IMG/VR virus record: IMGVR_UViG_3300017922_000133 | Span: 1-44,970 of that record | Source of the DNA: a virus | Reading direction: 5' to 3' (one strand) | Length of the DNA stretch: 44,970 nt | Shown: positions 1 to 44,970 of the stretch, piece by piece | Numbering within the stretch: the stretch's first letter is position 1 | Layout of the letters: each line of letters opens with the position of its first letter | Notes under the pieces: generated by a model | Database searches by the model: none | Seen by the model: the letters and a program-made list of their open reading frames with translations, nothing else | What the model was told of the DNA's origin: nothing | Translations under genes and position numbers: made by a program

Positions 1-1149
1 TTATATTTTGAGGGCATTATCAAGGTGTTTTACAGCTTCTTTTTGCTGATCTGTGTCATGATGATAATAAATATCCATTGTAGTAGAAATGGTTGAATGA
101 CCTAACATTTTTTGAACGATTTCTGGCCCAACTTTATTATTTACATTTATTGTAGCAAATGTATGTCGCATAATATGGATTTTTGATTTATGAGGAAGAT
201 TAGCTTTTTCAGTTATTTTTTTCATTTTTTTATTTAAACTGGTTGGATAATATCTTTCGCCATCTGGTTTACAGAATACCAGGTCTAAATCATCACCTTT
301 GTAATCTGATCCTAATAACATTCTAAATTCTAGCTGCCAGGTTTTATACTTCTTCAATAACCCCACAAGTCTCTCAGAAAGCTTTATTTTGCGTCTGCTT
401 GAGTTGTTTTTGGTTTCTTCCTCAATTACAGCACCAACACCCTTTTTGCCAACTAAACGCCTTTTAACTTCCAATATACCGCTATCTAAATCAATAACAT
501 TCCATGAAAGAGCAAGAGCTTCACTTTTTCTTAATCCTGTATAAAGCATAGTACTGATGAATACGAACATAAAAAAATCATTTTCTTTTGCAGTTTTAAT
601 AATTTCAGCTATTTCTTTTTCTTTCATTACTGAAACTTCTTTCTTTTTTGGAGAAGGTGATTCAATTGGATCAAGAGGGTTATGTCTAATCAAATTAAAT
701 TTAACAGCTTTTTTGAAACATTGATTCATTAATACATAGATTTTCTTTAAAGTATTCTCAGATAGCCCCCCTGAACCATTAATTTTGCCCCTAGAACGCT
801 TAATCTGGAAGTATTCTTCTAAATGGACAGGATGTAAGTCCTTTAATTTGATATGGCCTATATCTGGCTTAATATGAGCTTCATATCGTCTTTTATAATT
901 ATCATATGTTGTAGTAGCTACAGTAGGTTTTTTATGAATTCTTAAATAACGTTCAAAATACTCAGAAACAGTAATATTATTTGGATCTGTTATCTGACCT
1001 TCCTCCTTATCTCTAATCATATTAGCCATCCAATTTTCTGCTTCTTTATATGTGTCTAAAGTCCTGGTCCTTCTTTTTCTTTTACCCTGAACACCAATTT
1101 CTACGACAGCTTTGTACTTACCATCATCAACTTTCTCAATGTGTGCCAT
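1..1149 (-). CDS. int: Phage tyrosine integrase
   Basis: Site-specific tyrosine recombinase that would integrate and excise the prophage. The 382-residue protein has an N-terminal AP2-like arm-binding region (about 1-55), a SAM-like core-binding domain (about 60-160) and a catalytic domain (about 170-382). Catalytic residues are visible: Arg in TGLRKSE near 207, Lys near 247, HIMRH near 325-329, His in LGHS near 351 and the Tyr nucleophile in TMDIYYH near 361. The ATG at 1149 is chosen because AAAGGAGG lies 7 bases upstream; the GTG three bases earlier is less well placed. It is read leftward and its stop is the edge of the window, so the attachment site probably lies just outside. Confidence 0.96.
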   Translation of the reverse strand: MAHIEKVDDGKYKAVVEIGVQGKRKRRTRTLDTYKEAENWMANMIRDKEEGQITDPNNITVSEYFERYLRIHKKPTVATTTYDNYKRRYEAHIKPDIGHIKLKDLHPVHLEEYFQIKRSRGKINGSGGLSENTLKKIYVLMNQCFKKAVKFNLIRHNPLDPIESPSPKKKEVSVMKEKEIAEIIKTAKENDFFMFVFISTMLYTGLRKSEALALSWNVIDLDSGILEVKRRLVGKKGVGAVIEEETKNNSSRRKIKLSERLVGLLKKYKTWQLEFRMLLGSDYKGDDLDLVFCKPDGERYYPTSLNKKMKKITEKANLPHKSKIHIMRHTFATINVNNKVGPEIVQKMLGHSTISTTMDIYYHHDTDQQKEAVKHLDNALKI

Positions 1150-1208
1150 CACAATTCCTCCTTTAATTTGATTTAATTAGCATAAATTAGGGTTATTTTG
1201 TGCCAATT

Positions 1209-1237
1209 ATTATACATATGTTCGCTTAATGTGTAAA
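1209..1237 (-). promoter_or_regulatory. Integrase promoter with overlapping LexA-like half-site
   Basis: On the minus strand a -35 TTTACA (1237-1232), a 17-base spacer and a perfect -10 TATAAT (1214-1209) precede the integrase by about 60 bases. The spacer carries CGAACATAT. The whole element, TATACATATGTTCG at 1211-1224 on the plus strand, matches the Firmicute LexA box CGAAC-N4-GTTCG at 11 of 14 positions. The promoter is well supported; SOS control is an inference. Confidence 0.6.
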
Positions 1238-1275
1238 AAAATAGGACCAATCTAGATCCTATTTTATTTTTTTAG
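1234..1275 (-). terminator. Rho-independent terminator (usable in both directions)
   Basis: AAAATAGGA (1238-1246) pairs with TCCTATTTT (1257-1265), a 9-bp perfect stem with a 10-base loop, flanked by A- and T-rich runs on both sides. It would end leftward transcription coming out of the conversion gene at 1297 before the integrase promoter. Confidence 0.75.
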
Positions 1276-1296
1276 ATTATTAATTATCTATAAATT

Positions 1297-1797
1297 TTAA
1301 ACATAATTACTTTTTTCTTTCAATATGTCATAAAACTTTATTAATGAATTATTAAAATAATGATTTTTAGAATTAAAATTTTGTTCTATATCAACAATAG
1401 TAGGATTATTTTCATTATCTTTTATTTTAAAAATAATAGTGATATTAAATTTGTCAAAAGGATTTTCCTGCTTAGGTATTTGTTTTAAAGAAAAACTAAT
1501 AAATAAATCTTTATTTATTTCAAATTCTTTTTTAATATGATCTATTTTATTAAGTGAAAAAGATTGTGATTTAATTTTATTACATTTAAACTCAAATATC
1601 CATAAATTATTGTTTTTAAGTAAATATACTTTTTCCTCATGTTTTTCATCAATTGAGCCACTCCATTTTTCATTAAACTTAGAAGCATAAAATGCATCAA
1701 TTTCATTAGAGCCAATTTCATTTTTTATAAATCCTGTGAAATATGGATAAACTTTATTGTCAAATCTTAAATCTCTGAAACATGTATATAATTTCAA
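1297..1797 (-). CDS. Hypothetical protein, first conversion-region gene
   Basis: I do not recognise this 166-residue protein. It has no signal peptide or membrane segment, is rich in Lys, Asn, Phe and Ile, and appears to have an alternating hydrophobic pattern typical of a small beta-rich domain. It starts with TTG at 1797, preceded by an AAGGGGGA ribosome site about 7 bases upstream. It is last in a leftward run of small genes (3362 down to 1297) and is followed by the 1234-1275 terminator. It is strongly AT-rich, like its neighbours. A lysogenic conversion role is inferred only from position. Confidence 0.6.
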   Translation of the reverse strand: MKLYTCFRDLRFDNKVYPYFTGFIKNEIGSNEIDAFYASKFNEKWSGSIDEKHEEKVYLLKNNNLWIFEFKCNKIKSQSFSLNKIDHIKKEFEINKDLFISFSLKQIPKQENPFDKFNITIIFKIKDNENNPTIVDIEQNFNSKNHYFNNSLIKFYDILKEKSNYV

Positions 1798-1809
1798 AAC
1801 TAATCCCCC

Positions 1810-2277
1810 TTAATTCACATTCACAATATCAACTTCCCAATCTCCCATAGCATTAATTTCTAAGTAAAAAGTACCAGTTTTAGGACTATAATATGAACCT
1901 TCTCCAGGTTGCATTTGATTTGCTGCTATGTCAACTAAATTTCCATTACTATCATATAAATAGATTTGAAATATATCACCTGCAGCATTCCATTGAATTT
2001 CCCAGGCACTGTTTACTTTAAAAGGTCGGGTATTTTTCAATCCATTTCCACTATATTGAGCAACAAATCCATTATTAGAATAATTGCTGCTCACAGTTGA
2101 ATCAATATTTAAATCATTTACAAAAGCATCATAAGCTTCTAGACGAGCAATATCATTTTCAATAGAAAAAATATCATCAAGTTTTTGAATAATAGCTTCT
2201 TTAGACATTTCTTGAGCTATAACCGTTGAAGAGAAGAGGAAACACAAGATAAGTATCAGAATAGTAATTTTTTTCAA
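1810..2277 (-). CDS. Small secreted protein with signal peptide
   Basis: The 155-residue product begins with two lysines, a strongly hydrophobic stretch (about residues 5-20) and a likely signal peptidase I site after STVIA, so it should be exported. The mature part has an alpha-helical first third (QKLDDIFSIENDIARLEAYD) and a beta-rich rest with motifs such as IQWNAAGDIFQIYLYDSNGN and YLEINAMGDWEV, resembling small extracellular beta-sandwich domains of the bacterial pre-peptidase type. I chose the TTG at 2277, which is 9 bases after AAGGAG; the ATG at 2286 touches that site. The specific function is unknown; its location suggests an exported conversion protein. Confidence 0.65.
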   Translation of the reverse strand: MKKITILILILCFLFSSTVIAQEMSKEAIIQKLDDIFSIENDIARLEAYDAFVNDLNIDSTVSSNYSNNGFVAQYSGNGLKNTRPFKVNSAWEIQWNAAGDIFQIYLYDSNGNLVDIAANQMQPGEGSYYSPKTGTFYLEINAMGDWEVDIVNVN

Positions 2278-2298
2278 AGAGATCATCTCCTTATTGTT

Positions 2299-2544
2299 TT
2301 AAAAACATGTGCCGCAGGACTTATATCCTTTGTTTTGAGCTTCTTCAATAGTCTTAAACCAGATTTCGTTTTCTGGATTAATATTTTTAGCCCATCTACA
2401 ACCTGGATTATGATATTTGTCAGAGTCAATACTTCCAACATAGTTTCCTTTATTTGATGCTTCTATAATATTTCCAGAAAAAGAGTAAAAAATTCCTGTA
2501 AAAATAAATATAAAAATTAGAATAATACTAACTTTTCTATTCAT
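2299..2544 (-). CDS. Exported Ada-type Cys4 zinc-binding domain protein
   Basis: This 81-residue protein has an N-terminal hydrophobic segment (about 5-25) serving as signal or anchor, followed by one compact domain. The domain reads YVGSIDSDKYHNPGCRWAK, then FKTIEEAQNKGYKSCGTC. That is the pattern of the Ada metal-binding family (Y-V-G-N, H-x-x-C-x-W-A-K, E-A-x-x-x-G-Y-x-x-C-x-x-C). Here H, C and the terminal CGTC pair supply likely metal ligands. No methyltransferase or nuclease domain is attached. AAAAGGAGG lies well placed before the ATG, and the start region overlaps the upstream gene's stop by 8 bases, so the two are probably co-translated. Confidence 0.7.
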   Translation of the reverse strand: MNRKVSIILIFIFIFTGIFYSFSGNIIEASNKGNYVGSIDSDKYHNPGCRWAKNINPENEIWFKTIEEAQNKGYKSCGTCF

Positions 2545-2776
2545 GAATGTTTTCCTCCTTTTGATTTTTAAAGTTACTTAACAACTTTAAATTTTTATCT
2601 GTATTTTTACTCAATCTAGATAGTAATTGATTTTGATTAGATAACAATTCATTATTTTTTTCAAGTAATCTAACTCTTTCATTGATTTTTAAATACCAGC
2701 AAAATATTTCACGACCAAGTAAAAATATAGCAACCATAATTAATAATCCAAATAATACATAACTTAAGTTATTCAA
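2537..2776 (-). CDS. Membrane-anchored coiled-coil protein
   Basis: The 79-residue product has one membrane segment (about residues 5-22, LFGLLIMVAIFLLG) followed by a charged coiled coil (about 30-75) with heptad-like leucines in LLEKNNELLSNQNQLLSRL. The layout resembles small phage membrane proteins and spanin- or holin-accessory proteins, but it lies far from the lysis genes. It starts with TTG at 2776, 5 bases after GGAGGG. It overlaps the following Ada-type gene. Function unknown. Confidence 0.6.
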   Translation of the reverse strand: MNNLSYVLFGLLIMVAIFLLGREIFCWYLKINERVRLLEKNNELLSNQNQLLSRLSKNTDKNLKLLSNFKNQKEENIHE

Positions 2777-2831
2777 AATAACCCTCCATTATTTTAATGT
2801 ATTTAAATAATTAAATAAGATTTGTAAACTC

Positions 2832-3362
2832 TTATTTAAGGTCTTGCCATCCTAATTCATCTAAATAAGGGGTGATCGAAGCAGTGAAACCATTTAAACT
2901 ATATACTACAGTTTTTCTGGATTCTTCGTAAGGCCAGTATCCAAATATAAGTTCATTATGTTTCATCATCTTTTCTATAAAACTTTTTAAATTATCTTTA
3001 TCTTCCTGAAAGAAGAGAGCACTGCCATCTGAAGAAATTGACCATTGAGTTTCTACAAGTTCTCCTTTATCAAAACGATAAATTAAATCTTTAAAATAGT
3101 CACTATAGCTTGGATCAATTCCAGCACTTCCAAGATAATCAGTTGCTAATATTAAATCTGTGTTTCCTTCTTTTCTTCTTAATATGATAGCATTATTATA
3201 ATCTTTGTTATTTCCAATAAATAAAGTAAATTCGTCAGTTAAAGGATCTTCGGTTGCTTCTACCATCCAAGCACCGTTTTGAGTTGTTTCTGCTGCAGTT
3301 GAAATTGAAAAAACTAAAACTAAAATTGACATTAATATAAAAACATATAAACCTTTTCTCAT
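2832..3362 (-). CDS. Secreted hypothetical protein
   Basis: A 176-residue exported protein. MRKGLYVFILMSI and the hydrophobic stretch behind it end in STAA at about residue 24, a good signal peptidase I site. The mature protein (GAWMVEATEDPLTDEFTLFIG) resembles small secreted proteins that carry a type VI immunity or invasion-associated-like beta fold, but I cannot assign a family. The ATG at 3362 is chosen because AAGGAG lies 8 bases upstream; the GTG at 3371 is too close to it. It is first in the leftward conversion gene run and is preceded by a promoter with a LexA-like box. Confidence 0.62.
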   Translation of the reverse strand: MRKGLYVFILMSILVLVFSISTAAETTQNGAWMVEATEDPLTDEFTLFIGNNKDYNNAIILRRKEGNTDLILATDYLGSAGIDPSYSDYFKDLIYRFDKGELVETQWSISSDGSALFFQEDKDNLKSFIEKMMKHNELIFGYWPYEESRKTVVYSLNGFTASITPYLDELGWQDLK

Positions 3363-3389
3363 AATTTCCACTCCTTTATTTTCAAGTTA

Positions 3390-3430
3390 ATTATGTCGAA
3401 TTTTCAGAATTCTTGTCGAATATATGTTCG
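3390..3430 (-). promoter_or_regulatory. Conversion-operon promoter with LexA-like box
   Basis: On the minus strand TCGACA (3419-3414), 18 bases, then CATAAT (3395-3390) form a plausible promoter for the secreted-protein gene starting at 3362. CGAATATATGTTCG at 3417-3430 differs from the Bacillus-type LexA box CGAAC-N4-GTTCG at one position and overlaps the -35 by three bases. Damage-induced expression is inferred. Confidence 0.5.
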
Positions 3431-3434
3431 GTTA

Positions 3435-3767
3435 TTAACCAAAAAAATTTTCGATATTCTCCTTAACAAACTGATCAGCTGTCTTTTCCATCTGACTGTA
3501 CTGCATGTCCATGCCAATTACATAACCAGCTTCCGGCATATCATACATTATATGCTCTACTTCGTGTAAGTACACCTCCTTTTGAAGTTCTAGAGTAAGG
3601 TTTTGATTAATTATCACGTAGTAGTTCTGAGAAGAAGAGAGGTATACAAAGCCATATATTCCTGGATTTAGTGGTATAAATTTTTGGTATATATTATTCT
3701 CTCTGGCCCACTCTTGATAATTTATGTATGTTCGCTGGAGAGCTGTACGGTGTTTTTTCTCTCTCAT
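3435..3767 (-). CDS. immA: ImmA/IrrE-type metallopeptidase, short form
   Basis: A 110-residue zinc peptidase of the COG2856 type. The motif LHEVEHIMYD near residues 70-80 supplies the HExxH zinc site. Family members cleave or inactivate the phage or ICE repressor after DNA damage. The protein is shorter than typical ImmA because the region before HExxH is compact. The ATG at 3767 is chosen (AGGAG about 10 bases upstream) over the GTG at 3776. In most prophages immA directly follows the repressor gene; here a DUF3800 gene and a structured RNA separate them. It would act on the repressor encoded at 4718-5116. Confidence 0.8.
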   Translation of the reverse strand: MREKKHRTALQRTYINYQEWARENNIYQKFIPLNPGIYGFVYLSSSQNYYVIINQNLTLELQKEVYLHEVEHIMYDMPEAGYVIGMDMQYSQMEKTADQFVKENIENFFG

Positions 3768-3791
3768 ACAGATCACTCTCCTAAAAAATTA

Positions 3792-3820
3792 TTGACAAAA
3801 TGTTATAAATTCTATATACT
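3792..3820 (+). promoter_or_regulatory. Consensus promoter for the 3827-3934 RNA
   Basis: Perfect -35 TTGACA (3792-3797), a 17-base spacer and -10 TATACT (3815-3820) face rightward, opposite to the flanking genes. No coding region follows; the transcript would run into a structured segment ending in seven T, so it should make a small RNA of about 108 bases. Confidence 0.7.
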
Positions 3821-3826
3821 TAAAAT

Positions 3827-3934
3827 ATAATAAATTTAAGAATAAAGGCGTCACTAGTGACTTAACACCTGGACTCAATTGTCTAGGTCCTTCCCTGAAA
3901 ATAATGGGAATAGGCATTAGGGCGCCATTTTTTT
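3827..3934 (+). ncRNA. Structured small RNA beside the DUF3800 gene
   Basis: Between a consensus promoter and a T7 run, the sequence folds as a closed multi-hairpin. GGCG (3847-3850) pairs with CGCC (3923-3926). Inside lie TCAC/GTGA (3851-3860), ACCTGGAC with GTCTAGGT (3867-3874 and 3881-3888, 8 bp with one G-U, loop of 6) and TTCCC with GGGAA (3891-3895 and 3906-3910). Seven T follow at 3928-3934, right at the stop codon of the convergent DUF3800 gene. Comparative-genomics work described several 'DUF3800 RNA' motifs near genes of this family; which class, if any, this belongs to cannot be told by eye. The 5' end is estimated from the promoter. Confidence 0.68.
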
Positions 3935-4697
3935 ATGGATTCATGTAAAAAATATTAAACGGTCTATCAGTTCTTCGGCTTTCAAAAACTAAATTGTTCT
4001 TACCTAGTTGATTTGCTATATAACTAGATAAATAAACCTTTTCTTCATTAGCATTGCCATTTAAATGATGTTTGTTCCATTGATAACCTACTGCTCCCAT
4101 AAGAATATCAGCTAACTGAATTAAAAGTCTTTTATTAGCTTTTCTTGGCTCAACAGATTTTACTGGTCTAGTATTAGAAAAAGGAATCCAACGTTCATGA
4201 GACAATCTTTTTGCATGTAAATTTAAACATCTTTTTAAATCTTGTAATCTTCCTCTTTGGGAAATTTCATTGACTTTTTGACAAACTGATCTATGAGCAA
4301 TTCTTAAATGATAATCATAATCTGATTTAAAAGTTGTTTTAATCATATAATAATAAAGTTTATAAAATCCTGTTTCAAAATCTCCATCATTATATTCCTC
4401 GTGTTCAAAATCAAAACTATTATCAACAACAATAGCTTTAAAAAACAACTTGTTGTCGTTAGCATATTTAAAAAACTGGTCTATTAACATTCTATAGAAA
4501 TGTTTATAGGTTTCATGTGTAGTTACTTTGTTCCATTTCATATGAGCCGGTCGACAATCTATTTCTCTATCACAATTGTTATAAAACTCATTAACAAAAG
4601 GCCAACCATGTTCTTCTTTAATCCATATTCCTCCCATTAATTTGTAACCATTACCATTTTGTCTGCTTTCATCACAATATATTTTATAAGTCCCCAA
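3933..4697 (-). CDS. DUF3800 family protein (predicted RNase H-like fold)
   Basis: A 254-residue DUF3800 protein. Family hallmarks are the N-terminal TYKIYCDESRQNG, with D and E near residues 8-9, the strand GYKLMGGIWI, and the C-terminal LLIQLADILMGAVGY near 190-205 with its conserved Asp. DUF3800 is thought to have an RNase H-like nuclease fold, but its function is not established. It starts with TTG at 4697, about 10 bases after AAGGAG, just downstream of the repressor gene, so it should be expressed in the lysogen. It splits the usual cI-immA pair and is paired with a convergent small RNA ending at its stop codon, which suggests an inserted toxin- or defence-like cargo module. Confidence 0.85.
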   Translation of the reverse strand: MGTYKIYCDESRQNGNGYKLMGGIWIKEEHGWPFVNEFYNNCDREIDCRPAHMKWNKVTTHETYKHFYRMLIDQFFKYANDNKLFFKAIVVDNSFDFEHEEYNDGDFETGFYKLYYYMIKTTFKSDYDYHLRIAHRSVCQKVNEISQRGRLQDLKRCLNLHAKRLSHERWIPFSNTRPVKSVEPRKANKRLLIQLADILMGAVGYQWNKHHLNGNANEEKVYLSSYIANQLGKNNLVFESRRTDRPFNIFYMNP

Positions 4698-4717
4698 TTG
4701 AGTATCACTCCTTGAGT

Positions 4718-5116
4718 TTATACCCCGTTATTAGCTTCTTCATCTTCAATAGCTTTAATTATCCTTATAACCTGTCTAATGCTTGACTCATCCATATCTT
4801 TAGTTTGCTTAAATAATAATTGCAAATCTTCACGCTGAGATATTTTTTCCCACGCGTCTGAAAGCTCTGGATCATCTGTAAGAGCTTTTTTAATTTTATC
4901 TGCTGAAGAACGTTCATTTGTATTTCCTAAAAGATAATCAATAGAAACACCAAAAAACTCAGCATATTCTTGTAATATTGGTAATTCAGGCATACTATGA
5001 CCATTCTCATACTTAGATATTGAACTTTTATCAGTATGAAATTTATCAGCTAATTCTGCCTGTGTTAAGTTTTTATTTAATCTTTCTTTTTTAAATCTAT
5101 CTGCAAATGTAGACAT
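4718..5116 (-). CDS. CI-like XRE-family repressor without peptidase domain
   Basis: This 132-residue protein carries an N-terminal HTH_3 domain (residues 5-62). TQAELADKFHTDKSSISKYE forms the helix-turn-helix and VSIDYLLGN ends the domain. A helical tail (about 70-130) probably dimerizes. There is no S24 autoprotease domain, so RecA-stimulated self-cleavage is not possible. Inactivation would rely on the ImmA-like protease or the antirepressor. The gene is leftward from its own promoter and diverges from the cro-like gene across an operator region with TTGAA-N5-TTCAA sites. The ATG at 5116 has GGAG well placed upstream. Confidence 0.9.
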   Translation of the reverse strand: MSTFADRFKKERLNKNLTQAELADKFHTDKSSISKYENGHSMPELPILQEYAEFFGVSIDYLLGNTNERSSADKIKKALTDDPELSDAWEKISQREDLQLLFKQTKDMDESSIRQVIRIIKAIEDEEANNGV

Positions 5117-5149
5117 TTTCTCAACTCCAAAATAAATTTCTTTAAATTC

Positions 5150-5178
5150 ATTATATGCTCATGGATGTTGAAAGTAAA
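5150..5178 (-). promoter_or_regulatory. Repressor maintenance promoter
   Basis: On the minus strand TTTACT (5178-5173), a 17-base spacer and a perfect TATAAT (5155-5150) lie about 35 bases upstream of the repressor ATG. The -35 is five bases from operator O1 (5184-5198), so a repressor bound there is well placed to contact RNA polymerase. Confidence 0.65.
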
Positions 5179-5183
5179 TAAAG

Positions 5184-5275
5184 TTGAATAACTTTCAATT
5201 AAATTGATAAAAAGACTTGACAAGTTGAAATAGATTCATTATAATTATAAATGTAATAAGTTGAATTTAATTCAA
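5184..5275. promoter_or_regulatory. Repressor operators O1-O3 in the immunity switch
   Basis: Three 15-bp sites with the same half-sites, TTGAA-N5-TTCAA. O1 is at 5184-5198 (TTGAATAACTTTCAA, perfect arms), O2 at 5225-5239 (one arm mismatch, TTCAT) and O3 at 5261-5275 (TTGAATTTAATTCAA, perfect). O2 fills the spacer of the rightward promoter and O3 lies over its start site. Centres are about 41 and 36 bases apart. These are the expected binding sites for the CI-like and Cro-like proteins. Confidence 0.75.
5217..5245 (+). promoter_or_regulatory. Early rightward promoter (PR-like)
   Basis: A full-consensus promoter: TTGACA at 5217-5222, 17-base spacer, TATAAT at 5240-5245. It drives the Cro-like gene and the early region. 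Operator O2 overlaps the spacer, so repressor binding should block it. Confidence 0.85.
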
Positions 5276-5293
5276 TATGAAAGGAGGTTTATT

Positions 5294-5542
5294 GTGGATA
5301 TTAAAAATTTAGTTATAGATAGCAATAAAGTGAAGGCTGCAAGGGTATCAAAAGGGATGACACAAGCCGATATAGCTGAGCATCTTAATATATCAGGAAA
5401 TACTTATAGCGAAAAAGAAAATGGAAATACTGAGTTTAAATTAAAAGAAGCTGTTGTCATTGCTTATATTTTAGAAATGGATATAGAAGATATATTTTTT
5501 TATAGAGAGGTTGAATTTAATTCAACAAATAAATCTGCATAA
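5294..5542 (+). CDS. Cro-like XRE-family regulator
   Basis: An 82-residue HTH_3 protein, first gene of the rightward early operon. The helix-turn-helix is KGMTQADIAEHLNISGNTYS followed by EKENGNTEFKLKEAVVIAYILEMDIEDIFF, which is almost the whole protein, as expected for a Cro. The true start is GTG at 5294, six bases after AAGGAGG; an upstream ATG at 5261 lies inside operator O3 and has no ribosome site. The last codons overlap a perfect repressor operator (5511-5525). It should repress the lysogenic promoter during lytic growth. Confidence 0.85.
   Translation: MDIKNLVIDSNKVKAARVSKGMTQADIAEHLNISGNTYSEKENGNTEFKLKEAVVIAYILEMDIEDIFFYREVEFNSTNKSA
5511..5525. promoter_or_regulatory. Fourth repressor operator inside the cro-like gene
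   Basis: TTGAATTTAATTCAA here is identical to operator O3 at 5261-5275, 250 bases away, and encodes part of the Cro-like C-terminus (EFNST). A distal copy could allow DNA looping between repressor oligomers or act as a transcription roadblock. Confidence 0.65.
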
Positions 5543-5550
5543 ATATATAT

Positions 5551-5718
5551 TTATCTTGATGTTTCATCAACAGTCTCAAATATCTTTTTGTAAAACTTAC
5601 ATGTTTCATTAGCAAATGATTTATTTGTTATTTCAGCAGAACCAGTATTTGCAGCTTTTATCAAATTATTATCCATAGCCTTTAAAGTAATTTCTTTAGC
5701 GATTTCTTGGGAAGTCAT
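5551..5718 (-). CDS. Small leftward hypothetical protein
   Basis: A 55-residue open frame begins MTSQEIAKEITLKAMDNNLI and reads on the opposite strand to the early operon. GAAAGGATG lies just before the ATG at 5718. The sequence is predicted largely helical, ends with a FYKKIFETVDE segment and has no signal or membrane segment. It is convergent with the cro-like gene and divergent from the gene at 5761, with only about 40 bases between starts. I do not recognise a family. It is one of three leftward small genes interleaved in this region. Confidence 0.55.
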   Translation of the reverse strand: MTSQEIAKEITLKAMDNNLIKAANTGSAEITNKSFANETCKFYKKIFETVDETSR

Positions 5719-5760
5719 AATTATCATCCTTTCTTAGAAATTTGTTAGGAGGTGAGAGAA

Positions 5761-6225
5761 GTGAAAAAAAGTGTAGAAGAGTTATTAGAAGAACAGCTTG
5801 AAATGCTTTGTGAGTCAAATGAAACAATTACTAAATTTGCTGCTAAAAATGAGATTTGTGATTCATTAGTTCAAGTTCATGATACTGTTAATGATTCTAT
5901 TGTTGGAATAAGTGAATTGTTGATAGGAAAAAGAGGTAGTAAAAAAACTAAAAATGTAAATGCTGAACTGGAGATAAGGACTCCAGCTCAGAAAGATAAA
6001 TTAAATTCTCAACTTATTAATTATCTCGAGAATGAATTAAAAAGCCAATTATCTAAATTGGAAGAAGTTGATAATAGACTTTCAGATCAGCGTAAAAAAA
6101 TGAATATTAGTCAGATTATTGAACGAGGCAATTTTATTCCTGATGAAGATCTAGAAAAAGCAGGAATAGCTTTAGAACAAATAATATTGAGAACTACTAA
6201 TCACGATATCATTATTAACGTTTAA
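5761..6225 (+). CDS. Hypothetical early coiled-coil protein
   Basis: A 154-residue, highly charged and mostly helical protein with heptad-like segments at the start (VEELLEEQLEMLCESNETI) and near 90-115 (LENELKSQLSKLEEVDNRLS). No catalytic motif was seen. The start is GTG at 5761, seven bases after AGGAGG; the GTG at 5752 overlaps that site. Its stop overlaps the stop of the convergent gene at 6222 by four bases. It is an early-operon gene of unknown role. Confidence 0.6.
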   Translation: MKKSVEELLEEQLEMLCESNETITKFAAKNEICDSLVQVHDTVNDSIVGISELLIGKRGSKKTKNVNAELEIRTPAQKDKLNSQLINYLENELKSQLSKLEEVDNRLSDQRKKMNISQIIERGNFIPDEDLEKAGIALEQIILRTTNHDIIINV

Positions 6226-6482
6226 GGCCTGATACCTTTAGCTGCTAAAGTTTTACCATATTCGTTTATTGTTCTAGCCGCTGCTTTAGAAGAAATTTCA
6301 ATAATTAACTCAATATCATTTTTGGTCAAGTTATCAGCTTGTCCAATGAAATTTTCAATTTCTTTTGTTAATGATTTTTGAACATTTTCAAAATATCTCT
6401 GAGTCAAAGCTTCATTTTCTTCTATTATGTCCTGTTTTGTATTTTCACTTTTTATAAATTCAGTTTTTTGTTGTATATCCAT
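6222..6482 (-). CDS. Small leftward helical hypothetical protein
   Basis: An 86-residue acidic, mostly helical protein, with no membrane segment and no known motif. A C-terminal part (DLTKNDIELIIEISSKAAAR) could be a small helical bundle. The ATG at 6482 is chosen because AAAGGAGG lies 7 bases upstream; an in-frame GTG lies within that site. It opposes the early operon, meets the gene at 5761 tail to tail and diverges from the antirepressor gene across a palindromic intergenic region that is repeated at 7728-7757. Confidence 0.6.
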   Translation of the reverse strand: MDIQQKTEFIKSENTKQDIIEENEALTQRYFENVQKSLTKEIENFIGQADNLTKNDIELIIEISSKAAARTINEYGKTLAAKGIRP

Positions 6483-6493
6483 AATTGGCACCT

Positions 6494-6523
6494 CCTTTCT
6501 ATAAACATATTTATACAGAAAGG
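6494..6523. repeat. Palindrome between divergent genes, copy 1
   Basis: CCTTTCT (6494-6500) and ATAAA are mirrored by TTTAT and AGAAAGG (6517-6523). The 30-base element matches copy 2 at 7728-7757 in 28 of 30 bases, and similarity continues into the right flank. It sits between the leftward gene at 6482 and the rightward antirepressor gene at 6554 and holds the leftward gene's ribosome site. Confidence 0.65.
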
Positions 6524-6553
6524 AAAAGATACCTTTAGGAAAGGAGAAAATTA

Positions 6554-7306
6554 ATGAACAACCTGCAAATCTTTAAAAATGATCAGTTTGGGAAAATACG
6601 GATGGTAAAGATTAATAATAAACCATATGCAGTTGGAAATGATATTGCTGCAGCTTTGGGATATAGTTCTCCGGTACATGCAGTTAAGAGACATTGCAAG
6701 GGGTGTATGAATCATTCACTCCCTACATCAGGTGGCATTCAAGAAATGAAAGTTATACCTGAGGGCGATATTTATAGATTAATTATTAAAGCTGCGGATC
6801 AAAGCCATAATGAAAAAATAAAAGAAATTGCAGAGGGATTTGAAGCCTGGATTTTTGATGAGGTTTTACCTCAAATCCGAAAAAATGGCCAGTATGTTGA
6901 TAAACCTACTTCAGTTGAAGACTTAATAATTTTACAGGCAGAGTCGGTTAAAGAGTTGAAACAGAAAGTTGACCACCAGGAAGAACAAATTAAATCTATT
7001 AGGGGTGCAGTAATTCATACTGATCAGGATTGGAGAAACTGGGTTAACCAACAGTTAAATACCATAGGGTTTAGGAATAAGAATTATAGAGAGGTCAGAA
7101 AACAAAGTTATGACATATTAGAAAATAGGGCTCGCTGCAGACTAAATGTAAGACTGAATAATTTAAGAGAACGCCTAGAACAGGCTGGAGCAAAAAAATC
7201 TAAAGTTAATAAAGTCAGTAAACTTGATGTGATTGAAGAGGATACCAGGCTTAAAGAGATTTATACATCGGTTGTCGAAAAATTGGTTATTAAATATTCA
7301 GCGTAA
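6554..7306 (+). CDS. Phage antirepressor, Bro-N plus ORF6C domains
   Basis: A 250-residue antirepressor. Residues 1-115 form a Bro-N domain (NDQFGKIRMVKINNKPYAVG, DIAAALGYSSPVHAVKRHCKG, and the later EAWIFDEVLPQIRKNGQYV). A coiled-coil linker (120-145) leads to an ORF6C domain (about 148-250) recognised by DQDWRNWVNQQLNTIGF and the Arg-rich helix that follows. Such proteins bind DNA or repressors and favour lytic growth. AGGAAAGGAG precedes the ATG. It is in the early operon, downstream of a palindromic region that may control it. Confidence 0.88.
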   Translation: MNNLQIFKNDQFGKIRMVKINNKPYAVGNDIAAALGYSSPVHAVKRHCKGCMNHSLPTSGGIQEMKVIPEGDIYRLIIKAADQSHNEKIKEIAEGFEAWIFDEVLPQIRKNGQYVDKPTSVEDLIILQAESVKELKQKVDHQEEQIKSIRGAVIHTDQDWRNWVNQQLNTIGFRNKNYREVRKQSYDILENRARCRLNVRLNNLRERLEQAGAKKSKVNKVSKLDVIEEDTRLKEIYTSVVEKLVIKYSA

Positions 7307-7318
7307 GGAGTTAATATA

Positions 7319-7480
7319 ATGCCCAATAATAAAAAGAACTTAAAATTAGATATCATCCATGAAAGTATTGAAAAATTAGAAATAAAGAATGAGAGCGGTA
7401 AATCAATAGCAAAGATTGATAGTGAATTTTTAAATCTTGCTGATGGATATACCGCTCACATAAAACCTAAATCTAACTGA
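7319..7480 (+). CDS. Small hypothetical early protein
   Basis: A 53-residue frame starting MPNNKKNLKLDIIHESIEKL. It has a well-spaced TAAGGAG before the ATG and directly follows the antirepressor gene, so it is probably translated. It has no recognised domain; the second half looks like a short beta hairpin (SIAKIDSEFLNLADGYTAHI). It ends just before the convergent DUF2188 gene. Confidence 0.5.
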   Translation: MPNNKKNLKLDIIHESIEKLEIKNESGKSIAKIDSEFLNLADGYTAHIKPKSN

Positions 7481-7485
7481 TTAAC

Positions 7486-7716
7486 TTAATGTTTGTTATC
7501 TTTAGGTGGATTAGGATCATTACCATAACTATCCTTATCTCTTATTTCTCCATTAGGACGATGAATAACAACTTCACTCTTTTGGTTTTTGGCAATGTCT
7601 TTTGCTGCCTCTATTGCTTCCTTTTGAGTATTGAATGTTTTTGTAGCTTTAGAATTTCCAGCACCTTTAACTTGCCATTTTCCATTTTTCGGAGTAACGT
7701 GTTGATTTTTACCCAA
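7486..7716 (-). CDS. DUF2188 family small protein
   Basis: A 76-residue protein with the DUF2188 signature: KNQHVTPKNGKWQVKGAGNS, then TFNTQKEAIEAAKDIAKNQ, then SEVVIHRPNGEIRDKDSYGNDP. The family forms a small beta-alpha-beta domain common in phages and bacteria and is of unknown function. The start is TTG at 7716, with GGAGGTGAC upstream. It reads leftward inside the rightward early region and diverges from the gene at 7788 across palindrome copy 2. Confidence 0.85.
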   Translation of the reverse strand: MGKNQHVTPKNGKWQVKGAGNSKATKTFNTQKEAIEAAKDIAKNQKSEVVIHRPNGEIRDKDSYGNDPNPPKDNKH

Positions 7717-7727
7717 TTAAGTCACCT

Positions 7728-7757
7728 CCTTTCTATAACCATAATTATACAGAAAGG
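7728..7757. repeat. Palindrome between divergent genes, copy 2
   Basis: CCTTTCT (7728-7734) is mirrored by AGAAAGG (7751-7757) around an AT-rich core, ATAACCATAATTATAC. It is 28/30 identical to the element at 6494-6523 and in the same setting, a leftward small gene to the left and a rightward gene to the right. It may be a shared regulator-binding site or mark a duplicated cassette boundary. Confidence 0.65.
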
Positions 7758-7787
7758 AGATAAAACCTTTAAAGGAGGAATTATTTA

Positions 7788-8012
7788 ATGCAGAATATTT
7801 TAATTGATATGTTTAAAGATTTTAATAGAAAGAGTAAAGTAATATATTTTGTTGATTTAGTAGCTGGAGAAGTCAAATATTCAAAACCTGATAGTGCGTG
7901 TAAAAAGATTTGTGCTATTGATGAAGTAAAACAGGCGACTTTAGAGGATGGAAGTATTAGTTTAGATGCAGACAAACAATGGAATTTAACAATTGAAGGG
8001 CCAAAATTATAG
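7788..8012 (+). CDS. Small hypothetical early protein
   Basis: A 74-residue protein starting MQNILIDMFKDFNRKSKVIY, with AAAGGAGG 8 bases before the ATG. It looks like a compact alpha/beta domain (KVIYFVDLVAGEVKY, then SISLDADKQWNLTIEG), without catalytic or zinc motifs. It is followed after 12 bases by an HTH gene in the same operon. Function unknown. Confidence 0.55.
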   Translation: MQNILIDMFKDFNRKSKVIYFVDLVAGEVKYSKPDSACKKICAIDEVKQATLEDGSISLDADKQWNLTIEGPKL

Positions 8013-8024
8013 GAGGGAAATATA

Positions 8025-8339
8025 ATGCCATTAAATTTTAATTTTGAAAGAGAAAACAGGACTATTACAGTTGAGGCAAAAGAAATTCTGGAAAAGAAAA
8101 TAGATGCTGCTATAGCAAAATATCCTACAGGGATGAAGCCGTATCATCTAGAGGAAATAATGAGCTGTTCTAAATCTCAGGTTTATGAGTTTTTAAATAA
8201 TTATGATATACCAGGGGCTAAAAAGTTACCTAGTTTAGGTTGGAGAATACCTAGAGAGACCTTTTTAGCTTGGTGGTTTGGAGAAGAGGTGGTTCATAAA
8301 ACTAAGGATAAACTAAAAAAATCTCAGATGAGGTATTAG
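8025..8339 (+). CDS. Excisionase/MerR-like HTH protein
   Basis: A 104-residue protein with a winged-helix-like DNA-binding segment in the middle. MKPYHLEEIMSCSKSQVYEF forms the helix-turn-helix (about 36-57), followed by IPGAKKLPSLGWRIPRETFL with the typical G-W-R-I wing and recognition region ending in a WWFG helix. This arrangement is seen in phage excisionase-like and helix-turn-helix domain 17 proteins. It could be the excisionase partner of the integrase or a transcription factor; the sequence does not decide. TAGGAGGG precedes the ATG. Confidence 0.65.
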   Translation: MPLNFNFERENRTITVEAKEILEKKIDAAIAKYPTGMKPYHLEEIMSCSKSQVYEFLNNYDIPGAKKLPSLGWRIPRETFLAWWFGEEVVHKTKDKLKKSQMRY

Positions 8340-8385
8340 TCTGGAAGGGATGCTTTAAGTGAGGGATTATTTCTTAATTTAATTA

Positions 8386-8427
8386 TATGGCACGTTTGGT
8401 GCACAAACAATTTAAAAAAGTGCCATA
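8386..8427. promoter_or_regulatory. Operator-like inverted repeat before an XRE gene
   Basis: TATGGCAC (8386-8393) is repeated inverted as GTGCCATA (8420-8427), an 8-bp perfect pair, and between them TTTGGTGCACAAA (near 8396-8408) is nearly palindromic. The block lies in the 111-base gap directly upstream of the XRE gene at 8451, so it may be its autoregulatory site or an mRNA hairpin. Confidence 0.5.
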
Positions 8428-8450
8428 AAATCAAAAGGGAGGAAAATAAA

Positions 8451-8999
8451 ATGATTCAATCCAGAACTTTAGGTGAAGCAATTAGAGATGGAATGAAGGC
8501 TAAAGGACTGAAACAAAGCCAGGTTGCTAGAATGTTAAACATTGATCGTACTACTTTATCAAAATATATTAATGGTCATTTAACTATTCCAGATGATATT
8601 AAACGAAAACTGGTAGCATATTTACAAAATCCTGTATTAAGAATTAAAGTGTATGGGACGACATCATCAAATATAGTTTTTGACATGGCTCAAATTGAGT
8701 TTTATAAGACCAGTATTAAAGCAATTGAAGAATTTGAAGAAGCGATTCAAAGCATTAGAGATGTTTTAAAATTTGCTTACAATATTAAATCAGAAGATGA
8801 AATGACTGATGAACAAAAAGTAAAGTTTCAGCGTATGTTAGATGAAATTGAAGATGCAAATCATGTATGTGACATGCTGGATATTGCAGCTTCAGATTTA
8901 GGAGCTGATTTAGAAGAAAGAAATAGACGCTGCTATCAAAAATATTTAAGTCGTGGTTATTTAAGTGGGGGAATTGAAAATGAAGCAGTCAATATCTGA
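8451..8999 (+). CDS. XRE-family regulator with helical C-terminal domain
   Basis: A 182-residue protein with an N-terminal HTH (residues 6-55: GLKQSQVARMLNIDRTTLSK followed by YINGHLTIPDD) and a long helical C-terminal part (about 85-170) with acidic and hydrophobic heptads. It resembles phage-encoded regulators that lie between the early control and recombination genes. AGGGAGG precedes the ATG. An inverted-repeat block lies in its upstream gap and may be its target. It overlaps the next gene by 20 bases. Confidence 0.75.
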   Translation: MIQSRTLGEAIRDGMKAKGLKQSQVARMLNIDRTTLSKYINGHLTIPDDIKRKLVAYLQNPVLRIKVYGTTSSNIVFDMAQIEFYKTSIKAIEEFEEAIQSIRDVLKFAYNIKSEDEMTDEQKVKFQRMLDEIEDANHVCDMLDIAASDLGADLEERNRRCYQKYLSRGYLSGGIENEAVNI

Positions 9000-9147
9000 T
9001 CAAGAAAAAAAGTTTCATTATTGTGATGACTGTATTAAAAATCCAGAAAGTTGTGGCAAGGATCCATTAAAATGTCGGAAAGAAAAAGAAGCAGAATTGT
9101 ATTTTGAACTCTATGATAAACCTATATCAGGGTTTAACAGAATTTAA
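8980..9147 (+). CDS. Small Cys-rich putative zinc-binding protein
   Basis: A 55-residue protein with cysteines arranged as FHYCDDCIKNPESCGKDPLK and one more C after it. The C-x2-C ... C-x6-C pattern suggests a single zinc knuckle. The ATG at 8980 follows a purine-rich GTGGGGGA site and overlaps the end of the XRE gene, so it is likely translationally coupled. Small zinc proteins of this sort are common in Firmicute phage early regions; function unknown. Confidence 0.6.
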   Translation: MKQSISDQEKKFHYCDDCIKNPESCGKDPLKCRKEKEAELYFELYDKPISGFNRI

Positions 9148-9159
9148 AGGAGGTTAAAA

Positions 9160-9402
9160 ATGGGAACAGCAAAAGAATGGCAGGTTTTTATATTAGGTAT
9201 TTTGTGGGGGCTTATGTTGTTTAGGTTCATTCCATTAATGGTTAAAGATGCATTGAAAATGTTTAAAGAAATAAAAAAACGTCCAGCTGCTCTAACAGCT
9301 GAACGCGATAAAAAAAATACCAACAAATATAGTATAACAAATAGTTGTAAAGATTTCTACTCTCAGGACATGGAAGGGTGGGCAAGTGATGAAAGAAATT
9401 AA
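9160..9402 (+). CDS. Small single-pass membrane protein
   Basis: An 80-residue protein with one membrane segment (about residues 8-27, VFILGILWGLMLFRFIPLMV) followed by a positively charged cytoplasmic helix (KMFKEIKKRPAALTAERDKK). No family is recognised. AAAGGAGG lies 6 bases before the ATG. Its end overlaps the start of the ATPase gene by 14 bases, so expression is probably coupled. Confidence 0.55.
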   Translation: MGTAKEWQVFILGILWGLMLFRFIPLMVKDALKMFKEIKKRPAALTAERDKKNTNKYSITNSCKDFYSQDMEGWASDERN

Positions 9403-11419
9403 ACTATTATTGCTAGAATTAAAGAATTTTAAAGGAGCTAAAAAATTAAAAATTGAGCCTAAGGGTAAAAATATTGATATATATGGCCAAAATGAAACTA
9501 AAAAAACTACTATAGCTGATGCCTGGTCTTGGTTGTTCTTTGATAAAGACACAATGGATCAGAGCCCACAGAAATTTGATATTAAGCCTCTCGATGAGAA
9601 CAATGAACCAATACATGGTTTAATTACAGCAGTTAAAGCAACTATTGAAGTCAACAGCAGTCAAAAGACTTTTGAGAAGAAATATTATGAAAAATGGGAA
9701 AAGAAAAAAGGAAGTATAGACGAAGTCTTTACCGGCCATACTACTGATTGTTATGTAAGTGGAGTTGGAGTTAGTAAAACTGAATTTGAAGAAGAAGTAA
9801 AAAAGATAGCTCCAGAGAAAATATTTAGGCTGCTTACTGATCCTAAATATTACAATGAGCAGCTGCACTGGAAAGAAAGACGTAAAATACTAACAGATTA
9901 TGTTGGTGGAATTAGTTCTGAAGAAATATTTAAAGCCGAAGATAAATTAAGTAGTCTAGCTGAAATTCTTGAAGATACTACAATTGAAAAATATAAAGAT
10001 TCGCTTAAAGACAAACTTAATAAATTAAATGACGAAATAAAGAAAATCCCTATAAGGATAGATGAAGTTAATAATAATTTACCTGATGTTTCAGAGATAT
10101 CGAAAGATGAAGTCAAATCAGAGATTGAAAATTTAAAACAGAAGAAAAAACTATTAGAAAAAGAACTTTCTGCAACTGAAAATGGAAATGAAATTACTAA
10201 TAAAGAAAAGAAATTAGCAGAACTAGAAACTAAACTTCAGGAGATTAAAATTAAACATCGGTCTGATTATGATGAAAAAATCACTGAATTAAAAAATGAT
10301 GGTGAAGAAATCAAGGATAATATTTCAACTTTGAAGAGAAAAATCAGAAATAAAAAGCTAGATCTTAAGGAAAATAGAAATAAAATGCAAGAGTTCAAAG
10401 AACAAATTAATGAATTGGCTGCAGCTTTTAGAAAAATTAATGCTGAAGAAATAGAAGTTGAAGATAAATGTCCAACATGCGGCCAGACATTACCTGAAGA
10501 TCAACTTAAGGCTGCTGAAAAAAAAGCTAAATTAGATAAATCAGAGAGACTAGAAAATATAAAAAAACAGGGTAATAGCAATAAATCTAGGTACATGGAA
10601 TTAAAAGAAAAGACTAATTTATTAATTACTGAAGTAAATAACCTAAAAGAAGAGCTGAGTGGTTTAGAAAAAGTTAAGGATGATATTTATAATGAGTTAT
10701 TTGAATTGAAGAAAAAGGCTGAAGCTTATCAAGATAATTTTCAGTACCAGAAAAAACTTAAAGAAAAAGAAAATATTGAAGAAACTATCCAAAAAATTAG
10801 AGATGATAATCAGGATGCTGTTAATAAAGTTAATACCAAAATCGCTGAAATTGAAAATAAGATTGAAAAATTGCAGTCTGAATTAAGTAAAATTGATCAA
10901 TATAATTCTGGCCAAGAAAGAATTGAAGAGTTGAAAACTGAAGAAGAAAAACTCGCTGAAAAGTATCAAAAATTAGAAAAGAAAAAATACCTCTGCGAAC
11001 AATTTGAAAAAACGAGAGCAGAGCTGCTGGAAGAAAAGGTAAATGATAAATTTAAACTGGCTAAGTTTAAACTCTTTGAGAAGAATATAAATGGCACAAT
11101 AGAGCCTACTTGTCGCACAATATATAAAGGGGTCCCATACAACACAAACTTAAATAATGGTCATAAAATAATTGTAGGAATAGATATTATAAACACCCTA
11201 GCAGAGCACTATGAATTTAGAGCACCAATTTTTGTAGATAATATGGAATCAGTTACTCAAAAAATAGATTCTGAAAGTCAGTTAATTAAGTTAACTGCAA
11301 AAGAGGATGTAGAAGATCTGGTCATTCTAACTGATAATGAAAAAGATTTTGAGAAACTCTCAAAAGTCTTTGGCAAAGAAAAAGCTGAAGAGATTTGTGG
11401 CATGAAAGAAGCTAGTTAG
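9389..11419 (+). CDS. SbcC/Rad50-like phage AAA ATPase
   Basis: A 676-residue SMC-type ATPase that likely works with RecT and the MBL-fold protein in phage recombination. The N-terminal ATPase part begins with LLLLELKNFKGAKKLKIEP and the P-loop at 33-40. A long coiled coil (about 190-560) is interrupted near 362 by CPTCGQTL, a Rad50 zinc-hook CxxC. The C-terminal ATPase part has the Walker B-like APIFVDNMESV and a D-loop-like region. The P-loop is unusual: GQNETKKT, with Lys instead of the Gly before the catalytic Lys. Start at ATG 9389, after the purine-rich GAAGGGTGGG. Confidence 0.85.
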   Translation: MKEIKLLLLELKNFKGAKKLKIEPKGKNIDIYGQNETKKTTIADAWSWLFFDKDTMDQSPQKFDIKPLDENNEPIHGLITAVKATIEVNSSQKTFEKKYYEKWEKKKGSIDEVFTGHTTDCYVSGVGVSKTEFEEEVKKIAPEKIFRLLTDPKYYNEQLHWKERRKILTDYVGGISSEEIFKAEDKLSSLAEILEDTTIEKYKDSLKDKLNKLNDEIKKIPIRIDEVNNNLPDVSEISKDEVKSEIENLKQKKKLLEKELSATENGNEITNKEKKLAELETKLQEIKIKHRSDYDEKITELKNDGEEIKDNISTLKRKIRNKKLDLKENRNKMQEFKEQINELAAAFRKINAEEIEVEDKCPTCGQTLPEDQLKAAEKKAKLDKSERLENIKKQGNSNKSRYMELKEKTNLLITEVNNLKEELSGLEKVKDDIYNELFELKKKAEAYQDNFQYQKKLKEKENIEETIQKIRDDNQDAVNKVNTKIAEIENKIEKLQSELSKIDQYNSGQERIEELKTEEEKLAEKYQKLEKKKYLCEQFEKTRAELLEEKVNDKFKLAKFKLFEKNINGTIEPTCRTIYKGVPYNTNLNNGHKIIVGIDIINTLAEHYEFRAPIFVDNMESVTQKIDSESQLIKLTAKEDVEDLVILTDNEKDFEKLSKVFGKEKAEEICGMKEAS

Positions 11420-11566
11420 ATGAGTAAAGATGAAAAAATAAAAAGGCTTGAGAGAAATATGAAGTTTTGTAAAGACTTCTCTCAAGCCAATCATTTTAGA
11501 CCTGTATTTATCTACTATTACAAAAAGAAAATAAACAAATTAAAAGGAGCGGATAAGAATGCCTGA
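11420..11566 (+). CDS. Small basic hypothetical protein
   Basis: A 48-residue, Lys/Arg-rich frame beginning MSKDEKIKRLERNMKFCKDF and containing FRPVFIYYYKKKINKL. The ATG directly follows the ATPase stop (TAG then ATG), which would allow coupled translation, though no strong ribosome site is visible. It contains a 12-bp perfect inverted repeat. Its stop overlaps the next gene's start. Confidence 0.45.
   Translation: MSKDEKIKRLERNMKFCKDFSQANHFRPVFIYYYKKKINKLKGADKNA
11445..11488 (+). repeat. 12-bp inverted repeat inside a small gene
   Basis: GGCTTGAGAGAA (11445-11456) pairs perfectly with TTCTCTCAAGCC (11477-11488) across a 20-base loop. The hairpin is unusually strong for this AT-rich region and has no T run, so it is not a terminator. 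It may control mRNA stability or translation between the ATPase and RecT genes. Confidence 0.55.
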
Positions 11567-11747
11567 AATAATCTGTCCCTGGGATCTATGTGTCCATAAT
11601 ACTAGATTTAACGATAAAGCAGAATCAAATTGTACAAAAGATAAAGTCAAGTTAAGTATTTCTGGAGAGATTAATCAATTTTTAAGTTGTGGAGATTTTA
11701 AATCTGTTATTAGTGAAAGGAGAACTATTAATGCCCGAAATTATTAG
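11559..11747 (+). CDS. Small Cys-rich hypothetical protein
   Basis: A 62-residue protein with C-x5-C near the start (IICPWDLCVHN), a middle NCTKDK and a later FLSCGDF. This four-Cys layout resembles the small metal-binding DUF1540-type proteins found in Firmicutes. AAAGGAGCG lies before the ATG. The end overlaps the next gene by 17 bases. Function unknown. Confidence 0.6.
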   Translation: MPEIICPWDLCVHNTRFNDKAESNCTKDKVKLSISGEINQFLSCGDFKSVISERRTINARNY

Positions 11748-11982
11748 TCCTTATGATGAATTCAAGAAGTTTTTAGAAGAATATAGTAACGATAATTGGT
11801 TTGAGTTTGGTTATGGTTTAATAGTTGTTTTTGGTGATAAAAAAGTTAATATCCGGCAATATCATAATGATGGTTTTTGGTTAAGCAGCTGGGTTGATAA
11901 AGAAGAGTTTTTTGAAAGAATAAATCAGTTTCCAGTTAGAGAAAGTTTAAAAATCAATGAGGAGGAAAATAATAATGAGTAA
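11731..11982 (+). CDS. Small acidic hypothetical protein
   Basis: An 83-residue protein starting MPEIISPYDEFKKFLEEYSN. It is acidic and looks like a compact alpha/beta domain (LIVVFGDKKVNIRQYHNDGF) with aromatic residues. The ATG at 11731 has GAAAGGAGA upstream and the upstream in-frame codons overlap the previous gene. It overlaps recT by eight bases and shares its operon. No family recognised. Confidence 0.55.
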   Translation: MPEIISPYDEFKKFLEEYSNDNWFEFGYGLIVVFGDKKVNIRQYHNDGFWLSSWVDKEEFFERINQFPVRESLKINEEENNNE

Positions 11983-12790
11983 AAATAAAAATGAAGTTGC
12001 AGAAAAGGAAAATAATAATATTCAGGTGACACCAGGTTTTGATAGTTTAGACAATTTTAATTTAGCCTTAAAAACAGCTAATTTATTATCTAAATCATCT
12101 CTTGTACCTAAAAATTATCAGGGTAATATCCCAAACTGTGTAATTGCTATTAATATGGCTCAAAGAATGCAGGCTGATCCATTGATGGTTATGCAGAACT
12201 TATACATTGTTCATGGCAAACCAGGCTGGTCTGCTCAGTTTTTAATTAGTACATTTAATACCAGTGGTAGGTTTTCAGCAATTCGCTATAACTGGGTAGG
12301 AGAAAAAGGAGAAGATTCCTGGGGATGTCAGGCCTGGGCTCTCGAAAAAGAGACAGGTGATAAATTAGAGGGAGCAACAGTAACAATAAAACTAGCAAAA
12401 GATGAAGGATGGTATTCTAAAACCGATAAGTATGGAAACGAAATTAGCAAGTGGCAGACAATGCCTGAGCAGATGTTGATGTATAGAGCTGCAGCGTGGT
12501 TTATTAGAACTTATGCACCAGAAATTGCAATGGGTATGTATACTGAGGACGAGATTATAGATGTAACACCTGATCAAAAAGAGAGTGCCCATGATATAAA
12601 TGTTGAGCAGGAAATATCAGAAAATGCTAATACAGAAAAATTAGATATTGACCCATCAGAGCTTAATCCTGATGATAACAGTGATGAAGAAAAAGAAGCT
12701 AAAAACCCTGAAAAAATTAAAGAAAATAAAGAAACTAAAGAAGAAAAAAACTCTCAAGGAAAACTAGAATTTGAAATTGAGGATGAATAA
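11975..12790 (+). CDS. recT: RecT-family single-strand annealing recombinase
   Basis: A 271-residue RecT-like protein. The family core is visible: ALKTANLLSKSSLVPKNYQG, then NCVIAINMAQRMQADPLMVM, QNLYIVHGKPGWSAQFLIS, the MPEQMLMYRAAAWFIRTYAP helix and a final EIAMGMYTEDEIID. The last 70 residues are a very acidic, disordered tail, as is common in phage recombinases. Such proteins anneal complementary single strands. It lies between an SbcC-like ATPase and an MBL-fold protein, a recurrent recombination cassette in Firmicute phages. GAGGAGG precedes the ATG at 11975. Confidence 0.88.
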   Translation: MSKNKNEVAEKENNNIQVTPGFDSLDNFNLALKTANLLSKSSLVPKNYQGNIPNCVIAINMAQRMQADPLMVMQNLYIVHGKPGWSAQFLISTFNTSGRFSAIRYNWVGEKGEDSWGCQAWALEKETGDKLEGATVTIKLAKDEGWYSKTDKYGNEISKWQTMPEQMLMYRAAAWFIRTYAPEIAMGMYTEDEIIDVTPDQKESAHDINVEQEISENANTEKLDIDPSELNPDDNSDEEKEAKNPEKIKENKETKEEKNSQGKLEFEIEDE

Positions 12791-12792
12791 TA

Positions 12793-13506
12793 ATGTTAGA
12801 AATAAAAGCTTTGGCAAGTGGCAGTTCTGGAAATTGTTACAGAGTAAATGATGGGAAGACCAGTCTCTTAATTGAGGCTGGTATCCCTATTCAAAAAATC
12901 AAGGAGGGTTTAGATTTTAATTTAACTGATATTGTTGGCTGCTTAATTAGTCATGAGCACGGTGATCACAGTAAATCTATTAGTGAGGTTATAGCTGCAG
13001 GAGTTGATTGTTATTTAAGTCCAGGTACTATTGATGTGCTAGATAGTATTGACTCAAATCACCATCGTATTCATGCAATATCGGCTAAAAAACCGATTCA
13101 AGCTGGTAGCTGGGTAGTTAAGCCTTTTGAGGTCCAGCATGATGCAAATGACCCTATAGGATTCATATTATGGTCTAGAAATACTGGAGATAAACTTATT
13201 TATATAACTGACTCATTTTATTCGAAATATACTTTTAATAAACCTGATTATATTATGGTTGAGTGTAACTATTCTGAAGAAATATTAAAGAAAAATGTTG
13301 AAGCTGGAAAGGTCCATCCAGTACTTGAAAAAAGACTTAAAAGAAGTCATTTTAGCTTAGAAAATGTTAAAGATTTTCTTAATTCTAATGACCTAAGAAA
13401 TACAAAAGAAATCTGGTTATTACACCTTTCAGATACAAATAGTGATGAAAAATTATTTAAAAAAGAAGTTCAAGAATTAACAGGGAAATTAGTTTTTATA
13501 GCCTAG
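12793..13506 (+). CDS. Metallo-beta-lactamase-fold hydrolase (putative nuclease)
   Basis: A 237-residue MBL-fold protein. SHEHGDH at 53-59 is the HxHxDH metal motif, with further metal ligands likely in IYITDSF, the His in VQHDA and LLHLSDTN near the C-terminus. It resembles YycJ/WalJ and phage MBL proteins encoded next to recT, where it may supply the nuclease normally paired with a RecT annealase. That pairing is an inference from gene order. The ATG is two bases after the recT stop and is preceded by GAGGATG. Confidence 0.85.
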   Translation: MLEIKALASGSSGNCYRVNDGKTSLLIEAGIPIQKIKEGLDFNLTDIVGCLISHEHGDHSKSISEVIAAGVDCYLSPGTIDVLDSIDSNHHRIHAISAKKPIQAGSWVVKPFEVQHDANDPIGFILWSRNTGDKLIYITDSFYSKYTFNKPDYIMVECNYSEEILKKNVEAGKVHPVLEKRLKRSHFSLENVKDFLNSNDLRNTKEIWLLHLSDTNSDEKLFKKEVQELTGKLVFIA

Positions 13507-13518
13507 GAGGTGAATGTT

Positions 13519-14508
13519 TTGTCATTAAATTGTCGATACGTAAAATTAGCAACTAAGTTCTGGACTGATGAAAAAATAATAAATTTGCCACATAATGTGA
13601 AATTACTTAATTTATATGTACTTACTTCTCCACATTCTAACATGGCTGGGTATTATCGATTACCAAAAGCTTACATTCAAGCAGATTTACAAATTTCAAA
13701 AGAAGAGTTAGATAAAGCCTTTAGTAAATTGTTAGAGGAAGGGTTGATTAAGTATTGTGAAAAGAGTTCTATTGTCCTTGTTCCTAACTATTATAAGTAC
13801 AATCCTATACAAAATAAGAACCAGGCTAAAGGTGCAATTAAAAGAACAAAAGAGTTACCTAAAAATTCTTTAGTGGACGATTATAAAAAAGCAATTGAGC
13901 TACATGCAGATAAATATAAAAACGTTTTATTTAAAGGGTTACCCGAAGCCTTTGATAAACGCTTAGGCAATACAGAAACAGTAACAGAAACAGTAACAGA
14001 AGTAAGTAATATACGTTCGGACTCTGACGAGCCGACGAACGATGATTCTGTGGATAACTCTAAAAAAGAAAAAAATGGATATGAAGAACCTAAGTTTAAA
14101 AGAGACTCTTTTGCATATAGAGCAGCTAGTTATTTGAGAAAAAGAATTTTAGAAAATAATCCTAGGCAACCTGTTCCTGATGAAAATCCTAATGAACTTG
14201 AAGATTGGTGTATTGAATTGGATCGTTTAAACAGAATTGGTCCAATTGGTGCTGATCCAACTAAAGATTTAAGTTATAGCTGGGAAGAGATTGGTAAGCT
14301 AATTGATTACAGCCAGGATGATGATTTCTGGAAGTCTAATATACTTAGTGCTGGAAAATTAAGAGATAAAATAACGACTTTGGAAACGCAAATGTCAAAC
14401 CGTAAAAGTAAAAATAATCAGAAAGTCAAAGTATCTAACCAAAGGGCAGAGAATTCTGATTACAAGTGGAAAGATTTCTTCATTGACTTTGATAGATTTA
14501 AGGAGTGA
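13519..14508 (+). CDS. Phage replisome organizer / DnaD-like replication protein
   Basis: A 329-residue replication initiator. The N-terminal winged helix includes YVKLATKFWTDEKIINLPHN, LLNLYVLTSPHSNMAGYYRL and SKEELDKAFSKLLEEGLIKY; FVPNYYKYNPIQNKNQAKGA-like residues follow (here LVPNYYKYNPIQNKNQA). This is the organizer family seen in many Firmicute phages; it recruits the host helicase loader to the phage origin. The second half is charged with a helical C-terminal domain (about 200-290). The TTG at 13519 follows AGGAGGT by seven bases; the earlier GTG at 13510 overlaps that site. No obvious origin iterons were seen in the gene. Confidence 0.78.
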   Translation: MSLNCRYVKLATKFWTDEKIINLPHNVKLLNLYVLTSPHSNMAGYYRLPKAYIQADLQISKEELDKAFSKLLEEGLIKYCEKSSIVLVPNYYKYNPIQNKNQAKGAIKRTKELPKNSLVDDYKKAIELHADKYKNVLFKGLPEAFDKRLGNTETVTETVTEVSNIRSDSDEPTNDDSVDNSKKEKNGYEEPKFKRDSFAYRAASYLRKRILENNPRQPVPDENPNELEDWCIELDRLNRIGPIGADPTKDLSYSWEEIGKLIDYSQDDDFWKSNILSAGKLRDKITTLETQMSNRKSKNNQKVKVSNQRAENSDYKWKDFFIDFDRFKE

Positions 14509-14513
14509 TCTAG

Positions 14514-14777
14514 ATGGATATTGCAGAAAAAATAATTGTTACCGGTGATATTACAGATGAGACAAAAAAGGACCTTGCATATTTACTCATGAATTTTAAA
14601 GCCGAAAACGAAGAAAAAGATATTAGAAAAGCTAATTTTATAATTAAATGCGGGCTAGAAACTGCCGGTTATACCGATAAAAGTTTTAATTTGAGTGAAA
14701 GCAATAATTATATTCGATTGGAGGTACACAATGGACCTGCTGGAGAAAATAAAAAAAGATTGTCCTCAGTTGTCTGA
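14514..14777 (+). CDS. Small hypothetical protein
   Basis: An 87-residue acidic helical protein starting MDIAEKIIVTGDITDETKKD. No family is recognised. AAGGAGTGATC lies before the ATG, just after the replisome-organizer stop. The last 15 residues overlap the next small gene in another frame. It may assist replication, by position only. Confidence 0.5.
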   Translation: MDIAEKIIVTGDITDETKKDLAYLLMNFKAENEEKDIRKANFIIKCGLETAGYTDKSFNLSESNNYIRLEVHNGPAGENKKRLSSVV

Positions 14778-14841
14778 AGAAGAAATCAAAAAAATTATAA
14801 GAGAGTCAGAAAGGAAGGTGCTAAAAGATGAAAATCTATAA
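14731..14841 (+). CDS. Very small hypothetical protein
   Basis: A 36-residue helical frame (MDLLEKIKKDCPQLSEEEIK ...) with GGAGGT five bases before the ATG. It overlaps both neighbours, which is typical of tightly packed phage operons. Too short for family assignment. Confidence 0.4.
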   Translation: MDLLEKIKKDCPQLSEEEIKKIIRESERKVLKDENL

Positions 14842-15175
14842 ATTCTGGGAAGATGGAGAAAAAGAAAATCATAGTTTTGTTGCAGCAAGAAGTTACAATT
14901 CCGCTTTAAAGATTTTTGAGAATGAGAAAGATATCGAGCACTCAAAAATTAAAGGAGAAATTTTACTTAGGAAAAATCCAACATCCAGTAAAGATTACCT
15001 AAAAATAAAAATTTCTAAGGGAATAGTGCCTGAGGAGATAGATTTTGAATATTTTGGAGGGAATAGAGGGCGTTTAAGTATGATCAGGCCAGAGGTTAAA
15101 AATTTTATCCGAAAAGAAATAGAAAAGGCTGTTGAAGAATATTTTGAAAGAGAGGTGCCAGAAATTAATGGCTAA
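14828..15175 (+). CDS. Small hypothetical protein
   Basis: A 115-residue, strongly charged protein. The first half looks like a small alpha/beta fold (MKIYKFWEDGEKENHSFVAA, SYNSALKIFE) and the C-terminus is a helix (IRPEVKNFIRKEIEKAVEEY). AAAGGAAGG precedes the ATG. It overlaps the following metallopeptidase gene by eight bases. Function unknown. Confidence 0.5.
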   Translation: MKIYKFWEDGEKENHSFVAARSYNSALKIFENEKDIEHSKIKGEILLRKNPTSSKDYLKIKISKGIVPEEIDFEYFGGNRGRLSMIRPEVKNFIRKEIEKAVEEYFEREVPEING

Positions 15176-15617
15176 TTATAGACCAGCACCAGATGTTAAA
15201 AAAATTGCTGATAAGTTAATTGATAAATACCACAGTAATTTAAGAGAGGCCAAAATTATATACTTATTTCGAGATAAACCCTTAAAATCTAAAGGGAAAG
15301 TTCAGTTAGGAAAAGCTACTAAGGTATCTGGAAAATATAACGCTGTAACTGGATCGGACTTTTTGATAGAAATATCAGAACCACACTTTTGGGATATGGA
15401 ACACAAAAGACAAGTTGCATTAGTTGATCATGAGTTAAGTCATTGTTTTATTGATATTGAAGGAAACAGGTCAATCTTAAATCATGATTTTGAAGGATTT
15501 AATTCTGTACTTAAAAGATATGGATTTTGGCATAATGACCTACAACAAATGAAAAAGAACTTGCAACAAATGCAGCTGCCATTTGAGAAAACAAGTTTAA
15601 AAGTTGTAAATGGATAA
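15168..15617 (+). CDS. Putative phage metallopeptidase
   Basis: A 149-residue protein matching the phage metallopeptidase family. VDHELSHCFID near 84-94 supplies the HExxH zinc site, preceded by RQVAL and an edge strand (DFLIEISEPHFWDME), and followed by NHDFEGFNSVLKRYGFW with a possible third ligand. Members are common in Firmicute phage replication regions; the substrate is not known. I chose the ATG at 15168 (MANYRPAPDV), because upstream codons overlap the previous gene and the family usually begins here. Confidence 0.78.
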   Translation: MANYRPAPDVKKIADKLIDKYHSNLREAKIIYLFRDKPLKSKGKVQLGKATKVSGKYNAVTGSDFLIEISEPHFWDMEHKRQVALVDHELSHCFIDIEGNRSILNHDFEGFNSVLKRYGFWHNDLQQMKKNLQQMQLPFEKTSLKVVNG

Positions 15618-15636
15618 AACTTAGGAGGAATAAATT

Positions 15637-15789
15637 ATGACAAAATTAGAAATGCTTAATATTAAATTGCAGCGAATGCTTGGGATAAGTAGTGGGAAAG
15701 CAAATCGAGTAATCCAAGTTGTTTTTGATAATCTTCAAAAAATAGCTGCAGAATATGAGGAGAAGGAGAATAATAGTAATGCTCAATAG
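15637..15789 (+). CDS. Small hypothetical protein before ssb
   Basis: A 50-residue helical frame beginning MTKLEMLNIKLQRMLGISSG. TTAGGAGGA lies eight bases before the ATG and its stop overlaps the ssb start by 11 bases, so translation of the two is probably coupled. No family recognised. Confidence 0.5.
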   Translation: MTKLEMLNIKLQRMLGISSGKANRVIQVVFDNLQKIAAEYEEKENNSNAQ

Positions 15790-16162
15790 AATTGTTTTAA
15801 TTGGGAGATTAACTGATGATCCAGAACTCCGTTATACAAGTTCAGGAATTCCAGTTTGCAACTTTACTCTGGCTGTTGAGAGGAATTATACCAACAGAAA
15901 TGGTGATAGGGATGTTGATTTTATCAGCATTGTTACCTGGCGTGGTCTGGCAGAAAATTGTGCCCGCCATCTTGGTAAAGGAAGATTGGTTGGAGTAGAC
16001 GGTAGTCTGGAAATAAAAAAATCAGAGAATAATAACAGGACATTCATTAATCCGGAAGTTAACGCAGACAACGTCAGGTTCTTAGACTGGGGTAGCAGCA
16101 ATCAAAAAGGAGCAAATGGTCAAGAGGGAAACCAAAGTCAACAGAAAACGTCAAATTACTGA
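15779..16162 (+). CDS. ssb: Single-stranded DNA-binding protein
   Basis: A 127-residue SSB with a full OB fold: MLNRIVLIGRLTDDPELRYT, VCNFTLAVERNYTNRNGDRD, FISIVTWRGLAENCARHLGK and GRLVGVDGSLEI. The C-terminal tail is short, Gln/Asn-rich and ends KTSNY. It lacks the acidic D-D-I-P-F tip with which host SSBs bind partner proteins, so it may not recruit host repair enzymes. The ATG at 15779 follows GAAGGAG. It would coat single-stranded phage DNA during replication and RecT-mediated annealing. Confidence 0.93.
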   Translation: MLNRIVLIGRLTDDPELRYTSSGIPVCNFTLAVERNYTNRNGDRDVDFISIVTWRGLAENCARHLGKGRLVGVDGSLEIKKSENNNRTFINPEVNADNVRFLDWGSSNQKGANGQEGNQSQQKTSNY

Positions 16163-16211
16163 TTTTAGAGTATTTATATCAAGGTGGTTAAGGTGCAAAG
16201 GAGGGATTTTG

Positions 16212-16499
16212 ATGGTGAATGTAATTAGAAAAAGTTTCGGAGTTTTAGTTATCGATGGAATAGTAATGCACTCACCGGTGACTATAGATTCAGATAGACC
16301 GGGTGAATTTAAAATATTATATACACCAGGAGATGAGGAAAGTGAAATTAGTGATACCAGGAAGACCAGTTCCAGCTCAAAGAATGACTCAAAAAAGCAA
16401 GTGGACAAAAAGAGCAAAGAAGAGTTTAGATTATCAAGAGAAAGTGGCATGGGAATGGAAAGCAAAGGCCAGAGGATTAAAACTTCAAGGTCCGCTTAA
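16212..16499 (+). CDS. Small hypothetical protein overlapping rusA
   Basis: A 95-residue frame with AAAGGAGGG eight bases before its ATG. Residues 1-45 (VIRKSFGVLVIDGIVMHSPV ...) look like a genuine small beta domain. Residues 48-95 are Ser/Lys/Glu-rich and lie on the same DNA as the N-terminus of RusA in another frame. The strong ribosome site supports translation, but the second half may be no more than a read-out of the overlapping gene. The overlap, 158 bases, is long for this operon. Confidence 0.5.
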   Translation: MVNVIRKSFGVLVIDGIVMHSPVTIDSDRPGEFKILYTPGDEESEISDTRKTSSSSKNDSKKQVDKKSKEEFRLSRESGMGMESKGQRIKTSRSA

Positions 16500-16689
16500 A
16501 CTGAGCTGCAGTTTTTATTTTAATGATAAACGGCACGGTGATCTGAGTAATTTAGTTAAAGCAGTAGAAGACGGATTGCAGTATGGTAATGCATTTGAAA
16601 ACGACAAACAAATAAAAAGATATGGTGATTCTGGAATATTTTTTGATGATAATCCTAGAGCTGAAATAAAAATTGAAGAGGTGAAGTAG
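16342..16689 (+). CDS. rusA: RusA-family Holliday junction resolvase
   Basis: A 115-residue endonuclease that would cut Holliday junctions or branched phage DNA. The N-terminal strand KLVIPGRPVPAQRMTQK and the acidic site HGDLSNLVKAVEDGLQ followed by ENDKQIKRY are typical. The motif is D-x-S-N rather than the D-x-D-N of E. coli RusA; the remaining acidic residues (D in GDLS, D in VEDG, D in NDKQ) are kept. I prefer the GTG at 16342 (AGGAG nine bases upstream); an ATG at 16333 is also possible. It follows ssb and recT, fitting a recombination module. Confidence 0.85.
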   Translation: MKLVIPGRPVPAQRMTQKSKWTKRAKKSLDYQEKVAWEWKAKARGLKLQGPLKLSCSFYFNDKRHGDLSNLVKAVEDGLQYGNAFENDKQIKRYGDSGIFFDDNPRAEIKIEEVK

Positions 16690-16691
16690 AA

Positions 16692-16871
16692 ATGTATATT
16701 GTTGAAACTAATGGTTTGTTTACTGGTTGGTATGAGGTAGAAGATGCTGAATTTGATAATCTAGAAAATGCACTAGATTACATAGAAATGCAGGAGAAAC
16801 CTGAAAATTACAGAGTGATTAAAATAGTTGCTGAATATGAAGTAGAAACAAAACTTGTAATTAACGAATGA
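16692..16871 (+). CDS. Small acidic hypothetical protein
   Basis: A 59-residue protein starting MYIVETNGLFTGWYEVEDAE, two bases after the rusA stop, with GAGGTGAAG well placed upstream. The pattern of alternating strands around one helix (FDNLENALDYIEMQ) suggests a small beta-alpha-beta domain. Unknown function. Confidence 0.55.
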   Translation: MYIVETNGLFTGWYEVEDAEFDNLENALDYIEMQEKPENYRVIKIVAEYEVETKLVINE

Positions 16872-16898
16872 AATTAATTAACTCAGGAGTTGATCAAT

Positions 16899-17078
16899 AT
16901 GACAGTGGGAGAACAACTTGAGAAAAAGCAACCTCAAATATATAATTTCCTCATTGATTGTTTTAGTTTAGATATTAGAAAAACTACGAGGGTAGAGCCA
17001 GTAAATTTTGAAGAAGATGATCCTCTTTTTAATTATTTCAAGGAGATGATGGAAAAGCCGAGGGGAGTGAAATTGTAA
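16899..17078 (+). CDS. Small hypothetical protein
   Basis: A 59-residue protein starting MTVGEQLEKKQPQIYNFLID. AGGAG lies nine bases before the ATG; an in-frame TTG at 16890 has no site of its own. It shares one base with the next start (TAATG), indicating coupling to the late regulator. Family not recognised. Confidence 0.5.
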   Translation: MTVGEQLEKKQPQIYNFLIDCFSLDIRKTTRVEPVNFEEDDPLFNYFKEMMEKPRGVKL

Positions 17079-17542
17079 TGGAAACTAAAGTTAAAGACAG
17101 GATAGAAGAGCAGCTAAAAAATTATCCTTTTTTAAAATCAAAAATAAAAATAACAACAAACAAAATAGCATACCAGGAAGATTATGTAGCTCAGGCAATT
17201 GACTACTCTAAAATACCCGGCGGCAAAACTAATAGTGTGTATTCTGATGTTGAAGAATTTGTTCAGAATAAATTAGATAAACATCCTGAGTTAATAGAGT
17301 TAATCATGGAAAAAGAAAGAATAGATGCTGCATTAGAGTGTCTAACATACAAAGAAAAACGATTGGTAAGATATAAATATTTTGAAGATATGACCGATAA
17401 TGAAGTTAGTGATAAAATGCGGGAGCTAGAATTAAAGACATTTAGTATCAGAAATGATTCAACTGTCCGGGATTATTCAAGCACTACAATTCAGCGAATG
17501 AAGAAAAAAGTGCTAAAAAAGCTACAAAAAGTAGGGCTATGA
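17078..17542 (+). CDS. ArpU/sigma-region-4-like late gene regulator
   Basis: A 154-residue protein whose second half resembles sigma-70 region 4: ALECLTYKEKRLVRYKYFED, then MTDNEVSDKMRELELK, then SSTTIQRMKKKVLKKLQKVG, an HTH with the conserved YF and recognition helix. This is the ArpU/RinA-type group of phage transcription regulators encoded at the end of the early region in Firmicute phages. They switch on packaging and structural genes. Four GGGCAA boxes at exact 11-bp spacing begin eight bases after its stop and are its likely target. Confidence 0.75.
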   Translation: METKVKDRIEEQLKNYPFLKSKIKITTNKIAYQEDYVAQAIDYSKIPGGKTNSVYSDVEEFVQNKLDKHPELIELIMEKERIDAALECLTYKEKRLVRYKYFEDMTDNEVSDKMRELELKTFSIRNDSTVRDYSSTTIQRMKKKVLKKLQKVGL

Positions 17543-17549
17543 GGAAATT

Positions 17550-17588
17550 GGGCAACAATCGGGCAAAAAACGGGCAACTTTCGGGCAA
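17550..17588. repeat. Four GGGCAA boxes with exact 11-bp period
   Basis: GGGCAA occurs at 17550, 17561, 17572 and 17583. One helical turn separates each copy, so all face the same side of the DNA. The linkers differ (CAATC, AAAAC, CTTTC), so it is the hexamer and spacing that are conserved. The array lies directly after the ArpU-like gene and upstream of an extended -10, consistent with an activator array. Confidence 0.7.
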
Positions 17589-17605
17589 CATTTCCCTAGA
17601 AGGTG

Positions 17606-17614
17606 TGATATTCT
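17606..17614 (+). promoter_or_regulatory. Candidate late promoter, extended -10
   Basis: TGATATTCT gives TG-n-TATTCT with no -35 match in the right place; instead the GGGCAA array ends about 20 bases upstream. This is the layout of an activator-dependent promoter. The start would be near 17621. CTAGAA and TTCTAG also form a 6-bp inverted repeat around it. Confidence 0.45.
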
Positions 17615-17668
17615 AGTATTGTGGAAATAAATATAAACTTTGTTATGTTTATTTTCCTCCTTTATTTG

Positions 17669-17706
17669 AGCCCTGGCCTTGCACCTCCGGGGCTTTAATC
17701 AATTTT
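17669..17706 (+). terminator. Terminator-like hairpin before the late genes
   Basis: AGCCCTGG (17669-17676) pairs with CCGGGGCT (17687-17694) with one G-U pair and a 10-base loop, followed by an interrupted T-rich stretch. The stem is much more GC-rich than its surroundings. It would end early transcription, or attenuate a transcript from the late promoter. The 17543-17817 gap holds this hairpin, the 11-bp repeats and the candidate promoter; nothing else was seen. Confidence 0.55.
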
Positions 17707-17817
17707 GAGGGGCGAGGGAGATTATAAAGGGATTTGATTCATAAATAATATTAAAGAAAAATAGAGGTTTTTTCCTTACTTAATAGAATCAACTTATAGG
17801 GAGTGATATTATCTTTT

Positions 17818-18564
17818 ATGAAAAAAAGAGATATATTTTTAATATTTATGATCTTTTTTATTATCTTGTCTGCAACGTTGGTTTTAATATATTTATATTA
17901 TTTTAGCAATGATTTTTATAATAATTTAGCTTCTATTATTGGAGGGAGTATTGGAGGAGTAACGACTCTAATTGCAGTTCTAATAACAACTCGGCAAACA
18001 AGAAAGATACAAGAAACTAATAAAAATCATGAATGGAAAAAACATCAAATTGAAATTCGATTTAATTTAGTTAAAGAATTTTATGATATGTTATTGACGA
18101 TTAATAAAACATTAGGATTTTTATTTTCAAATCTAATTTCTAATGAAGATTACCAACATACTAATCAAAATGAAATATTTATAGAGAATAAGATTTATTT
18201 AAATAAAAAAGAGGCTATTAAGTTAATGAACGACTGTGAAGTATATTACGGAAAAATCAGACCATTTCTTAATAACGAAACCCATAAAGAATTTTTGAAT
18301 TTAGAGAATGATTTTGATTCTTTTGTAAAAATTACTGAAAATATTAATAAAGAAACAAAAACTATTTCAAGAAGAAAAATTAATCAATTATTACAACAAA
18401 ACGAAAAAGTACTGGAACAAATTATAATTTTAAGAAATTTAATTATTTCACATTATTTCAGTCCAGTTTTATATTATAAAGATACAGAAATTGAAAATAT
18501 TAAAAAAAGAGAAGAAGAAGAATGTTTTACAAAAGGTGGATATAAGAAATTTAAAAATATTTAG
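17818..18564 (+). CDS. Two-pass membrane protein with cytoplasmic helical domain
   Basis: A 248-residue protein with two membrane segments (about residues 6-30, IFLIFMIFFIILSATLVLIY, and 38-60, SIIGGSIGGVTTLIAVLI), followed by a basic stretch (TTRQTRKIQETNKNHEWKK) and a long helical cytoplasmic domain. The plan is common among predicted phage-defence or superinfection-exclusion membrane proteins, but no family is certain. The start is uncertain: ATG 17818 is 14 bases from AGGGAG; GTG 17803 overlaps it. It is more AT-rich than its neighbours and sits between the terminator-like hairpin and the methyltransferase promoter, as an inserted cargo gene would. Confidence 0.55.
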   Translation: MKKRDIFLIFMIFFIILSATLVLIYLYYFSNDFYNNLASIIGGSIGGVTTLIAVLITTRQTRKIQETNKNHEWKKHQIEIRFNLVKEFYDMLLTINKTLGFLFSNLISNEDYQHTNQNEIFIENKIYLNKKEAIKLMNDCEVYYGKIRPFLNNETHKEFLNLENDFDSFVKITENINKETKTISRRKINQLLQQNEKVLEQIIILRNLIISHYFSPVLYYKDTEIENIKKREEEECFTKGGYKKFKNI

Positions 18565-18586
18565 GTTTTAAACCCTATTCGTATAA

Positions 18587-18630
18587 TTGCTTTAATAAAA
18601 CTAAAGTGATATAATACAAACAAATGTTCG
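18587..18630 (+). promoter_or_regulatory. Methyltransferase promoter with LexA-like box at the start site
   Basis: TTGCTT (18587-18592), a 17-base spacer and a perfect TATAAT (18610-18615) form a strong promoter for the methyltransferase and perhaps the packaging genes. CAAACAAATGTTCG at 18617-18630 matches the LexA box CGAAC-R-N-R-Y-GTTCG at all but one position and covers the expected transcription start. Repression by host LexA is an inference. Confidence 0.65.
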
Positions 18631-18665
18631 TGAAAAACAAACGAAATACGAAAGGGTGAAAACAA

Positions 18666-20039
18666 ATGGAACTAGTCGAAGTGATTAAATTGGTGGATGT
18701 TGATGATTTGATACCTTATATTAATAATCCAAAAGAGCATCCTACAGAGCAGATAAATAAAATTGCTAGCAGCATTAAAAATTATGGTTTTACAGTGCCT
18801 TTAGTTATAGATAACCAGAATGAAATAATTGCGGGCCATGGTCGTTATGAAGCAGCTAAGAAATTAGGACTAGATGAAGTTCCCTGTATTGTAAGAGACG
18901 ATCTCAATACAGCTCAAATAAAAGCTTTAAGAATAGCTGATAATAAAGTGGCTGAATCTGAATGGGATTATGAAATGCTTGGAATAGAACTTGAGGATTT
19001 AAGCTTGCAGGGGTTTGAATTAACTTTAACTGGATTTGATGATGATGAAATAGAAGCTATCTTACAAACCGGTGAAGAAGAGGAATTAAGGGATGATGAC
19101 TTTGATGTTGATGCAGCTTTAGATGAAGATTATTTAACTGAAAAAGATGATATCTGGCTGCTTGGCAGACATAGAGTATTATGTGGAGATAGCACTGATA
19201 GCTCAGATATTGACCGTTTAATGGATGGTAAAATAGCAGACATGGTTTTTACTGACCCACCTTATAATGTTAATTATGAGTCTAGGAATGGCCTTTCAAT
19301 TGAAAATGATGATATGAAAAATGATGAGTTTTATAATTTTCTTTATGATTTTTATGATGCTGCATTAGAACATACTAAAGGAGGCGGTGCAATTTATGTC
19401 TGTCATGCTGATTCTGAAGGAGTAAATTTCCGGAAAGCTTTAACTGATTCAGGTTGGTTATTAAAACAGGCAATAATCTGGGTTAAAAACCAGTTAGTGC
19501 TTGGCAGGCAGGATTATCAATGGAAACATGAGCCTATTTTGTATGGTTGGAAACCGGGAGCTGCTCATTGCTGGAATGGTGACAGAAAACAGACAACCGT
19601 TATCCAGGATTCACCACAAGTGAAAGTTAAAGAAAAGGGAGATTTATTTGAAATACATTTTGATACAGGAATTCATACTGTAGTTATGAGAGTGCCTTCC
19701 TATGATATTTTAAGCAGTGGTGATGACACCGATAAAACAATCTGGTATTTTGATAAGCCAGTGAAAAGTGCTGAACATCCAACAATGAAGCCGGTAGGAA
19801 TACCTGGCCGAGCTATAAAAAATTCTTCAAAGAAAGATGAAATAGTTTTAGATCCTTTTGGAGGTAGTGGCTCTACGTTAATCGCAGCAGAACAGACTGG
19901 TAGGATTTCTTATTTAAACGAGTTAGATCCTAAATATGTTGATGTAATAGTTAAGCGATATATAGAATTTAAGAATAATAATTCTGATGTATTTTTAATT
20001 AGGGGTGGAGAAAAAATTCCATATAAAGATTTAATTTAA
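18666..20039 (+). CDS. ParB-N / DNA N6-adenine or N4-cytosine methyltransferase
   Basis: A 457-residue fusion. Residues 1-95 form a ParB/sulfiredoxin-like domain with IIAGHGRYEAAKKLG; 160-440 form a beta-class methyltransferase with MVFTDPPYNVNYE (DPPY near 197-200) and DPFGGSGSTLIAAEQTGR near 395-412. There is no cognate restriction gene, so it is a solitary phage methylase that may protect phage DNA or mark it for packaging. This fusion is often found just before terminase genes in Firmicute phages. It has its own strong promoter and is followed by a terminator. Confidence 0.92.
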   Translation: MELVEVIKLVDVDDLIPYINNPKEHPTEQINKIASSIKNYGFTVPLVIDNQNEIIAGHGRYEAAKKLGLDEVPCIVRDDLNTAQIKALRIADNKVAESEWDYEMLGIELEDLSLQGFELTLTGFDDDEIEAILQTGEEEELRDDDFDVDAALDEDYLTEKDDIWLLGRHRVLCGDSTDSSDIDRLMDGKIADMVFTDPPYNVNYESRNGLSIENDDMKNDEFYNFLYDFYDAALEHTKGGGAIYVCHADSEGVNFRKALTDSGWLLKQAIIWVKNQLVLGRQDYQWKHEPILYGWKPGAAHCWNGDRKQTTVIQDSPQVKVKEKGDLFEIHFDTGIHTVVMRVPSYDILSSGDDTDKTIWYFDKPVKSAEHPTMKPVGIPGRAIKNSSKKDEIVLDPFGGSGSTLIAAEQTGRISYLNELDPKYVDVIVKRYIEFKNNNSDVFLIRGGEKIPYKDLI

Positions 20040-20056
20040 ATAATTTTTATTATTAT

Positions 20057-20084
20057 ATGCACCTGTCAAAGGGTGCATTTTTTA
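20057..20084 (+). terminator. Rho-independent terminator after the methyltransferase
   Basis: ATGCACC (20057-20063) pairs with GGTGCAT (20072-20078), followed by a run of T to 20083. It separates the methyltransferase transcript from terS. Confidence 0.75.
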
Positions 20085-20115
20085 TGTCAAATTTTAAAGA
20101 AATGAGGTGATCAAG

Positions 20116-20547
20116 TTGGCACGGAAAAGTAAATATGACCCAGATATAACACCAGAAATTGCAGAACAGTATGCTCGAGATGGTTTAACTAATGATGAAA
20201 TAGCACAAAAATTAGGTATATCTACAAGTACTTTATATAACTGGCAGAAAAAATATGTGGAGTTTTTGGAGGCCCTAAAAAAGGGAAAACAAGTTGTAGA
20301 TGCAAAAGTAGAGAAAGCCTTGCTTAAACGTGCCCTTGGTTACGATTATGAAGAAATAAAAGTTACTGTTAATGAATCTGGCCAGAAAAGAGTAGAAAAG
20401 ACTAAAAAGCAGGTTAAACCTGATACTACAGCTCAGATATTCTGGCTTAAAAATAGGCTGCCTGATAAGTGGAGAGATAAACATGAGATTGATCAGAATA
20501 TCAATAATATTACAGGAGTAGAAATTGAATTCATTGAGGATGATTAG
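20116..20547 (+). CDS. terS: Terminase small subunit
   Basis: A 143-residue DNA-recognition subunit of the packaging motor. The N-terminal HTH is clear: ITPEIAEQYARDGLTNDEIA, then QKLGISTSTLYNWQKKYVEF. A helical middle oligomerization region follows (KGKQVVDAKVEKALLKRAL) and a C-terminal DTTAQIFWLKNRLPDKWRDK that binds TerL in relatives. The TTG at 20116 follows GAGGTG by six bases; the GTG at 20107 overlaps it. It ends two bases before terL. Confidence 0.85.
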   Translation: MARKSKYDPDITPEIAEQYARDGLTNDEIAQKLGISTSTLYNWQKKYVEFLEALKKGKQVVDAKVEKALLKRALGYDYEEIKVTVNESGQKRVEKTKKQVKPDTTAQIFWLKNRLPDKWRDKHEIDQNINNITGVEIEFIEDD

Positions 20548-20549
20548 GC

Positions 20550-21821
20550 ATGAGAATGAAAATAAAGCCTAAAAAGTCCGATTTTAATCCTATATATTTC
20601 AAAAAAGGTTTAAATAATGACAGCTACTTTCAGATATATTTTGGTGGTTCTTCTTCAGGTAAAAGTTATTTTCTGGCTCAAAGAGCAGTTTTAGATGTAA
20701 TGAAAGGCAGAAATTATCTTGTTGTAAGAAAAGTTAAAAATACTGTTAGAGGATCAGTTTTTAATGAGATAAAAAAATCAATAATAGCTTTTGGTCTTAG
20801 TAAATATTTTAATATAAACAAATCTGAAATGACTATTACCTGTTTAATAAATAATAACCAGATTATGTTTGGTGGTCTTGATGATGTAGAAAAGATAAAA
20901 TCTATTACACCTATCAATGGAGTAGTAACAGATATCTGGATTGAAGAGGGTACTGAAATAATTGAAAATGATTTTAAGCAGCTTAAGAAAAGACTTAGAG
21001 GTCAATCGCAGCATAAAAAGAGATTAACAATTTCTTTTAATCCGATTCACAAATCTCATTGGATATACAAATATTTCTTTGGTATTTGGCAAGATGATAA
21101 ACAGTTTATTAAAGGGTCCATTGACGGTTTGCCATGCAGTATCCTAAAAACTACTTATAAAGATAATGAGTATTTGACAACTCAAGATATTGCTAACTTA
21201 GAAAACGAATCAGATAAATATTATTATGAAGTTTATACCCTAGGTAACTGGGGTGTTCTTGGTAACCTTATCTTTAATAACTGGAAAACTAAAGATTTAT
21301 CTAAATATATACCATCATTCGACAATGTTTTTTACGGACTGGATTGGGGTTTTTATCCCGATCCTTTTGCCTTTTCTAAAATGCATATCGACGAAAAGAA
21401 AAAAACAATTTACATTTTTGATGAACTTTATTTATATCAGCGAACTAACGATACTCTGATTGAAAAAGTTAAAGAAAAATATGATGGTGGCCGGAGAATT
21501 GTTGCAGATAGTGCTGAGCCTAAGAGCATTAAATATTTTAAGAATAATGGGATTCGAATTAAAGGTGCAGAAAAAGGACCCGGTAGCATAGAGTATGGGA
21601 TTAAAAGACTTAAAGATTATGAAATTATTATTCATACTGAATGTATTCATACTAAAAATGAGTTTTCGCTCTATAAATATAAAGAGAGTAAAGATGGGGA
21701 AATATTACCGGTGCCAGTAGATAAAAACAATCATATTATCGATAGTATTCGCTATGCTACTGAGGAATTAGGAAACAAAGCAAACCTAACACCAAGGAAA
21801 AACAAGCCTGCAGGATATTAG
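20550..21821 (+). CDS. terL: Terminase large subunit (PBSX/SPP1 type)
   Basis: A 423-residue packaging ATPase and nuclease. The Walker A FGGSSSGKS is at 31-39, the Walker B region TDIWIEEGTE near 130, and the coupling motif in the TISFNPIHKSHW stretch. The C-terminal RNase H-like nuclease shows FYGLDWGFYPDPFAF, IVADSAEPKSIKYF and NHIIDSIRYATEE, with the three acidic positions. Length and motifs match the PBSX-type family. GAGGA lies nine bases before the ATG. Confidence 0.95.
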   Translation: MRMKIKPKKSDFNPIYFKKGLNNDSYFQIYFGGSSSGKSYFLAQRAVLDVMKGRNYLVVRKVKNTVRGSVFNEIKKSIIAFGLSKYFNINKSEMTITCLINNNQIMFGGLDDVEKIKSITPINGVVTDIWIEEGTEIIENDFKQLKKRLRGQSQHKKRLTISFNPIHKSHWIYKYFFGIWQDDKQFIKGSIDGLPCSILKTTYKDNEYLTTQDIANLENESDKYYYEVYTLGNWGVLGNLIFNNWKTKDLSKYIPSFDNVFYGLDWGFYPDPFAFSKMHIDEKKKTIYIFDELYLYQRTNDTLIEKVKEKYDGGRRIVADSAEPKSIKYFKNNGIRIKGAEKGPGSIEYGIKRLKDYEIIIHTECIHTKNEFSLYKYKESKDGEILPVPVDKNNHIIDSIRYATEELGNKANLTPRKNKPAGY

Positions 21822-21835
21822 GAGTTGATGAAGTT

Positions 21836-23239
21836 ATGAGTTATTTAAGTAAAGGTGATAGTTGGCCACCTACTGATGATGATCGTAAAAGAATAGAAAA
21901 ATATAAAGAAAATAAAAAATTATTCAGAGGCCGACATGATGAGATATTTAAAGATGTGCAGCGGAGATTAGAAAGCTCTGATCAGAAAGCTATGACCTAT
22001 CTTGTTGCTAACTATTGTGGTCTACTTTCTAAGCTCTCAGCAGATATGCTTTTTGGAGAACAACCTAAATTTAAAGTTAAAGCTGAAAAAACAGATTCTA
22101 AGCTGCAGGAGCTAATTACTCAAAATAAATTATATACAGGCCTGTATGAGTCAGCTTTGGGTAATTCCTATCGAGGTGATTCCTGCTATAAAGTTAGATA
22201 TGCTAGAAAAAATAAATTTTCTAAAGAACGCAGCATAATCATTGAGTCTCAAAATCCTAATTATTTCTTTGTTGAGCAGGCGGATGATAATATTCGACAA
22301 ATAAACAGGCAGATTATTGGTTGGGATTTTATGAAAGATATGAACGGTGATGACATAGAAGACACCAGGTTTTTAAAACTGGAAGTCCACGAACCAGGCA
22401 AAATATTCAACTTTTTATATAAAATTAGTGGGTATACTGTTCAGGAAGAGGTCGCACTTGATACTTTATACCCTGAGCTTGATAAAATGCAGCAAACAGG
22501 AGTAGATGACTTTATAATAACTCATATACCCAACTGGCGTGATGATGAAGTTTTCTGGGGTTATAGTGACTATTTAGATATTAAGAGCCTGCAGGATGAA
22601 GCTAATAATAGAATAAGTCAGATTTCTAGAGTTTTAGATAAGCATGCAGATCCAAAAATGAAAGGGCCAGCAGAAGCATTAGATGAAGATGGTCGGATTG
22701 ATGTATCTGGCAACAAGTATTTTCCGTATGAAAAAGATGGAGCTGAACCAGGTTATATAACTTGGGAAGCGAAACTTGAGATGGCTTTTAAACAGATAGA
22801 TTATATTCTTAAAATGATGTTTTTAGTTACTGAAACTTCACCTGATGCTTTTGGCTTGAGTGAATCTAATGTTGCTGACTCTGGTAGAGCCTTAAAATAT
22901 AGATTGATGAGATTGCTTTCTAAGATTGCAAGGAAGAAACGATATTATGATGATGGTATTAAAGATATTCTATATAAAGCACAATTAATGGATATCTATC
23001 ATAATAAGAAGAAATATGAAGCAGAAAGACCATCAGCCACTTGGAGAGATGGCATACCTGATGATTCTAAAGAAGAAGCAGAAGAGACTGAAATACTTGA
23101 TAGAGCAAAAGCAATTAGCATCAATGAAAAGGTTAGAAAAAATAATCCTGACTGGTCTGAAGATAGAATTAAAAAAGAGATAGCTAGGATTGAGTCAGAA
23201 ATAGAAGAACAGCAGTCAACTTCACCATACACTATTTAA
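21836..23239 (+). CDS. Portal protein, SPP1 gp6-like
   Basis: A 467-residue portal that forms the dodecameric DNA channel at the capsid vertex. Recognisable pieces are NYCGLLSKLSADMLFGEQPK, the stem and wing region (PNWRDDEVFWGYSDYLDIKS), LDEANNRISQISRVLDKHAD-type helix (here LQDEANNRISQIS) and a MMFLVTETSPDAFGLSES clip-proximal region. The C-terminal 40 residues are acidic and helical. GGAGTTGATG precedes the ATG. The order TerS-TerL-portal-MuF is typical of Firmicute siphoviruses. Confidence 0.92.
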   Translation: MSYLSKGDSWPPTDDDRKRIEKYKENKKLFRGRHDEIFKDVQRRLESSDQKAMTYLVANYCGLLSKLSADMLFGEQPKFKVKAEKTDSKLQELITQNKLYTGLYESALGNSYRGDSCYKVRYARKNKFSKERSIIIESQNPNYFFVEQADDNIRQINRQIIGWDFMKDMNGDDIEDTRFLKLEVHEPGKIFNFLYKISGYTVQEEVALDTLYPELDKMQQTGVDDFIITHIPNWRDDEVFWGYSDYLDIKSLQDEANNRISQISRVLDKHADPKMKGPAEALDEDGRIDVSGNKYFPYEKDGAEPGYITWEAKLEMAFKQIDYILKMMFLVTETSPDAFGLSESNVADSGRALKYRLMRLLSKIARKKRYYDDGIKDILYKAQLMDIYHNKKKYEAERPSATWRDGIPDDSKEEAEETEILDRAKAISINEKVRKNNPDWSEDRIKKEIARIESEIEEQQSTSPYTI

Positions 23240-23252
23240 GGTTGTGAGATAA

Positions 23253-24164
23253 ATGGCAGATATGTATGATGAATTATCAAATATTATTAATGGAATAGAA
23301 ACTAATCCGGCTAAAAAAGAAATACTACAGATACTTGATAAATATAAGAAAATTACTAATTCTATTGACAGAGAGGCTTTAAAGTTAAAGCAGATGGGTA
23401 ATAAAAAAGATATGCTGGCCCAGTTGAGTAGGTTGAGAAAAAGAGCTGCTCAAGATTTAACTGAACTAGCTAAAAGTGCTGAAAACTTTTCCCGTATTGC
23501 TGCACCAAAAAGCAATTTATCTGGTAGAGAGTTAGCAAATAACTTTATAAAACAACAAAGTAAGTATGTTGATGATAGCGGTGACGTCATACAAATCTTT
23601 GATTTAATTCCTAAAGATAAAGAATTGATTAAAAAAATGACTGAAAAAGTTACTGCTGATATGCTCAGAGATGTCAGAATGGTTAATGATTCCTGGAGAA
23701 AAAGATTCGATGGAATTGTACGGGAAGGGATTAATGATGTTAGGGGAATTAATCTTATTAAACAACCTGGTATTAGAGGTGGTACAACAACTGGTAAAGA
23801 AATTGGCAGCCGTCTTTATAAAGAAATAAAATATAACGGACTCAAGCTTATTGATAGTGCTGGCCGCAGATGGGAACCAGATAGATATATTAGAATGTTT
23901 GCCCGTACCAGAACCAGAGAGTTGCAAACGCAGGGCATCGAAGAAAGGATGAATGATTATGGTTTTGATTTAGTTAAGATAACTGAACATACAGATGTTG
24001 ATGGAATGGATATTTGTAATTTTTATGAGGGGAATGTTTATTCTTTATCAGGGAATCATCCTGATTATCCAAAACTTGATGCAAGACCACCATTCCACCC
24101 TAATTGTGCTCATGTTATGACACCGTGGATTGAAAGATATCAAATTTTAGTAAGAGCTGCATAA
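23253..24164 (+). CDS. Minor head protein, SPP1 gp7 / MuF-like
   Basis: A 303-residue head morphogenesis protein. The N-terminal half is helical. The C-terminal MuF domain is shown by RYIRMFARTRTRELQTQGIE, then EHTDVDGMDICNFYEGNVYS, then ARPPFHPNCAHVMTPW, which carries the family's terminal P-x-H-P-N-C pattern. Such proteins bind the portal and are ejected or help start DNA entry. No toxin domain is fused to it. AAGGTTGTGAG precedes the ATG. Confidence 0.88.
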   Translation: MADMYDELSNIINGIETNPAKKEILQILDKYKKITNSIDREALKLKQMGNKKDMLAQLSRLRKRAAQDLTELAKSAENFSRIAAPKSNLSGRELANNFIKQQSKYVDDSGDVIQIFDLIPKDKELIKKMTEKVTADMLRDVRMVNDSWRKRFDGIVREGINDVRGINLIKQPGIRGGTTTGKEIGSRLYKEIKYNGLKLIDSAGRRWEPDRYIRMFARTRTRELQTQGIEERMNDYGFDLVKITEHTDVDGMDICNFYEGNVYSLSGNHPDYPKLDARPPFHPNCAHVMTPWIERYQILVRAA

Positions 24165-24191
24165 AAAAATTGATAAATGATTATTTATAGA

Positions 24192-24218
24192 ACACTCCTT
24201 TGTTGGGGTGCTTTTTTT
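24192..24218 (+). terminator. Terminator-like hairpin after the MuF-like gene
   Basis: CACTCC pairs with GGGGTG (one G-U) around TTTGTT and is followed by seven T. It lies within the late operon, between head genes, so it would reduce rather than stop downstream expression. GGGGTG also lies eight bases before the next ATG and may double as its ribosome site. Confidence 0.65.
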
Positions 24219-24323
24219 ATGTCCAGACTGGGGAAGACATTAAAAGCTAACTGGTATATAGCTGACGAGCTTAAAACGGTGGTCGACAGACCTAAAACAG
24301 GAATTATAAAAGGAGTTGTGTAA
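24219..24323 (+). CDS. Very small conserved-looking head-region protein
   Basis: A 34-residue frame starting MSRLGKTLKANWYIADELKT, ending in a GIIKGVV strand. It begins inside the T run of the preceding hairpin, with GGGGTG eight bases upstream, and ends just before the scaffold gene. Short proteins of this kind are common between MuF and scaffold genes; the function is unknown. Moderate confidence because of its length. Confidence 0.4.
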   Translation: MSRLGKTLKANWYIADELKTVVDRPKTGIIKGVV

Positions 24324-24324
24324 A

Positions 24325-24984
24325 ATGGATGAACTAATTAAATTTTTGAAAGAAAATGATGTTGAGATTACAGATGATCTCAAAGAGGAAATAAAAAACA
24401 TCTGGAATAGTAATTTGCCTGATGAAGATGATTTATTTACTCAGGATGATGTCGATGAGATTGTCAAAAAGAGGCTGGCCCGGGCCGAAAGTTCTTATGA
24501 GACTGAAATTAATGAATTAAAAGAAGCAATGAAAGATATGATTGATCCTGAGAAGTTGGAAGAGTATAAAGAAAAGGTTAAGGAGCTTGAAGGCAAAGCT
24601 GAGGAACGCGAAAAAGAATTAAAAACTGAATATGAGCTGCAGTTAGCAGCCAAAGATGCTGGAGTTAAAGATCCGGAGTATTTTGAGTTTTTAGTTGAAA
24701 AGAAGGGTATTAAAAACAGACTGAAACTTGATGAAGAAGGAAAAGTAGTTGCTACTGATAAAGAAGGTAATATTTTAACTGAAGACGGTAAAAAGTTGGG
24801 GCCATCTGTTTTGATTAATGAAATTAAAGAAGAAAAACCAGACGTTTTCGGTGAACAAGAAGCAGGTAAAGATATCGGTGGCGGCGGTGGTAACCCAGGT
24901 GGAAATGGTCCAAAAGATAAGAAAAAGAATACTGAAAGTCTGGCCATGGAATTAGGATACAAATCTAAAAAGGAGAGTGAATAA
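24325..24984 (+). CDS. Capsid scaffolding protein
   Basis: A 219-residue, highly charged, mainly helical protein with the usual scaffold layout: an acidic N-terminus (LPDEDDLFTQDDVDEIVKKR), a long coiled coil (about 55-110), a globular middle (LAAKDAGVKDPEYFEFLVEK) and a Gly-rich linker (GGGGNPGGNG) before a basic tail. It would guide capsid assembly and be lost on maturation. The ATG at 24325 is nine bases after AGGAG. It precedes the decoration and major capsid genes. Confidence 0.82.
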   Translation: MDELIKFLKENDVEITDDLKEEIKNIWNSNLPDEDDLFTQDDVDEIVKKRLARAESSYETEINELKEAMKDMIDPEKLEEYKEKVKELEGKAEEREKELKTEYELQLAAKDAGVKDPEYFEFLVEKKGIKNRLKLDEEGKVVATDKEGNILTEDGKKLGPSVLINEIKEEKPDVFGEQEAGKDIGGGGGNPGGNGPKDKKKNTESLAMELGYKSKKESE

Positions 24985-24986
24985 TA

Positions 24987-25559
24987 ATGACTTTAAAGCC
25001 CAGTGTTACTGAAGAACTTGAATTTATAAATATCTTAAAGTCTAGACATGCTCGGTATATTGATGGAGCAAGAGTTGTAAGTAAAGAAGCTGTTAACGGT
25101 GACTATGTACCTCCAGGAGCTGCCATTGGTAAATTAAACAGTTCCGGTAAATATGCACCTGTTACCAGAGATAAGGTAGCTATTGGTGGAGCAGATGCAG
25201 CTGAAAACACTATTCCTCTAAAAAATCTAAATGAGGAAGATTGGCATAATTGGCAGAATGGTGATGAAATAATTTGTGATCCAGGTGGAAGTAATGAAGA
25301 AACAGCCATTATTACTGCTATCGATGAAGCAGCAGGAACTTTGACTGTAGATGGAATTACTACAGCTCATGCTGAAGATATTGTTATTCAAAAAAATGAT
25401 GGGGCTGCTGCAGCAGAATTTGTTTGTACTGAACTGATTGATGTGTCTGATGAAGATGCTTTAGTTGGAGGTATAGTTCATGGAGCAGTTTATGCTTTAA
25501 GAATGCCTAATTATGATGAGCAGGTTGCTGTAGACTTGCCAATGATATCTTTTGAATAA
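24987..25559 (+). CDS. Head decoration-like protein
   Basis: A 190-residue protein located between scaffold and major capsid genes, where lambda D-like decoration proteins are encoded. It has a beta-rich body with YVPPGAAIGKLNSSGKYAPV near 38-57, a phrase typical of head decoration domains, followed by an inserted segment (IICDPGGSNEETAIITAIDE) and VGGIVHGAVYALRMPNYDEQ near the C-terminus. It would bind the mature capsid surface and stabilise it. AAGGAGAGTG precedes the ATG. Confidence 0.72.
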   Translation: MTLKPSVTEELEFINILKSRHARYIDGARVVSKEAVNGDYVPPGAAIGKLNSSGKYAPVTRDKVAIGGADAAENTIPLKNLNEEDWHNWQNGDEIICDPGGSNEETAIITAIDEAAGTLTVDGITTAHAEDIVIQKNDGAAAAEFVCTELIDVSDEDALVGGIVHGAVYALRMPNYDEQVAVDLPMISFE

Positions 25560-25594
25560 TACTTTAAAATTTAAAAACTAGGGAGTGAGACTAA

Positions 25595-26644
25595 ATGCCT
25601 AAAGAAAAATTGGTTGACACAATTGAAAATGAATTTGGAATAGATTATTTAGGATTTTTACAGGAAATTGATGAACCTGAAAATTATATAGGTTCTGCTT
25701 ATTTACCTGTCCAGGAAGAATTTGATTATGACTGGGTTTATCATATTTTTGATAATACCACAGCTATGGCAAAGATAATGTCCAGAGGAGATGCAGAAGC
25801 ACCAATAGTTGGTGGCCCGGCTATTAAAAAGGTTGCTGGATCTGTTGTGCCCTTTGGACAGAAGTTTGAAGTGAATAAAGCCATTTTAAATAAAATCTTT
25901 AACCCTCGTAACGATAATGAGCTAAAAAGAAACTTGCGTCAGATTTTAGATGAATCTGCACGAAACGTACGCTCAGCTCAAGCAAGACGAGAGTGGCTAA
26001 GATGGCAGGTAATGGCTAAAGGAGCTATCATTTTTAATGATAAAGATGAAAATGAGAGACTAGCTGTTGATTTTGGTGTACCATCTAAACATAAAATTGA
26101 TAGTTCTGCTCTAGAAGGGGATCCATGGGATGGAGCTTCTCCTAAGCCATTAAGTGATTTAATAGCAGCTTGTGAGACTTATTTCAGTACAAATGATGAG
26201 ATGCCTTCTAATATAGTCATGAGAAGAGCTGAATTGAGAAAACTAACAGGCTCCACTGAAGTAGCAAGTGAATTTTCCGATAACGCTACTCGTATTTCTC
26301 TAAGTGTAATTAATGATTATCTGGTAAGTTTAGGATATCCAGAGATTATAACTTATGATGAATTTGTTAAACATGAAGATAAAAAAGGAAGACCTACTGT
26401 TACTGAATATTTTGTACCTAAAGGTAGAGTAGTTTTAGTTAAACAGTCTGCTGGACAGGCTATTGAAGATACTGGCCGCCTAGTAATGGGGCCTGTTGCA
26501 GAGAATGATTTCCAGCCAGGCATCTTTACTACAATTTATGAAGAAAATGATCCAAAGAAATACTGGCACTTTATGAAGACTGAAATGTGGCCAGCAGTAT
26601 ATAATCCTGAATATGTTTTCTATATGGACGTATTGTCTGCATAA
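25595..26644 (+). CDS. Major capsid protein (E-like, HK97 fold)
   Basis: A 349-residue capsid protein. Segments typical of the phage major capsid protein E family are present: YIGSAYLPVQEEFDYDWVYH, then GQKFEVNKAILNKIFNPRND, RSAQARREWLRWQVMAKGAI, and a P-domain-like PSNIVMRRAELRKLTGS, ending with WPAVYNPEYVFYMDVL. It forms the icosahedral shell. The gene follows scaffold and decoration genes and is followed at once by a strong terminator-like hairpin. TAGGGAGTGAG precedes the ATG. Confidence 0.9.
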   Translation: MPKEKLVDTIENEFGIDYLGFLQEIDEPENYIGSAYLPVQEEFDYDWVYHIFDNTTAMAKIMSRGDAEAPIVGGPAIKKVAGSVVPFGQKFEVNKAILNKIFNPRNDNELKRNLRQILDESARNVRSAQARREWLRWQVMAKGAIIFNDKDENERLAVDFGVPSKHKIDSSALEGDPWDGASPKPLSDLIAACETYFSTNDEMPSNIVMRRAELRKLTGSTEVASEFSDNATRISLSVINDYLVSLGYPEIITYDEFVKHEDKKGRPTVTEYFVPKGRVVLVKQSAGQAIEDTGRLVMGPVAENDFQPGIFTTIYEENDPKKYWHFMKTEMWPAVYNPEYVFYMDVLSA

Positions 26645-26651
26645 ATAATGC

Positions 26652-26676
26652 GAGCACCTTAATTGGTGCTCTTTCT
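26652..26676 (+). terminator. Terminator-like hairpin after the major capsid gene
   Basis: GAGCACC (26652-26658) and GGTGCTC (26665-26671) form a 7-bp perfect stem with a 6-base loop, followed by TTTCTTATTTT. It likely limits read-through from the highly expressed capsid gene into the connector genes. Confidence 0.75.
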
Positions 26677-26697
26677 TATTTTAAGGTGGTGGAAATT

Positions 26698-27030
26698 ATG
26701 TTGAAAGTTCAAGCTGATTGGAAGGTTGGCTATCCAGCTGGCCCGGATAAAAAGATTTATTTAGAAGGTGATGTATTTAATTGTGATGATAAATGGGGGC
26801 AGATGAAAGCTGCTCAAGGTAAGATTATTATTTTAAAAAAAGTTGAAGAGAAAAAGAAAGAGCCAGTTGTCAAAATTACTGAACTAACTGTCAATGAAGC
26901 AGATGAAATTATTGATAATTGTAAAGATATTAGAAAGCTAGAAGGTTGGCTGCTAGAAGAAAAAGAAAATAAAAACCGAAAAACTACACTTGAATATTTA
27001 ACTGATCGCTTAGAAGAACTGAGAGAGTGA
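26698..27030 (+). CDS. Hypothetical head-region protein
   Basis: A 110-residue protein starting MLKVQADWKVGYPAGPDKKI. The first 45 residues look like a small beta domain and the rest is a charged helical region (VEEKKKEPVVKITELTVNEA, then a C-terminal helix). Proteins of this layout often lie between capsid and connector genes in siphoviruses. The ATG at 26698 follows AAGGTGG by about eight bases. Role in head completion is inferred from position. Confidence 0.55.
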   Translation: MLKVQADWKVGYPAGPDKKIYLEGDVFNCDDKWGQMKAAQGKIIILKKVEEKKKEPVVKITELTVNEADEIIDNCKDIRKLEGWLLEEKENKNRKTTLEYLTDRLEELRE

Positions 27031-27035
27031 TAAAA

Positions 27036-27401
27036 ATGCCTACAATAGCTGCAGCAAATACTTATTTTTCAATGAGACTCTGGACTTCAGAATGGAATGA
27101 CTCTAATGATGAAAAGAAAAAGGCTGCTTTGTCTCATGCTCAAAGAGAAATTGACAGCTTGAATTTCAGTTCTAAAATGTCGAGAGAGGACTATAATAAA
27201 GCCGTATTTGAGCAGGCGATATTTTTGCTTAATCTAGGTCCTGAAGATAGAAAAAGGCTTAATCTGCAGGCTCAGGGTGTTCAGAGTATCAATATTTCTC
27301 AATCAGTTAGTGAAACTTATGTGATAAACGGTATTGCTTATGCTCCAACAGTGCAGCAGCTTGTAAAGAAATATAAGTATCAAGTTGGTGATCTTATATG
27401 A
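27036..27401 (+). CDS. Head-tail connector (head completion) protein
   Basis: A 121-residue protein of the type annotated as phage head-tail connector or 'DnaT-like' in Firmicute phages. ANTYFSMRLWTSEWNDSNDE is followed by ALSHAQREIDSLNF and a helix YNKAVFEQAIFLL, giving the four-helix connector fold. The C-terminus (QSVSETYVINGIAYAPTVQQ) would extend along the portal. It overlaps the next gene by four bases (ATGA). Confidence 0.75.
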   Translation: MPTIAAANTYFSMRLWTSEWNDSNDEKKKAALSHAQREIDSLNFSSKMSREDYNKAVFEQAIFLLNLGPEDRKRLNLQAQGVQSINISQSVSETYVINGIAYAPTVQQLVKKYKYQVGDLI

Positions 27402-27709
27402 TTAGGAGTTATTTCAACGCTGTTGCAGAAGAAATAAATAAATTTGTTAAATCAGATGGTTATGGTAACCCTGAATTAGAAAAAATAGCAGAAAATGTCG
27501 AATGTAGAAAAATTGAAAGAACTAAACTTGTAAGAAACTCAAAAGGAAATGAAGTTGTATCTTCAATTGAAGTTTGGCTTCCGCCAGGATTTGAGAAACT
27601 TCCACCAGAAAGTGTAATTGTTTTTAATGGTGAAGATAAAGTTGTTATAAATTCTGGCCATGTACCTGGTATAGTTGCTGATCAGTATTTGAGGGTGTAT
27701 TTAAAATGA
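27398..27709 (+). CDS. Head closure-like protein
   Basis: A 103-residue, beta-rich protein with VECRKIERTKLVRNSKGNEV, SSIEVWLPPGF and VIVFNGEDKVVINSGHVPG, similar in plan to SPP1 gp16-type head closure or minor capsid proteins that seal the portal after packaging. The start (ATG 27398) overlaps the connector stop and its own stop overlaps the next gene, showing tight coupling of the neck genes. Confidence 0.7.
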   Translation: MIRSYFNAVAEEINKFVKSDGYGNPELEKIAENVECRKIERTKLVRNSKGNEVVSSIEVWLPPGFEKLPPESVIVFNGEDKVVINSGHVPGIVADQYLRVYLK

Positions 27710-28206
27710 AAGAAGAGCCTTTATTTGAATTAGATGTTGAAAAAATGGAAGAAGACATAAAGAGAGTACAAAAAGCTCTGGATAAAGCAGAAGATATTGC
27801 TTTAAAGGCTGCTGCAAATGAAATGGCTGGAATTATAATGGATCTATTAAGTGAAGGAATGAATAGGGCTCCAAAAGCCACTGGATATTTAAGAGGGTCT
27901 GGTATTGCAAAGTTAAATGATGATCAGGTAGCTCATACTGAGAGTTCTGGTTCTAATGCAGCTCAAATAGTTAAAGATTTTAAAGCAGGTAACATATCAC
28001 TGCAGCAATTTGTTGATGAATTAATGGGAGAGGTAGCCTTTAATACTCCTTATGCCACTTATCAGCATGAAGAACAGGATTTAAATCATATAGATGGTGA
28101 AGCAAAATATTTAGAAAATCCTTTAAAAGAAAAGTCGCCGCACTATATTCAGGGTCTAGCTGCAGCAATTGAAGCTGCTTTAGATAAAGAAGGTGATAAT
28201 AATTGA
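27706..28206 (+). CDS. HK97 gp10-like neck/tail completion protein
   Basis: A 166-residue protein. A helical N-terminus leads to NRAPKATGYLRGSGIAKLN and VAFNTPYATYQHEEQDLN, then DGEAKYLENPLKEKSPHYIQ. These are signatures of the HK97 gp10 / minor capsid family, which acts at the head-tail joint. ATG overlaps the upstream stop (ATGA), and its stop overlaps the next TTG start. Confidence 0.82.
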   Translation: MKEEPLFELDVEKMEEDIKRVQKALDKAEDIALKAAANEMAGIIMDLLSEGMNRAPKATGYLRGSGIAKLNDDQVAHTESSGSNAAQIVKDFKAGNISLQQFVDELMGEVAFNTPYATYQHEEQDLNHIDGEAKYLENPLKEKSPHYIQGLAAAIEAALDKEGDNN

Positions 28207-28580
28207 GTATTTTATTAAAAAAGGTAGTTGACTATGTAGAGAATCATGAAGTGGGAACTTTTAGTGAAGATATTTTTATTGGTCAGAGGCCATCTAAGCC
28301 AATTGACTGTATTACTTTTTACGATACACCTGGTAGAGCTCCTAGAAAAGATAAGACTGCTGATAGAACATTCCAGGTAATTACTCGGAATAAAAGTTAC
28401 CCACTAGGAATAGGGAAAGCTGGAGAAGTACAAAAAGTTTTAAAAGAATTATATCAGTTTTGGCTTGGTGATACCTGGGTAATTAAGTTAGAAGCCCAAA
28501 ATGAACCGGGCCATATTGGTAGAGATGATAACGGAAACCATTTATTTAGTGCAAATTATAATATCTGGATAAAAGAATAA
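28203..28580 (+). CDS. Tail terminator / minor capsid-like protein
   Basis: A 125-residue protein with the tail-terminator layout: VDYVENHEVGTFSEDIFIGQ, then RPSKPIDCITFYDTPGRAPR, then TFQVITRNKSYPLGIGKAGE and a C-terminal NHLFSANYNIWIKE strand. Such proteins cap the finished tail tube. It starts with TTG at 28203, overlapping the upstream stop, with AAGGTGA placed upstream. It is followed directly by the tail tube gene. Confidence 0.75.
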   Translation: MSILLKKVVDYVENHEVGTFSEDIFIGQRPSKPIDCITFYDTPGRAPRKDKTADRTFQVITRNKSYPLGIGKAGEVQKVLKELYQFWLGDTWVIKLEAQNEPGHIGRDDNGNHLFSANYNIWIKE

Positions 28581-28599
28581 TTAAAGAGAGGTGATTTAA

Positions 28600-29466
28600 A
28601 TGACAGTTACTAAGGCTGTTAGAAACCCTGGTAATTTTACCGTAGGTCCATCAGATATTTTTGTTGGAGCGTACGGTTCTAATAAAGAAGATGCCAGAGA
28701 TATTGGTATAACCCAGGGTGGAGTTAGCTATAGTAAGGAAACTGAATTTAAAGAATTTGACGATGCTGATCAGTATTTAGGAGTAATCGGTATAGCCAAA
28801 ATTGGTGAAAGGCTAGAAGTTACTTTCACTATGAAAGAAAATACTTTAGAAAACATGAAACTTGCATGGGGTTTAGTAGGTGAAGCACTTGATGCTCAAA
28901 ATAACACACTTTATTTTGGAGGTTCCCCAAAAGTTGAATATAAATCTTTATTTGTTGATGGACCAGCTCCAGGTGGGGGAACTGCAAATTATGAGTTTTG
29001 GAAGGCTTTTCCCATTTCGGCATCAGAAGTTGAACAGACAAAAGATGATAATGCGGTTTATGAGGTGACAATGTTAATCATTGAAGATATTACAAAAGAT
29101 GAAAAAACTAGATATGGTAAAAGGGTTGATACTTATGATGACACCGAACCTCCTGTTATTAATGCTGTATCTCCTGTTGATAGTGATATTGATGTTGCAG
29201 TAGATGCTGAAGTTGAATGGACTTTTTCAGAAGCAATACAACAAAGAGATATTACTAAAGGTAATTTCAATATTGTTGATGCTGCAGGAAGTGAGATAGC
29301 TGGAGATTTAGCTTATAATCCGAATGATTTTACTGTTACGTTTATTCCAGAATCAAATTTAGCAAGTGATACATTGTATCTTGCTTTTGTTTCTGGAGAA
29401 ATAAGAGATATGGCAGGCAATTCAATGGGAGATAACTACCGTACTAGTTTTACCACAATAGTATAA
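28600..29466 (+). CDS. Major tail tube protein with C-terminal Ig-like domain
   Basis: A 288-residue tail tube protein. Residues 1-185 are the tube domain (FTVGPSDIFVGAYGSNKEDA, LEVTFTMKENTLENMKLAWG, DNAVYEVTMLIIEDITKDE). Residues about 188-288 form a bacterial Ig-like domain of the Big_5/SbsA type (TEPPVINAVSPVDSDIDVAV, VEWTFSEAIQQRDITKGNFN, DMAGNSMGDNYRTSFTT). The Ig domain would project from the tail surface, as in lambda gpV, and may bind host cell-surface polymers. A 9-bp hairpin with a GAAA loop and T run follows the gene. Confidence 0.88.
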   Translation: MTVTKAVRNPGNFTVGPSDIFVGAYGSNKEDARDIGITQGGVSYSKETEFKEFDDADQYLGVIGIAKIGERLEVTFTMKENTLENMKLAWGLVGEALDAQNNTLYFGGSPKVEYKSLFVDGPAPGGGTANYEFWKAFPISASEVEQTKDDNAVYEVTMLIIEDITKDEKTRYGKRVDTYDDTEPPVINAVSPVDSDIDVAVDAEVEWTFSEAIQQRDITKGNFNIVDAAGSEIAGDLAYNPNDFTVTFIPESNLASDTLYLAFVSGEIRDMAGNSMGDNYRTSFTTIV

Positions 29467-29475
29467 AAATTATTT

Positions 29476-29498
29476 AAAGCAGGGGAAACCCTGCTTTT
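29476..29498 (+). terminator. Strong terminator after the tail tube gene
   Basis: AAAGCAGGG (29476-29484) and CCCTGCTTT (29489-29497) form a 9-bp perfect stem closed by a GAAA tetraloop and ending in TTTT. It would lower expression of tail genes downstream of the abundant tube protein. Confidence 0.85.
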
Positions 29499-29518
29499 CA
29501 ATATTGGAGGAGATTAAT

Positions 29519-29932
29519 TTGGCTACAAAAGTAGATGAAGTTTTTATACCAGAAATTAAAGAGGTTTATGTTGGAAAAGAAAAATTTGAAGTGGGTCCGC
29601 TTGTTAGAGCTAAATATGGAAAACTGATAAATATCTTTGCAGAATTAGTTTTAAATTTAGATCAAGAAATTTTAGAAAATGCTGAAGATAATATACCTGA
29701 TTTGATTAGTGTTATAAGTGAAGAAGCATTATTAAAGCTATATTCAGCAGTTTTAGATAAAGATGAGGAATGGGTTAATAATAATTTATTAATTTCTCAG
29801 GAGATAAAATTATTTGGTGTTATTTTAGAAGTTAATGATATAGAGATGATCGTTGAAAATTTTACAAAAGTTCTGCAGTGGAAAGCAATGATTCAGAGGG
29901 CAAAGACCAAGTTACAGAGTTCGAAGCAATAG
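29519..29932 (+). CDS. Tail assembly chaperone (gpG-like)
   Basis: A 137-residue acidic protein in the position of lambda G, between tube and tape measure genes. It is mostly helical (EKFEVGPLVRAKYGKLINIF, EEALLKLYSAVLDKDEEWVN). The TTG at 29519 follows GGAGGA by six to seven bases. Near its end the heptamer A AAT TTT (29857-29863) allows a -1 shift into the frame of the next entry, so two products are expected, G alone and a G-T fusion. It would coat the tape measure protein during tail assembly. Confidence 0.8.
   Translation: MATKVDEVFIPEIKEVYVGKEKFEVGPLVRAKYGKLINIFAELVLNLDQEILENAEDNIPDLISVISEEALLKLYSAVLDKDEEWVNNNLLISQEIKLFGVILEVNDIEMIVENFTKVLQWKAMIQRAKTKLQSSKQ
29857..29863 (+). other. -1 ribosomal frameshift heptamer in tail chaperone gene
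   Basis: A AAT TTT fits X-XXY-YYZ in the chaperone's reading frame. The -1 frame is closed by a TGA at 29854-29856 and opens exactly at the heptamer, staying open to 30210. This position between tube and tape measure genes is where siphoviruses have a programmed frameshift. Confidence 0.75.
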
Positions 29933-30210
29933 AAAAAATAGCTAGTACTTATTCAATGCCACCTGATGAAGTGATCTGGAAATATACCAAAAAACAAATT
30001 GAAGAAATATATATACAAATTCAAAAACGGGAGACTAAAGAAATTAATCTTGAATATAAAATGATCAGAGCTACTAGAACACAAAATCCACCAGAAAACT
30101 TTTTAGAAACTGGTAAGTCTAAAAAAATTAATAATAATGGTCAAGACACTGGAGTTGGCTCAGATGAAGAGTTGAAGAATCATAATCCTAATTTAAAGAT
30201 CAGGAGGTGA
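29863..30210 (+). CDS. Tail assembly chaperone, frameshifted (gpT-like) extension
   Basis: The -1 frame extension of the tail chaperone, about 115 residues, to make a fusion near 230 residues. It contains FEAIEKIASTYSMPPDEVIW, then KYTKKQIEEIYIQIQKRETK and a Lys/Asn-rich tail. An internal GTG at 29878 has no ribosome site, so expression by frameshifting is the better explanation. It ends four bases before the tape measure gene. In lambda the T part links the chaperone to the tube protein. Confidence 0.75.
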   Translation, partial: YKSSAVESNDSEGKDQVTEFEAIEKIASTYSMPPDEVIWKYTKKQIEEIYIQIQKRETKEINLEYKMIRATRTQNPPENFLETGKSKKINNNGQDTGVGSDEELKNHNPNLKIRR

Positions 30211-30214
30211 GCTT

Positions 30215-32875
30215 ATGGCTTATAATGCAGGTGCTATAGTTACAAACTTTACAGCTGGAGTAAAAGATTTTAAAGCAGGTATTAAAACAGCTAAAGAAGA
30301 GTTATCTGGATTGGCAAAGTCAGTATCAAAAACAGGAACTAAGCTAAAATCGGCTGGTTCTACAATGACTAAGAATATAACAGCACCGCTTGTAGCCATA
30401 GGAGCTGCAGCTGGTAAATTCGGGATTGAGTTTGAAAATTCTATGACTCAATCTCTTTCTATTATGGGTGATGTTTCTAAAAAGATGCAAACTCAAATGG
30501 AAAATACAGCTAGAGAGGTTGCTTTATCAACCGATAAGTCAGCAAAAGAAGCTGCAGATTCATATTATTATCTGGCATCTGCTGGTATGGATGCAGCTGA
30601 AGCAATGGAAGCTTTACCGAAAGTTGCTGAATTTGCTACAGCTGGTAATTTTGATATGGCCACAGCTACTGATCTTTTAACTGATGCTCAAAGTGCTTTA
30701 GGTTTAGCAGCAGAAGATACTGCTGAACATATGGAAAATATGCAGCGTGTATCTGATGTATTAACTCAGGCTCAAAATATGGCTAATGCTAGCACGCAGC
30801 AGTTTTCTGAAGCAATGACTAATCAAGCAGGTGCAGCTTTAAAAGCTACGGGTAAGGATATAGAAGAAGGTACGGCTTTATTAGCAGTTTTTGCTGATAT
30901 GGGTATAAAAGGTTCTGAAGCTGGTAATATGCTTTCTAGAACACTCACTTATTTAACTGATGCTCAAAATAAAAATAAAGGTATGTGGGAAGAACATAAT
31001 GTGAGTATTTATGATTCTGAAGGCAATATGAAACATATAGCTGACATTATAGAAATGCTAGAGAATAAATTATCAGGAATGTCTGATCAACAAAAAGCAA
31101 CAACTTTAAAACAGCTAGGTTTTAATGCTGAAACTCAAAGAACCATTAACTTATTAATGGGTACTTCTGAACAAGTTAGACAGTATGAAACTGAATTAAG
31201 AAATGCAGGTGGAGCAACAAAAGATATTGCAAATAAACAAATGAAATCTATGCAGAAAAGGCTAGGTTTATTAAAAGATGGCTTAATTGATGCTGCTTTA
31301 TCAATTTATGACATGCTAGAGCCTGCTATATCAAATGTGTTACTTCCTATATTCCAAGCTTTAGTCGGTGGTATTAGAAAAGTGGCGGGTTGGTTAGGTA
31401 ATTTACCTGAGCCAATACAAGCTATTATTGGTGTAATTGGAATGTTGGCAGCGGCCATTGGTCCTGTTCTTGTAGTAGTCGGAACTATTATGACAACTAT
31501 AGCACCTTTAATACCTACCATTACAGCAGTTGGTTCAGCAATCATGGCTCTGGGAGCTGGCCCACTTGTTGCAATTGTTGCGGCTGTTATTGGAGTTATT
31601 GCTATATTTTCAAAATGGCATAAAGAAATTTTAGGATTCATTAAATTTATGGGCGACGTATTTGTTTCATTTTTTACTGAGTTACCAGAAATTATCGGGT
31701 TCTATTGGAATGCCGCTGTTGATATAACAAAAACTATTCTAAATAAATTAAAAAATGAAATTAGTAATGCTTTATATAACATTGGTAAAATTGTTGATTC
31801 AGCCTGGAGTACTGTCAAAAAATATACCTTAAATGGCTGGAATGCTATTAAAAATATAATCAATAATGTTTTAAGTGTTATTACTACTCTTTTTTTAAAC
31901 TGGACACCAGCTGGGCAGATAATCAAATACTGGGATCAAATTTTAGCTTATACTCAGGAAGTTTGGGGTCAAGTTAGAGATTATATAGCTGAAATATGGG
32001 CCAGCATAATTGAGACAATATCCAATTCCCCTTTAGTAAATGCTATCAAAGAAGTTTATGGAAGCATAAAAGATACTATTATTAATGTGTTTAAAGCTAT
32101 GGTGGATAATATTAGTAATGCTTGGAATACAATAACAGGTTATATAACTGATTCTTCTATCTGGAATAGTGCAATAAATACATTCCAAAATTTTGTTAAT
32201 AGTTTTATAAATATTTTTAGTAAAATAGCCCAGACTATCAATGATGTTTGGAATGATGTCATTGATTTCACAGTAAATGCATTTAAAATCGTTGCTGAAG
32301 ATATGAAAGAAATGTTCAATGAAGTTGTAGATTGGATTCCAGGTAAAATTGGCCAAATAGTAGATGGAATTAAAGTATTCTGGACAGATGTTTATGACTA
32401 TTTATCAAATCAGGATTTATACTCTATAGGTAGAAATATAATAGGCAGTTTAGCTGAGGGCGTTAGATCTGCTATGAATAAAGTTGTTAGTTCTGTGAAA
32501 GATGTAGCTTCTGGTTTAACAGATGCAGCAAAAAAAGCATTAGGTATTAATTCACCTTCTAAAGTTTTTACTGAAATAGGTATAAATATAGGACAGGGTA
32601 TGCAGCAGGGTCTTGAAAAAGAAGAATCAAATTTAGCAGAAAAAATGAGTTCTATTAAGAATAAGTTAACGACTTCTATGAATATAAAAGCTACACAGGT
32701 AAATCCTATGGCTGAAAAAGCTGTTAGTAGTATTAATAACTCTACTTCTAAAGTTTATAATAATTTTCAACCAACAGTAAATTTAGATACTAATAATAGA
32801 ATTTCAAAATCTGATGAACGAAGACAACAGGAAAAACTAATGCGAAAGCTTGGAGCAGAATATGGTATGAAGTAG
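30215..32875 (+). CDS. Tail tape measure protein
   Basis: An 886-residue protein that sets tail length. Residues 1-370 match the TP901-type core: AYNAGAIVTNFTAGVKDFKA, SMTKNITAPLVAIGAAAGKF-like start (TMTKNITAPLVAIGAAAGKF), KSAKEAADSYYYLASAGMDA and GSEAGNMLSRTLTYLTDAQN. A hydrophobic stretch follows at about 395-470. The rest has Trp-rich helical repeats (AWSTVKKYTLNGWNAIKNII, SNAWNTITGYITDSSIWNSA), and ends with INSPSKVFTEIGINIGQGMQ. AGGAGGTGAGC precedes the ATG. From the usual scaling, a tail of about 130 nm is expected. Confidence 0.95.
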   Translation: MAYNAGAIVTNFTAGVKDFKAGIKTAKEELSGLAKSVSKTGTKLKSAGSTMTKNITAPLVAIGAAAGKFGIEFENSMTQSLSIMGDVSKKMQTQMENTAREVALSTDKSAKEAADSYYYLASAGMDAAEAMEALPKVAEFATAGNFDMATATDLLTDAQSALGLAAEDTAEHMENMQRVSDVLTQAQNMANASTQQFSEAMTNQAGAALKATGKDIEEGTALLAVFADMGIKGSEAGNMLSRTLTYLTDAQNKNKGMWEEHNVSIYDSEGNMKHIADIIEMLENKLSGMSDQQKATTLKQLGFNAETQRTINLLMGTSEQVRQYETELRNAGGATKDIANKQMKSMQKRLGLLKDGLIDAALSIYDMLEPAISNVLLPIFQALVGGIRKVAGWLGNLPEPIQAIIGVIGMLAAAIGPVLVVVGTIMTTIAPLIPTITAVGSAIMALGAGPLVAIVAAVIGVIAIFSKWHKEILGFIKFMGDVFVSFFTELPEIIGFYWNAAVDITKTILNKLKNEISNALYNIGKIVDSAWSTVKKYTLNGWNAIKNIINNVLSVITTLFLNWTPAGQIIKYWDQILAYTQEVWGQVRDYIAEIWASIIETISNSPLVNAIKEVYGSIKDTIINVFKAMVDNISNAWNTITGYITDSSIWNSAINTFQNFVNSFINIFSKIAQTINDVWNDVIDFTVNAFKIVAEDMKEMFNEVVDWIPGKIGQIVDGIKVFWTDVYDYLSNQDLYSIGRNIIGSLAEGVRSAMNKVVSSVKDVASGLTDAAKKALGINSPSKVFTEIGINIGQGMQQGLEKEESNLAEKMSSIKNKLTTSMNIKATQVNPMAEKAVSSINNSTSKVYNNFQPTVNLDTNNRISKSDERRQQEKLMRKLGAEYGMK

Positions 32876-32883
32876 GTGAAATT

Positions 32884-33687
32884 ATGATTATAGAAATAAT
32901 TAATAAAAAAAATGAAATATTACGCCTTCCGGATCCAAAGGGCTATATTTTACAAGAGTGGGATGGTTTTGCATATCCTACTCATTCTTTAATAACTGAG
33001 AGAGCACCTAACCAATATGGAGAGACAATAATTAATAAAATATTTAGTTCTAGAGACTTGAATATTCAGTTTATAATCAAAGGAGAAAACAGACAACAAG
33101 TATTTAATCGGAGAAGAGAGATCTTAAATATTTTAAATCCAATTGAAAAAGGTGGAGTCTTAAAATGGATTCAATTAAATAATAAAAATTATGAAATTGA
33201 TGTAGAACTTGAGTCATTGAATATGCCTGGAGGTAAAGCACAGGCCAACAGCTTTCAAACAGTACAAATATCCTTAAGAGCACCATTTCCTTTTTGGAGA
33301 AAAGCTACTCCGAAAAATATTGATTTGATTTTTGATAATAATGTAGATGTATTTAATGATGGAGATGTAGAGACTGCTCCAGTTTATAAAATAAAAGGAC
33401 CTGTCTTAAATCCTATTATTAAAAATCTAACTTCTTCTACAAAAATTAAAATTAATCATTATCTTAAATCATCAGAATGTATAACTATTAACACTTCTTT
33501 TGGCAATAAAAATATTATTTTTGAAGATGAAAATAATAATAAATACAAAGCTTTAAACTTAATGGATATAGACTCAGTTTTTTCTTTCTTATCTAAAGGC
33601 AGAAATACCATTCTTTTTGAAGGGTCAGAAACTACTTCAGAAACTAATGCAAATATTAGTTTTCATGATCTATTTATAGGAGTATAA
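32884..33687 (+). CDS. Distal tail protein (Dit-like)
   Basis: A 267-residue baseplate hub protein. ERAPNQYGETIINKIFSSRD, then INRQQVFNRRREILNILNPI-type helix (here ENRQQVFNRRREILNILNPI), then GGVLKWIQLNNKNYEIDVEL are typical of the siphovirus tail component family. It would join the tube tip to the receptor-binding and Gp37-like proteins encoded next. TAGGTGAAATT precedes the ATG. Confidence 0.85.
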   Translation: MIIEIINKKNEILRLPDPKGYILQEWDGFAYPTHSLITERAPNQYGETIINKIFSSRDLNIQFIIKGENRQQVFNRRREILNILNPIEKGGVLKWIQLNNKNYEIDVELESLNMPGGKAQANSFQTVQISLRAPFPFWRKATPKNIDLIFDNNVDVFNDGDVETAPVYKIKGPVLNPIIKNLTSSTKIKINHYLKSSECITINTSFGNKNIIFEDENNNKYKALNLMDIDSVFSFLSKGRNTILFEGSETTSETNANISFHDLFIGV

Positions 33688-33707
33688 AAAATAAGGAGTG
33701 ATTTATT

Positions 33708-34130
33708 ATGGCAGGAAGTTTAACAAATATAGGTGAAGAATTGGCGTTAAATTTATTGTTAAGGAATTCTGGAACACAGCCTACTGATATTTTCATAGGT
33801 TTGGCTACAAACAGTCCAAGTAGCAATCCATTGGGTGAGGATAGTGTATTAGCTGATGTGGATGAGGTAGATGATTTAGGTTATGCGAAGCAAGAAGTAG
33901 TTTTCTCAGCACCAGTTAAAATAGAAAATGATATTTCTGCTGTGGAAAATAATTCACAAATAGAGTTTGGGCCTTGGGAAGAAGATGAAGATATTGGAGT
34001 TAATTATGCCTTTTTAGTTGATAATAATGACAATCTTATAGGAATATTTGAATTACCATCAGTTAAAGAACCTGTTAGTGGTGAGTCATTAATAATTGTG
34101 GAAAATAACTGTACATTTGGCTTGAATTAA
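33708..34130 (+). CDS. Small tail-associated protein, paralogue 1
   Basis: A 140-residue beta-rich protein, MAGSLTNIGEELALNLLLRN, DIFIGLATNSPSSNPLGEDS, ending SGESLIIVENNCTFGLN. It shares its plan (N-terminal helix, the 'F-I-x-L-A-T/S' strand, a middle jelly-roll-like stretch and a terminal G-D/E-x-L-I-I strand pair) with the proteins at 34146 and 34570. Phages carry such small tail-fibre or tip proteins between Dit and the fibres. Precise role unknown. Confidence 0.65.
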   Translation: MAGSLTNIGEELALNLLLRNSGTQPTDIFIGLATNSPSSNPLGEDSVLADVDEVDDLGYAKQEVVFSAPVKIENDISAVENNSQIEFGPWEEDEDIGVNYAFLVDNNDNLIGIFELPSVKEPVSGESLIIVENNCTFGLN

Positions 34131-34145
34131 TAGGGGGTTAACAAA

Positions 34146-34556
34146 ATGAGTAAACTTAGTAATAAAACCAAAGAAGATATAATAAATAATTTTTTTCTTA
34201 ATCAGCAAGTTAGTTATGGAGAAAATGTATTTATAACTTTAGTTTCAGATTTAACAACAGAAGAAGAACTAAGTCTAAATTCTAGTAACATTGATGAAAT
34301 TGCTAAAGAAAGAAAAGCACTTAATTTTGTGAACCCTCATTTTGAAAGTGGAGTTGGTTATAAAACAAATAATTCTGAGAATATATTGGTTGAAATCGAC
34401 TCGATAGAAGCAAAGAATTTAAAATATATGGTTATTATGGATAGCTTGATAGATGGTAATGTTGTTGCTTGGATTACTTTAGATATTATAAAGCAGGTTC
34501 TTCCAGGTGATTTGATAGAGATTGAACAAAACAAAATGGAAATAATAATCAATTAG
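34146..34556 (+). CDS. Small tail-associated protein, paralogue 2
   Basis: A 136-residue relative of the flanking proteins. The N-terminal helix (KLSNKTKEDIINNFFLNQQV) leads to NVFITLVSDLTTEEELSLNS, and the protein ends PGDLIEIEQNKMEIIIN, matching the terminal strand pair of its neighbours. AGGGGGTTAAC precedes the ATG. Likely a baseplate or fibre-attachment protein; not assigned further. Confidence 0.6.
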   Translation: MSKLSNKTKEDIINNFFLNQQVSYGENVFITLVSDLTTEEELSLNSSNIDEIAKERKALNFVNPHFESGVGYKTNNSENILVEIDSIEAKNLKYMVIMDSLIDGNVVAWITLDIIKQVLPGDLIEIEQNKMEIIIN

Positions 34557-34569
34557 AGGAGAGATGAAA

Positions 34570-34923
34570 ATGATTATTGACAGTTATGTTAATACGATGT
34601 TAAGTGGTTTTTTGCCAGAATCTGTTGAATTGGCTCTTCACTCAGATGAGCCTGTTATAGGTTCAAATTTAAATGAATTATCTGGTGGGGATTATGTTAG
34701 AAAAACTATTGAATTTGAAAGTGCTGCAAATAATAGGATAGTTAGTAATACTAATGCGGTTACTTTTGAGAACTTGCCTGCATCAGTTATTTCTTATATT
34801 TCAATTTGTGATAGTTCGGATGGAAGCATTGTCTGTTATGATGAATTTGCACCTAATTTAAATGTTGTTTCAGGTGATATTTTAGAAATTGCTGTTGGGG
34901 ACTTACAAATTACAATAAATTAA
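34570..34923 (+). CDS. Small tail-associated protein, paralogue 3
   Basis: A 117-residue protein starting MIIDSYVNTMLSGFLPESVE, with LALHSDEPVIGSNLNELSGG, DYVRKTIEFESAANNRIVSN and a final SGDILEIAVGDLQITIN. This is the clearest member of the family of small phage tail proteins with the E-L-S-G-G-x-Y-x-R motif. The ATG at 34570 is eight bases after GAGGAG; ATG 34564 is too close. It is the third in a row of related genes before the first large fibre. Confidence 0.65.
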   Translation: MIIDSYVNTMLSGFLPESVELALHSDEPVIGSNLNELSGGDYVRKTIEFESAANNRIVSNTNAVTFENLPASVISYISICDSSDGSIVCYDEFAPNLNVVSGDILEIAVGDLQITIN

Positions 34924-34936
34924 GGAGGTTACATTT

Positions 34937-37111
34937 ATGGCTTATTCTGGAGGCACAGGTACTTCTAGCGACCCTTATTTAATAGGAAACTTAACTGACC
35001 TGCAAAATATAAATCAAAATAGTAGTAGTTATTTTAAGCTGACTTCAGATATTTTAATTGACTTTAACGATACTTGGAATATGATTAATTCTTTTTCTGG
35101 AGTTCTTGACGGTAATGAGTATAAGGTCACTTTTAATAGAAATTTAGGAGATGGTGTTGATCCATTTAGAGATTTTGCTCTTTTTAACCAAGTTTCAGGG
35201 ATAGTAAAAAATTTAAAAATAAACGGGAGAATGAATTTAGTTTGGGGTGATGGAATTAGTTTTGTTGCAGTTGATTTGCTGCAGGGAGGGTTAATAGAAA
35301 ATATCGTTGCTGAAGTGGAATTTTATTCTACCTTTGGGTCAGATACTTTTATGACAAGTGACGGACTTGCTGGTCTGGTTGTAAATTCACAAGGGATCAT
35401 TAGGCATTGCAAGGTAAATATACTGGCTAAACGACATCCTGAAGATACAAGTCATCCTGATACTACTGATTATCCAATTGATTCGATAAGTCCAATATGT
35501 AATTCCATGAGTTCTCCTGGTTATCAAGAGCTACCTCAGTTTGATGATGGTGCAGTAATTGGTGGTATTTATGAATGTGAGGCTTCTGGTGAAGTTTATG
35601 GTGGGACCGTTTCTGGGCTTGTTAATTCTGTAGAATTTGATGGATATAGTTTTGGATTTGAGAATTGTTTTTCTGATCTTAATTTAAATATTATTGGACG
35701 TAATGGTACTGGTGCAGGTTTAATTGATTCGACTAGGTTAAGGCAACCCGAATTAACAGGAGACATGGTCATAGAAAATTGTGTTTTTGTAGGTAATATA
35801 AAAACACTTGACGATAGATCTATATCTGATTCTATAGCTGGATTAGTAGAAAAATTTGCTGGGAATTGTGAGTTTATAAGCTGTTATTATAATTCTGATA
35901 AAGTAAATTATCCATCAGTGCCAACCGGAACTACTTATGCTACCTTAACAAACTCTGGTGCCCGAACAACTAGTGAATTAACAGAGCCTTTTGATCCTTC
36001 AACTTATGTTAATTGGAATTTCAATAGTATATGGAAATATATAAACTCTGAAAAATATCCGGTTATTTTTGTTCCACTAATTACAAAATCACAATTAGTT
36101 AAATTATCAGATAAGGAATTATTTTATCCTAAAGCTGGTTCTCCGGAGGTTACAATTACTGAGATTCTTTCAGCTGATGAAACTACTGCTATGAGTGTAG
36201 ATAATGTTGAAAACTTACCAGATGCGCCTAATATAATTACTTTATTTGATAGTGAGAGTTTTGAAAGCATTATTTATGAAGAAATTGACAAGAATAATAG
36301 TCAATTATTGAATTTAGAAAGAGGAGTAGACGGTACTGTAAAAGAATGGCCTATAGGAACATCAGCAAGCAGATTATTTACTGCAGAAGACCAAACAAGA
36401 TTACTTTCATTTATTAAAGAAATCGAATTGGTTTTAAAAAACAATGATATGTGGAGGGGCTTTAAAAAAATTACCAGTTTGGGTCGAGAATCTTTTAAAG
36501 GCTATTCTAATCAAATTACTGGGGCTTTTAGTATAAATATAACACCAAATCTAATAACTAATGAATTTAGCTTAGAAAGTGATGTTATGAAGGGTAACAC
36601 GCAGGTTGATTTATTTATAAATGCAACTACCTTTCCAATTTATATAGATTTGATTACCACTGCTGATGGTACTTCTTTAATTGATAATGGAGCAGTTGAA
36701 GTGACTGCTGCTGGAGTAAATACTTTCACATTAAACTCAGCCGCAGAATTAATTCAGTTTGATGCTGTAATGTATTCTGATAGTGGGGGTACAACTGAAA
36801 TAGTTAGGAATACTTTTGATATTAAAGGTGCCACTATTGTCTCAATTGATTCAGTTACTGATGGTGATGGATGGTTATATACTACTGTGAATTTTAACGG
36901 TTATGATCAAGTCTGGGGCGAGATAGAGGATTTAACAGGAAATAGCATATCAGCTGCACCACAACCAACAGATACTACTGGAGATAACTTCTGGATAGAT
37001 TTTGATTCGGCTAAAACAGCTGGAACAGAGTTTAAAGTTGTAATTTACGAAACAGACGCTTTAATTAATAAATTAGATGAAATGTCTGCAACTGTTCAAG
37101 CAGCCTCTTAG
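34937..37111 (+). CDS. Tail fibre with GLUG-type beta-helix
   Basis: A 724-residue fibre or receptor-binding protein. It opens with AYSGGTGTSSDPYLIGNLTD, the usual start of secreted GLUG-repeat adhesins, followed by LTSDILIDFNDTWNMINSFS and GVLDGNEYKVTFNR, then irregular beta-helix coils to about residue 370. A central module (about 395-480: LPDAPNIITLFDSESFESII, LLNLERGVDGTVKEWPIGTS) recurs in the next gene. The last 250 residues are beta-rich and end in a helix. It probably mediates adsorption to the host envelope. AAGGAGG precedes the ATG. Confidence 0.8.
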   Translation: MAYSGGTGTSSDPYLIGNLTDLQNINQNSSSYFKLTSDILIDFNDTWNMINSFSGVLDGNEYKVTFNRNLGDGVDPFRDFALFNQVSGIVKNLKINGRMNLVWGDGISFVAVDLLQGGLIENIVAEVEFYSTFGSDTFMTSDGLAGLVVNSQGIIRHCKVNILAKRHPEDTSHPDTTDYPIDSISPICNSMSSPGYQELPQFDDGAVIGGIYECEASGEVYGGTVSGLVNSVEFDGYSFGFENCFSDLNLNIIGRNGTGAGLIDSTRLRQPELTGDMVIENCVFVGNIKTLDDRSISDSIAGLVEKFAGNCEFISCYYNSDKVNYPSVPTGTTYATLTNSGARTTSELTEPFDPSTYVNWNFNSIWKYINSEKYPVIFVPLITKSQLVKLSDKELFYPKAGSPEVTITEILSADETTAMSVDNVENLPDAPNIITLFDSESFESIIYEEIDKNNSQLLNLERGVDGTVKEWPIGTSASRLFTAEDQTRLLSFIKEIELVLKNNDMWRGFKKITSLGRESFKGYSNQITGAFSINITPNLITNEFSLESDVMKGNTQVDLFINATTFPIYIDLITTADGTSLIDNGAVEVTAAGVNTFTLNSAAELIQFDAVMYSDSGGTTEIVRNTFDIKGATIVSIDSVTDGDGWLYTTVNFNGYDQVWGEIEDLTGNSISAAPQPTDTTGDNFWIDFDSAKTAGTEFKVVIYETDALINKLDEMSATVQAAS

Positions 37112-37123
37112 GTGGTGATATAA

Positions 37124-37675
37124 ATGAGCTATAATACTGAAAGCTCGAAATATAATATAAATAGCAAATATAATTCTATTAGTTCATCTGATATTTACGA
37201 AGAGATTAGCATTTCTTCTCATAGTGATATTAGTATTGAATTATCCTTATTAAAATCAGTTGGTCCTTTGACTCCAATTAATATTGAGACTCAAATAAGT
37301 GTGTTAACTTATAATTTGTTTGACCCATTACCACGCGCCTTTTTACCAGAACCAGGTTCTCCTAGAACTGATTTAGTTGAAGATTTAGATACTGAACTTA
37401 AAGTTTTGGATTCATCTGTTTTGCCAGATCCACCAAATATATTAACTATTTATGATAGGAATAATAATTTTGAGACTATAATTTACAATAAAATAGAAGG
37501 TAATTTAATTAAAGAACTAACACGTGAAATAAATGGTAGCAAATTAGAATGGGGAGCACATTGTTATGTTAGCAGAAATTTTACTTCTTACGATCATTTA
37601 TTTTTACTTGATTCTTTAAAAGATATACGAAAAATTTTATATAAAGAGGGCATTATTGAACTGGATGTGAAATGA
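37124..37675 (+). CDS. Tail fibre adaptor module protein
   Basis: A 183-residue protein. The first 80 residues are Ser/Ile-rich and repetitive (SKYNINSKYNSISSSDIYEE). The rest carries the module LPDPPNILTIYDRNNNFETI ... LTREINGSKLEWGAHCYVSR followed by NFTSYDHLFLLDSLKDIR, clearly related to residues 395-480 of the upstream fibre. Such modules are common in phage tail proteins and probably attach parts of the fibre. TAGGTGGTGA precedes the ATG. Confidence 0.7.
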   Translation: MSYNTESSKYNINSKYNSISSSDIYEEISISSHSDISIELSLLKSVGPLTPINIETQISVLTYNLFDPLPRAFLPEPGSPRTDLVEDLDTELKVLDSSVLPDPPNILTIYDRNNNFETIIYNKIEGNLIKELTREINGSKLEWGAHCYVSRNFTSYDHLFLLDSLKDIRKILYKEGIIELDVK

Positions 37676-37676
37676 G

Positions 37677-38708
37677 ATGAAACGTTATGACATAAATAAT
37701 TATGATATTCCTTTTAACGATTTTTCTCCTTATATAAAAATCGACTATCGAAGTAAAGCAGTATTAAAATCTCCTATAAATTACAAATTGAAAATAGCAT
37801 TTAAGGCTAATTCTTTCTATCAAAGTAATTTAGCTACTAACTTGAGTGTAAGCTTTAATGCTGCTTCACAACTTGAAATGCCTTTATATAAAAAACACGA
37901 GGTTCTAAGTGAGTTAGTATTAACAGCTGAAAGTAGAGTATCAATTAATTTAAAATCAACATCACTTAGAGCTATTTTGATGATATTATCTCCAGACTTT
38001 GATGTGCTTTCTTTTTTAGAAACTTATCAAGATTTTGTATGGAATTATCGATGGAGAAATGTAGACAATTTTGAAGTTTCAATTAGTAAATTTAAAGATG
38101 AGAGTAAATTTTTAATTACAGGGAATTATATAGCAGTTAAAAGAGGAGAATTTGTTAAAGCTGGCAAGATTAAAGATAGAGAATTAACAATTAATGCAAA
38201 TGGAGAATTTATAAAAGCTAGAGGTAAAGGCTTAGGTGAGATATTTGAAAATAGAATAGCTTTTAATGGAGTTAATGAGGGTAATGGTTATGATAGTTTT
38301 TCTGGTCCAGCTGAGTCAGCCATGAAACATTATGTAAATGTTAATGTTCAAAATCCAAATGATATCAGGCGAAAAGTACAGAATTTAATAATCGAAGATG
38401 ATCGTCATAAAGGAAGAGTTATAAATTATAGAGCTCGATTTCAGAAATTATCTGAGATACTTTACGATATAAGTAAAATTAGTGGTTTGGGTTGGGATTT
38501 AGTTTTGGATTTAAAAACTAAGGAAATAATTTTTAAGGTTTTGAAAGCTAAAATAAGAAAAGGAATAATATTTAGTCCTAATTTTGATTCAATTACAATG
38601 CTTAATTATAAAGAATCATCAAATAAGAATGAAAACACAGCATTAGTTGCTGGACAAGGTGAAGGTGCTGAGCGAATGTTACTTGAGGTAAATAGGAATG
38701 AGGTGTAA
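37677..38708 (+). CDS. Gp37-like tail protein, N-terminal half
   Basis: A 343-residue protein. From about residue 100 it matches the N-terminal half of the siphovirus ReqiPepy6 Gp37-like family: DVLSFLETYQDFVWNYRWRN, NFEVSISKFKDESKFLITGN, ANGEFIKARGKGLGEIFENR, AMKHYVNVNVQNPNDIRRKV, SGLGWDLVLDLKTKEIIFKV and NTALVAGQGEGAERMLLEV. In the family the chain continues after G-x-G-E-G-x-x-R with a second half; here a stop comes at once. That second half appears at the C-terminus of the next gene. Residues 1-95 are a separate beta region. The start has only a weak ribosome site and lies one base after the upstream stop. Confidence 0.78.
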   Translation: MKRYDINNYDIPFNDFSPYIKIDYRSKAVLKSPINYKLKIAFKANSFYQSNLATNLSVSFNAASQLEMPLYKKHEVLSELVLTAESRVSINLKSTSLRAILMILSPDFDVLSFLETYQDFVWNYRWRNVDNFEVSISKFKDESKFLITGNYIAVKRGEFVKAGKIKDRELTINANGEFIKARGKGLGEIFENRIAFNGVNEGNGYDSFSGPAESAMKHYVNVNVQNPNDIRRKVQNLIIEDDRHKGRVINYRARFQKLSEILYDISKISGLGWDLVLDLKTKEIIFKVLKAKIRKGIIFSPNFDSITMLNYKESSNKNENTALVAGQGEGAERMLLEVNRNEV

Positions 38709-38713
38709 AAATT

Positions 38714-41700
38714 ATGGCTCAAACATGGCCTTATGACCATACACAGTCTGGGCTTAATTTTGATTTATCAATAAGTTCTAATTTAATAAGAGAAGAAACA
38801 GTAAGAGAAGTAACAAATGAATATACTAACGAAAATGGAGATATAGTCACAATTACAGACACTTACTATTATTATGAAATAGTAAATCTGTTAGATTATA
38901 AGGATGTAGAGTGGTGGGAGGATTTAAAACTATATTTAGAAGATTGGACTAATGAAACAAATCATAGTTATACAATTTATCAAAACTCTGTGAGTATAGA
39001 ATGTGATAAAGAGGTTTGGTTAAGTGCTTGGGATGACAATTTCAATTACACAGGCTTAATAAGTCCCGAAGATTTAGCTCCCACAGAAAAAAGAATTTTA
39101 GCGGCAATATCAGTTGTTGATTATAATGCTGCTCCAAATGATGTGCGTTTAGTACCAACTAAACATCGGATTGGAATTGTTTCTAAAAATGAGCCAGTAG
39201 ACTTTAAAGAAGTTTATTATTCATTAGCAATTAGGGAAGATAGAGGTATAGGGAATGCTAGTATATCAGGAAAATGTATAGCAAGTCATCCAAAAAATCC
39301 TACTAAAAATGCTCTAGAGGGTGGGTATTTTACACTCAATGAGACGCCTAATGCTAGTAATCATTTTACTTTAGATGAGAATGGTGAATTCTATGGTGAG
39401 ATTGCTCCTAATTTTGTTGGAGATGGTTCAAAAATACAACCTTATTTAGAATATATTTATAATGGACAGCAAGATGAATTAATTAGACCAGAGCTTCCTA
39501 AACCTACTTTGGTAACTAGTGTAAGGGTGTTTCCTGTGGATATGCTACCACCGGGAAACGGAGAAGATTATTCGTTTAGTGTCTATAAAGAGCTTTGGCC
39601 AGAGAAAAGTTATGTATTTAATAATATAGTTTTGACAGGTGCTCCCGTAAATAAAGAAATCAGAACAGCCGAAGATTTGTTTAATATTAGATATGCTCAG
39701 AATAGGGATTTTACTATTGAGGAGGACATAGATTTATCAGATTTTGAATTACCAAGTTATGTTCCTTACGATTCTTGGGAAAGAAAAATTTATAAAAAAG
39801 GTCATTTCCCACCTATTAGGTATGGGCACGAGTATGATAATTATAATTATATATCTTTAAGATTAAACGGAAATAATCATGTTATAAAAAATTTAACTTT
39901 TAAAAATAATGAAGTAGATATAGTTGGGTTGTTCGCATTACTTGGTGAATTTAAGGGAAGCGAAAAAATTGAAGTTAAAAATCTAAATTTAGAAAGTATT
40001 GATTTAGAAGCAGGTTCTGATGTTGGTGGTTTAGCTGGGGCTTTACAAGCGGATAATTTAAAAAATATTGAGATAAAAAGGGTACAAGTGACCGGGGTTA
40101 TTAATGCTGAAAGTGCTGGTGGAATAGTTGGACAAGCTGTTTATGGGGATAAACCTTCCCGTATTGAATTATGTAGTTTTATTGGGGAAATAACTAGTAA
40201 TAGAGAAGAAGGTTGGGGTGAAGTAGGAGGAATAGTTGGATACGGAGAAATAAATATACACAATTGTTATGCTAAAGCTACTCTAACGGGTGATTACGTT
40301 GGTGGTATTTGTGGTGATTTTTACGGTAATCCAAATAACACAATAGAAAATTGTTACTTTGTAGGAGAAATTTATCCTACTGACTCCTCATCTACAGTTT
40401 CACCAATAGGCGGTTACAATGATGGTTATGTAAAGAATTGTTATTACAATAATGAAGTGTTTCCAGATGAGGTTAATATAGATTATCCTGATGATAATAT
40501 AAAGGGAAGAAAAACTGAAGAAATGACCTATCCACATGACCAAGAAACCACTTTTATAAATTGGAATTTTGAAGATATTTGGGGAATCAGAGAGTTTAGA
40601 AATGAAGGTTATCCTAGTTTTAATCCGATAGAAGGCTTACTTTTAGAGGGTTCCTCTAATTCAATCTATAAGATTTTTAAGTGGAAGAAAAATTACTACT
40701 TAGATTTAAAAGCTAAATCAAAAACTTTATTACCTTCTTTAGAAGTTATTAAGTGGTTTCCCATAATTAGAACTGATATGTCTTATAGAGAAAATAATCG
40801 TTTGCATTTTGGAGGAACTTTGATTAATCCTGGCCCATATGATGAAGAACTTTGGAATGGTCAAATTTCAGGTTACTTACAATATGCTCCAAAATTTGCT
40901 GATTTCAAAAGTTTTTCTACTTGGCAGACAATCCCACAGAAACTTCCAGTAATGAAATATCAGACTGTTTCAGCCAATTTAGTAAATGATATATTGAGTT
41001 CTGATAGAGAAATTGAACTTGAAAGTATGCCTAATGAATTTCAATTAGGAGATATTAGTTTTTATAACTATGCAATGATTACTGATGGAGATAATGTTGA
41101 AAGAATTGGTTATGCTGAAGTAGAAGGCAATAATTTAAAGCAAGTTGATAGAGGTATACTTGGAAGCAGAGCTCTAGATTTCTCTGTTGGTGATACAGTT
41201 TATATATCATATTTAGAAGGAAGTTTAAGTTGGGATGATTCGGTAGGTCCTGTAGGTAAAAGAAGTGAATATAGATACCGTGCAGCTATTGAAGTTGATA
41301 CTAATTTGAGAACCACAGGAAAAAGCGTTACTTTTGATTTTTTTGGTGGAGAAATGATTTCTCCAATTGATGAGTCAGAGTCATTTGAAGATTTAGGTCG
41401 AGGAGAATTATTTATAGATGCACGTGATTTAGAGTTTGAAGATGAGTTATTTGATAGAGCAAAACTCAAGTTTGATGAAATGGAATTTGAAACATGGAAT
41501 TTAGATGAATTTAAAGATTGGACTTGGGAGGAATTTAAAGATATTAAGACACTACAATTTAGTACAATGACATTAGCTGAATTAATAAAAATAGCAGTTG
41601 GCATCACAGATTATACTGAAAGAGATCTTATTAATAATTACAGTCGGGAAGAAATTGAGAAAATTATTAGAGAAAAGCTCGATATAGTAACTGCTGCTGA

Positions 41701-42160
41701 AATAAATTCCTGGGATTTTGATGTTAGTAAACTTGTAGCTAGATTAATAACTGGTGAGCCTAGTGGAGCTTACGATAATTGGACTGAAAGAGAGATTAAA
41801 GATTTTTTAATTACCATGCTAACTAATGAATTCAGTTTTGCAGATTTTGAGGAAAATTTCCCTTTCGATAAGTGGGAGCAAATTATGAAATCGAGATTAG
41901 AATTTAATATTAATAATAATGCTTCTATTGAGGTTGAATATAACCAATATGGTCCTTATAATTATATGATTGATTTTCAATTGGGTGATATTATTATTGT
42001 TGATTACCCAGATGTATTTAGAGCTATGATAAGAATAATTGAAGTAAAAGAGGAATTTACTCAGGAAGGCAAAAAATTCACCTTAACTTTAGGTAAAGAA
42101 TTTGAGACTTTAATAACTAAACTCAAAGCAGATGAAGATTCAATAAGCGGTAGATTATAA
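38714..42160 (+). CDS. GLUG fibre fused to the Gp37-like C-terminal half
   Basis: A 1148-residue protein. Residues 1-310 are a beta-rich adaptor. About 315-655 are GLUG-type coils (IRTAEDLFNIRYAQNRDFTI, GNNHVIKNLTFKNNEVDIVG, GSDVGGLAGALQ, SAGGIVGQAV, GDYVGGICGDF, NCYYNNEVFP). About 750-840 is a tail adaptor module (VEGNNLKQVDRGILGSRALD). From about 893 it reads GRGELFIDARDLEFEDE and later YNYMIDFQLGDIIIVDYPDV with FTLTLGKEFETLITKLK, which is the C-terminal half expected of the Gp37-like protein encoded just upstream. The two products would assemble into one tail-tip unit displaying the GLUG fibre. GAGGTG precedes the ATG. Confidence 0.78.
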   Translation: MAQTWPYDHTQSGLNFDLSISSNLIREETVREVTNEYTNENGDIVTITDTYYYYEIVNLLDYKDVEWWEDLKLYLEDWTNETNHSYTIYQNSVSIECDKEVWLSAWDDNFNYTGLISPEDLAPTEKRILAAISVVDYNAAPNDVRLVPTKHRIGIVSKNEPVDFKEVYYSLAIREDRGIGNASISGKCIASHPKNPTKNALEGGYFTLNETPNASNHFTLDENGEFYGEIAPNFVGDGSKIQPYLEYIYNGQQDELIRPELPKPTLVTSVRVFPVDMLPPGNGEDYSFSVYKELWPEKSYVFNNIVLTGAPVNKEIRTAEDLFNIRYAQNRDFTIEEDIDLSDFELPSYVPYDSWERKIYKKGHFPPIRYGHEYDNYNYISLRLNGNNHVIKNLTFKNNEVDIVGLFALLGEFKGSEKIEVKNLNLESIDLEAGSDVGGLAGALQADNLKNIEIKRVQVTGVINAESAGGIVGQAVYGDKPSRIELCSFIGEITSNREEGWGEVGGIVGYGEINIHNCYAKATLTGDYVGGICGDFYGNPNNTIENCYFVGEIYPTDSSSTVSPIGGYNDGYVKNCYYNNEVFPDEVNIDYPDDNIKGRKTEEMTYPHDQETTFINWNFEDIWGIREFRNEGYPSFNPIEGLLLEGSSNSIYKIFKWKKNYYLDLKAKSKTLLPSLEVIKWFPIIRTDMSYRENNRLHFGGTLINPGPYDEELWNGQISGYLQYAPKFADFKSFSTWQTIPQKLPVMKYQTVSANLVNDILSSDREIELESMPNEFQLGDISFYNYAMITDGDNVERIGYAEVEGNNLKQVDRGILGSRALDFSVGDTVYISYLEGSLSWDDSVGPVGKRSEYRYRAAIEVDTNLRTTGKSVTFDFFGGEMISPIDESESFEDLGRGELFIDARDLEFEDELFDRAKLKFDEMEFETWNLDEFKDWTWEEFKDIKTLQFSTMTLAELIKIAVGITDYTERDLINNYSREEIEKIIREKLDIVTAAEINSWDFDVSKLVARLITGEPSGAYDNWTEREIKDFLITMLTNEFSFADFEENFPFDKWEQIMKSRLEFNINNNASIEVEYNQYGPYNYMIDFQLGDIIIVDYPDVFRAMIRIIEVKEEFTQEGKKFTLTLGKEFETLITKLKADEDSISGRL

Positions 42161-42175
42161 ATATAATAATTAAGT

Positions 42176-42200
42176 AGCCACCTTGACGGGTGGTTTTTTT
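42176..42200 (+). terminator. Terminator after the tail genes
   Basis: CCACC (42178-42182) pairs with GGTGG (42189-42193), extended by G-U and A-T pairs, followed by seven T. It separates the tail genes from the lysis cassette. Confidence 0.75.
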
Positions 42201-42217
42201 AATTTGAGGTGGTAAAT

Positions 42218-42676
42218 TTGAGGGGTAAATGGAGATTATTTATAACAGAAGTACAACATTATATTCAAAGACTAATTGAGCATCCAACAACAAAAGGCTT
42301 TCTGGCATCTGGAGGAACTGTAATAACTATGCTATTCGGGGATATGAATGTTTCTATGCAGAGTTTTTTAATACTTATTGCTGCAGATTATATTACAGGG
42401 CTTATAAAAGCTGGAAAAAAGGGAGAATTATCTAGTTGGATGTCTAGAAAAGGTTGGGGTAAAATATCGACTTATGTGATTGTTATTTTATTAGGTAATT
42501 TAGTTACCCAGCTTGGTATGACAGGGATGAGAGATTTTGTTCTTTTATGGGCGGGAGCTACAGAAGCTATTTCAATTTTAGAGAATTGTGATGAGCTTGG
42601 AATAACTATACCTGACTTTTTAAGAAATAAATTGCTGCAGACTAAAGAAAAAAGGTTTGGAGAGGAGCTAAAATAA
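42218..42676 (+). CDS. Holin (toxin secretion/phage lysis holin family 4)
   Basis: A 152-residue holin. It has three hydrophobic segments (GFLASGGTVITMLFGD; MQSFLILIAADYITGLIKAG; TYVIVILLGNLVTQLGM and FVLLWAGATEAISILENC) and the family motif AADYITGLIKAGKKGELSSW. The C-terminus is charged. It would open the membrane to let the amidase reach the wall. The TTG at 42218 is six bases after GAGGTGG. It ends at the first base of the amidase ATG. Confidence 0.88.
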   Translation: MRGKWRLFITEVQHYIQRLIEHPTTKGFLASGGTVITMLFGDMNVSMQSFLILIAADYITGLIKAGKKGELSSWMSRKGWGKISTYVIVILLGNLVTQLGMTGMRDFVLLWAGATEAISILENCDELGITIPDFLRNKLLQTKEKRFGEELK

Positions 42677-43269
42677 TGAAGATTGCAGTATTTGCTGGAC
42701 ATGGGGGAAGTGATCCAGGGGCAGTTGATCCAATTGAATTAGAAGAAAATGATGGGATATACCAGGATGATATTTATTCTGAAGAGAGTGATATTAATTT
42801 AGCTGCAGCATTAATTTTGCAGCCAATGTTAGAACAAAAAGGGCATGAAGTTCTAATGGCCAGAACTGAAGATGTTTATGTAAATCTATATGATCGTGTT
42901 GATATGGCCAATGAAAATGATGTTGATTTAGTGATTTCTCTACATGCTAACGCAGCTTCTAACTCCACTGCAGCTGGTATAGAAACTCTCTATTATAGTT
43001 CTATGAAGTTTACAAGTAGAAAAGGTAAAAGACTAGCTGCTTTAGTCCAAAAAAGATTAATTGCTGTTACAGATACTCCTGATAGAGGTATCAAAGGAAG
43101 AGATAAGCTCTGGGTGTTGCGTAAGACAGATATGCCAGCAATCCTTGTAGAAATGGGTTTTATAACTAATTTGAGAGAGGAAAAACTTCTTAATGAGAGA
43201 GAATATCTTTATTTACTTATGGAAGCAGTTGCAGAAGGTGTTGAAGATTATCTCAAAGAAAGCTCTTAA
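42676..43269 (+). CDS. N-acetylmuramoyl-L-alanine amidase (endolysin)
   Basis: A 197-residue Amidase_3 endolysin. The zinc site is present: H9 in VFAGHGGSDPGA, Glu near 37, H in VISLHANAASN near 95 and catalytic E in ILVEMGFITN near 158. GHEVLMARTEDVYVNLYDRV and the C-terminal helix complete the domain. There is no wall-binding domain and no signal peptide, so it needs the holin encoded directly upstream. Confidence 0.93.
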   Translation: MKIAVFAGHGGSDPGAVDPIELEENDGIYQDDIYSEESDINLAAALILQPMLEQKGHEVLMARTEDVYVNLYDRVDMANENDVDLVISLHANAASNSTAAGIETLYYSSMKFTSRKGKRLAALVQKRLIAVTDTPDRGIKGRDKLWVLRKTDMPAILVEMGFITNLREEKLLNEREYLYLLMEAVAEGVEDYLKESS

Positions 43270-43291
43270 TTATGATAGTGGAGATAAGAAA

Positions 43292-43744
43292 ATGAAGTTA
43301 TCAATCAGTAGAGATAATAGTAACCTGACTCCTGAGCAGCCTTCAATTGACGAAAACATTGCTATAGCTAATAAAATTTTAAAAGAGTATGGTGAAGAAT
43401 TAGATCAACAATATATTAATGACAATGGTTATTGGGAGTTTTTAATCTGGCAGTACAGAAAGCTAGGCAAACCAGCTGATATGAAAGAAATGTTGTTAGA
43501 TACAGCAGTGAATTGGGGTATCAAAATATTATTTAAAGGAGGTGTACCAATGGACCTAAAAGAAATGGGTTTTGATGCAATAAAATTTATTCAGGATGAG
43601 ACAGATTTAGATGATAAGCTTTATAAACGATTAGCCGACAACATCAAAAAAGAAGTTCCAGGACATTATATGGAGCCGGTTGCCGGCAAAGCTTTGGAAG
43701 GTATAGGCAAAGAATTACAAACTCCATTAGAAACAGATGAATAG
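43292..43744 (+). CDS. Hypothetical protein after the endolysin
   Basis: A 150-residue acidic, helical protein: MKLSISRDNSNLTPEQPSID, then NGYWEFLIWQYRKLGKPADM and VPMDLKEMGFDAIKFIQDET. No signal, membrane segment or catalytic motif. The ATG at 43292 follows TGGAGATAAG; upstream codons overlap the amidase gene. It closes the lysis operon and is followed by a terminator. Role unknown. Confidence 0.6.
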   Translation: MKLSISRDNSNLTPEQPSIDENIAIANKILKEYGEELDQQYINDNGYWEFLIWQYRKLGKPADMKEMLLDTAVNWGIKILFKGGVPMDLKEMGFDAIKFIQDETDLDDKLYKRLADNIKKEVPGHYMEPVAGKALEGIGKELQTPLETDE

Positions 43745-43754
43745 TTATTTATTT

Positions 43755-43787
43755 AACCTCTGGGGCGAAAAGCTCTGGAGGTTTTTT
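43755..43787 (+). terminator. Terminator after the lysis operon
   Basis: AACCTC (43755-43760) pairs with GAGGTT (43778-43783). The inner part can extend as GGGGC with GCTCT around a GAAAA loop, and TTTTTT follows. It ends the late transcript. The gap to 43894 is AT-rich and may hold a promoter for the next gene, but none is clear. Confidence 0.75.
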
Positions 43788-43894
43788 GTTGTTTTTGGAG
43801 GAGTTTATACATTTTTAGATAATTAATTATTATATACATAGAATTTATTAATTATATTAGATTTTTATTATTATTTTGGGAGGTACAAATATTT

Positions 43895-44970
43895 ATGGGT
43901 AGATGTTGTATAGATTGCTTTAATGATAGTATTTTAATAAATTATATTGAAGAATATGGTTCTCTGGGACGTTGCAACTATTGTGGTTCAGATAATATTA
44001 TGAGTATTGAAATTTCAGAACTATCTGATCTGTTTCAACAATTTTCAGATATTTATGAAGTAACAGCTTATGGGGAACATTATGGTCCTGGTCAAAGTGC
44101 TTTGGATAGAGGAGAATTGCTGACAGAATTTGTTCAGAACGATTGGTATATTTTTAGTGATGAGTTAACTCTAGATGAGAAAAGTTCATTATTTTTTGAA
44201 ATTATTAATTTTAATAGATCTCCCGAATATTGTTTAGATGATTGTGATTTATATTCACGAAAAGAAGATTCATTTCTATATGTAGGGGGTGAAACTATTT
44301 GGGATGAGTTTTGTGAAAAAATAAAACACAAAAATAGATTTTTTATTGAGGATAGCTGGTTGAAAGAATTTCTTAATAATACAATTCATCAATATTCTCA
44401 TTCTATAGAAGAGAATACCATTTTATATAGAGCTAGAATAATGAAAAATGATCAATCTGAAATTTATTCTGCTGAAAAAATGGGGCTGCCCCCGAGAAAA
44501 AAACAAAAAATGGGAGAGCAAATCCTATAGGAATCCCATATTTATATCTTGGTGATAAACCTGAAACTGTTATATCAGAAGTTAGGTCTTCAAAAGGTGC
44601 AAGAATAACTGTAGCAGAATTTAATTTAGCAGAAACATTAGAGATAGTTGATTTGACAAAATACAAGTATTTCAAGTCAGCTTTTGAATGTGATGATTTA
44701 GAAGAAGAGTTACTAAACCATGATTTGGTTAGAGAATTTAGTAAAAGTCTGTCTACTCCAGTAAATTCAGATTATGATGATATTGACTATATTCCTACTC
44801 AATATTTAACTGAATATATCAAAAATCTTGGATATTATGGTATTAAATTTAAAAGTTCTCTTAGTGATGGTGAAAATATAACTTTATTTAGCGAAAATCA
44901 AGTAGAAATAACAGATATCTGTTTATATAAAGCAGAAGACATAAATTATGAGTTTAGCAAAATAACTTAG
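43895..44970 (+). CDS. HEPN/RES-domain toxin-like protein, frame interrupted (-1)
   Basis: A cargo gene of about 358 residues when read across a -1 shift. The first frame (43895-44530) has a zinc ribbon (CCIDCF ... CNYCGS), then a HEPN/RES N-terminal domain (LLTEFVQNDWYIFSDELTLD, WDEFCEKIKHKNRFFIED) and the start of RES (NTILYRARIMK, AEKMGLPP). It then ends early at 44530. The -1 frame continues with the RES core: NGRANPIGIPYLYLGDKPET, VISEVRSSKGARITVAEFNL and LEIVDLTKYKYFKSAF, to a TAG at 44968. RES domains degrade NAD+ in toxin and abortive-infection systems. It may be shifted on purpose at A AAA AAA or be a pseudogene. GGGAGGT precedes the ATG. Confidence 0.78.
44497..44503 (+). other. A AAA AAA slippery run in the HEPN/RES gene
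   Basis: In frame the codons are AGA AAA AAA CAA, giving A-AAA-AAA followed by C, a known type of -1 slippery heptamer. Slipping back one base gives ACA AAA AAT GGG AGA, which restores the conserved G-R-A-N-P of the RES domain. A missing C in the preceding C5 run would equally explain the shift. Confidence 0.6.

Follow-up and report, generated by a model that had tools for sequence, protein, structure and literature searches.

Regulator gene and repeat array of the viral window

The window, that is the whole stretch of viral DNA that was analysed, comprises 44,970 bases, in which genes for an integrase, recombination, an SSB and RusA are followed by a regulator gene (17078-17542) and then by the terminase, portal and later genes. 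The features found at the regulator gene and directly behind it, some of them predicted, are the following.

17078..17542, + strand: gene of the late transcriptional regulator (phrog_36; 154 aa, pI 8.9, weak sigma-region-4-like C-terminus)
17550..17555, + strand: box 1, GGGCAA (GAGCAA in 8/8 close relatives)
17561..17566, + strand: box 2, GGGCAA (kept in 8/8 close relatives, which represent 3 distinct sequences)
17572..17577, + strand: box 3, GGGCAA (kept in 8/8 close relatives)
17583..17588, + strand: box 4, GGGCAA (start 26 bp 5' of the -10 hexamer)
17603..17628, + strand: stretch that matches nTGTGnTATAATnnTATTATnGAAAA, the promoter core of the family
17606..17614, + strand: TG-A-TATTCT, the extended -10 belonging to the predicted late promoter (core score 22.5 bits)
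17623..17656, + strand: A+U-rich hairpin, predicted to form where the late RNA begins (z -4.1 for 17621-17705)
17668..17695, + strand: terminator-like hairpin GAGCCCTGG/CCGGGGCTT, then the broken T-run TTTAAT (TTTTAT in 8/8 close relatives)

Other genes of the window were also observed. A 253-aa ORF (17803-18564), with a hydrophobic stretch near its start as judged by eye, separates the late promoter from the terminase genes and matched no Pfam, PHROG or PADLOC family. A ParB-like domain fused to a DNA methyltransferase is encoded just 5' of the terminase genes (18666-20039), and near the end of the window an ORF (43895-44530) begins with a HEPN/RES domain (PF18870) and may encode a toxin or a defence protein.

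The stop codon of the regulator gene ends at 17542 and the array stands directly behind it, with GGGCAA at 17550, 17561, 17572 and 17583, all on the + strand and with an exact period of 11 bp. Four copies of GGGCAA-N5 occur once in the window and in none of 100 dinucleotide shuffles. A search over all hexamers of at least three letters, for four perfect copies evenly spaced by 7 to 30 bp, gave this array alone in the 44,970 bases and nothing in 20 second-order Markov shuffles; the single hexamer is not enriched in the window (8 found vs. 13 expected). The TG at 17606-17607 is followed by A and by TATTCT at 17609-17614, 20 bp 3' of the last box, and a promoter scan gave no consensus -35/-10 pair using this TATTCT on the + strand. 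Since box 4 begins 26 bp before the -10 hexamer, it overlaps the position of a -35 element. Both elements thus stand as given in the preliminary description, namely four identical boxes at an exact 11-bp period directly behind the regulator gene and an extended -10 lacking a -35. No Rfam family was assigned to the locus, isrJ reaching 23 bits, below its cut-off of 37.

A repeat of this kind might also arise by chance or within a coding sequence, and 51 of the 60 other fourfold GGGCAA-N5 arrays in viral contigs do lie inside open frames of at least 100 aa, which indicates that the pattern alone is often coding. In the window, however, the array follows a stop codon, no open frame of at least 50 aa runs across it, shuffling never reproduces it and it is kept in relatives, so that a chance or coding origin is extremely unlikely.

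The regulator protein

In a PHROG profile search, the regulator of the window matched phrog_36, "transcriptional regulator", with an E value of 1.5e-17 over residues 6-151, and more weakly phrog_248, the Alt-like phrog_2198 (E 8e-4) and the sigma factor family phrog_1740 (E 0.0034). Region 4 of sigma-70 (PF04545) scored 15 bits, under the Pfam cut-off of 24.1. An NCBIfam search gave no match at E<=1 to either the RinA model TIGR01636 or the ArpU model TIGR01637; the family models lend no support to the earlier label ArpU-like. The regulator of Listeria phage PSA scores 158.9 bits with TIGR01636, above the curated cut-off.

The predicted model of the window regulator is of low confidence (pLDDT 59), and its C-terminal half resembles region 4 of SigL (3hug_G; Z 4.3, rmsd 2.5, 64 residues aligned). 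For a homolog from a C. difficile phage, AlphaFold (pLDDT 81.6) predicts two long helices paired as a hairpin, with a small helical domain at the C-terminus. Its structural comparison was dominated by coiled coils (Z up to 9.2), which is uninformative for helical hairpins, and no sigma factor stood among the 50 matches listed. A sequence search of solved structures returned nothing useful.

Conservation and reach of the GGGCAA box

Eight viral contigs encode a regulator 93-94% identical to that of the window, and their DNA downstream of it amounts to three distinct sequences. Boxes 2 to 4 and the -10 TGTGATATTCTA are kept in all eight, and box 1 reads GAGCAA. The 15 bp between array and core carry five changes in two of the three distinct sequences and two in the third, and the 26-bp core carries one.

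In the viral contig collection, the combination of three GGGCAA boxes and, 10-30 bases behind them, TGTGATAT was found only in the eight relatives. Four copies of GGGCAA-N5 are present in 57 other viral contigs, and none of these has a phrog_36-type ORF within 1.2 kb of the array. On these two grounds, GGGCAA-N5 was rejected as a family-wide signature. Other members of the family have other boxes, e.g. TGGCAC, TTCCC, GAGACT, TGACCCG and AGTTCC. To judge from these sequences, the GGGCAA hexamer is private to the clade of the window phage and the layout is more widely shared. The earlier proposal that GGGCAA would define the DNA target of the whole family finds no support as worded, given the confinement of the hexamer to one clade and the different boxes of the other members. 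The search for GGGCAA-N5 in other phages that had been suggested along with it gave a divided answer, as the hexamer did not extend beyond the clade and the phased layout did recur behind homologous regulators.

Many unrelated viral contigs (L009-L065, e.g. L013, L017, L020 and L048) have GGGCAA-N5 tandem repeats. These often precede runs of AAGAATG-like repeats and are perhaps iterons in replication genes, and in L016, L018 and L027 paired GGGCAA arrays lie 86-87 bp apart.

Phased repeats at the stop codon of homologous regulators

Regulators of the phrog_36 type were collected from 291 genomes of one class, the kin of Clostridioides (107 with matches), and further regulators came from 225 genomes of one order, 135 of which gave matches, as well as from phages and plasmids known by name. 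The survey took part of the listed genome matches, and genome loci were entered on the regulator match rather than on an individual check of phage context. Filters for redundancy, length and flanks reduced set 1 from 109 to 93 loci, and 93 of 128 loci were kept in set 2, giving 186 non-redundant loci in total; L077, L078 and L001 (duplicates), L002-L006 and L008, and L086 and L088 (partial matches) were left out of the sets. Direct matches of at least 5 bp around the regulator stop codon were counted at each lag and compared with shuffled sequences, and three regions served as controls: 250-390 bp further on, inside the regulator gene, and upstream of the gene.

In set 1, the observed and shuffled counts were 447 and 99 at lag 10, 362 and 101 at lag 11, 211 and 85 at lag 20, 212 and 91 at lag 22, and 137 and 83 at lag 33; lags 21 and 22 are less telling because the far control was itself in excess there (2.0x and 1.9x the shuffles, respectively). 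At lags 10 and 11, the controls of set 1 stayed at 0.5-1.8x the shuffles. Set 2 gave 4.5x the shuffles at lag 11, 5.0x at lag 22 and 2.2x at lag 33, as compared to 0.6-1.1x, 0.9-1.4x and 1.5-1.7x in its controls. An early array test, which covered the whole stop-codon region with looser spacing, was significant (p<=0.05) in 25 of 93 loci vs. 6, 3 and 2 of 93 in the controls. Repeats with a period of 10 or 11 bp are strongly enriched at the stop codon, and weakly or not at all in the control regions.

This result bears on whether the boxes bind the small terminase subunit, as a pac or cos site, instead of the regulator. Sites of the pac or cos type often lie upstream of packaging genes, as the boxes do here. 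The gene for the small terminase subunit is nevertheless 2.5 kb away (20107), the arrays of the family track the regulator stop codon and the -10, and the box varies between phages, all of which makes a terminase site highly unlikely.

Shared promoter core and geometry of the arrays

The core nTGTGnTATAATnnTATTATnGAAAA was present with at least 8 bits in 128 of the 186 loci (14/185, 5/185 and 6/186 in the three control regions), and 58 of the 186 regulators had no core promoter at this score. The core search had been seeded with a consensus made by eye, and for this reason the core learned on set 1 was tried on the held-out set 2, where it was found in 69 of 93 loci vs. 10/92 in the far region, 6/93 on the reverse strand and 8/93 in shuffled sequences.

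Arrays upstream of the core were scored in 115 of the 128 loci (13 unscored) and were significant in 56 of 128 at p<=0.05, 47 of them at p<=0.01, compared with 3/128 in controls; by the detector used, the other 72 of the 128 core-promoter loci have no significant array. In 37 of the 56, the array starts before the end of the regulator stop codon, so that operator and gene end are the same DNA there.

The arrays fell into two classes, period 10 and period 11, of 22 and 34 loci in the phase clustering, where one mixed locus was placed by hand, and of 23 and 33 otherwise. In the period-10 class, the last box mostly lies 19-21 bp before the -10 (17/23); in the period-11 class, it is most often 26-27 bp before it (11/33), a register that varies with which six bases the detector picks. 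The phase lock to the -10 reached a resultant of 0.192 in the period-10 class, vs. a null maximum of 0.133. In the period-11 class, it is weak and suggestive at most, with R 0.124 as compared to 0.054 for the mean and 0.140 for the maximum of the null. Close to the C-terminus, 19 of 23 period-10 regulators and none of the 33 period-11 regulators have an R-x-H-x-x-A-L-like motif, and the two geometries go with two types of helix-turn-helix.

A recognition code was also sought. In the period-10 class, the similarity of the recognition helices correlated with that of the boxes (Spearman 0.24, Mantel p 0.0035), and so did N-terminal similarity (0.22, p 0.023; partial 0.16); in the period-11 class, to which the window belongs, the recognition-helix value was 0.02 (p 0.31). 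No such code is claimed, the covariation being weak and not clearly apart from overall relatedness in period 10, and absent in period 11. The regulators of this large family stand beside their own operators in a near-fixed register to a shared core, so that many regulator-operator pairs can be read from genomes, and from these pairs rules of DNA recognition can be worked out and tested with reporters.

The array as probable operator of the late promoter

Phased boxes behind homologous regulators, a shared core and known late promoters with the same layout together suggest that the four GGGCAA boxes very probably serve the late promoter of the phage as its operator and are recognised by the product of the regulator gene just upstream. 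The earlier view of an activator array for late transcription is supported by the comparison, in which phased boxes keep a constant spacing to the extended -10 that the loci share.

The position of the array, where the early operon closes, would also suit a negative operator through which the regulator controls itself, or a roadblock to early transcription. Against this, the fixed distance to an extended -10 lacking a -35 fits activation, and in phage phi13, promoter activity needs the repeats and ltr expression is unchanged in phage mutants (PMC13123087). A negative operator or roadblock is therefore very improbable.

If the boxes are the late operator, events may be pictured as follows. The early operon, in which the regulator gene is seen to lie, would produce the regulator, whose sigma-region-4-like helix-turn-helix would bind each box, and the 11-bp period would line up several copies on the same side of the helix. 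At box 4, the bound copy would stand at the -35 position, replacing the -35 element, and would help RNA polymerase, with a sigma factor that recognises TG-n-TATTCT, to begin transcription near 17621. The late genes, i.e. methyltransferase, terminase, portal and those beyond, would then be transcribed.

A terminator-like hairpin behind the late promoter

A predicted hairpin with a T-run lies 8-138 nt 3' of the -10 in 92 of the 128 loci, as compared to 3/128 in shuffled sequences and 14/128 further downstream. The T-run has a median position of 64 nt after the start of the -10 and precedes the next RBS and ORF in 79 of the 81 loci where these were found, the median lead being 37 nt. Upstream of the -10, to a distance of 130 nt, such a predicted hairpin occurs in 5 of 128 loci only, and no other extended -10 was found within 60 nt after the T-run (0/92 loci). 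It follows that the first late gene is reached through the terminator-like hairpin. Predicted terminators lie 24 nt before terS in TP901-1, 48 nt before it in phi11, and 22 nt before the next gene in both PSA and TPDSL_ph2; in A118 and phiC2 the predicted terminator is weaker or further off, and none was found behind the late promoter of phiCD27 or LP-HM00113468. The hairpin of the window (17668..17695) has -14.2 kcal/mol and a broken T-run, where the relatives have TTTT.

Two observations concern the late leader itself. Close to the expected start, a conserved GGAAA is complementary to a TTTCC further on and pairs with it in several phages (window, phiC2 and phiCD27), which would give the late RNA a hairpin at its very beginning (17623-17656 in the window, at the same place in relatives). 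In Listeria phage PSA (L071, 1568-1703), the late leader contains rli62, an Rfam family reported as a Listeria RNA, which starts about 30 bases past the -10, and rli62 may be a short RNA made from the late promoter of PSA.

The plain reading of the terminator-like hairpin is a leaky terminator for early transcripts. Since the late polymerase must pass it, antitermination in the style of lambda Q is a testable possibility. In phage lambda, the late promoter on which Q acts is directly followed by a terminator, which Q overcomes by antitermination; the predicted hairpin has the same position in most relatives. The sigma-region-4-like late regulators of Firmicute phages might then be two-step factors, which recruit polymerase and afterwards carry it past the terminator, as an independently arisen Gram-positive counterpart of lambda Q. 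We regard this suggestion as tentative and rather unlikely. In its first step, the regulator on phased boxes at the -35 position would recruit polymerase to the extended -10; in the second, it would stay with the polymerase or mark it, allowing read-through of the intrinsic terminator before the first late gene. For phi13 Ltr, activation at initiation has been demonstrated, as opposed to antitermination, with a reporter that ended 50 bp past the start (PMC13123087); such activation is thus real in phi13, and a terminator further on would lie outside that construct. Searches of an open-access library, which was without the main papers on RinA and Alt, gave no treatment of how the late operons of such well-studied phages as phi11 and TP901-1 pass the stop signal before their terminase genes.

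Comparison with known late promoters

Relative to the -10, the GGGCAA boxes of the window start at -59, -48, -37 and -26. In phi11, TGGCAGT behind rinA is repeated at lag 11 from -38; A118 has TGGCACTTTTT and PSA TGACCCGTTT, both from -38, with LP-HM00113468 alike, and phiCD27 has GAGACT in four 11-bp steps from -59 to -26. One register is thus common to phi11 rinA, A118, PSA, LP-HM00113468, phiCD27 and the window, with repeats that begin 38-37 bp and again 27-26 bp ahead of the -10. The RinA promoter of phi11 and the promoters of A118 and PSA resemble that of the window in their 11-bp-lag boxes, register and kind of -10, and differ from it in having two strong boxes (TGGCAG, TGGCAC or TGACCCG) where the window has four GGGCAA. 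The PSA regulator belongs to TIGR01636, whereas the window protein has no RinA model match at E<=1.

TP901-1 shares with the window a regulator gene directly upstream, repeats (CACGAAA) at a lag of 11 bp and the core, in the form TGATATACTTGTATTATGAAG, behind alt; its repeats, however, are imperfect and CACGAAA-like instead of GGGCAA, and its leader contains tRNA genes. According to PMC13123087, Ltrs generally bind four imperfect repeats, and TP901-1 Alt binds four imperfect direct repeats from -76 to -32; the window boxes would occupy about -71 to -33 given a start at 17621. The same source states that the late promoter P23 of phi13 requires both its regulator and its repeats (PMC13123087). 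The regulator, an Ltr of family IV, is encoded directly upstream as in the window, and the repeats, needed in phi13 for promoter activity, are unlike those of the window in being 18 bp long and lying over the 3' end of the gene, from -107 to -42 (PMC13123087).

Taken at the level of DNA sequence, the late promoters of phi11, A118, PSA and TP901-1 share the layout of the window, and the first three also its register. The switch of the window almost surely belongs with the RinA/Alt/Ltr late activators, a known type, with a box sequence specific to the phage.

Follow-up and report, generated by a model that had tools for sequence, protein, structure and literature searches.

The locus examined here raises the question of whether one structural domain of a phage tail can be supplied by two neighbouring genes, and, if so, why a long fibre should be found at the point where the two parts meet. 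The window, meaning the whole stretch of DNA that was analysed (IMGVR_UViG_3300017922_000133, 44,970 bases), belongs by its gene content to a temperate siphophage: it encodes an integrase (1-1152), terminase, SPP1-type portal, capsid E, tape measure, Dit, holin and amidase. A search of genome contigs with two alignments gave no match to a bacterial or archaeal host. Two genes on the plus strand, separated by five bases, are of concern: 37677-38708, encoding protein A (343 aa), and 38714-42160, encoding protein B (1148 aa).

A Gp37-like hub domain in two adjacent genes

Proteins A and B each match a different part of PF14594 (Sipho_Gp37), both above the curated cut-off of 26.2 bits. Residues 101-335 of A correspond to profile positions 2-253 of 370 (E 3.1e-37) and residues 1068-1128 of B to positions 309-370 (E 4.3e-7); the whole domain is covered by the two proteins jointly, and neither chain covers it by itself. 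The same division is seen with PHROG 538 (“minor tail protein”), at 31-276 for A and 315-386 for B. A second, complete hub elsewhere in the window was considered and ruled out, as the 44,970-base record has no further PF14594 match, and no full-length hub was found elsewhere in the records of the relatives sharing this division.

The original prediction had taken A for the N-terminal half of a Gp37-like protein, stopping near GQGEGAER, and had placed the second half only at the C-terminus of B. Searching Pfam with each half bears this out, in that A alone does not give full coverage and the C-terminus of B is the complementary part of the same family. GQGEGAER ends at residue 333 of A and is followed by MLLEVNRNEV and a stop codon, so that the C-terminal sequence reads ...VAGQGEGAERMLLEVNRNEV. 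The motifs quoted for B are likewise present: GRGELFIDARDL at about 896-906, some 890 residues into the protein, LGDIIIVDY at about 1090-1098 and TLGKEF at about 1125-1130. Unsplit versions, which were to be sought in related phages, exist as well (L040 among them): A and the end of B together align over the full length with the single-chain hubs Methanoculleus virus Blf4 gp33 and Paenibacillus phage HB10c2 gp16, both uninterrupted and with a short loop between VAGQGE...R and RxExFVDARD. Ten residues are invariant in 30 unsplit hubs (E125, G158, R166, G184, G247, R252, E267, D271, D313 and G317 in L040 numbering), and all ten are kept across A and B, six in A and four in B, in the window as well as in the split relatives L011, L012 and L028. 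As read from these sequences, a hub domain of about 370 residues is spread over two genes that lie side by side with little space between them: A stops just past the strand after GQGEGxxR, and B gives the ELFIDARDL strand, a helix and the final strands. The features of the two genes are collected in Table 1.

Table 1. Features of the Dit gene and of genes A and B in the window
Feature	Position	Strand	Basis
Dit gene	32884-33687		Profile match
A residues 1-100: beta-rich N-terminal extension, variable length	37677-37976	+	Alignment; outside PF14594
A residues 101-333: N-terminal part of hub, PF14594 2-253, through conserved GQGEGAER	37977-38675	+	Pfam, profile alignment
MLLEVNRNEV: final hub strand of A (= strand 254-258 of unsplit model) and invariant RNEV; chain break in next loop	38676-38705	+	
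GAGGTG: last two codons of A; Shine-Dalgarno of gene B, 8 bases before ATG at 38714	38700-38705	+	
B residues 1-310: fast-evolving fibre/adaptor region at the N-terminus (30% identical to L011)	38714-39643	+	
B residues 311-640: solenoid region with GLUG (best stretch 504-525)	39644-40633	+	Pfam
B residues 641-890: FN3-like region adjoining hub, with inserted “VDRG” connector domain	40634-41383	+	FN3-like by eye
B residues 893-925: hub part, strand ELFIDARDL and next helix (= 263-291 of unsplit hub)	41390-41488	+	
B residues 926-1062: helical domain inserted in hub	41489-41899	+	
B residues 1063-1148: final strands of second tube-like hub domain (PF14594 309-370)	41900-42157	+	

The N-terminal extension of A measures about 100 residues in the window versus about 240 in L012 and L016 (both 7284-8000), and in the relatives it contains short repeated beta-like motifs (NxLxLNYxN).

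The position of the break in the fold was read from L040, an unsplit relative 39% identical to A, for which an AF2 model was built with 30 family members (pLDDT 85.9, pTM 0.79). Foldseek comparison of this model with the PDB returned the Bxb1 and Douge hubs, NF5 Tal, MuSo2, 80alpha, Mu, diffocin, T4 gp27 and VgrG, with E-values of 1e-12 to 1e-17 to the Bxb1, Mu, 80alpha, T4 and VgrG hubs; the gp27/VgrG/Tal hub fold with its two tube-like domains is thus seen in the L040 model, and is assigned to the window purely through homology. Sequence searches of the PDB gave no match for A (phmmer) and chance matches only for the family profile. With hhalign and the profile of the unsplit family, A aligns with L040 7-258 (prob 100, E 4e-50) and the end of B with 291-373 (prob 98, E 6e-14); given that the ELFIDARDL segment of B accounts for 263-290, the cut falls in the last third of the hub, where a short loop (259-266) connects strands 254-258 and 267-271. 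Across 74 further unsplit loci the loop, counted from motif to motif, nearly always has 13-18 residues. An hhalign comparison of the same profile with Bxb1 gp25, made to place the inserts of solved hubs, was not significant except for a weak C-terminal match. Set against the domain description of T5 (PMC10038345) and the domain boundaries of gp27, the cut loop would be hdIII, the elaborated loop of the second tube-like domain.

Very probably, then, A and B jointly encode the tail hub (baseplate hub/Tal, gp27-VgrG superfamily) of a temperate siphophage, the two chains presumably co-folding and complementing one another. Three A and three B chains would assemble below the Dit ring into a hub trimer of the usual kind. 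Each subunit would combine one A with the last ~260 residues of B, and the remainder of B would extend outwards from the break to form a host-contacting fibre. The hub end of B might instead complete the A chain of a neighbouring subunit, the fibre then acting as a staple across the trimer. Trimeric tail proteins commonly exchange chains, and the cut loop would permit this; the simplest history, however, a cut in an existing single-chain fold, keeps completion within the subunit, and with only 13-18 residues in the loop of unsplit hubs we consider swapping improbable.

Conservation of the break and its junction

Scanning viral contigs with A and with the end of B showed the same cut in eight distinct viral genomes, the window included (nine contigs and the window, near-identical contigs being merged), all of them metagenome contigs without a cultured host. 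The nearer relatives are 3300007157, 3300042784, 3300043112, 3300013020, 3300033694, 3300026628 and 3300026744, and the more distant ones 3300028378 and 3300035034. Contigs 3300026628 and 3300026744 stop before the hub half of B, the second half lying beyond the contig end; the proteins of 3300026628 are the same as those of 3300033694 over the shared stretch, and 3300033694 includes the second hub half. No split member was found by tblastn among 50,697 phage records, where the isolates found were all unsplit.

Maximum-likelihood analysis of the joined hub places the split members in a single clade apart from all unsplit members; a single origin of the split hangs on this one branch (96/88), which has long neighbouring branches. 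The A half is only 41-49% identical between the two split subclades, which argues that the split is old, and the cut is kept down to about 45% identity. Retention of the same cut across a group of related viruses points to a real design and not a broken gene; the split is a conserved, clade-specific gene organisation.

Both halves are, to judge by substitution rates, under purifying selection. Comparing the window with its nearer relatives gives a dN/dS of about 0.17-0.28 in A and of 0.06-0.14 in the hub half of B, figures which are rough given that synonymous sites are near saturation. Comparison of B with L011 gives 70-79% identity in the hub parts and 30-43% in the fibre parts, residues 1063-1148 being the most conserved part of B (79%). 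These values bear on a further possibility, in which A is a working hub alone and the hub piece of B is a vestige of an older hub gene broken by a fibre gene. A does account for 250 of the 370 profile positions, the greater part of the family, and the hub piece is a minority of the long fibre protein B. A vestige would decay, however, whereas this piece stands at 79% identity to L011 against 30-43% for the fibre, evolves under the low dN/dS just given and has kept all four of its family-invariant residues; A, moreover, is without the end of the second tube-like domain, which forms part of the Dit-facing ring in characterised hubs. We therefore regard a vestigial hub piece as very unlikely.

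With its ribosome-binding site lying in the last codons of A, translation of B would be coupled to that of A. Every split relative that has the RNEV ending retains the GAGGTG; in the subclade of the window, A ends in RNEV-stop and the DNA reads ...aATGAGGTGta(a/g), and the simplest explanation of this invariant protein ending is that the ribosome-binding site of B sits within its codons. The frame of B opens only at 38702, behind a TGA, and overlaps that of A only over the seven bases 38702-38708 (ggtgtaa), in which no slippery heptamer was seen by reading. That A and B are really one protein, the break being bridged by programmed frameshifting or being due to a sequencing or assembly error, would suit the -1 frame of B relative to A in most split members (the usual phage frameshift direction), but it is scarcely credible: the same break occurs in independent contigs from several metagenomes, and its presence in eight distinct genomes led us to reject an assembly error, while programmed frameshifting, made unlikely by the seven-base overlap without a slippery site and by L004, where B lies in the frame of A behind a stop codon, was rejected too, the ribosome-binding site before B being what is conserved instead.

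Fibre and helical domains inserted in the hub

The region found at the break differs in length among the split viruses. In L028 and L031, the most distant split relatives, B has just 414 residues, namely about 155 residues judged FN3-like by eye (no Pfam match), which are all that these viruses have at the break, and then the hub piece; the A chain of L028 has 416 residues. The window and L011 have about 890 residues there, with GLUG repeats and a further connector domain. Pfam GLUG (PF07581) scores above cut-off in B (E 1.4e-7, two stretches) and is also found in L011 and in the third chain of L012; it is absent from L028 and L031. A span of about 890 residues of adaptor and GLUG coils had been predicted ahead of the second hub half; the length holds, but the composition needs amending, as an FN3-like region with an insert (about 650-890) adjoins the hub half. 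GLUG is upheld by Pfam, its best stretch being only residues 504-525, and residues 641-890 gave no Pfam match.

In L007/L012, L010/L013 and L004 the fibre is encoded in two genes, with a second break inside the GLUG region, and therefore the solenoid too seems to be divided between two chains. The second fibre cut of the three-gene relatives (L012 8735-12150, L013, L004 6865-10628 and L015 8729 onward) lies at ATGA or TAATG overlaps; it is of the same kind in two subgroups, at different sequences. The tail proteins at 34937-37111 (724 aa) and 37124-37675 (183 aa) have modules in common with B. The 724-aa protein is 30% identical to residues 490-634 of B in the GLUG region, a connector domain is common to the 724-aa and 183-aa proteins (37% identity over 106 residues), and the 183-aa protein has a weak match to B 763-819.

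The same loop is also occupied outside the split clade. L052 (IMGVR_UViG_3300033145_001793, 6992-9142) encodes a single-chain Gp37 hub, without the helical insert described below, in which a Laminin_G_3 lectin-like domain sits in exactly the loop that is cut in A and B; the insert comes to about 350 residues (Laminin_G_3 and further residues) and the 716-aa ORF is uninterrupted. The loop has therefore served independently as a site for adhesion-type domains. In the simplest history, an adhesion domain would have entered the hub loop of a single-chain ancestor, as in L052 today, and the chain would then have been cut at the upstream edge of the insert; the insert would have grown from one FN3-like domain (L028, L031) to the GLUG fibre of about 890 residues (window, L011), and in some relatives the fibre would have been cut a second time.

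A second insertion lies within the hub half of B itself. A helical domain of about 137 residues (926-1062) follows directly on the hub helix, separating the DARDL part from the final strands, and because this segment interrupts the hub half, the Pfam match of B begins only at position 309. The insert is present in every split relative with that part sequenced, in both subclades, and is absent from the unsplit hubs examined; its W/F-rich motifs include EFKDWTWEEFKD and NFPFDKWE. When B was modelled alone with AF2 from a 9-row alignment (whole-chain pLDDT 44), the helical insert was the sole confidently predicted part (mostly 70-90). The final strands at 1071-1075, 1093-1098, 1102-1116 and 1119-1126 and the helix at 1129-1139 follow the order and lengths of their L040 counterparts (295-302, 319-324, 328-342, 346-353 and helix 359-375), but at pLDDT 32-46 versus mostly 85-94. 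Such low values fit a piece that needs A for folding, but may also stem from the shallow alignment of nine rows.

Comparison with known tail hubs

Unsplit Gp37-like hubs such as Blf4 gp33 and HB10c2 gp16 resemble A and the end of B over their full length, with all invariant residues kept, and in their general neighbourhood of tape measure, Dit, hub and lysis genes. They are, however, single chains: in place of the gene break and fibre of the split clade they have a short loop, usually of 13-18 residues, and they are without the clade's helical insert of about 137 residues.

Divided hubs are known from lambda and RcGTA. Lambda gpL contains HDI and gpJ contains HDII-HDIV, one domain being made jointly by the C-terminus of gpL and the N-terminus of gpJ, and RcGTA is similar (PMC10721106); the break of this type has been called “a focus of hypervariability” near the cell wall (PMC13243795). 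Lambda gpL and gpJ, like RcGTA gp13 and gp15, therefore share with A and B one hub fold over two nearby genes (PMC10721106; PMC13243795), a domain completed by both chains, and extra domains that gather at the break. The site differs, lambda being cut after HDI in the HDII-insertion region and A/B much later (between the strands equivalent to L040 254-258 and 267-271). The lambda fibre is at the C-terminus of gpJ, whereas in B the fibre precedes the hub part; and while lambda gpL and RcGTA gp13 carry an Fe-S cluster, the 343 residues of A, on reading, include no cysteine.

Insertions late in the hub are also on record. The Tal proteins of Brussowviruses TP-778L and SW13 carry inserts between sub-domains 3 and 4 of the gp27-like part (PMC9437275), “evolved Tals” have domains inserted in the gp27-like part (PMC7291167), and HDIV of lambda gpJ includes an additional beta-sandwich (PMC10721106). 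As in A/B, the extra domains exit from a loop late in the hub, and the Brussowvirus inserts project far outwards; the insert-bearing Tals, however, are single chains with lysin or sugar-binding modules, whereas A/B has a cut chain and a long GLUG fibre. L052 has its insert at exactly the same loop and differs in being one ORF.

The arrangement of A and B is real, conserved and unusual. The original prediction was right to call the design unusual, though it is less without precedent than supposed, given the insert of L052 in one chain and the split hubs known in lambda and RcGTA (PMC10721106). A limited literature search found no description of a Gp37-like hub cut here, in which the second chain carries the fibre ahead of its hub part; split hubs and hub-loop insertions are already known, and it is the cut site and the arrangement that appear to be undescribed. 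During opening of the T5 hub, the hdIII helix serves as a hinge (PMC10038345), and for that reason a fibre rooted near hdIII could, speculatively, pass receptor binding directly to the tube opening. We suggest tentatively that these viruses possess an undescribed class of siphophage hub, in which the hub domain would be built from two polypeptides, with the cut between adjacent strands, and the fibre rooted at the cut and not at the hub C-terminus; the fibre could then be exchanged, lengthened or recut without disturbing the tube, and receptor contact would act directly on the part of the hub that moves at opening.

Conservation of tail hubs extends over phages, tailocins and type VI secretion, and a naturally divided hub marks a loop that tolerates a chain break and insertions of hundreds of residues. 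Alongside lambda/RcGTA, A/B is a second case of a divided hub that has gained host-contacting parts at its cut, which in A/B lies at another site, and a fibre rooted at the cut, if true, would be a testable case for tail opening by receptor binding. It also carries a warning for annotation: Pfam labels A a hub and B a GLUG fibre, and the incompleteness of both is missed.

Some other features of the window are recorded here. Pfam Gp80 (podophage GP4 fibre protein) is matched by each of two small neighbouring proteins (34146-34556 and 34564-34923); the two share 27% identity, likely reflecting a tandem duplication. Beside the terminase, 18666-20039 encodes a DNA methylase with a ParB N-terminal domain fused to it. 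Past the lysis genes, 43895-44970 holds a protein with a HEPN/RES N-terminal domain (PF18870) and then a small ORF, both found in L011 too; the pair is possibly a phage-borne toxin-antitoxin or defence-type system.
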